Positions 1-32,280 of a stretch of 32,280 nt of DNA are shown piece by piece (within the stretch, counting starts at the first letter, position 1; each line of letters begins with the position of its first letter). The notes beneath the pieces are model-generated. The model worked only from the letters and a program-made list of their open reading frames with translations, did no database searches and had not been told where the DNA came from. The DNA comes from Fidelibacterota bacterium. GTDB lineage: Bacteria > Pseudomonadota > Alphaproteobacteria > Rhodospirillales > Rhodospirillaceae. The stretch is taken from assembly GCA_947481595.1 (NCBI GenBank), contig CANKHC010000012.1, positions 1 through 32,280 on the forward strand, given 5' to 3'. Made by a program: the position numbers and the translations under genes.

Positions 1-1543
1 CGACTGTGAAGCCCGGGAAGACATTGCCCGTTAGCGACATCACAACGCCGCGGTGCGAGAGATTGCCCACGCCCGTGTAGATATTGGCGGGGTCGCGGTC
101 GAAGTAGGGCTTTTTGACCTCGAACACGCCGGCCATGACGCTGAGGCCCGGCTTGATCTGATAGCGCAGGCCGCCGTCGATCTGACTGGTGAGGCCGGCG
201 GGCATGGGCTCGCCGGAATTGAGGGCGTTGTCGGGTGCGGTGCCGAATTCCTCGAGGCCGCGGGTGTAGCCGGCATAGAACGACAAGGCTTTGGTAGCGT
301 AGATCGCCACGGTGCCGTTATAGAGCCAGGGCTCGCTCTTGGTGCGGATGAAGGCGGTGTTCTCTTTGCCGGTATCGCGGCGGTAGTAGACCTTCTGCAG
401 GCCGGCGCTGAATTCGCCGACGCCGGCCCATTGGCCGACGTAGCTGACGCCCGGCATGATCTGGCGCACCAGGTCGCGGTCGCGCGGCAGTGTGGTGAAG
501 GCCGGCTCAGCGACCGGCGCGTCGACGCCGATCATCGCGGTACCCAGCGAGAGCGTACGCCCGCCGCCGAAGGTGCGCGTCACGTCGCGTCCGCGCACGG
601 CGAGATGGACGGTGTGGCGGTAGACGCCTTGGGTGAAGATGCCCGAGGCGCGCACTTCGCCCGAGGTCGAGTTGGAGCGGTTCTTGCCGAAGGCAATGAC
701 GTCGAGATTGGCGGCGCCGTTGGGCTGGGTGTTGCGGAAGAGGACCGAGAAATTCTTGTTGCGCGACTGGTCGGAGCGGAACAGGCCCGACTGCAGACGC
801 CAGTTGGAGCCGAGGTTGCCGCGCGCGATCAGGCCGGCGTTGATCTCGTTCTGCTCGCGGTCCGCCCACCACTGGCCGTAGAAAACATCGCGGTCGATGC
901 GCGGCGGCAGGTAGTTGCCGGCCGTGAAGATCGACGGCTGGACGGTGTTATGGAAGGAGTGGTTGTTGTAATAAAACGGGATGAGTTCGATGTTGTCGTT
1001 CGGCTTGAAGTTCAGCAGCAAGGCGCCGGTCACGCCGCGGAAGCGTCCGCCCCAGTCCGTACGTCCGGGGAAAAGGTTGATGCCGCCCGCCATGCCCAGC
1101 TTTTCGCCGATCAAGGGTGCGCCGAAGTCGACGACGATGTTGCGCATGCCGATCGGATAGCCGAAGTTGACGGAGGCCGTGGCGAAGGGCTTGTCGCCCG
1201 GCTTGATCATCGAGGTGTCGGCGATGCCGGTGGGTGCGGGGAACGGATAGGACTGGGCCGAGAGGCCGATGCGCATGCTCTGGCTGCGCTGAAGGCGCTG
1301 GCCGAACATCGCCTGCTGGTCGAAATAAAGACCCTCGACGCGGATGTTGCCGGCCTGTTGTGGATCGAAGCCGCGCGCACTGCGCGAATCATAGAGGCCG
1401 ACGTTGTCATTGCCGACGCGCGTGCCGAAAGCGTCTTCGGCGGAGGTCACCGCGTTCTCATCAGCGCGTTGCGCAAAGGCCGCCTGCGTAAACACAAAAG
1501 AAACCGCGGCGGCGGCAGCACCGCGCAACAAAACCTTTTTCAA
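1..1543 (-). CDS. TonB-dependent receptor, C-terminus truncated by window edge (TTG start)
   Basis: Reverse-strand reading from TTG at 1543 gives LKKVLLRGAAAAAVSFVFTQAAFAQRADENAVTSAEDAFGTRVGNDNVGLYDSRSARGFDPQQAGNIRVEGLYFDQ..., a signal peptide plus receptor plug, open to position 1. AAGGGG-like RBS upstream. Clearly paralogous to the receptor at 15036-17015. Not in the supplied ORF track. Confidence 0.85.
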   Translation of the reverse strand, partial: MKKVLLRGAAAAAVSFVFTQAAFAQRADENAVTSAEDAFGTRVGNDNVGLYDSRSARGFDPQQAGNIRVEGLYFDQQAMFGQRLQRSQSMRIGLSAQSYPFPAPTGIADTSMIKPGDKPFATASVNFGYPIGMRNIVVDFGAPLIGEKLGMAGGINLFPGRTDWGGRFRGVTGALLLNFKPNDNIELIPFYYNNHSFHNTVQPSIFTAGNYLPPRIDRDVFYGQWWADREQNEINAGLIARGNLGSNWRLQSGLFRSDQSRNKNFSVLFRNTQPNGAANLDVIAFGKNRSNSTSGEVRASGIFTQGVYRHTVHLAVRGRDVTRTFGGGRTLSLGTAMIGVDAPVAEPAFTTLPRDRDLVRQIMPGVSYVGQWAGVGEFSAGLQKVYYRRDTGKENTAFIRTKSEPWLYNGTVAIYATKALSFYAGYTRGLEEFGTAPDNALNSGEPMPAGLTSQIDGGLRYQIKPGLSVMAGVFEVKKPYFDRDPANIYTGVGNLSHRGVVMSLTGNVFPGFTV

Positions 1544-1619
1544 CGACCTTACCCCTTGAACTCTGCTCAACCAGGACGCAACGGCCCCCGGCCGTTCCGC
1601 CCTGTAACAGGTTTATCTC

Positions 1620-1654
1620 AAAAAAAAACAGGCCGGGGTAGCGTTCCCGGCCTG
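1620..1654 (-). terminator. Rho-independent terminator downstream of the tannase-family gene
   Basis: CAGGCCGGG (1629-1637) / CCCGGCCTG (1646-1654), perfect 9-bp stem with 8-nt loop, followed on the minus strand by a run of nine T (plus-strand A at 1620-1628). Lies just past the stop at 1673. Confidence 0.9.
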
Positions 1655-1672
1655 CTCGCTTAGCTGTGAAGT

Positions 1673-3526
1673 CTAGCGCGAGGCTTGCGTCTGCGGCGCG
1701 CTGCACTGGAAGTTTGCCGCGTCGTCGATGCTGCCCTTGCCGGTGTAGGTGGCCACGGCCGGATAGGGGCACAGCGGCCGGGTGCGGGCGACGTAGCCCG
1801 TGATCGGCATGTTCTGCGGCCGGCCTTCCGCCATCTGGCCGCCCTTCTTGGTCAGGACGTGCGAGGCGATGATGCGCTCCGGCGCCTTGCCCTGCTCGAC
1901 CCATTGTTCCATCGACGTCAGGAAGTCGGCGACGTTGGTGGTCATCTTGGAAGGATCAGCCGAGTTGCAATGGCCCATGCCCGGCACCATGAACAGGCGC
2001 GCAGTGTCTTTAGCGCCGGGGCCCGTGGCAGCGAGCATGCGTTCGTAATAAGCCTCGGTGGAGTTGGCATTCACGGCCCAGTCGGCATAGCCGACGTAGA
2101 TGAGCAGCTTGCCGTTGCTCTTTTGCAGGCCGGTGAGATCGGCGTTGTCGCCGTCGATCTGGGCGGCGGCAGCTTCGGTCGCCGCCATGTCCGTCTCGAA
2201 GTTGAACTTGTGCAGGTCGTAATTGGGATCACCGAAGACGACGTAGCGCAAAGTCTCGTTGCTGAGCAGATAGTGGCGCGAGGAATATTCGCCCGGCTGC
2301 TTCTTCACACCTTCGCTCGCCCAAGGTGTTCCGATCACGTAGGCGGAGCCGGCATCGGTGGCCCAGCCGCCGGAGATGCTTTCGCCGCCGTAAGGCCAGC
2401 TCTGCCAGATCTTGCCGGTGGAGTTCGAGGGCCCTTCGTGGATCTTGGCGATGAGATCGATCTGCTTCGGCGTGAAGCACTTGTTGTTGTCCTGGCCGTC
2501 CTTGCAGACCGGCAGATCCTTGTGCGGGTCGAAGTTGCAGGCGCGCGGATTGGTGATGATCCCGTCCTTCAGGCCATCGACGGCGTCGCACTTGCCATAG
2601 ACCGCGGCATCAAGCGCGGTGACTTTCTCGGCGGGAAGGTTCGGCTTGTAGGCGTATTGGTCTTCGGCGGTGGGGTACATGGCCTGCTGCGTCCAAGCCA
2701 TACTGAGGGCGATGCCCTTGGTCCAGCTGAAGGCCGGGCACGCGGCGATGACGCCGTCGAAATCGTCGGGATAGCGCTGCGCCTGAACCATGGCGACGCG
2801 CCCCGACCCCGAGGCGCCGTAGTAGTAGGCCTTGGCGATGGCCTTCTTGTAGTAGGCCTGGATCACGAGCTTGGCGTTGGCCTGGGCGAGGTGGTTGCCG
2901 CGGTGACCCCAATTGACGACGCGCTCGGGATTGTGGAGCGCCCAAGAGGCGCCGACGTCTTTCGGAATGGGATGGCCGGTGTCGGTGCTAGCCGAGGCGT
3001 AGCCGCGGTGCAGGGCCGATGCCTTCATGCCGTTCTGCAGGGTGCCGATGAAACCGCCGGTGCCGCCCATGAGGAACTTGCCGTTCCATTGGTCGGGGTT
3101 GGGCAGGATGACCTCGAGATTGATTTCCTTGTCGATGACGGCCAGCACCTTGCAGTGCGCCATGGCTTCTTTGTCGGCGCCCACCATCTCGGCGGAGGTG
3201 ACACGCATCCAAGGCAGCTGGAGGCCCGTCAGACTCTGACAGGAGGAGACGGCGGCGGGTGAACCGAGCACCTTGTCGAGGGCGCCGCGCACATTGGCGT
3301 TGGCGCCGAGGGTGGTGTCGGCAGCGGCGATGTCGCCGAGGGTGGGATCGGCGAGCGGTATTACGCTGCCGGCTTTTTGTACCGCGACGGGACGGCCGAA
3401 GACTTCGGCGGCCTTCTGGTCCTGGCGATATACGCTCCAATTATCGGCGGCAAATGCCGTAGAGGCCAAGCCAAAGGTTGCTACGACTGCGGCGCAGGTC
3501 TGCGCCTTCGTCATACGTGCCATCAA
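1673..3526 (-). CDS. tannase/feruloyl esterase family alpha/beta hydrolase, secreted
   Basis: 617 aa ORF with signal peptide (MTKAQTCAAVVATFGLASTAFA), GASGSGR nucleophile-elbow-like motif, and the MVPGMGHCNSADPS...LTSMEQWVEQGKAPERIIA C-terminal signature typical of the tannase family. Confidence 0.88.
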   Translation of the reverse strand: MMARMTKAQTCAAVVATFGLASTAFAADNWSVYRQDQKAAEVFGRPVAVQKAGSVIPLADPTLGDIAAADTTLGANANVRGALDKVLGSPAAVSSCQSLTGLQLPWMRVTSAEMVGADKEAMAHCKVLAVIDKEINLEVILPNPDQWNGKFLMGGTGGFIGTLQNGMKASALHRGYASASTDTGHPIPKDVGASWALHNPERVVNWGHRGNHLAQANAKLVIQAYYKKAIAKAYYYGASGSGRVAMVQAQRYPDDFDGVIAACPAFSWTKGIALSMAWTQQAMYPTAEDQYAYKPNLPAEKVTALDAAVYGKCDAVDGLKDGIITNPRACNFDPHKDLPVCKDGQDNNKCFTPKQIDLIAKIHEGPSNSTGKIWQSWPYGGESISGGWATDAGSAYVIGTPWASEGVKKQPGEYSSRHYLLSNETLRYVVFGDPNYDLHKFNFETDMAATEAAAAQIDGDNADLTGLQKSNGKLLIYVGYADWAVNANSTEAYYERMLAATGPGAKDTARLFMVPGMGHCNSADPSKMTTNVADFLTSMEQWVEQGKAPERIIASHVLTKKGGQMAEGRPQNMPITGYVARTRPLCPYPAVATYTGKGSIDDAANFQCSAPQTQASR

Positions 3527-3633
3527 TCCCTCCCTGGAATGTCAGTGCGAGGGCGGCACTTTAGCAGAGGCGGCGGGTTCAGGCGAGGCGCTTAAGCCTT
3601 TGACCGGACGAGGCGAATGGAGGTTGTTTAGCC

Positions 3634-3828
<195 letters not shown>

Positions 3829-4026
3829 TCAGCGCTCGACGGTGGGACCGCGGCGCGGCGTGTTGATGTTGGCGTCGGGCTGGCCGCGATGCAGCGAGTC
3901 GAGATCGCCGCCGGTGGCGCGGCGGGACTCATTCAGGCGGGCGAGGTCTGCACCGGTGGTCTTGTCGCGGGCAGGAATGGGAGCGTCGGAGGGCAGCGGC
4001 TGGGCCGCATCGCGAATGGCTTTCAT
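3829..4026 (-). CDS. small hypothetical protein (65 aa)
   Basis: ATG at 4026 with GGAG RBS: MKAIRDAAQPLPSDAPIPARDKTTGADLARLNESRRATGGDLDSLHRGQPDANINTPRRGPTVER. The track's longer ORF (to 4101) probably over-extends. Confidence 0.55.
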   Translation of the reverse strand: MKAIRDAAQPLPSDAPIPARDKTTGADLARLNESRRATGGDLDSLHRGQPDANINTPRRGPTVER

Positions 4027-4056
4027 GGCGGTATCTCCATCTGTCATATGCAGTAA

Positions 4057-4082
4057 AACGTTTGGTGACGCGGCATTGTTCA
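4057..4082 (-). promoter_or_regulatory. near-consensus EcfG-type promoter (TGAAC-N17-CGTT) for the small-protein operon 4026-3634
   Basis: Plus strand AACG (4057-4060), 17 nt, GTTCA (4078-4082), i.e. TGAAC-N17-CGTT on the minus strand. One mismatch to GGAAC-N16/17-CGTT. Positioned just upstream of the start at 4026. Confidence 0.45.
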
Positions 4083-4084
4083 CG

Positions 4085-4109
4085 GGAACGGTGCGCGTCA
4101 AAGTGCGTT
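4085..4109 (+). promoter_or_regulatory. EcfG-type general stress promoter upstream of iaaA
   Basis: GGAAC (4085-4089), 16 nt, CGTT (4106-4109). Exact match to the published EcfG consensus, 29 nt before the ATG at 4139. Confidence 0.65.
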
Positions 4110-4138
4110 GAAGCTGTGCAGCTAAGGATTGTAGGCAG

Positions 4139-5110
4139 ATGAGACAGTGGGCTCTGGCCCTTCACGGCGGCGCGGGGAAACTCGCGCGCGGCGACCTGAC
4201 GGCCGCGCAGGATGCGGCTTACCGCGCGAGTCTGCGTGTCTGCGCGGAGGCGGGTCGAGTGATCTTGGCCGGCGGCGGAACCGCGCTCGATGCCGCCCAA
4301 GCGGCCGTGTGCGCGCTGGAGGACGATCCTTTGTTCAATGCCGGGCGCGGCGCCGTGTTCACCGCCGAGGGGAAGAACGAACTCGATGCGTCGATCATGG
4401 ATGGTGCCAGTTTGCGCGCTGGGGCCGTGGCCGGCATCAGCCGCACGCGCTCACCCATCACACTCGCGCGCTCCGTGATGGAAAAGTCGCCGCATGTGTT
4501 GTTGATCGGCGCACAAGCCGATGCCTTTGGGCAGAGCCAGGGGCTGGAACAAGTGGCGCCCGGGCACTTTTTCACCGAACCGCGCTGGCGGTCGCTAGAG
4601 AAATTCCTCGGCAAACACGGACTGCCCCTGCCCGCGCGGCCTGCGGGTGCGGCTGAAACGGCGGCGCCCTTGGCCTATGACGAAGGGGTGCGCGGCACCG
4701 TCGGGGCGGTGGCGCGCGACCAGGCGGGCAACGTCGCGGCGGCGACCTCGACGGGCGGCATGACCGGCAAACGCTGGGGCCGAGTGGGCGATAGTCCGAT
4801 CATCGGCGCGGGCACGTACGCGGCCAACGCCTCGGCGGCGGTGTCGGCGACGGGCGACGGTGAATATTTCATCCGGCTTGGCGTGGCGCGGGAGATCTGC
4901 GCCCTGGTGGAGCACAAGGGCTTGGACCTGCAGACGGCGGTGGATGCGGTGATCCAGGGTGAACTCAAAAAGATCGGCGGCACGGGGGGCGTGATCGCCA
5001 TCAATTGTGAGGGAGATATCGCCTGCAGCTTCAATACCGATGGGATGTATCGCGCAGTGGTTGCCGACACCCTGCCTTTGCGCGTGGCGATTTATCGGGA
5101 TGACATATAG
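4139..5110 (+). CDS. iaaA: isoaspartyl peptidase / L-asparaginase (Ntn-hydrolase, threonine peptidase T2 family)
   Basis: LALHGGAGKL start; GTVGAVARDQAGNVAAATSTGGMTGKRWGRVGDSPIIGAGTYA contains the autocleavage/catalytic region of this family. Confidence 0.9.
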   Translation: MRQWALALHGGAGKLARGDLTAAQDAAYRASLRVCAEAGRVILAGGGTALDAAQAAVCALEDDPLFNAGRGAVFTAEGKNELDASIMDGASLRAGAVAGISRTRSPITLARSVMEKSPHVLLIGAQADAFGQSQGLEQVAPGHFFTEPRWRSLEKFLGKHGLPLPARPAGAAETAAPLAYDEGVRGTVGAVARDQAGNVAAATSTGGMTGKRWGRVGDSPIIGAGTYAANASAAVSATGDGEYFIRLGVAREICALVEHKGLDLQTAVDAVIQGELKKIGGTGGVIAINCEGDIACSFNTDGMYRAVVADTLPLRVAIYRDDI

Positions 5111-5115
5111 CTGCA

Positions 5116-5141
5116 GGAACCCCTAGGCGCGGAAGCCCGTT
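5116..5141 (+). promoter_or_regulatory. EcfG-type general stress promoter upstream of ku
   Basis: GGAAC (5116-5120), 17 nt, CGTT (5138-5141), exact consensus match in the short iaaA-ku intergenic region, 27 nt before the ku ATG. Confidence 0.65.
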
Positions 5142-5168
5142 GAGTCTGCATTCAATAGGAATCCTTTC

Positions 5169-6074
5169 ATGCCCCGCGCTAAACGCAAAGATACCCCCCG
5201 CCCCATCGCGCACCTTTCCGGCCTGACCTCGCGCCCCGCATGGCAGGGGCACTTGCGCCTGTCGCTGGTGAGCTGTGCGGTGGGCTTGTACCGCGCGACG
5301 ACCAGCAAGAATGACGTGTCGTTCAACCTGATCAACCCGGCCACCGGCAACCGCATCAAGATGGTGCCAACGGACCCGGAGACCGACGAGCCGGTGGACC
5401 GCTCGACGCTGGTGAAAGGCTTCGAGGTCGATGACGGCAAGTACGTGCTGTTCGACGACGAGGAGCTGAAGGCGGTGAAACTCGAAACCACGCGCACGCT
5501 CGATATCGAGCGCTTTGTGGACGCGAAGTCCATCGACCGGCTGTATTGGGATACGCCTTATATCCTGGTGCCCATGGATGAAAGCGCGGTCGAGGCCTAT
5601 AGCGTCATCCAGCAGGCCATGACGCGCGCCGGCAAGATCGCGCTGGGGCGCGTGACCATGCACCAGCGCGAGCGGCTGATGGCGATCGAGCCGCGTGACA
5701 ATGGATTGCTGGCGACCACGTTGCGTATGCACGACGAGGTCATCAACACGGCGGAAGCGCTCGGTGACATTCCCCACGCCAAGGCCGACAAGCAGATGAT
5801 CGACATCGCCGAGCGCATTATCGAACAGCAGGGAGGTGCCTTCGATACCAAGCTGTTCACCGACCGCTATGAAGACGCGCTGCATGAATTGATCGAGGAA
5901 AAGCGGCGCGGCCATAAGGTCAAGGCTGTGCGCGAAGCTCCGGCGAAGGGCAACGTGGTGGATTTGATGGACGCCTTGAAGAAGAGCTTGAACAAGAAGC
6001 CGGCGAAAACAGCGCCGGCTCCCAAAGCCGATAACGTGCGCAAGTTCGAAAAGAAAAAGAGTGCCAAGCGCTAA
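5169..6074 (+). CDS. ku: Ku protein, non-homologous end joining
   Basis: RPAWQGHLRLSLVSCAVGLYRATTSKNDVSFNLINPATGNRIK...VDRSTLVKGFEVDDGKYVLFDDEELKAVKLETTRTLDIERFVD; Lys-rich C-terminal tail. Typical bacterial Ku. Confidence 0.95.
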   Translation: MPRAKRKDTPRPIAHLSGLTSRPAWQGHLRLSLVSCAVGLYRATTSKNDVSFNLINPATGNRIKMVPTDPETDEPVDRSTLVKGFEVDDGKYVLFDDEELKAVKLETTRTLDIERFVDAKSIDRLYWDTPYILVPMDESAVEAYSVIQQAMTRAGKIALGRVTMHQRERLMAIEPRDNGLLATTLRMHDEVINTAEALGDIPHAKADKQMIDIAERIIEQQGGAFDTKLFTDRYEDALHELIEEKRRGHKVKAVREAPAKGNVVDLMDALKKSLNKKPAKTAPAPKADNVRKFEKKKSAKR

Positions 6075-6286
6075 TGCGCAAGATTATCGAATTCGACGAC
6101 GAGACGTTCAGCGCCTTGAAGCTGCTGGCGGGCGACCGCACCAGTACGCTGCAGGAGCTGGCCGACGAGGCGTTTCGCGATCTTCTGAAGAAGCACGGCA
6201 GGCCGACGAACCTGCGCGAGGCGCTGCGCAAAAGTCTGCGCACTATTCCGGCAAATGACACTCACCCGCGCAAGGCAAAGCGCTGA
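6074..6286 (+). CDS. small protein, ribbon-helix-helix-like, translationally coupled to ku
   Basis: 70 aa, MRKIIEFDDETFSALKLLAGDRTSTLQELADEAFRDLLKKHGRP. ATG overlaps the ku stop (TAATG). Confidence 0.7.
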   Translation: MRKIIEFDDETFSALKLLAGDRTSTLQELADEAFRDLLKKHGRPTNLREALRKSLRTIPANDTHPRKAKR

Positions 6287-6299
6287 TTAATTTCGAGCG

Positions 6300-6848
6300 T
6301 CACACCGTCGCGAACATGGCGTCGGCTTCCATGGCGGTCGCGTCGGCGAGGATGTTGGCGTAAACCGCGGGGCCGGCCATGGCGATCAGTTCGACGATTT
6401 CGGGGTCTTTGAGGCCGTGCTCGCGAAGCCCCGCGTAGTCTGCCTCTCCGAGACTTTGCGGATCGCGCGCGCACTTCATCGCGAACAGGATCATGGTGCG
6501 CATCTCCACATCGGGCAGAGCGTTAACGTCGCGCACGATGTGTTCGATGGTGCCGGCATCCACGCCCAGCATGCGGCAACAAGCGATGTGCGCAGCTTCG
6601 CAGTAGCGGCAGTTTCTCTCCTGCGAGATGGCGACGAAGATCAGTTCCTTTTTCCAGCGCGGGATCTCGCCAGTGACCAGGATATTGCGCACCAAGTCCC
6701 AGGTTCCGCGCGCCACGGTGGGCGCGTGGCCTTGAGTCATGATGAAATTCGGCGGCCCCGGGAATGACATCCGACGGTGAAAATCGTCGTAGACGTCCTT
6801 TGTGGCCGGGGACGCTTGATCGGGTTTCAGAAGAGGAATGTGAGACAT
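6300..6848 (-). CDS. carboxymuconolactone decarboxylase / AhpD-like alkylhydroperoxidase family protein
   Basis: Start MSHIPLLKPDQASPATKDVYDDFHRR at 6848. Redox motif NCRYCEAAH in the AhpD context (LIFVAISQERNCRYCEAAHIACCRMLG). Confidence 0.82.
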   Translation of the reverse strand: MSHIPLLKPDQASPATKDVYDDFHRRMSFPGPPNFIMTQGHAPTVARGTWDLVRNILVTGEIPRWKKELIFVAISQERNCRYCEAAHIACCRMLGVDAGTIEHIVRDVNALPDVEMRTMILFAMKCARDPQSLGEADYAGLREHGLKDPEIVELIAMAGPAVYANILADATAMEADAMFATV

Positions 6849-7065
6849 CAGTGGTCCAGCGCGGTTCAGGCGGGAGCACACATCTGCTCTCAGCCGCTGG
6901 AGCCCACTAAGATGACCAACGATGATCCAATGTAGGATTCCGTACACATGAAGTCGAATCATCTCGCAGTTGCGCGAGATTGAGCCGCTTCGCATGCAAC
7001 TACCTAGATGAGCCCAGGACGATACACGAGCGCGCGCGTGTACGATTGGTATAAATACCTAGACG

Positions 7066-8295
7066 CTAGGTCTCTGGAGTGAACGCGCCTTGTTTGCGCA
7101 ACTCTTCGGTCTGAGGCCCCAAACCGATCTCAGCCAGGACTTCGTTGGTGTGTTCGCCCAGGAGCGGCGGGTGACGGCGGACCTGTTGGGGCGTGCCGGT
7201 GAGTTTCACCGGGAAGCCGATGTTGGGCACCGTGCCTTCGACCGGATGCGGGATTTCCATGCGCATATTGCGGAACTTGCCGTGTTCGCTCTCGAAGGCT
7301 TCGGGATAGGTGTTGAGGCGGCCGGCCGGGAGACCCACAGCGAGGAATTTCTCCACCCACGCCTCGGCGGGTTTGGTGGCGAAGGTTTTCTCGAGTTCTT
7401 CGATGAGAATCTCGCGGTTCTTCAAGCGCGCGGGGATATCGGTGAAGCGCGGATCCTTGAGAAGTTCGGTCCGACCCATCTCTTCGCAGAGCTGCTTCCA
7501 CAATTTCCCGCTGGTGGCACCGAGGACGAAGTAGCCGTCGGCGGCTTTGACGGCCTGGTAAGGCGCGCTCATGCGGTTGGAGGTGCCGAGCGGTTGGGGC
7601 TTCTCGCCCGTGCCCCAGTACTGGGAGGTATCCCAGATGGAGAACGCGAGAGCGGCTTCAAACAGCGAGGCGTCGATGAACTGGCCGCGGCCGCTGGTCT
7701 TGGAGCCGATGTAGGCGGCGAGGATGGCGTAGGTGGCAAAGAGCGCGCAACCGATGTCGGCGACGGGCACGCCAGCCTTCACGGGCGGGCCGCCGGGATA
7801 GCCGGTGACGCTCATGATGCCGGACATGGCCTGGGCGATGAGGTCGAGCCCGGGGCGCATGGCCCAGGGGCCGTTCTGGCCGAAGCCGGAGATGCTGGCG
7901 TAGATCAGGCGCGGGTTGATCTTCGAAAGCGTGTCGTAGTCGATGCCGAGTTTCTTGACCACGCCGGGGCGGTAGTTCTCGACCAAGACGTCGGCCTGCT
8001 CGACCAGTTTCAGGAAAATCTTTTTGCCGGCGGCGTTCTTGAGGTTGAGGGCGACGCTGCGCTTGTTGCGGTTCAAATTCATGAACCCCATGCTGTCGTC
8101 GCCCTTCATCTTGAAGCCCATGGCGCGGCGCGTCTGGTCGCCGGTGCCGGCGGGCTCGATCTTGATGACGTCGGCGCCGAGGTCGGCGAGCATCATGGTG
8201 CAGAACGGGCCTGCCATGACTTGGGTGACGTCGAGAACTCGGATGCCACTCAAAGGTAACAAGTGGGGCGGCAGTTGCGGTTTGGCTTCAGACAC
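7066..8295 (-). CDS. CaiB/BaiF family (class III) CoA-transferase
   Basis: GIRVLDVTQVMAGPFCTMMLADLGADVIKIEPAGTGDQTR...NRNKRSVALNLKNAAGKKIFLKLVEQADVLVENYRPGVVKKLG. Confidence 0.95.
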   Translation of the reverse strand: MSEAKPQLPPHLLPLSGIRVLDVTQVMAGPFCTMMLADLGADVIKIEPAGTGDQTRRAMGFKMKGDDSMGFMNLNRNKRSVALNLKNAAGKKIFLKLVEQADVLVENYRPGVVKKLGIDYDTLSKINPRLIYASISGFGQNGPWAMRPGLDLIAQAMSGIMSVTGYPGGPPVKAGVPVADIGCALFATYAILAAYIGSKTSGRGQFIDASLFEAALAFSIWDTSQYWGTGEKPQPLGTSNRMSAPYQAVKAADGYFVLGATSGKLWKQLCEEMGRTELLKDPRFTDIPARLKNREILIEELEKTFATKPAEAWVEKFLAVGLPAGRLNTYPEAFESEHGKFRNMRMEIPHPVEGTVPNIGFPVKLTGTPQQVRRHPPLLGEHTNEVLAEIGLGPQTEELRKQGAFTPET

Positions 8296-8402
8296 GAAAA
8301 ATCCCCCTCACGGCGACAGAATGCGCCGGATCATAGGCATAAAGACGGGATTATGGCAGCCGAAAGTAACTGCTCCAAACGCAAGTCAGGCGTGCGCCGC
8401 TG

Positions 8403-11096
8403 TTAGAACGCGTAGCGCAGGGTCAGGCTGAACTGGCGCGGGGGCGCGGGCACGCACTGGGCAATACCGCTGGTGTTGGGTTGGTTCTGCGTGGCGTTGG
8501 GGACGTTGTTCAGCACGCCGTTATATTCCGGCAGGCAGGCCGCCTTGTTGAAGACGTTGGTGACCGCGCCTGAGAGGGTGGCGGCGGTGCCGGCGATGTC
8601 GGTGACGTTCAGGCGCAGATTGGTGAACTGGTAGCCGAGCGCCTTGCGGTCGGGGAATTTGATGCCGGTGTAATCGGCGCGCACGGTGCTTTGCCAATAC
8701 CATTGGGCGCCGAGGGAAACCTCGCCGACGGGCAGGCGGAGTTGTGCGCCCGGCAGCGCATAGGTGGCGCTGGCGTTGACCTGCCACTGCGGCAGCGGGA
8801 ACGGGGTGTTGTTGAGCACGGCACCGCCAGCGGGCATGAGGTAGCCGGCAGAAATGGCGTAGGTGAAGTCGCGGTAGAAGGCGTGCAGATAGCTGCCGCC
8901 GGTGGTGAGGGTGAGCTCTGGCGTGGGCCGCGCGAGCAGATCCCACTCGAAGCCGTAGACCTCGGCCTTGCGGGCGTTGACCATCACCGCCTGGGTGGTG
9001 ACGCCGCTGCAGGCCCCGCCCTCAAAAGCCGCCTGGGTGCAGGCCCCGCCGCCGGGACCAGTGGCGAGGGCCACGAAGGGCAGATCGACCTGGGACTGGA
9101 TGTCGCGGTAGTCGGTGTAATAGACGTCGAAGTTGAGGCGCACCGGCACGCCCTCGGTGACGAAGTCGGCCTTCATGCCGATTTCATAGTCTTGGACATT
9201 CTCGGGCTTGGCGACGATCAGGTCGGTGTTGGTGCCGTTCTGGCCGGCGTTGATACCCCCAGAACGATATCCCTTGCGGGTGGTGGCATAGACCAGCGTG
9301 CCGCCCTGAAGATCGTAGTCGAGCGAGATCATCCAAGTGGGTTCTTTGAAGGTGCGCGCAACGTCGAGCATGCAATCGGCCAGCGGCAGCGGCACGCCGG
9401 CGCTGTCTTGCATGGCGCAGAAGGTCGAGGAGCCGGCGTAGCTGATGCCGTTGAGGATGTAAGGCGCGGGATTGAAGACGGCGTTGCGCACGAGGGCGTT
9501 GGTGGCGGGTGTCGCCGGGAAGCGCACGGTCTGCGAGACGATGTGGGCGCTGCGCTTGTCGATGGAATAACGCGCGCCGGCGGTGGCGCGGAGCTCCGGG
9601 GTGACGGCGTAGGTCGCCTGGCCGTAGAGGGCGTAGCTTTTGTTCCGGCCGCTGTTGTTGATGAGGTCGCTGAGGGTGACCTGGCGACCGGCGACGGCTT
9701 GCGGGCCGGTGAAATGCGGCGAGCCGAGATACTGCGCCAAGCCGCCGGAGGATTTTTCGGTGAAGACGAAGGCGCCGGTGGTCCATTTCAGCGCATCTTC
9801 GAGCAAGCTGCCGTTGACGGTGAGGTCGCTGTTGTAAGCGCTGTAGTTGGGGACCTGGTAGGTGGTCTGGACAACGTCGTAAGGCAGGCCGCGGCTGGCT
9901 GAAACGCCGTAGGTATCGAACCAGCGGTAGCCGGTGACGAGCTTGACGTTGATGTCGCCGAAGGTCTTGTCGATCAGGCCGGAGACCGATTGCACATGAT
10001 CGGTGTTGCGCGAGGAAACGGCTTGATCGGTGGTCCAGAACCCGGCGGCCTGCTGGCGGGCGAGCGAATTGAGGAGCGTGTTGTAGGTGCGCGGGTCGGT
10101 GTTGACCACGGCCGCTCCGCCCACGGTCGTGGGCGGGGTCAGGAAATACGGCGCGATGTAATGGCCGAGCAGATCGGTGTTGCCCTGGCCGGGCGTGCCG
10201 CCGACGACGGTGCAGCTGCCGGGGATGTTGCAGACCGAGGGCCGGCCTTGTGACGGCACGGTGCCGATGTAATAGCCGAGCGAGTGATAGCCCGTGCCGG
10301 AGTAATGCGAGGCGCTGAAGTCGCCGCGCAGGACGACCTTGAAGGTGTCGTCGGGGCTCCACTTGAAGGAGAACTGCCCGGCGAGCTTTTTGGCTCCGAA
10401 ACCGGCCTTGTCGTTTTTGATGTTGTAGAACGGGTCTTGGTAGATGTTCTTCAGCCAACCGTCGTTTTCGGTGAAGGAGACAGCGGCACGCGCGGCGAAC
10501 GTCTCATTGATCGGCACGTTGACCGCGCCCTGGAGTTCGTGCCGGCCGTAGCTGCCGCCGGTGGCTTCGGCCCAGCCGCCGAAGGTGAAGTCGGGCTCCT
10601 TGGTCGTATAGAGGATCGCGCCGCCGGTGGCATTGCGGCCGACCAGCGTGCCTTGTGGGCCTTTCAGGACCTGAACCGTATCGACATCGAACAGCGCGCC
10701 AGTGAGGCCTTGGGTGCGCGCGAGGTAGATGCCGTTGAGGTAGATCGCGGTGGACGTGTCGAACTGCACGCCGTTGCCGATGCCGTTGGAGGCGAAGTTG
10801 CGCTGGCCGCGGATGGTGACGTTGACGGTGTTCTGCTGATAGACGTCGGTCTGGATGTAAACCGACGGGGCGACGTAGCGCAGGTCTTCGATGACTTCGA
10901 CACCCTTGTCGTCGAGGTCGGCCTGCGTGAAAGCGGAAATCGCGATGGGGACGGCCTGGGCCGGTTCTTGGCGGCGCCGCGCGGTGACGACGATCTCTTC
11001 GATCGCCGCGCTGCGCTCGGCCGCCTGAGACGGCGAAACAAACAATGTCGTCCCTGAGACGAGAAGCGTGGCCTTGAGAAATCGAACTTTGCGCAT
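8403..11096 (-). CDS. TonB-dependent receptor
   Basis: Start MRKVRFLKATLLVSGTTLFVSPSQAAE at 11096. TonB-box-like EEIVVTARRRQEPAQAVPIAISAFTQADLDDKGV; plug VQVLKGPQGTLVGRNATGGAILYTTKEP; terminal aromatic RQFSLTLRYAF. Confidence 0.95.
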   Translation of the reverse strand: MRKVRFLKATLLVSGTTLFVSPSQAAERSAAIEEIVVTARRRQEPAQAVPIAISAFTQADLDDKGVEVIEDLRYVAPSVYIQTDVYQQNTVNVTIRGQRNFASNGIGNGVQFDTSTAIYLNGIYLARTQGLTGALFDVDTVQVLKGPQGTLVGRNATGGAILYTTKEPDFTFGGWAEATGGSYGRHELQGAVNVPINETFAARAAVSFTENDGWLKNIYQDPFYNIKNDKAGFGAKKLAGQFSFKWSPDDTFKVVLRGDFSASHYSGTGYHSLGYYIGTVPSQGRPSVCNIPGSCTVVGGTPGQGNTDLLGHYIAPYFLTPPTTVGGAAVVNTDPRTYNTLLNSLARQQAAGFWTTDQAVSSRNTDHVQSVSGLIDKTFGDINVKLVTGYRWFDTYGVSASRGLPYDVVQTTYQVPNYSAYNSDLTVNGSLLEDALKWTTGAFVFTEKSSGGLAQYLGSPHFTGPQAVAGRQVTLSDLINNSGRNKSYALYGQATYAVTPELRATAGARYSIDKRSAHIVSQTVRFPATPATNALVRNAVFNPAPYILNGISYAGSSTFCAMQDSAGVPLPLADCMLDVARTFKEPTWMISLDYDLQGGTLVYATTRKGYRSGGINAGQNGTNTDLIVAKPENVQDYEIGMKADFVTEGVPVRLNFDVYYTDYRDIQSQVDLPFVALATGPGGGACTQAAFEGGACSGVTTQAVMVNARKAEVYGFEWDLLARPTPELTLTTGGSYLHAFYRDFTYAISAGYLMPAGGAVLNNTPFPLPQWQVNASATYALPGAQLRLPVGEVSLGAQWYWQSTVRADYTGIKFPDRKALGYQFTNLRLNVTDIAGTAATLSGAVTNVFNKAACLPEYNGVLNNVPNATQNQPNTSGIAQCVPAPPRQFSLTLRYAF

Positions 11097-11130
11097 ATGG
11101 CGGTGCCCCCTCGCCCGCGCGGCGAACGTA

Positions 11131-11170
11131 ATGACGGCGTGGATGGGAATCAACCCGTCCACGCCGTCAT
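11131..11170. repeat. long inverted repeat / hairpin between two same-strand genes
   Basis: ATGACGGCGTGGA (11131-11143) and TCCACGCCGTCAT (11158-11170), perfect 13-bp arms, with internal GGG/CCC extending the stem. No U-tract follows on either strand. Confidence 0.8.
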
Positions 11171-11183
11171 CAGAACATCAGTT

Positions 11184-11849
11184 TTACTTCGCGTCGGCAG
11201 CGAAGCAGTAGAACAGGCCTGCGCCGCCGGTGGCGACCAGGTTGGCCTGGCCGCAGCCGCGGCTCGGGTGCACGGAATTCCACGAGATGCCGCCGCCAGC
11301 GCGGTCAAAGTGGCCGAGCTGCGCGATACCGTCAGCCGCGTTGCTTGTCCAATTTTTGCACGTATGGTCGGCAGCATCCGTATAGGCGGTGCCATCGGGC
11401 TTCGAGCCGGTCAGGATGTCGTGCGTGTTCGGGGTGTTGCCGACGCCGTTGATCGGGTCGCCCTTTTCCGACAGGGCGGTGTTTTTCATCACCGCATTTC
11501 CCAAGCGGGCGAGCTCAAGCGTATCGCCGTGCAGTTCGGCCTGGTTGGAGGCGATCTTGCCGCCCTTGGAGCCGTACCACGGGCCTTGCCCGATACGATC
11601 GCGGGCATTGATGGCACCGGCACCTTGGGTGCTGAGGTAGGCCTTCCACTGGGTGTACTTGCTGCCCGCCGCCGAGGCGAGCTTGGCGCAATGGGCATCG
11701 GCGCCGGCAACACCACCGAGGTTGGCGCCGTCGCCAAGGCCGACGCTGGTGATGAAGAACGACATCGGCGGCGGTGCGTCGCCGGCGAGGACAATCGGTG
11801 TGGCCAAAAGAACGGCACAGGCAGCCAAAGCAAAAGGTAATTTCGTCAT
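11184..11849 (-). CDS. secreted protein, possible C-type-lectin-like/DUF1554-type fold
   Basis: MTKLPFALAACAVLLATPIVLAGDA signal peptide, then FFITSVGLGDGANLGGVAGADAHCAKLASAAG...WKAYLSTQGAGAINARDRIGQGPW...CGQANLVATGGAGLFYCFAADAK. CDS certain; family tentative. Confidence 0.6.
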   Translation of the reverse strand: MTKLPFALAACAVLLATPIVLAGDAPPPMSFFITSVGLGDGANLGGVAGADAHCAKLASAAGSKYTQWKAYLSTQGAGAINARDRIGQGPWYGSKGGKIASNQAELHGDTLELARLGNAVMKNTALSEKGDPINGVGNTPNTHDILTGSKPDGTAYTDAADHTCKNWTSNAADGIAQLGHFDRAGGGISWNSVHPSRGCGQANLVATGGAGLFYCFAADAK

Positions 11850-12041
11850 GGTCGAACTCCCCTTGATGCAACAGGTGTTGAAGCGTCCCGTCAGGACTTT
11901 AGAAATCGGCGACGACTTTAGCGGCACCTGGGCCCCTCCGCGGGCGTTTGGCGCCGTCCGAAAGTCTTAGCAAATTCTAGCTTAAGGAAAAATCACTTCG
12001 AGGTGAAGGACTTGGCAGCCACAGAATTGCAACAGAAACCC

Positions 12042-12593
12042 TTAAGGCCGCACGACAGCGCCTTCAAACCGGGTTTCGCGGGGGGTGCCGGGGGCGGCAA
12101 TGGTGCCCACGTACAGGAAGGCCACAATATGATCGGTCGGCTCCAAGCCGAGGGCGGTCTTGACCGCGCCGTCATAGGCAGGCTCGCCGGTCTTCCACAT
12201 GGCGCCGAGACCCAGGGCGTGGATCGCCAGCCACATGTTCTGGACTGCGGCTCCTACGGCCAAAATGCGCTCGACGTCAGGGATTTTGCCGGGGGTGCCG
12301 GTTTTGGCCGCCACCACGATGATGGTCGGCGCGCGCTGGACCTTGAAGCCCTCGCGTTCGACTTCTTCCGTGGCCAGGTTGGGCTGGGTGCGTTTGATGC
12401 GGGCGACCATGGCCTTGGCGAGGATGTTCCGGTCCTGGCCCGCCAGCACTACAAAACGCCAGGGTGCGATACGCCCGTGATCGGGTGCGCGCACCCCGGC
12501 GCCGAGAATGATCTCGAGTTGCTCGGCGCTGGGGCCGGGTTCCGTCAGCCGCGCGGCGGACGCACGCGAATTGATGGCGGTGAGTACATCCAT
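12042..12593 (-). CDS. nitroreductase family protein
   Basis: MDVLTAINSRASAARLTEPGPSAEQLEIILGAGVRAPDHGRIAPWRFVVLAG... and QNMWLAIHALGLGAMWKTG, typical FMN nitroreductase. Confidence 0.88.
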   Translation of the reverse strand: MDVLTAINSRASAARLTEPGPSAEQLEIILGAGVRAPDHGRIAPWRFVVLAGQDRNILAKAMVARIKRTQPNLATEEVEREGFKVQRAPTIIVVAAKTGTPGKIPDVERILAVGAAVQNMWLAIHALGLGAMWKTGEPAYDGAVKTALGLEPTDHIVAFLYVGTIAAPGTPRETRFEGAVVRP

Positions 12594-12847
12594 ATGTAAC
12601 CCCTGATCTGCTGCGCCTGTTTAGGCATCCGACTCGCGGATGTCCAGAAACGGTTGAGAACAATCGGAGAATCCACCCGCCAAAATCGCGTGTCGCGTGT
12701 GCCCCACAAATGTTTAATGAAATAGAGCGGTATCGGCGCCGGACGATCCCTATATACTGGCCGGGATCACAACACGGACCGTCGTGTCATCGCGGCGGTT
12801 TGGGGGGTTTCTGCTGATCTCTTCAACGGGAAGGAAGAGCCAAGGGC

Positions 12848-13408
12848 ATGAACCAAACGACACCGAGCCGCGCGTTCTTGGATGAGCTGACGCTTGCGCT
12901 GCCGCACCTCAAAGGTGCGGCCTATATGATGACGCGCGCCAAGGCCGATGCCGACGACCTGATCCAGACCACCGCCGTCCGGGCCTTAGCGGCCTTCTCC
13001 CAGTTCACCATGGGCACCAATATCCGCGCGTGGCTCTACCGCATCATGCGCAATGAGTTCATCGACATGGTGCGCACGCGCGGGCGCACCCCGGCCCGCC
13101 TGGACGACGTTCCGGCGGAGATGTTCAAACGCAAGGAAGTGCAGGAAGAAGCGCTGGAAATGCGCGACGTCATGCGCGCCATCAGCACGCTGACGCATAT
13201 CCACCGCTAGGCCTTGTATCTCTCGTGCGTCGAGGGATTGAGCTATGAGGAAATCGCGGCCATTCAGGCCTGTGCCGTGGGAACGGTAAAAAGCCGTATC
13301 TCGCGCGCACGCCAGGACATGAAGGCGTTGCTGGAGCACGAAGACGTATCCGAGGCGAATGAACGCCCCCAAGCGCGGCCGGAGCTCATCGCGCGCAGCG
13401 CTAGCTAG
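12848..13408 (+). pseudogene. ECF (RpoE/EcfG-like) sigma factor interrupted by one in-frame TAG at 13208-13210
   Basis: Frame 12848-13207 gives sigma region 2 (ADADDLIQTTAVRALAAFSQFTMGTNIRAWLYRIMRNEFIDMVR) up to AISTLTHIHR. TAG. The same frame continues ALYLSCVEGLSYEEIAAIQACAVGTVKSRISRARQDMKALLE (region 4) to TAG at 13406. Confidence 0.85.
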
Positions 13409-13603
13409 TTAGCGCGTCAATCCATCATCGAAATGATTGCCGCGTTCGGCGGGGTACCGCCCGTGCGGGTCGGCGTCGCGTTCCAGCGAGGGGCAGGTCT
13501 CGGGCCCCCGGCTTTCGCGGCTGGGATTGTCGCGGAAGGCGTAGGGCGATCCCTCGGGGCGCTTGAAGAGAGGTCCGCGTATTTTCAGGGTGCGCATGGC
13601 CAT
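13409..13603 (-). CDS. small hypothetical protein (64 aa)
   Basis: ATG at 13603 with [71 protein letters not shown]. Consensus EcfG-type promoter upstream. Confidence 0.65.
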
Positions 13604-13626
13604 GGCAAATCTCCTTCTCGGGACCC

Positions 13627-13652
13627 AACGGCGCACGACCGTTAGGTGTTCC
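13627..13652 (-). promoter_or_regulatory. EcfG-type general stress promoter upstream of the 64-aa protein
   Basis: Plus strand AACG (13627-13630), 17 nt, GTTCC (13648-13652), i.e. exact GGAAC-N17-CGTT on the minus strand, 24 nt before the ATG. Confidence 0.65.
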
Positions 13653-13722
13653 CCAGGGAATTCCGGCGCGATACAGTGCGTGCCACAATTCCACTTTGAA
13701 TTTCAGTTGGGGGAGAATTCTC

Positions 13723-14484
13723 ATGAGCGACAACACCAAAACCGCGATCATCACGGGTGCGGGCAGCGGCGTGGGCCGGGCAGCGGCGCTGGCGCTGCTC
13801 AAGAAGGGCTACCGGGTGGCGCTGGCGGGGCGGACCGTGGCGACTCTGGAGGAGACCGCCGCCCTGGCGGGCGCGGACAAGACCCAGGCGCTGGTCGTCG
13901 CCACCGACGTGGCCGATCACAACGCGGTCAACAATCTCTTCAGGAAGTCGCTGGATGCTTTCGGTCCGCTCGGTGTGCTGTTCAACAATGCCGGCGCTAT
14001 GGGGCCGAAGGGCGTGATGCTCGAAGATATCAGCCCCGAGCAATGGCTGCACATGGTCAACGTCAACTTCAACGGCGCGTTCTACTGCGCCCAGGCCGCC
14101 TTCCGCGCCATGAAGACTCAGACGCCGCAGGGCGGACGTATCATCAACAACGGTTCCATCTCGGCCTATGTGCCGCGCCCGAACTCGGTGGCCTACAGCT
14201 CCACCAAACACGCGATCACGGGGCTGACGAAAGTGCTGTCGCTGGATGGGCGCAAGTACGGCATCGCCTGCAGCCAGATCGATATCGGCAACGCCGGCAC
14301 GCCGCTGACGGCGACGATTGCTTCTGGAATCATCCAGGCTAACGGTTCGATGATGGCCGAGCCGACCTTTGACGTCTCACATGTCGGCGATGCGATCGCC
14401 TACATGGCAGGCCTGCCCTTGAACGCCAACGTGCAGTTCATGACGCTGATGGCGACCAACATGCCGTATGTCGGCCGCGGCTGA
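13723..14484 (+). CDS. SDR family oxidoreductase
   Basis: [54 protein letters not shown] catalytic motif. GGGAG RBS supports the start at 13723. Confidence 0.92.
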
Positions 14485-14500
14485 GGCCTAACAAACGGCC

Positions 14501-15025
14501 ATGGCGAAGCTTGTTTTCGGAATGAACGTGTCCCTCGACGGGTACGTCGATCACCAGGAATTCGCGCCTGGACCCAAGCTCTTTCGTCACTGGATTGAGC
14601 AGGTGGGCGGCCTGACCGGCAGTGTGTACGGCCGGCGCATGTACGAGATCATGCGCTATTGGGACGATGATCATCCGGAGTGGACGGCGGACAAGCACGC
14701 CTTCGCGGCGGCGTGGCGGAAGCAGCCGAAGGGGGTCGCGTCGCGGACGTTGAAGGCGGTGGGGCCCAACGCCACGCTTGTTTCGGATGACATCGTGGCG
14801 GTGATCCGGGATTTGAAGGCGCGGCTTAATGGCGAGATTGATGTGTCCGGACCGGATCTCGCCGGAAGCCTGAGCGGCGTGATCGATGAGTACCGCCTCT
14901 ACTTCCACCCCGTCGTGCTAGGGCGCGGCACGCCCTTCTTCGCCGGCACGCGGCCAGCGCTGCGCTTTGTGGCCAGCGATCTTATTGACGAGAACGTGGT
15001 CAGGCTGACCTATGTTCCCGCTTAA
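14501..15025 (+). CDS. dihydrofolate reductase family protein (RibD C-terminal-like)
   Basis: MAKLVFGMNVSLDGYVDHQEFAPGP...YGRRMYEIMRYW...DVSGPDLAGSLSGVIDEYRLYFHPVVLGRGTPFFAG. Confidence 0.88.
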   Translation: MAKLVFGMNVSLDGYVDHQEFAPGPKLFRHWIEQVGGLTGSVYGRRMYEIMRYWDDDHPEWTADKHAFAAAWRKQPKGVASRTLKAVGPNATLVSDDIVAVIRDLKARLNGEIDVSGPDLAGSLSGVIDEYRLYFHPVVLGRGTPFFAGTRPALRFVASDLIDENVVRLTYVPA

Positions 15026-15035
15026 TCGGGCCTGC

Positions 15036-17015
15036 TTAGAAGTCGCTCGCTAGACTGACGGTCACGCGGCGGCGGCCGATATAGGCGAGGTAATAGTTGT
15101 TCCCGCCGGCATATTCCCAGGCGAAGGTGTTGGTGAGGTTCTGCAGGCGTACGCGCAGCGTCGACGGTGCGCCCGCGATGTTGAAGCGGTAGCGCGCGCC
15201 GAGATTGATCACCGTGCGCGGCGGGATGTTGGCGAGATTGCGCGGGCTGGCAAAGCCGCGGTCGATGTAGTCGAGCTGACCATCGACGGAGAAACCCCTC
15301 CAGGCGGGCGGGCCGTACTGAAGGTCGAAGCGCGCGGCGCGCGCGTCACGGCCCAAGGGGATGCTGCCGACGATGCCCTGGTCCACCAGCGGACCTTTGA
15401 CGCGGGCTTTCAACAAGACGACCCCGGTGAGCATGGTGAGGCTGGGCGCGATTTCACCGGTCGCCGAAAGCTCGATGCCTTCGTGGCTGAGGTTGCCGAC
15501 ATTGGTGAAGAGGTTGGTATTTTCCTTGTCGAAGAACGGCTTTTTGATCTGGAAGACGGTCGTGACCAGTTTGACCTTGGGCATCAGCTGGTAGGCGATT
15601 CCGGCGTCGAGCTGGGTGGTGAAGCTGGACGGCAGTGCCTCGCCGCGATTGCGCGCCGCCTGCGGGGCCACGCCGGATTCCTCGAGGCCGCGGGTGTAGC
15701 TGCCGAAGAGTGTGACTTTGCTGATCGGATAGGCGTTCCAGGTGCCATTGTAGAGCCAAGGGCTGAGACCGATGGTTGAGAGCGGTTGCCCCGGGACGCG
15801 GACTTCGCGGTGATACGTGGTCTTCTGCAGACCCAAGCTGAAGCCACCGACTCCGCGCCACTGCAATTCGTAGATGCCGCCGCCGGTATATTGATCGGCG
15901 AGATCCACCGTGCGCTCGGTGTAGGTGAAAGCGGGGCGGGGAATCGGATTGGGCACGCCGATGAAGGCTTTGCCGTAAGGCACGACGGCGGTGCCGGCCA
16001 CCTGGCGCACGCTGTCGCGGCCGCGCGCACTGATGTGGACGGTGTGGCGGAAGTCGCCGTCGGTGAAGACGCCGGAGGCGCGCACTTCGCCGGAGTAGGA
16101 GGAGAAGCGCTGCGGCGGCTGGAACTGGAACAGCACGTCGGCGCTGCCGTCGGGCATGGTGTTGTTGAAGAAGACCGCGTTGTCTTTGGCGCGATAATAC
16201 CAGGCGCGGAAGAGACCGGTGCGCAGCGTCCAGTTATCGGACAGGCGGGCGCGCCCGACCATGCCGAAGTTGGTTTCGTGCTGCTCGAAATCAGCCCAAT
16301 CCTGCTGATAATTCACACCGCGTTCGATGCGCGGCGGCAGCTGGTTGCCGAAGGTGTAGACGATAGGCGGGTTCTCGAAGTCGTGGCGCTGGAAGCGGCC
16401 CCAGAAGGGGATGATTTCGATGGCGTCGTTGGGGGTCCAGCGCCCGAGCACGGCGGCGGACCAGTCCTTGGCGTTGGTGCCGAAGTCGCTGCGGAAGTGT
16501 TGGCCTTTGGCGGCGACCTGCACGGCAAGGCGGTCAGCGACGATGGGGGTCTGGGCATCGACCTCGAGGGCGTAGGTGTCGTAGGGACCGACGGTGGCGA
16601 CGACGCTGCCCTGGGCGTGATCGCTGCGCGGGATGCGCAAGGTGACGTCGACAACGCCGCTGGGGGCCGGGAACGGATAGGACTGCACGGCGAGGCCGAC
16701 GCGGACCGTGAACCCCGTCATCAAACGGTCGTTGAGCACGTCGCCGGGCCCGGAATAAGGACGGTCGAAGTACATGCCTTCGATGCGGGCGTTGCCGGCA
16801 GCCTGAGGATTGAAGCCGCGGGCGTTGCGGGCGTCGTAGAGGCCGCTGGCTTCGTTGCCCACCGTGGTGCCGAAGGCGTCTTCGGCGGAGGCGAGCGCGT
16901 TCTCGTTGGCGCGCTGGGCGAAGGCCGGCGCGGTGCTCAGGGCGGTAAAAGCAAAGAGTGATGCGGAGATGAATTTCGCACGCACGCGCGTGCTGTGAAA
17001 TGGCCGCTGAAACAC
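15036..17015 (-). CDS. TonB-dependent receptor, paralogue of the receptor at 1-1543
   Basis: FALSTAPAFAQRANENALASAEDAFGTTVGNEASGLYDARNARGFNPQAAGNARIEGMYFDRPYSGPGD...; ends VTVSLASDF. Confidence 0.9.
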   Translation of the reverse strand: MFQRPFHSTRVRAKFISASLFAFTALSTAPAFAQRANENALASAEDAFGTTVGNEASGLYDARNARGFNPQAAGNARIEGMYFDRPYSGPGDVLNDRLMTGFTVRVGLAVQSYPFPAPSGVVDVTLRIPRSDHAQGSVVATVGPYDTYALEVDAQTPIVADRLAVQVAAKGQHFRSDFGTNAKDWSAAVLGRWTPNDAIEIIPFWGRFQRHDFENPPIVYTFGNQLPPRIERGVNYQQDWADFEQHETNFGMVGRARLSDNWTLRTGLFRAWYYRAKDNAVFFNNTMPDGSADVLFQFQPPQRFSSYSGEVRASGVFTDGDFRHTVHISARGRDSVRQVAGTAVVPYGKAFIGVPNPIPRPAFTYTERTVDLADQYTGGGIYELQWRGVGGFSLGLQKTTYHREVRVPGQPLSTIGLSPWLYNGTWNAYPISKVTLFGSYTRGLEESGVAPQAARNRGEALPSSFTTQLDAGIAYQLMPKVKLVTTVFQIKKPFFDKENTNLFTNVGNLSHEGIELSATGEIAPSLTMLTGVVLLKARVKGPLVDQGIVGSIPLGRDARAARFDLQYGPPAWRGFSVDGQLDYIDRGFASPRNLANIPPRTVINLGARYRFNIAGAPSTLRVRLQNLTNTFAWEYAGGNNYYLAYIGRRRVTVSLASDF

Positions 17016-17123
17016 GAGAAAAGTCCCCTTACCTGCAAAGCGCAGACATACTGTGTTATTCGGCCTTCGCGCAACCCGCGGAAGCTGTCCTAACAGCCCG
17101 CTGGTGCGGTTTTTTGGGCCAAA

Positions 17124-17588
17124 TTATATCGGAAGCGCGGTCGTGGCCTTGATCTCGGTGACCGCCGCGTAGGAGTTCACCTCGCGGATGCCGGGCACGC
17201 GTGAGAGCTTCTCGAAATAGAAGCGCTGGAAGGATTGCAGGTCTTGTGTGACGACGCGCAAGAGGAAGTCGAAGGCGCCGAGAATGACGTGGCATTCGAT
17301 GACTTCGGGAAAGTTGCGGATGGCCTTGGCGAACCCGTCGAGGTTTGGCTGGTCGTTCTGAACGACCTTCACCTGCACAAAGAACTGCGCGCGCAGATCG
17401 AGCTTGTCGCGGTTGAGGATCGCGACAGTGCGCGAGATGTAGCCCTCTTCCTTCAGGCGCTGGATGCGCCGCCAGCAGGGCGACTGCGACAAGCCGACGG
17501 CCTCGGCCACTTCGGCGGCCGAGCGCGAGGCATCCTCCTGCAGGGCGCGGAGGATTTTGATGTCAATGTTGTCGAGGTCAGCGGCCAT
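17124..17588 (-). CDS. Lrp/AsnC family transcriptional regulator
   Basis: LDNIDIKILRALQEDASRSAAEVAEAVGLSQSPCWRRIQRLKEEGYISRTVAILN, canonical HTH_AsnC plus RAM domain. Confidence 0.95.
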   Translation of the reverse strand: MAADLDNIDIKILRALQEDASRSAAEVAEAVGLSQSPCWRRIQRLKEEGYISRTVAILNRDKLDLRAQFFVQVKVVQNDQPNLDGFAKAIRNFPEVIECHVILGAFDFLLRVVTQDLQSFQRFYFEKLSRVPGIREVNSYAAVTEIKATTALPI

Positions 17589-17714
17589 GTGGATAGTTTA
17601 TGCATCATATATATAAATATTCAATAATAAATGCAGGCGCAGTAAGGATTTGGACGGCAGCGGATAAATCGGGAGAATGCCAGCCCTCGCCGCCTTCTTG
17701 GACCAGAGCCCTTT

Positions 17715-18506
17715 ATGACCGACACCACCGCCGACGACGTCGCCGAGACCCTTGCCGCGCGCCACCGGCGCTTGGACCGCTTCACGCTTGAGATGCCCCA
17801 GGGCCGCGAGGCTGATGTGGAGTTTGCCTATGCCGTGCAAGCCAAGCCCCTGCCGCGTATCGCAGCGGGCGGCATCGACCGCGCCGGCTACAAGATCGGC
17901 GCGACCACCCCGCGCCTGCAGGAGATGTGCGGCATTCCTGAACCCGTGGCTGGGGTGGTGTTCCGCGAGCGGCTGCTGCAATCGCCGGCGCGGGTCGAGG
18001 CCCGCAGCTATGCCCGCATCGGGATCGAATCAGAACTCGCAGTGCGCATTGGCACCACGGTTCCGCTCGACCCGAAGCTGCTGGAGTCCGATGCTTTCTT
18101 CGATCATTTCGATGCCGCGACGGCCGCCTTTGAGATCGTCGACGACAGCGATGCCGACTATAAACGCCTGACAGGCGCGAAGCTGATCGCCGACAACGGG
18201 TGGAACGCCGGGCTCGTGCTCAGCACGCCGCGCGCCATCAAGGGTGCACGCACGCTGGCAGCTTTCAACGGCATCCTGTTCAGGAACGGCCAGGAAATCG
18301 ACCGCGGCACCAGCAGCGATGTGCTGGGCGATCCTTTCAACGCCTTGCGCTGGCTATGCAAACATCTAGCGCGTACGGGCACGCAGCTGGAAGCGGGGCA
18401 GTGGGTGACCACCGGCAGCCATATCCCGACGCAGTTCGCGGTGGCGGGCGAAACCTACCGCTACGAGATCGAGGGCTTCACGCCGGTCGAGCTGGCGGTG
18501 GCGTAG
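17715..18506 (+). CDS. 2-keto-4-pentenoate hydratase-like / fumarylacetoacetate hydrolase family protein
   Basis: YAVQAKPLPRIAAGGIDRAGYKIGATTPRLQEMCGIPEPVAGVVF...IGIESELAVRIGTTVPLD...FEIVDDSDADYK...GAWVTTGSH-like end (GQWVTTGSHIPTQF). Confidence 0.85.
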   Translation: MTDTTADDVAETLAARHRRLDRFTLEMPQGREADVEFAYAVQAKPLPRIAAGGIDRAGYKIGATTPRLQEMCGIPEPVAGVVFRERLLQSPARVEARSYARIGIESELAVRIGTTVPLDPKLLESDAFFDHFDAATAAFEIVDDSDADYKRLTGAKLIADNGWNAGLVLSTPRAIKGARTLAAFNGILFRNGQEIDRGTSSDVLGDPFNALRWLCKHLARTGTQLEAGQWVTTGSHIPTQFAVAGETYRYEIEGFTPVELAVA

Positions 18507-18554
18507 ATCACCGGCCGCACAGATAGAAATTTGGATTCTCATCGGACTTAGCTC

Positions 18555-19703
18555 ATGGCGCTCATTTCACTTGTCGTTCCGACACGCAATCGTCTGGCGT
18601 ACCTGAAACACACGCTGCAGTCGGCTTTCGATCAAAGAGCCGATGACCTGGAGATCATTGTTGCCGACAACGCGACCAACGACGGCACCCGCGAGTATCT
18701 CGCGAGCCTGGGGCAGCGCGTCAAAGTGGTGCGCTCCGAGACGCCTTTGTCCATGACGGACAATTGGCATCGCGGCCTGGAGGCCGTCACCGGCGAGTGG
18801 GTGATCGTCATCGGAGATGATGACTCCCTGCTGTCCCCGTTCATGCCGGCGATGCGCGACCTTGTGCGCCGCGAGCCGGATGCGGAAGTGATTTCGTGGA
18901 AGACGGCGCTTTACCGCTGGCCCGATGCCATCGCCGAGCCCAACTTGCTAATGTTCAACTTCGGCAAGGAAGGGAAAAAGGAATCCTCGGCGGAAGCCCT
19001 GCGCGGCATCTTTGAAGACATCCAAAATCCTTATTCCCCGCCGGGCCTGTATCATGCCCTGACGCGCACGCGGGTCATCGAACGCGTCAAAGCGCAGTGC
19101 GGTGAGTACTGCCTTGGCATGTCACCGGATCTGGGCAGCGGGTTGCTGCATATGGCTTTTACCGAGTCCTACTTGGTTGTCCCATTTCCGATGTCGGTCA
19201 TGGGCTTCAGCAAGCACAGCACGGGCATGTCATTTCGGATCGGCGGCGCGGGCAGCGAGTCCGCAAACGAGTTCCGTGGTCTGGCAGATATGAGCCCCTT
19301 GCGCCGGTATCTGCCGGAATTCACCCAGGATCATTTCAACATTTCCGTATGGCGAATACTTCTCGAATGGCAGGACTACATCGGAACCAAGGGGCGCACG
19401 GTCACCTTGAACCCGCAGAAAATGCTGGTGCATTGCATCGACAAGTTGACGGGCATCCCCGTGGAGCTTCGCGACGTCGCCACCACCGAGTTGATCGCCT
19501 ACGGCCAGAAATTGGGATTTGGCGAACCGGCGTTGCGCGCGCGCTGCGCCCAAGCCGTGGCGCAGGGCCGCACGATGAAACCGGGTTACCTGATCGCCGA
19601 GGACCGCAGCGTACAGATCGCCTTCGATCTGAGCGAAACGCCGATCAAGAACATCTCCGAAGCCGGCAAATTGATCTGCGGACTTCTCCCACGCGCAGAA
19701 TAG
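18555..19703 (+). CDS. glycosyltransferase family 2
   Basis: MALISLVVPTRNRLAYLKHTLQSAFDQRADDLEIIVADNATNDGTREYL...GEWVIVIGDDDSLL. Confidence 0.9.
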   Translation: MALISLVVPTRNRLAYLKHTLQSAFDQRADDLEIIVADNATNDGTREYLASLGQRVKVVRSETPLSMTDNWHRGLEAVTGEWVIVIGDDDSLLSPFMPAMRDLVRREPDAEVISWKTALYRWPDAIAEPNLLMFNFGKEGKKESSAEALRGIFEDIQNPYSPPGLYHALTRTRVIERVKAQCGEYCLGMSPDLGSGLLHMAFTESYLVVPFPMSVMGFSKHSTGMSFRIGGAGSESANEFRGLADMSPLRRYLPEFTQDHFNISVWRILLEWQDYIGTKGRTVTLNPQKMLVHCIDKLTGIPVELRDVATTELIAYGQKLGFGEPALRARCAQAVAQGRTMKPGYLIAEDRSVQIAFDLSETPIKNISEAGKLICGLLPRAE

Positions 19704-19707
19704 CGAG

Positions 19708-20445
19708 CTAGGCGATACACTTGAGATAGCCGCCGAGGCCGACGGAAATCAGCAGCTTCGCATCGACGCCCGCATCAACGACAAAGCGGCTGTTCTCCTT
19801 GAGGAAGGCCTGCACGGCCGAGCGCGGGTTGTTGCCCTTGCCCCAGGGCCGGTCTGCAAACATGTCGGCGGGCATGTCCTCGATCACGGTATCGAGCACG
19901 ATCAGATAACTGCCGGGCTTCACGAACTTGCTGTAAGCCCGGAGTTCCGCGAGCACGTGATCGTGGGTGTGGTTTGAGTCGAGAATCACCATGACCGGCT
20001 GGGCCTCGCCGATGATCGCCTCGGCCCGCGCGACGGTGGCGGCGTCGATCGAAGAACCTTGAATCATTTTTATGCGCCGGCTCATCGGATGGGCCTCGAT
20101 GGCCTGGCGGTTGTGGCTGCGGATGTCGATGTCGATGCCGACGACATCCCCCTGCCCGCCCAAGAGTTCAAGGATCGAGGCATGGAAAATCAGCGAGCCG
20201 CCGTGGGCGATGCCCGTTTCCAGGATGTAACGCGGGCGTACCGTCCAGATCAGTTCCTGGATCGCCACCATGTCTTGCGGGAACTGGATGATCGGCCGGC
20301 CGAGCCAGGTGAAGTTATAGGAATATTTGAAGGGCGCCGTGTCCTTGATCCAGGCGATGGACTGGTCGCGCAAAGCCGAAGACTTGCCCATTTTCGCGAT
20401 GTTCTCGCGCCTCTCGCGCGCAAAGGCTTCGACTTCATCAGTCAT
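19708..20445 (-). CDS. CmcI/cephalosporin hydroxylase-like (methyltransferase-fold) protein
   Basis: YSYNFTWLGRPIIQFPQDMVAIQELIWTVRPRYILETGIAHGGSLIFHASILELL...VMVILDSNHTHDHVLAELRAYSKFVKPGSYLIVLDTVIED. Confidence 0.85.
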   Translation of the reverse strand: MTDEVEAFARERRENIAKMGKSSALRDQSIAWIKDTAPFKYSYNFTWLGRPIIQFPQDMVAIQELIWTVRPRYILETGIAHGGSLIFHASILELLGGQGDVVGIDIDIRSHNRQAIEAHPMSRRIKMIQGSSIDAATVARAEAIIGEAQPVMVILDSNHTHDHVLAELRAYSKFVKPGSYLIVLDTVIEDMPADMFADRPWGKGNNPRSAVQAFLKENSRFVVDAGVDAKLLISVGLGGYLKCIA

Positions 20446-21148
20446 GGGTGAACTCCCTCCAGGAAACGGTTTTGGATGTCAGGATCTCGCGCGCACCGCC
20501 GCCCAGGTTCGCCAATGGGTCGAGCATCGACACATAGGGCGTAAATGGCCCATGCAGCTGCGGGTAAGGTGCCAGAGCGTAGCTCATATATTCGACGGCA
20601 ATGCCGTTTTTTTCGAACAACTCGTGGTCGAGATAGTTCCTAGCGCCGTGGCCGGTGATGTAGGTCTTGCCGCCGAGACGCGTGCAAATCTCGATCAGTT
20701 TCTGCGTGCTGCTCGACCCCACGTCCATTGAGGAAGAACGCAGGAATTTGGGCGCCAGTCCGAGGCGGGCGGCGACGCCTTCGATGGCGGCGATGTTGAG
20801 ATCGGCGAGCAGCGTGTGGTTGGCGCTGTAGATGTCTTCGACCAAGGCCATCATATCCTTGGCAAAAGGCGCTTCCGCATAGACATGGCGCAGCGTGTTG
20901 ATGTGCTTGGCACGCCAGCGCTGGCTGTTGTCGAGGGCAACGCCCGCGATTAGTTTGGCGTCGCGCATGATGGGGGCGGTCAGCCAGTCACTGCCGGCAT
21001 GGGTCTTGATCTGCACGCGCGACATGAAGGAGCGCCCCTGTGGCAGGGCGACGTCGTCATAGTGCACAAAGATATCGGCCAAGCGCACCTGGTCGAAGAT
21101 GCCCGACCAGGGAAAGAACATCGGCTGCGAGACGACGATGCGGGTCAT
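20438..21148 (-). CDS. WbqC family protein
   Basis: MTRIVVSQPMFFPWSGIFDQVRLADIFVHYDDVALPQGRSFMSRVQIKTHAGSDWLTAPI. Start overlaps the upstream stop by 4 nt (ATGA). Confidence 0.85.
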   Translation of the reverse strand: MTRIVVSQPMFFPWSGIFDQVRLADIFVHYDDVALPQGRSFMSRVQIKTHAGSDWLTAPIMRDAKLIAGVALDNSQRWRAKHINTLRHVYAEAPFAKDMMALVEDIYSANHTLLADLNIAAIEGVAARLGLAPKFLRSSSMDVGSSSTQKLIEICTRLGGKTYITGHGARNYLDHELFEKNGIAVEYMSYALAPYPQLHGPFTPYVSMLDPLANLGGGAREILTSKTVSWREFTHD

Positions 21149-21795
21149 GGCGCAGCGCCGGCGAGCAGATGCGCATGGCCCTCGGTTTTGAAAAGCTGTT
21201 CGAGGTGCGTGCGCAAGGGGCCAGGCGGCAGTGCCGGATTGACGGCAGGCGCGCCGGACATACCGCCACGCTCCAGGACGTCGATGAGCACAAAAGCCAA
21301 ATAGGTCTTCTGCAGAAAGGAGATCTTCGCTGCCGTCGCCTTGGAGACGCCGGGCGCGATGGGCGCGGAGGCCTGGGCGATGATCGGGCCACTGTCGACC
21401 GCGGCGGTCGCAAGGTGCAGGGTCGCCCCGAGGACCCGGCTGTGGCCGGCGAGCGCGCGGTCGATGGCATTGAAGCCCGAATACGCCGGCAGCAGCGACG
21501 GATGCAGATTGTAGGTGGGCACCCAAGCGGTGATCGCCGGCGTGGCGATGCGCAGGTAAAAGAGCAGGATGAAATCGACGCCACCTTGTTCCGTGAACCA
21601 CGCGCGGGCCTGATCGCTGAACGCCGCGTTGGTGGGGCCGGTCAGGCGTTTACAGGGAACGTTGTACGCTTGCGCGATTGTTTCGCTGCCGCAGGCGCGG
21701 TCGGTGGCGAGGATGAAATGGTGGCGTCCTTGGCAAGCCTTGAGACACTCGGCCAAGACGCTTCCGCCGCTGGAGGAAAGGACGCCGATGCGCAT
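21145..21795 (-). CDS. PurN-like formyltransferase family protein
   Basis: MRIGVLSSSGGSVLAECLKACQGRHHFILATDRACG; TYNLHPSLLPAYSGFNAIDRAL and AVDSGPIIAQA preserve the formyltransferase Asn-x-His ... Asp catalytic pattern. Confidence 0.85.
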   Translation of the reverse strand: MRIGVLSSSGGSVLAECLKACQGRHHFILATDRACGSETIAQAYNVPCKRLTGPTNAAFSDQARAWFTEQGGVDFILLFYLRIATPAITAWVPTYNLHPSLLPAYSGFNAIDRALAGHSRVLGATLHLATAAVDSGPIIAQASAPIAPGVSKATAAKISFLQKTYLAFVLIDVLERGGMSGAPAVNPALPPGPLRTHLEQLFKTEGHAHLLAGAAP

Positions 21796-21797
21796 GC

Positions 21798-22424
21798 TCA
21801 GCCGCGGTACAGGTATATCGTGTATTCGTACAGGCGGTAGGCGTGGTCGATCCTGACCTTGGGCGTGATCTCGGCCTGACACCAGGCCAGCAATTCGGCG
21901 GGGTTGCGGTAGTAGAGGTTGGGCGCGGTGAAGTTCACCTTGGTCGTCATGACGTTGAAGGCGACGCCGACGCGGGAAAGCTCAAACATGCGGCGAATGA
22001 GTTTCTGGGCGAAGGCATCCATCGCCGTGATCGTGGTTTCCAGTTTTTGGGTCAGGATGCCGTTGGCGACGACATAGTCGTGCGAGCCAGCGGCGCCGTC
22101 GGTGAACACGTCGGCCACCGCGAAGCTCGCATCCTTCTGATGGGTGCGCGCCCAGGCGATCATGTTGTCGCAGACGTCGATGCCGGAATAGTCGACGGGG
22201 AGGCCCTTCTGTTTGATCGCCTGCCAAAGGCCGCCGTAGCCGGCGCCGACGTCGAGCAAGGACACCCGCCCGGGCGTGCGCGCGGGGTCGATCACCGCCA
22301 GCATCTTTTCATAGCGCAGCACGACGTCGTCGGCCGCACCCCAGTCAACGCCGCGCGCGGTGGCGCCGTGCGTTTCAAAGGCGCGCGCATAGTGGGATTT
22401 CAAGGCGGCGGTGACGTCGTCCAT
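21798..22424 (-). CDS. class I SAM-dependent methyltransferase
   Basis: GRVSLLDVGAGYGGLWQAIKQKGLPVDYSGIDVCDNMIAWA, motif I. Confidence 0.85.
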   Translation of the reverse strand: MDDVTAALKSHYARAFETHGATARGVDWGAADDVVLRYEKMLAVIDPARTPGRVSLLDVGAGYGGLWQAIKQKGLPVDYSGIDVCDNMIAWARTHQKDASFAVADVFTDGAAGSHDYVVANGILTQKLETTITAMDAFAQKLIRRMFELSRVGVAFNVMTTKVNFTAPNLYYRNPAELLAWCQAEITPKVRIDHAYRLYEYTIYLYRG

Positions 22425-22428
22425 ATTT

Positions 22429-23592
22429 TCACAGGTAATGGAAATGGAACTGGTTTTGCGGCAGGTCGGAAACGCGGGAAATAATGTCCCGCGCCACCTT
22501 GGGATTCAAGCCGACGACGATGTCTTTCACGCCGGGCGGCAGGTCGCGCGGACCGACGATAGCGCGGCCCATCAGCGTCTTGCCGCGCAGAAAGGGGTTC
22601 TGGTCGATGAAACAGGCGATGCGCTCCGGGCGGCGGAGCGTGTTTGCGATATAGCGGCCATAGAAGCCGGCGCCATAGACGGCGAAGGACTCCGCGCGCA
22701 GATCCTGCTCCAACCGGTCAAAGCCCTCGTCCAAGCGCTGCCAATAGGCGCAATCGCTCTCAACGCGGGTCCGAACGGCTTCGACGTCGGCGGCCGGGGG
22801 CAGCCAGTCGGGTTCGGACGACGTGGCAGCGCGGGCTACAACAACCACGCCGCCATGGTGAGCCTTGAGATCGATATCGAGCGCTTCAAATCCGCCCCGG
22901 CGCAGGAGCGCCTCGATGGACGGCGGCATGAAGTGGTTGACGTGATCAATGACCACCAAATCGGCCGGATTGAACAGCGCGTTGGGCACAATGAGGTAGA
23001 CGGTCCCGCCCGGCTTGATGACGCGGCGGATGTCGGCAAGGGCCTGCCCCGGCGCATCAATATGTTCAAAGGCGAAGAAGGAGATCACCACGTCGAATTT
23101 CTTGGCCCATGTGTCGGGGAGCGTGAAGGTGGCTTGTGCATCCTCGAGGAGGAAAGCCTGCCAGAACGAACGGTAACGGTCGCTGACGTCAAAGGCGTGA
23201 CCTTTGATATCGGCCCGCGCCGAAACCAGGCGCTTCAGTGTCGCTGCCTTGGCGCAACCGTAGTCGAGGACCTGCGCCCCTTGCGGGACGTCAACCTTGG
23301 CCAGCAGAGTTGCGAGCTGATGCACAGAACGAAAGACGGGCAAGCCGTCCTTCATTTCGTAGAGATCGTCCTCGTCGGCATTGGCGGTGAGGATGTGGTA
23401 GTCGTCGCTGTAAAACTGCGCCACCTCGGCGACGCCCGCACCTTGCGCATGACCGCAGCGGTCGCAAAAGAAAACCGCGATATTGCCGGCAATAGGTTCG
23501 CCCAAGGACGTCAGCGCCGTGCCGCGATGGGTGGCATAGAGCGGTGCGTTCAGGGGAGCTGCGCAGACGACGCAGGGGGAAACCTTAGTCAT
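22429..23592 (-). CDS. class I SAM-dependent methyltransferase with N-terminal zinc-binding motif and C-terminal Rossmann-like domain
   Basis: CVVC...CDRCGHAQ; VLDYGCAKAATLKRL; C-terminal SFAVYGAGFYGRYIANTLRRPERIACFIDQNPFLRGKTLMGRAI. Confidence 0.85.
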   Translation of the reverse strand: MTKVSPCVVCAAPLNAPLYATHRGTALTSLGEPIAGNIAVFFCDRCGHAQGAGVAEVAQFYSDDYHILTANADEDDLYEMKDGLPVFRSVHQLATLLAKVDVPQGAQVLDYGCAKAATLKRLVSARADIKGHAFDVSDRYRSFWQAFLLEDAQATFTLPDTWAKKFDVVISFFAFEHIDAPGQALADIRRVIKPGGTVYLIVPNALFNPADLVVIDHVNHFMPPSIEALLRRGGFEALDIDLKAHHGGVVVVARAATSSEPDWLPPAADVEAVRTRVESDCAYWQRLDEGFDRLEQDLRAESFAVYGAGFYGRYIANTLRRPERIACFIDQNPFLRGKTLMGRAIVGPRDLPPGVKDIVVGLNPKVARDIISRVSDLPQNQFHFHYL

Positions 23593-24451
23593 GGGCGATC
23601 ATCTCGGGGTGGATTTCGCGGAAGTCGGTGCCGGCGGCGAAGGACCCCACCCATTTGATCTTGCGGCCGCTCTCGTCGTCGAAGGCGAACCAGCGCATCT
23701 GCATAGTCCAGCGCGAGCGCTGGCTGACATTGTTGCCGGAGGTATGGATCGTCAGGAAATCGATCAGCAGGAGATCGCCGGCGGCGGGAACAGGCGTGAC
23801 CTGCGGGTAACGTGCCATCAGCCGCTCGAGCTCGTGGATATGGAATGAGTTGGAAATCTCCTGGTAGCTGCCGGTGCCGAGCTTTTGATCGGGCAGAACC
23901 TGGCGGAAGCGGATTAGCGGTTCCTGGTGCGAGCCCTTGCAGAGGATGACCGGGCCCATCTCGGGGGTCAGGTCGACCAGCGAGGCCCAGAACACCACGC
24001 CGCTGCGGCTGCGAAGCTGCGAGAAGTAGTCGTTGTGCCAGATCGAGTTGAAGCGGCTTTCGCCGGGGTTGTCGATGCGCATGCCGTAGCCGCCGGCGGC
24101 GATGCCGGGGGCATTCGACTTGCGGAGCTGGCGTAGGACGGCTTCGTGCTTTTCCGAAGCCAACAGGCGCATGAAGGCTGGGAGCTGCTTGGCGGCGTCG
24201 TACACCATCCCACCCAAGCGGCGGTCGCGGGCGATCAGCCTCTGATAGCCGGCATCGAAGGTGGCAGGGCTAAAAGGGGGCAGCTCCAAACCCGGGGCGT
24301 GGTCGGCCGCGATCAGGCAAATGATGTCGTAGATGCTCTTTTGGATGGGCAGGATTTCGCCCTTGAGATCGTAGAAATCCTTTATCAGCAGGAAACCGTC
24401 GGCTTCAAACTGGTGGATTTGGGCGGGCGAGAGGGTATAGGTCTGGGACAT
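23585..24451 (-). CDS. phytanoyl-CoA dioxygenase (PhyH) family protein
   Basis: FEADGFLLIKDFYDLKGEI...SIWHNDYFSQLRSRSGVVFWASLVDLTPEMGPVILCKGSHQEPL...LLIDFLTIHTSGNNVSQRSRWTMQMRW. Confidence 0.85.
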   Translation of the reverse strand: MSQTYTLSPAQIHQFEADGFLLIKDFYDLKGEILPIQKSIYDIICLIAADHAPGLELPPFSPATFDAGYQRLIARDRRLGGMVYDAAKQLPAFMRLLASEKHEAVLRQLRKSNAPGIAAGGYGMRIDNPGESRFNSIWHNDYFSQLRSRSGVVFWASLVDLTPEMGPVILCKGSHQEPLIRFRQVLPDQKLGTGSYQEISNSFHIHELERLMARYPQVTPVPAAGDLLLIDFLTIHTSGNNVSQRSRWTMQMRWFAFDDESGRKIKWVGSFAAGTDFREIHPEMIAHD

Positions 24452-24471
24452 ATTGGCTAAACTGCTGTATC

Positions 24472-24503
24472 GCCGTAAATATCTAGTTTACGGCCCGTTT
24501 ACG
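24472..24503. promoter_or_regulatory. inverted repeat plus a third half-site in the divergent promoter of the sugar operons
   Basis: GCCGTAAA (24472-24479) tatctag TTTACGGC (24487-24494), perfect 8-bp arms, followed by another GTTTACG (24497-24503). Lies between divergent starts 24451(-) and 24569(+). Confidence 0.55.
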
Positions 24504-24568
24504 ATGCAGAGCCGACAATAGCACCTTGGAGCCAGCCCGATGAGGGCGTCAAAGCGGGGCCGCGTTAA

Positions 24569-25339
24569 ATGAAAGTCGTCATTCTTGCCGGAGGGCTTGG
24601 CAGCCGTTTGGCCGAGGAAACTCATCTGCGGCCCAAGCCGATGATCGAAATCGGCGGGCGGCCGATCCTGTGGCACATCATGAAGATCTACGAGACCCAT
24701 GGGTTGACCGATTTCGTCGTCTGCCTGGGCTACAAAGGTCACGTGATCAAAGACTTTTTCGCCAATTACGCGCTCTACAGCGCCGATGTGACCTTTGACC
24801 TTGGCAAGGATACCATCGAATTCCACCAAAAGGCGCGTGAGCCTTGGCGAGTGACCCTGGTGGAAACGGGATTGCAGACCCTGACCGGGGGGCGTTTGAA
24901 GCGTGTGCGCGAGTATGTAGGCGACGACGACTTTTGCATGACCTACGGCGACGGCGTCGCCAATGTCGATATCAAGTCTTCGATCGCATTCCACCGCAGT
25001 CATGGCCGCATGGTTTCGCTGACCGCCGTGCAACCCTTGGGACGCTACGGCGCCATCGACCTGGATGGGGTGAAGGTCAAACGTTTCGTCGAAAAGCCCA
25101 GGGGCGATGTCGGCTGGATCAACGGCGGGTTCTTTGTGCTGTCCCCGCGCGTGCTTGACCACATTGAGGGCGACCGCAGCAGCTGGGAAACGCATGTGCT
25201 CGAGCACCTGGCGGCCGATGATCAGGTGCGGGCGTTCCAGCACGATGGCTTCTGGCAGGCCATGGACACGCAGCGCGACAGGGATCACCTCGAGGATCTG
25301 TGGAAGTCCGGCCAAGCGTCGTGGAAAGTATGGGACTAG
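24569..25339 (+). CDS. rfbF: glucose-1-phosphate cytidylyltransferase
   Basis: MKVVILAGGLGSRLAEETHLRPKPMIEIGGRPILWHIMKIYETHGLTDFVVCLGYKGHVIKDFFANY. Confidence 0.95.
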   Translation: MKVVILAGGLGSRLAEETHLRPKPMIEIGGRPILWHIMKIYETHGLTDFVVCLGYKGHVIKDFFANYALYSADVTFDLGKDTIEFHQKAREPWRVTLVETGLQTLTGGRLKRVREYVGDDDFCMTYGDGVANVDIKSSIAFHRSHGRMVSLTAVQPLGRYGAIDLDGVKVKRFVEKPRGDVGWINGGFFVLSPRVLDHIEGDRSSWETHVLEHLAADDQVRAFQHDGFWQAMDTQRDRDHLEDLWKSGQASWKVWD

Positions 25340-26400
25340 ATCCTGCGTTCTGGGCAGGGCGGCGCGTTTTTGTCACCGGCCACACCGGCTTCAAAGGCGG
25401 CTGGCTGGCGCTGTGTTTGCACTACCTCGGTGCACGCGTCACAGGCTTTGCCCTGGAACCTTCCACGACACCCGATTTTTTCAGCCAGGCTGAGGTTGCG
25501 CGCGCGCTGGCCGGCGATCATCGCGGCGACATTCGCGATCGGGCCCCTTTTGAGCGGGCCGTAAAGGACGCGGCACCTGAAATCGTCTTCCACCTCGCAG
25601 CCCAAGCTTTGGTGCGTGAGTCCTACCGCAATCCACTCGAGACCTTTGCGACCAACGTCATGGGCACCGCCCACCTGCTCGAAGCGCTGCGCGGGGTGTC
25701 CGGCGTGCAGGCGGCAGTCGTAGTGACCAGCGACAAGTGCTACCGCAATGACGGCAAAACGTACTCCTTCGCCGAGGGCGACGCCCTGGGCGGAGATGAT
25801 CCTTACAGCGCCAGCAAGGCCGGCGCCGAAATCGTCACCCATGCTTACAAGGCGAGCTTTCCGGCGGGAGGCTCCCTTCCCGCGCTTCCACCGACGGTCA
25901 CGGCCCGCGCCGGCAATGTCATCGGCGGCGGCGACTGGAGCGCTGACCGGTTGGTGCCCGATTGCATCCGCGCCTTCAACAAGGGTGAGCCGGTCACGCT
26001 GCGCAATCCCGAGGCGGTGCGGCCGTGGCAACATGTTCTTGAGCCGGTTTACGGTTATCTCCTGCTGGCGGAGCGCCTGGCGAAAGGGCGCGATATGCCT
26101 GCCGAATGGAACTTTGGGCCGGGTGCGGAAAGCCACGCCTCGGTCGCGACCGTCGCGGGAACCATTGCGCGTCATTGCGGCGGCAAGGTTGTTCATCAGG
26201 CCGATAACTCCGGCATGAAAGAGGCCCAGGTCCTGAGGCTCGACAGTTCGCGTGCGCACAGTCTCGGCTGGCACCCGGCGTGGCCGCTCGACAAAGCTTT
26301 GAGCGAAACCGCGCGCTGGTATGACGCCGCGCGGGCCGGCGGATCGATGCGGGCCTTCACCATGGCGCAAATCGCTGATTACATGCGCGGCGGCGCCTGA
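25330..26400 (+). CDS. rfbG: CDP-glucose 4,6-dehydratase
   Basis: GLDPAFWAGRRVFVTGHTGFKGGWLALCLHYLGARVTGFALEPSTTPDFF...VVVTSDKCYRNDG...DPYSASKAGAE. Overlaps the rfbF stop. Confidence 0.95.
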   Translation: MGLDPAFWAGRRVFVTGHTGFKGGWLALCLHYLGARVTGFALEPSTTPDFFSQAEVARALAGDHRGDIRDRAPFERAVKDAAPEIVFHLAAQALVRESYRNPLETFATNVMGTAHLLEALRGVSGVQAAVVVTSDKCYRNDGKTYSFAEGDALGGDDPYSASKAGAEIVTHAYKASFPAGGSLPALPPTVTARAGNVIGGGDWSADRLVPDCIRAFNKGEPVTLRNPEAVRPWQHVLEPVYGYLLLAERLAKGRDMPAEWNFGPGAESHASVATVAGTIARHCGGKVVHQADNSGMKEAQVLRLDSSRAHSLGWHPAWPLDKALSETARWYDAARAGGSMRAFTMAQIADYMRGGA

Positions 26401-26405
26401 ACCTC

Positions 26406-27644
26406 ATGCAGTGCCGCAGTTGCGCCCGGCAGATGACCGCGACCGTCCTTGATCTAGGCACGGCGCCGCCTTCCAACGCCTATTTGACGGCGGCGGACCT
26501 GCACAAAACAGAAGCCTGGCTGCCGCTGCGGATTGGCGTTTGTGAAAACTGCTGGCTGGTGCAGACCGAAGACGTCGTCGCCGCCGATGTGTTGTTCGAC
26601 AAGGATTATGCCTACTTCAGCTCGACCTCGAGCACCTGGCTGTCTCACGCGAAATCCTACGTCGATGCGATGGTGGCGCGCTTTGGATTGAACGGCGCGA
26701 GTCTGGTGCTGGAGGTGGCCGCCAACGACGGCTACTTGCTGCAATACGTTCAGGAGCGCCGGATTCCCAATTACGGAATCGAACCGACGCTGAGCACTGC
26801 GACGGCGGCGCGGGCCAAGGGGCTCGACATCATCACCGCGTTTTTTGGGCAGACATTGGCTGCTGAACTGTGCAGCAAAGGGCGGCAGGTTGATCTGCTG
26901 ACCGCCAACAACGTTTTCGCCCACGTCCCGGATGTGAATGACTTTGCCGCCGGGATTGCGACGGTCCTTAAGCCGACCGGTGTCGCGACCATCGAGGTGG
27001 CACACATCCTATCTCTGATCCGCGAGAACCAGTTCGATACCATCTATCATGAACACTATTCCTATTGGTCCCTGGCAGCGGCGGAGCATCTGCTGGCGCG
27101 CCATGGGCTGCGCGTATTCGATGTGGAATTGCTGCCGACGCATGGGGGCAGCTTGAGGCTTTTCCTGCAGCGCGCGGATACGGGCTCGCAGCGCGATGGG
27201 GCGGGCCTGACATCCGTGCGCAGCCTGGAAGCCGCTGCCGGACTTCAGAGCCGTGCGGCTTACGAGGGCTTGCAAACAAGAGCAAATGCCGCGCGCGACG
27301 GGTTGGTGCGATTCCTGACCGAGGTGAAGTCGCGGAAACAAAGCATTTGTGCCTACGGGGCGGCGGCCAAGGGCAACACTCTCCTCAATTTCGCGCGCGC
27401 GGGTCCTGACCTGTTGCCGTGGGTGGCCGATGCCAGTCCCTCCAAACAGGGCAAATACCTGCCCGGCAGCCGGATTCCCGTGCTGCACCCCGAGCGGATC
27501 GCCAGCGAGCGCCCGGGTTGGATTTTTATTTTGCCGTGGAACATCAAAAACGAGATCATGCAGCAACTGCGCTTCACATCGGCCTGGAAGGCGAAGTTCG
27601 CCGTCGCCATCCCTGCCCTGCAAACCTTTGACCCAACCGCATGA
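26406..27644 (+). CDS. class I SAM methyltransferase, NDP-deoxyhexose C-methyltransferase type (TylCIII/NovU-like)
   Basis: CRSC...CENCWLVQ zinc-binding motifs; VLEVAANDGYLLQY; DTIYHEHYSYWSL; C-terminal SICAYGAAAKGNTLLNFA...DASPSKQGKYLPGSRIPV. Confidence 0.88.
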   Translation: MQCRSCARQMTATVLDLGTAPPSNAYLTAADLHKTEAWLPLRIGVCENCWLVQTEDVVAADVLFDKDYAYFSSTSSTWLSHAKSYVDAMVARFGLNGASLVLEVAANDGYLLQYVQERRIPNYGIEPTLSTATAARAKGLDIITAFFGQTLAAELCSKGRQVDLLTANNVFAHVPDVNDFAAGIATVLKPTGVATIEVAHILSLIRENQFDTIYHEHYSYWSLAAAEHLLARHGLRVFDVELLPTHGGSLRLFLQRADTGSQRDGAGLTSVRSLEAAAGLQSRAAYEGLQTRANAARDGLVRFLTEVKSRKQSICAYGAAAKGNTLLNFARAGPDLLPWVADASPSKQGKYLPGSRIPVLHPERIASERPGWIFILPWNIKNEIMQQLRFTSAWKAKFAVAIPALQTFDPTA

Positions 27645-27653
27645 CGTTTTGAA

Positions 27654-28763
27654 ATGACCCTGACGAAGATCAGCTATACGCGGCCTTCGATCACGGAACT
27701 CGAAGTGAGCTATGCCACCGAGGCCGTACGCACCGGCTGGGGGCCGAAGTGCTACGACTACATCTACCGGTTTGAAGGCGCGTTCCGGGAGTTCACCAGC
27801 ACCCAGTATGCCGCGGCGACCTCGAGCTGTACGGGTGCACTGCATCTGGGTCTGGCTGCGCTGGGCATCGGCGCAGGTGACGAGGTCATCATCGCCGACG
27901 TCAACTGGATCGCCTCGGTCGCACCTGTTGTGCATCTGGGGGCCACGCCGGTCTTTGTCGATATCCTGCCGGATACCTGGTGCCTCGACCCGGCGCGCGT
28001 CGAAGCCGCGATCACGCCGCGCACCAAAGCGGTGATCGCCGTGCATCTTTACGGCAATGTCTGTGATCTGGACCGCTTGGCGGACATCTGCCGGCGCCAC
28101 AACCTCATCCTCATCGAAGACGCCGCCGAGGCAATTGGGTCGCAGTGGCGCGGCAAGCAGGTCGGCAGCGTCGGGCGTTTTGCGACGTTTTCCTTTCACG
28201 GCACCAAGACCGTCACCACGGGCGAAGGCGGCATGCTGGTGACCAATGACCAGGCGCTGCATTCCATGGTCCAGGCGCTGAACAACCACGGCCGCCTGCC
28301 CGGCCAGAATAAGCAGTTCTTTCCGGAAGTCGTCGGCTACAAGTACCGGCTTTCCAACGTGCAAGCGGCCATCGGCTGCGCCCAAATGGAGCGCCGCGCG
28401 GAGTTGATCGCCGGCAAACGGCGGGTGTTTCAGTTTTATGCCGAGGCCCTGAAAGGCCTGCGCCACATCGCCCTGAACCCGGAGCCTCCCGGAACCGTGA
28501 ACGGCTATTGGATGCCGAGTGCCGTATTCTCAAAGGAGTCCGGCGTGACGCAGGAGCAGATGCTGAAAGCCTTTGTCGCGGCGGGCATCGATGCGCGGGT
28601 GTTCTTTTGTCCTTTGAGCTCGTTGCCGATGTTCAAGGCCAAGCCGGAGAACCGCGTGAGCTATGACCTGCCGATGCGCGCGATCAATTTGCCGAGCTAT
28701 TCCGAGATGACCGAGGCCGACCAGCTGCGCGTCGTCGGCGTCCTGAAACAGCTTCATCCTTAG
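27654..28763 (+). CDS. DegT/DnrJ/EryC1/StrS family aminotransferase
   Basis: AATSSCTGALHLGLAALGIGAGDEVIIADVNWIAS...LIEDAAEAIGSQWRGKQVGSVGRFATFSFHGTKTVTTGEGGMLVTND; catalytic Lys retained in HGTKT. Confidence 0.93.
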   Translation: MTLTKISYTRPSITELEVSYATEAVRTGWGPKCYDYIYRFEGAFREFTSTQYAAATSSCTGALHLGLAALGIGAGDEVIIADVNWIASVAPVVHLGATPVFVDILPDTWCLDPARVEAAITPRTKAVIAVHLYGNVCDLDRLADICRRHNLILIEDAAEAIGSQWRGKQVGSVGRFATFSFHGTKTVTTGEGGMLVTNDQALHSMVQALNNHGRLPGQNKQFFPEVVGYKYRLSNVQAAIGCAQMERRAELIAGKRRVFQFYAEALKGLRHIALNPEPPGTVNGYWMPSAVFSKESGVTQEQMLKAFVAAGIDARVFFCPLSSLPMFKAKPENRVSYDLPMRAINLPSYSEMTEADQLRVVGVLKQLHP

Positions 28764-28773
28764 GGAGATCCCC

Positions 28774-29355
28774 ATGACGGAAACGCAGAATTTGGGCCGG
28801 CGCCGCCTTTTGCAGCGGCTGACGGGCGGGATGGCGGCGGTCGCTGCCTGGGCGGCGGGTGCGCAATCCGCCAAAGCCGCCGAGGGACCGCCGGCCGGTG
28901 GCGCGCTGGGTGCGGCCGGGACGTCGTTCGCCCTGCTGGCGACGTTCGTCACGAATCTCGAACGCTCGGTGAAGTTCTATCAGGCGCTGGGTTTCGACGC
29001 CGGCAATGTGACGAAATTACCCGTGGGTGAAGCCGGCAGCCCGCGCGCGCTGACGCTGTATCAGACCAAGGGCAAGATTTCGAGCATCAGCCTGAAGAAG
29101 GACGGCATGACTCTGGAACTGCTGTGCATCGAAGACCAGGACGTTCCGCCGAAGCGCACCGCGCGCGCACAGGGGCTCAGCCACATCTCGCTCAGGGTCG
29201 ATAGCGTGAGCCGCGTCGCCGGGGTCATCAAAGCCAACGGCGGGACCGTGCGCGACGATACGAAGATCACCGCAGGCCCTGCGGGCAAGGAAATCAACAT
29301 CGTGCTGGCCACCGATCCTGATGGCAGTGGCTTGGCCTTGCTGGGGCCGGCGTAA
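28774..29355 (+). CDS. VOC (glyoxalase/bleomycin resistance) family protein with N-terminal twin-arginine-like signal
   Basis: GRRRLLQRLTGGMAAVAAWAAGAQSAKAAEG leader, then FALLATFVTNLERSVKFYQALGFDAGN...GLSHISLRVDSVSRVAGVIKANGGTV. Confidence 0.8.
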   Translation: MTETQNLGRRRLLQRLTGGMAAVAAWAAGAQSAKAAEGPPAGGALGAAGTSFALLATFVTNLERSVKFYQALGFDAGNVTKLPVGEAGSPRALTLYQTKGKISSISLKKDGMTLELLCIEDQDVPPKRTARAQGLSHISLRVDSVSRVAGVIKANGGTVRDDTKITAGPAGKEINIVLATDPDGSGLALLGPA

Positions 29356-29377
29356 GAGAAAACGACCCCTCCCTAAC

Positions 29378-29397
29378 CCTCCCCTTTCAGGGGGAGG
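29378..29397. repeat. C-rich/G-rich intergenic palindrome (REP-like)
   Basis: CCTCCCC (29378-29384) tttcag GGGGAGG (29391-29397), preceded by CCCCTCCCTAACC. Resembles a palindrome common between genes in GC-rich alphaproteobacteria. Confidence 0.45.
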
Positions 29398-29410
29398 AAT
29401 AAAACCAAAC

Positions 29411-29439
29411 AAAAAGGGCGGTCCTTGCGGACCGCCCTT
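29411..29439 (-). terminator. Rho-independent terminator for the minus-strand gene 29463-30581
   Basis: AAGGGCGGTCC (29414-29424) ttgc GGACCGCCCTT (29429-29439), 11-bp perfect stem. Minus-strand tail CCGCCCTTTTTGTTTGGTTTTA is T-rich. Confidence 0.88.
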
Positions 29440-29462
29440 CTGCATTTCAGTGTCAGCCGAGA

Positions 29463-30581
29463 TTAGCGGCTGGCCGTCTTCTTGCCTTTGGGGCCGGTCA
29501 TGGACACGGCGAAGGCCGGAACAGCATCGACGAAGTAGGCGTTCGAGATGTCGCGGTTCTCGCCGGTCTTCGGATCCGGGTTGGCATCGGCCGAGCGGCG
29601 CAGGTTCCAATAAACGCCGACCCAGTCGGAGCCCATGTTGGCCTGGTTGCCGCTGGAGAGCGTATCTTTCCACGGCTGGTAGCCGCCGATGACGCCACGG
29701 AGCGAGCCGTCCGGCTTGAATTCGAAGCGGACCTGGGCCTTGTCCAGCTGGACCTTCGGATAGGCCATTTCCTCGCCGAAGACGGCCAGGATGTAGCCGG
29801 GCGACTTCAGGGTGACCATGCCGTTCTTGATCTGACCGGCCAGCTCGTGGTGGTTGCGCGGGTCGGTGTTGACGCGGAAGGTCATGTCGCGCAGCACGTT
29901 CGACTGTGCATCGCGCTCGACGTGCTCAACGGCGACGTCGAAGGTGACGGTGACATCGCCGTCCTTGCTGAGGTCTTCACCGGTGAGAGTGATCAGCCAA
30001 GCGGGCATGCCGCCCTTGATAACTTCCCAAGCCGACAGATAGGCGCCGGGGGTGATCTTGTCGTCGCCGCGGAACACGGTCTGGCAGCCGGTGGCGCGGA
30101 AGAATTGGTTATCGACGCCCTTGACCTTGGTGAACGGGTCTTCGAAGCCGGTGGGCTGATCGGCGCCTTTGCCGTCGAGGTCGAAGCCGACCGCCGTCGG
30201 GCCGTCGATCATGTGCAGGCCGGGATCGATCGCCGAGGCCGGGTTGACCCAGGCATTGACCTGCTTGCCGTTGACCTTGCCGCGGAAGATGACCGCGCGC
30301 GCCCACGGGGTGTTGTAGCCGCCGAACATCGTGGTGTCGTCGACGGTGGTCTTGAGGTGCGCCACTTGGTCCTTGCTGTAACCAGCGGCCAGAAGGTCGA
30401 GTTCGTATTGCTCACCGACCGGGATGTTGACGCCCTTCGAGCAGTCGCCGTCCTTGTTGTAGGAGGCCGGAGCAAACATGCTCACGACATAGCTGCGCGA
30501 CTCAGCGAAGGCCGGCGCGGATACGGCGACCAAGGCGGTGGCCGAGAAAAGACTTCCAATCAGGCGGCTGCGGATTTTCAT
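29463..30581 (-). CDS. uncharacterised secreted protein
   Basis: ATG at 30581 with GGGAG RBS; MKIRSRLIGSLFSATALVAVSAPAFAESRSYVVSMFAPASYNKDGDCSKGVNIPVGEQYELDLLAAG. Followed by a strong terminator. Confidence 0.85.
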   Translation of the reverse strand: MKIRSRLIGSLFSATALVAVSAPAFAESRSYVVSMFAPASYNKDGDCSKGVNIPVGEQYELDLLAAGYSKDQVAHLKTTVDDTTMFGGYNTPWARAVIFRGKVNGKQVNAWVNPASAIDPGLHMIDGPTAVGFDLDGKGADQPTGFEDPFTKVKGVDNQFFRATGCQTVFRGDDKITPGAYLSAWEVIKGGMPAWLITLTGEDLSKDGDVTVTFDVAVEHVERDAQSNVLRDMTFRVNTDPRNHHELAGQIKNGMVTLKSPGYILAVFGEEMAYPKVQLDKAQVRFEFKPDGSLRGVIGGYQPWKDTLSSGNQANMGSDWVGVYWNLRRSADANPDPKTGENRDISNAYFVDAVPAFAVSMTGPKGKKTASR

Positions 30582-30775
30582 GACGTCTCCCAAGATAAAA
30601 GCATCGCCCCAAAGCTATATCCCCTGGGGGCCCGTATATATAGACGCAGATCTTCCTCATATCTACCGGCGCTGGGGGAGGATTTTCAACATCCTCATCG
30701 TGGGGGCGGGCGGCGTCCCTTGCCCTTACATTTCACATAACCCGTTGATATAAATATGTAAATACTCGGGATTGT

Positions 30776-30801
30776 TTTCCGCGATGCGATGCTCGCGGAA
30801 A
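30776..30801. repeat. inverted repeat in the divergent intergenic region
   Basis: TTTCCGCGA (30776-30784) and TCGCGGAAA (30793-30801), perfect 9-bp arms, 8-nt loop. Confidence 0.6.
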
Positions 30802-30870
30802 TATGACATCCTTTCGGGCAGCAGGAGGCGTAGCATCCCCTTGTACAACGGCCATTAGGGGGGACTTTCC

Positions 30871-32280
30871 ATGCCACGGATTGCTTCGCGCGCGCTTGCC
30901 ATTGGTTTTTCACTGAGCTTGGCCTCCAGCGTGGGCACAGCCCTCGCCCAGCCCGCGCCACAGGCGCCACCGCCCAATCCCAACATTGTCCGCCCCGGCG
31001 AGTTCGTGATTGATCCGCCGACGCTGGAGAACCTCGGTTTCGAATGGTTCATCGAAGGCGATGCCAATCGCAATTCCGTGGTGGAAGTCTCCTATCGCAA
31101 GCAGGGAGCGAAGGATTGGAAAGCCGGCTTGCCGATGCTGCGCGCCGGCGGCGAGCGCATCACCAATTCCGACCAGTTGGACGTGATCGTGCCGCCGATG
31201 TTCGCCGGCAGCATTCTCGACCTGGAGCCGGACACCGCCTATGAGACGCGCTTCACGATGAAGGACCCTGATGGGCTCAACGCTGAGACCAGGACCATGA
31301 CCGTGCGCACTCGCCCCGAACCGATGCCGTATCCGGGCGGGCGCGTGTTCCACGTCTATCCGCACGGGTTCAAAGGCGCGAAGCTGGAGCCTTCGTTCGA
31401 AGGCCTAATGTGCGCCTATAACTTCACCTGCGCCGGCACCGACTGGGCGACCGCAGGCCGCCCGCGGGTACGCGCAGGCGACACCATCCTCGTGCATGCC
31501 GGCCTCTACAAGTACAACCGGCTTGAGTACACCAACAACCCGGCCGTCAACCGGACCGTGCCGCAGGACGGCACCTATTACCTGACCGCCGACGGCACGG
31601 CGGAGATGCCGATCGCGATCAAGGCCGCCGGCGACGGCGAAGTGATCTTCGACGGCGCGATGAACGGCGTGCTCTTCAACGTGCAGGCCGCCGACTACAA
31701 TTACTTCGAAGGCATCACTTTCCGTAACTCCGACGTCGCCATCCTGGCCGGCATCCAGTTTATCGCCGGATCCAAAGGCCTGACGGTCAAGCGTTCCAAG
31801 TTCGAGAACGTCGGCGAAGGGGTTTGGACCAACTACTCCGGTTCGAGCAACTTCTACATCGCGGACAACTATTTCTACGGCCGCAACGATCCCAAACACA
31901 TGATCGGATGGTTCCAGCCCGACCTCTGGAGCCGCTTTGATAAAGTCGACGGTCAGGTCTTCCCGCCGGTGATGGGCTCATACGTGGCGGTAAAGGTTTA
32001 TGGGCCGGGCCACGTGATCGCCTATAACCACGTCGAGAACTTCCACGACGGCATCGACATCGAGACTTATGGTAACCCTGACGGCTCGGTAGCCGGCGCG
32101 GCGGGCCAGGTCGCGGGCGCGAAATATCCGACGCAGGAATATTGGGACCGCCGTCCGGTCGCCATCGACTTCCTCAATAACTACATCAGCGCCAGTCACG
32201 ACAACCCGATCGAAGCCGACGGCGGGATGCACAACATTCGTATTATGAGAAATATGCTGATCAACCATCCGTCGCATGCG
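30871..32280 (+). CDS. secreted right-handed parallel beta-helix protein, C-terminus beyond window
   Basis: ATG at 30871 (GGGGGGA RBS): MPRIASRALAIGFSLSLASSVGTALAQPAPQ...; repeated coils such as AIKAAGDGEVIFDGAMNGVLFNVQAADYNYFEGITFRNSDVAILAGIQFIAGSKGLTVKRSKFENVGEGVW. Open to the window end; missing from the supplied ORF track. Confidence 0.8.
   Translation, partial: MPRIASRALAIGFSLSLASSVGTALAQPAPQAPPPNPNIVRPGEFVIDPPTLENLGFEWFIEGDANRNSVVEVSYRKQGAKDWKAGLPMLRAGGERITNSDQLDVIVPPMFAGSILDLEPDTAYETRFTMKDPDGLNAETRTMTVRTRPEPMPYPGGRVFHVYPHGFKGAKLEPSFEGLMCAYNFTCAGTDWATAGRPRVRAGDTILVHAGLYKYNRLEYTNNPAVNRTVPQDGTYYLTADGTAEMPIAIKAAGDGEVIFDGAMNGVLFNVQAADYNYFEGITFRNSDVAILAGIQFIAGSKGLTVKRSKFENVGEGVWTNYSGSSNFYIADNYFYGRNDPKHMIGWFQPDLWSRFDKVDGQVFPPVMGSYVAVKVYGPGHVIAYNHVENFHDGIDIETYGNPDGSVAGAAGQVAGAKYPTQEYWDRRPVAIDFLNNYISASHDNPIEADGGMHNIRIMRNMLINHPSHA

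Follow-up and report, generated by a model that had tools for sequence, protein, structure and literature searches.

Stress-inducible non-homologous end joining (NHEJ) is reportedly a feature of Sinorhizobium meliloti, and its description is attributed to Dupuy et al. in 2017 and 2019. In this species NHEJ contributes to stationary-phase repair and desiccation resistance, as stated in a report that cites this work (PMC10932983). The gene for Ku is linked to the general stress response (GSR) sigma factor EcfG in two other organisms: in Sphingomonas melonis Fr1 ku (gene #1102) is EcfG-dependent and carries a GGAAC element 30 nt upstream (PMC6599016), and in Sphingopyxis granuli TFA ku-ligD belongs to the direct GSR regulon, with the consensus GGAAC-N16-CGTT (PMC7083833).

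The window analyzed here, that is the whole stretch of 32,280 nucleotides, corresponds to contig C12 in an assembly (G000) of 2.84 Mb that is 84.8% complete. A motif scan finds five exact GGAAC-N16/17-CGTT matches in it, as a preliminary description of this DNA had claimed, whereas dinucleotide shuffles of the window contain 0.62 on average and reach five in 0 of 100 cases. Three of the matches are intergenic and stand shortly before an ATG as putative EcfG-type promoters: GGAAC-N16-CGTT at 4085..4109 (+), 29 nt 5' of iaaA; GGAAC-N17-CGTT at 5116..5141 (+), in the iaaA-ku gap and 27 nt 5' of ku; and GGAAC-N17-CGTT at 13627..13652 (-), 23 nt 5' of small ORF C. A near-consensus TGAAC-N17-CGTT with a single mismatch (T for the first G of GGAAC) occupies 4057..4082 (-), 30 nt 5' of small ORF A, and its -35 element is separated from that of the iaaA site by 2 bp (4083-4084), also in agreement with the earlier account. 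The distance of 24–29 nt to the start codons proposed there needs a small correction: the three exact sites are indeed intergenic and near an ATG, and the range is 23–30 nt with the near-consensus site included. The two remaining exact matches, at 14993-15018 (-) and 29518-29543 (+), overlap coding genes on the opposite strand and most plausibly arose by chance. A search of 3600-6400 for sigma-70-like promoters found none, and an Rfam search of the window gave no match.

The near-consensus site points toward two small ORFs of the minus strand, ORF A (3829..4026, 65 aa, hydrophilic) and, 3' of it, ORF B (3634..3816, 60 aa), which ends in [10 protein letters not shown]. Neither has a family match, and a literature search on the SFPASDPP motif found no report. 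The iaaA-like gene (4139..5110, +) encodes in an intact frame a type-2 asparaginase/isoaspartyl peptidase of 323 aa (PF01112, 2.3e-105) and is followed by ku (5169..6074, +; 301 aa; PF02735, 3.4e-43), whose product, a bacterial NHEJ protein, scores 270.6 bits against TIGR02772 (Ku_bact), above the equivalog cut-off of 150. A gene for a small ribbon-helix-helix protein (6074..6286, +; PF20605) overlaps the ku stop codon; orthologues of this protein adjoin ku in the genomes G001, G011, G014, and G004, and are convergent with ku in the last two. Small ORF C (13409..13603, -; 64 aa, hydrophilic, no family match) adjoins the gene of an EcfG-like sigma factor paralogue (12848..13408, +; PF04542, PF22029) that contains one in-frame TAG at 13208-13210.

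Enrichment of the motif upstream of genes had been put forward in the preliminary description as a check on the EcfG assignment, and such enrichment is found genome-wide. The 2.84-Mb genome contains 92 exact GGAAC-N16/17-CGTT matches, 49 of which (53%) fall at most 120 nt upstream of a same-strand start, the starts being those called by a codon-usage script on the DNA around all 92 matches (293 kb with the window). The corresponding figure for 120 permuted motifs is 25 of 617 (4.1%; Fisher p ~1e-31), and 3.8% of positions in general are so placed. About two of the 49 upstream sites are therefore expected by chance, which corresponds to a false-positive rate of about 4% per upstream exact site. 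Spacer length is selective as well: with spacers of 6–30 nt there are 498 matches in the genome, at about 46 per spacer for 16 and 17 and about 18 per spacer elsewhere (approximate figures, as the scan counts a single match for each start), and a reversed control pattern has no preference for 16/17 (75 matches at the two spacers, 942 over 25 spacers). This preference is taken from the genome-wide count because the sampled stretches, having been picked around 16/17 sites, are biased. The genes that follow upstream sites include those for catalase, hemerythrin, a pyridoxamine-oxidase-like protein, an HWE kinase, RsbR/STAS, PRC-barrel and DUF6496 proteins, and many small proteins, a set typical of the EcfG regulons in published cases (PMC6599016, PMC7083833).

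The site before ku is conserved among ku orthologues, a further check that had been suggested for this locus. In G001 (locus L036), a same-genus relative whose Ku is 82% identical, an exact site lies 31 nt 5' of ku, and its spacer sequence is fully diverged. Exact sites with differing spacer sequences also precede ku in G011, G014, G004, G005, G020, G015, G049, and G067, on two ku copies each in the last two genomes, and an exact site is likewise present in G070. Among 78 alphaproteobacterial ku loci (order and class) 23 carry an exact site, 15 with a spacer of 16 and 8 with a spacer of 17, and only two matches in total occur over spacers of 10–15 and 18–24; permuted motifs hit a mean of 0.16 of these loci, with a maximum of 5. 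One genome of the genus, G010 (97% complete), carries ku without a close EcfG match and without the site. The other ku-bearing genomes of the genus all encode EcfG except G005 (71% complete) and all have the exact ku site except G003, where the site has one mismatch. The ku site occurs in 14 of 37 NepR-positive and 5 of 26 NepR-negative genomes, a difference in the expected direction that is not significant (p = 0.16), the NepR model being short and missing genomes that do have EcfG.

The small ORFs are also found beside ku in relatives. Orthologues of ORF A and ORF B in G011 are 68 and 58% identical, respectively, and ORF A is readable in G001. In G011, which has no iaaA at this position, ku and small ORFs A/B diverge directly from each other and are preceded by an exact site (ku) and by TGAAC-N16-CGTT (ORF A); in G001 CGAAC-N16-CGTT stands at the position of the ORF A promoter. 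With these two variants at the matching position, the putative near-consensus promoter of the small ORFs is conserved in three species, at nearly equal spacing to the start. The iaaA gene is found in only 2 of 19 same-genus genomes, this one and G001. In both it lies between the small ORFs and ku, and in G001 it is frameshifted.

These comparisons bear on the proposal, made in the preliminary description, that protein damage repair and double-strand break repair form one stress-induced module at this locus. Type-2 asparaginase/isoaspartyl peptidases degrade isoaspartyl peptides and are not themselves protein-repair enzymes. The iaaA product is a PF01112 member which scores 304.9 bits against the IaaA equivalog model NF007589, below its cut-off of 567, and the label of a protein damage repair enzyme goes too far. 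A conserved iaaA-ku module is ruled out by the distribution of iaaA and by the arrangement in G011. The conserved unit is instead ku with the divergent small ORFs, and iaaA is best seen as a recent passenger with its own site in this genome.

Three EcfG-like sigma factors are encoded in the genome (contigs C78 and C66, and the window). The C78 protein (777-1340) is preceded by an exact site at 714-738, 38 nt 5' of its start, and followed by NepR (1575-1670; PF18557, 31.9–33.2 bits, cut-off 25.7); an exact site likewise precedes the ecfG orthologues of G001, G011, G015, and G016. Among PDB sequences the C78 protein best matches a sigma factor, chain 5uxx_A, of the Bartonella RpoE-NepR complex. 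The C66 paralogue has an exact site upstream. The window paralogue is without an exact site of its own, and its TAG is located where orthologues have Glu, those of G001 and G011 having no stop. Since the sequence 3' of the TAG is conserved (81% to G001), this codon probably represents a recent mutation or an assembly error, not an old pseudogene. Recoding of TAG was considered and is unnecessary, as TAG terminates 97 of about 300 predicted genes. A phyR gene was not found in this 84.8% complete genome. In G001 phyR is beside ecfG; in this genome the equivalent position would fall past the contig end of C78, so that the lack of the gene is probably an assembly gap. In the phyR of G001/G148 (L066, 4473-5300) an in-frame TAA separates the sigma-like domain from the receiver domain.

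Taken together, the sites very probably serve EcfG (ECF15), the sigma factor of the general stress response, as promoters of ku, the small ORFs and small ORF C, and in this genome of iaaA as well. The motif enrichment, the conservation before ku orthologues, and the presence of EcfG and NepR in the genome strongly support, at the level of sequence, the assignment of EcfG-type promoters and stress control of ku made in the preliminary description. Under stress PhyR would release EcfG by drawing away its anti-sigma factor, NepR, and RNA polymerase with EcfG would then transcribe ku from the promoter in the iaaA-ku gap, as well as the divergent pair of small ORFs and small ORF C; in this genome iaaA would be added to these. 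Ku would thereby be made in non-growing or stressed cells, where the repair of double-strand breaks from a sister copy is harder. The DNA itself shows the sites, how they are conserved and enriched by position and spacer, the EcfG and NepR genes, and the regulon content; we infer transcription itself, the inducing signal, and which EcfG paralogue acts.

Other explanations of the sites differ in how much of this picture they would change. That all five matches arose by chance in a GC-rich window is extremely improbable: two of the five are indeed on the antisense strand of coding genes, but for the intergenic sites chance is excluded by the shuffles, the permuted motifs, the spacer specificity, and the cross-species conservation, and for the ku and small-ORF sites conservation refutes it. 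A narrower version concerns iaaA, whose site could have arisen by chance or as a side effect of the divergent promoter region that overlaps it, leaving iaaA outside EcfG control and the ku and small-ORF sites real. The gene's rarity in the genus and the frameshift in G001 fit this version, as does the lack of an exact site before iaaA in G001 and before eight other iaaA orthologues. However, the site in this genome is exact and 29 nt 5' of the ATG, in a class of upstream sites of which 49 are observed and only about two (some 4%) expected by chance, which makes this version quite unlikely. An iaaA promoter is therefore probable in this genome, but the site is seen here only and is not conserved.

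It is unlikely, though less so than the foregoing, that the promoters are used by another ECF sigma factor or by the EcfG-like paralogues of C66 or the window in place of EcfG itself. Three EcfG-like sigma factors are available, the C66 paralogue has its own exact upstream site, and in S. granuli two EcfG paralogues serve one regulon (PMC7083833). Against this, the window paralogue is interrupted by an in-frame stop and lacks an exact site, and it is the canonical EcfG adjoining NepR which shows the exact upstream site both here and in four relatives.

The picture is less usual for LigD, the partner of Ku in two-component NHEJ. The LigD polymerase domain (TIGR02778) has no match in this genome (84.8% complete) or in G001 (90% complete), and ku is intact here; the lack of LigD in this genome may be an assembly gap. 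In G020 an exact site lies 20 nt 5' of the ligD ATG, and no exact site was found before ligD of G003, G010, G011, and G014. In G049 and G067 (L132, L133) ligD is flanked by two copies of ku, both preceded by an exact EcfG site, and the same contig carries nepR within ~15 kb. It is conceivable, but quite improbable, that in this lineage ku and small proteins A/B belong to a conserved survival unit under EcfG control, with the small proteins protecting or holding DNA together with Ku or beside it when cells are dried or starved, and possibly with no LigD involved. The small ORFs conserved next to ku are candidates that can be tested.

In terms of known systems, the locus agrees with the EcfG (ECF15)/PhyR/NepR response of Alphaproteobacteria in its consensus, in a putatively autoregulated ecfG beside nepR, and in typical regulon members; it differs in its additional EcfG-like paralogues, of which one contains an in-frame stop, and in that phyR was not found in the incomplete assembly. 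This system also serves to place the genome in that class. As in S. granuli TFA, ku is predicted to be under an EcfG promoter, but no ligD was found beside ku or in the genome, and ku is flanked by iaaA and the ribbon-helix-helix protein. The ku gene of S. melonis Fr1 likewise has its GGAAC element shortly upstream (30 nt); the -10 element there is degenerate (GGAAC...AATT), whereas both elements are exact here. S. meliloti has four ku and five ligD copies (PMC10932983), in contrast to the single ku of this genome. Less usual in the present case are the conserved small ORFs and the lack of a detected LigD polymerase domain in this genome and G001. The motif survey suggests that EcfG control reaches a good share of alphaproteobacterial ku genes, which supports the view that end joining in Alphaproteobacteria is mainly a stress and stationary-phase function. 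EcfG control of ku is already known from S. melonis and S. granuli; this locus adds another case, and would carry such control beyond a few alphaproteobacterial models into an uncultured lineage from freshwater.
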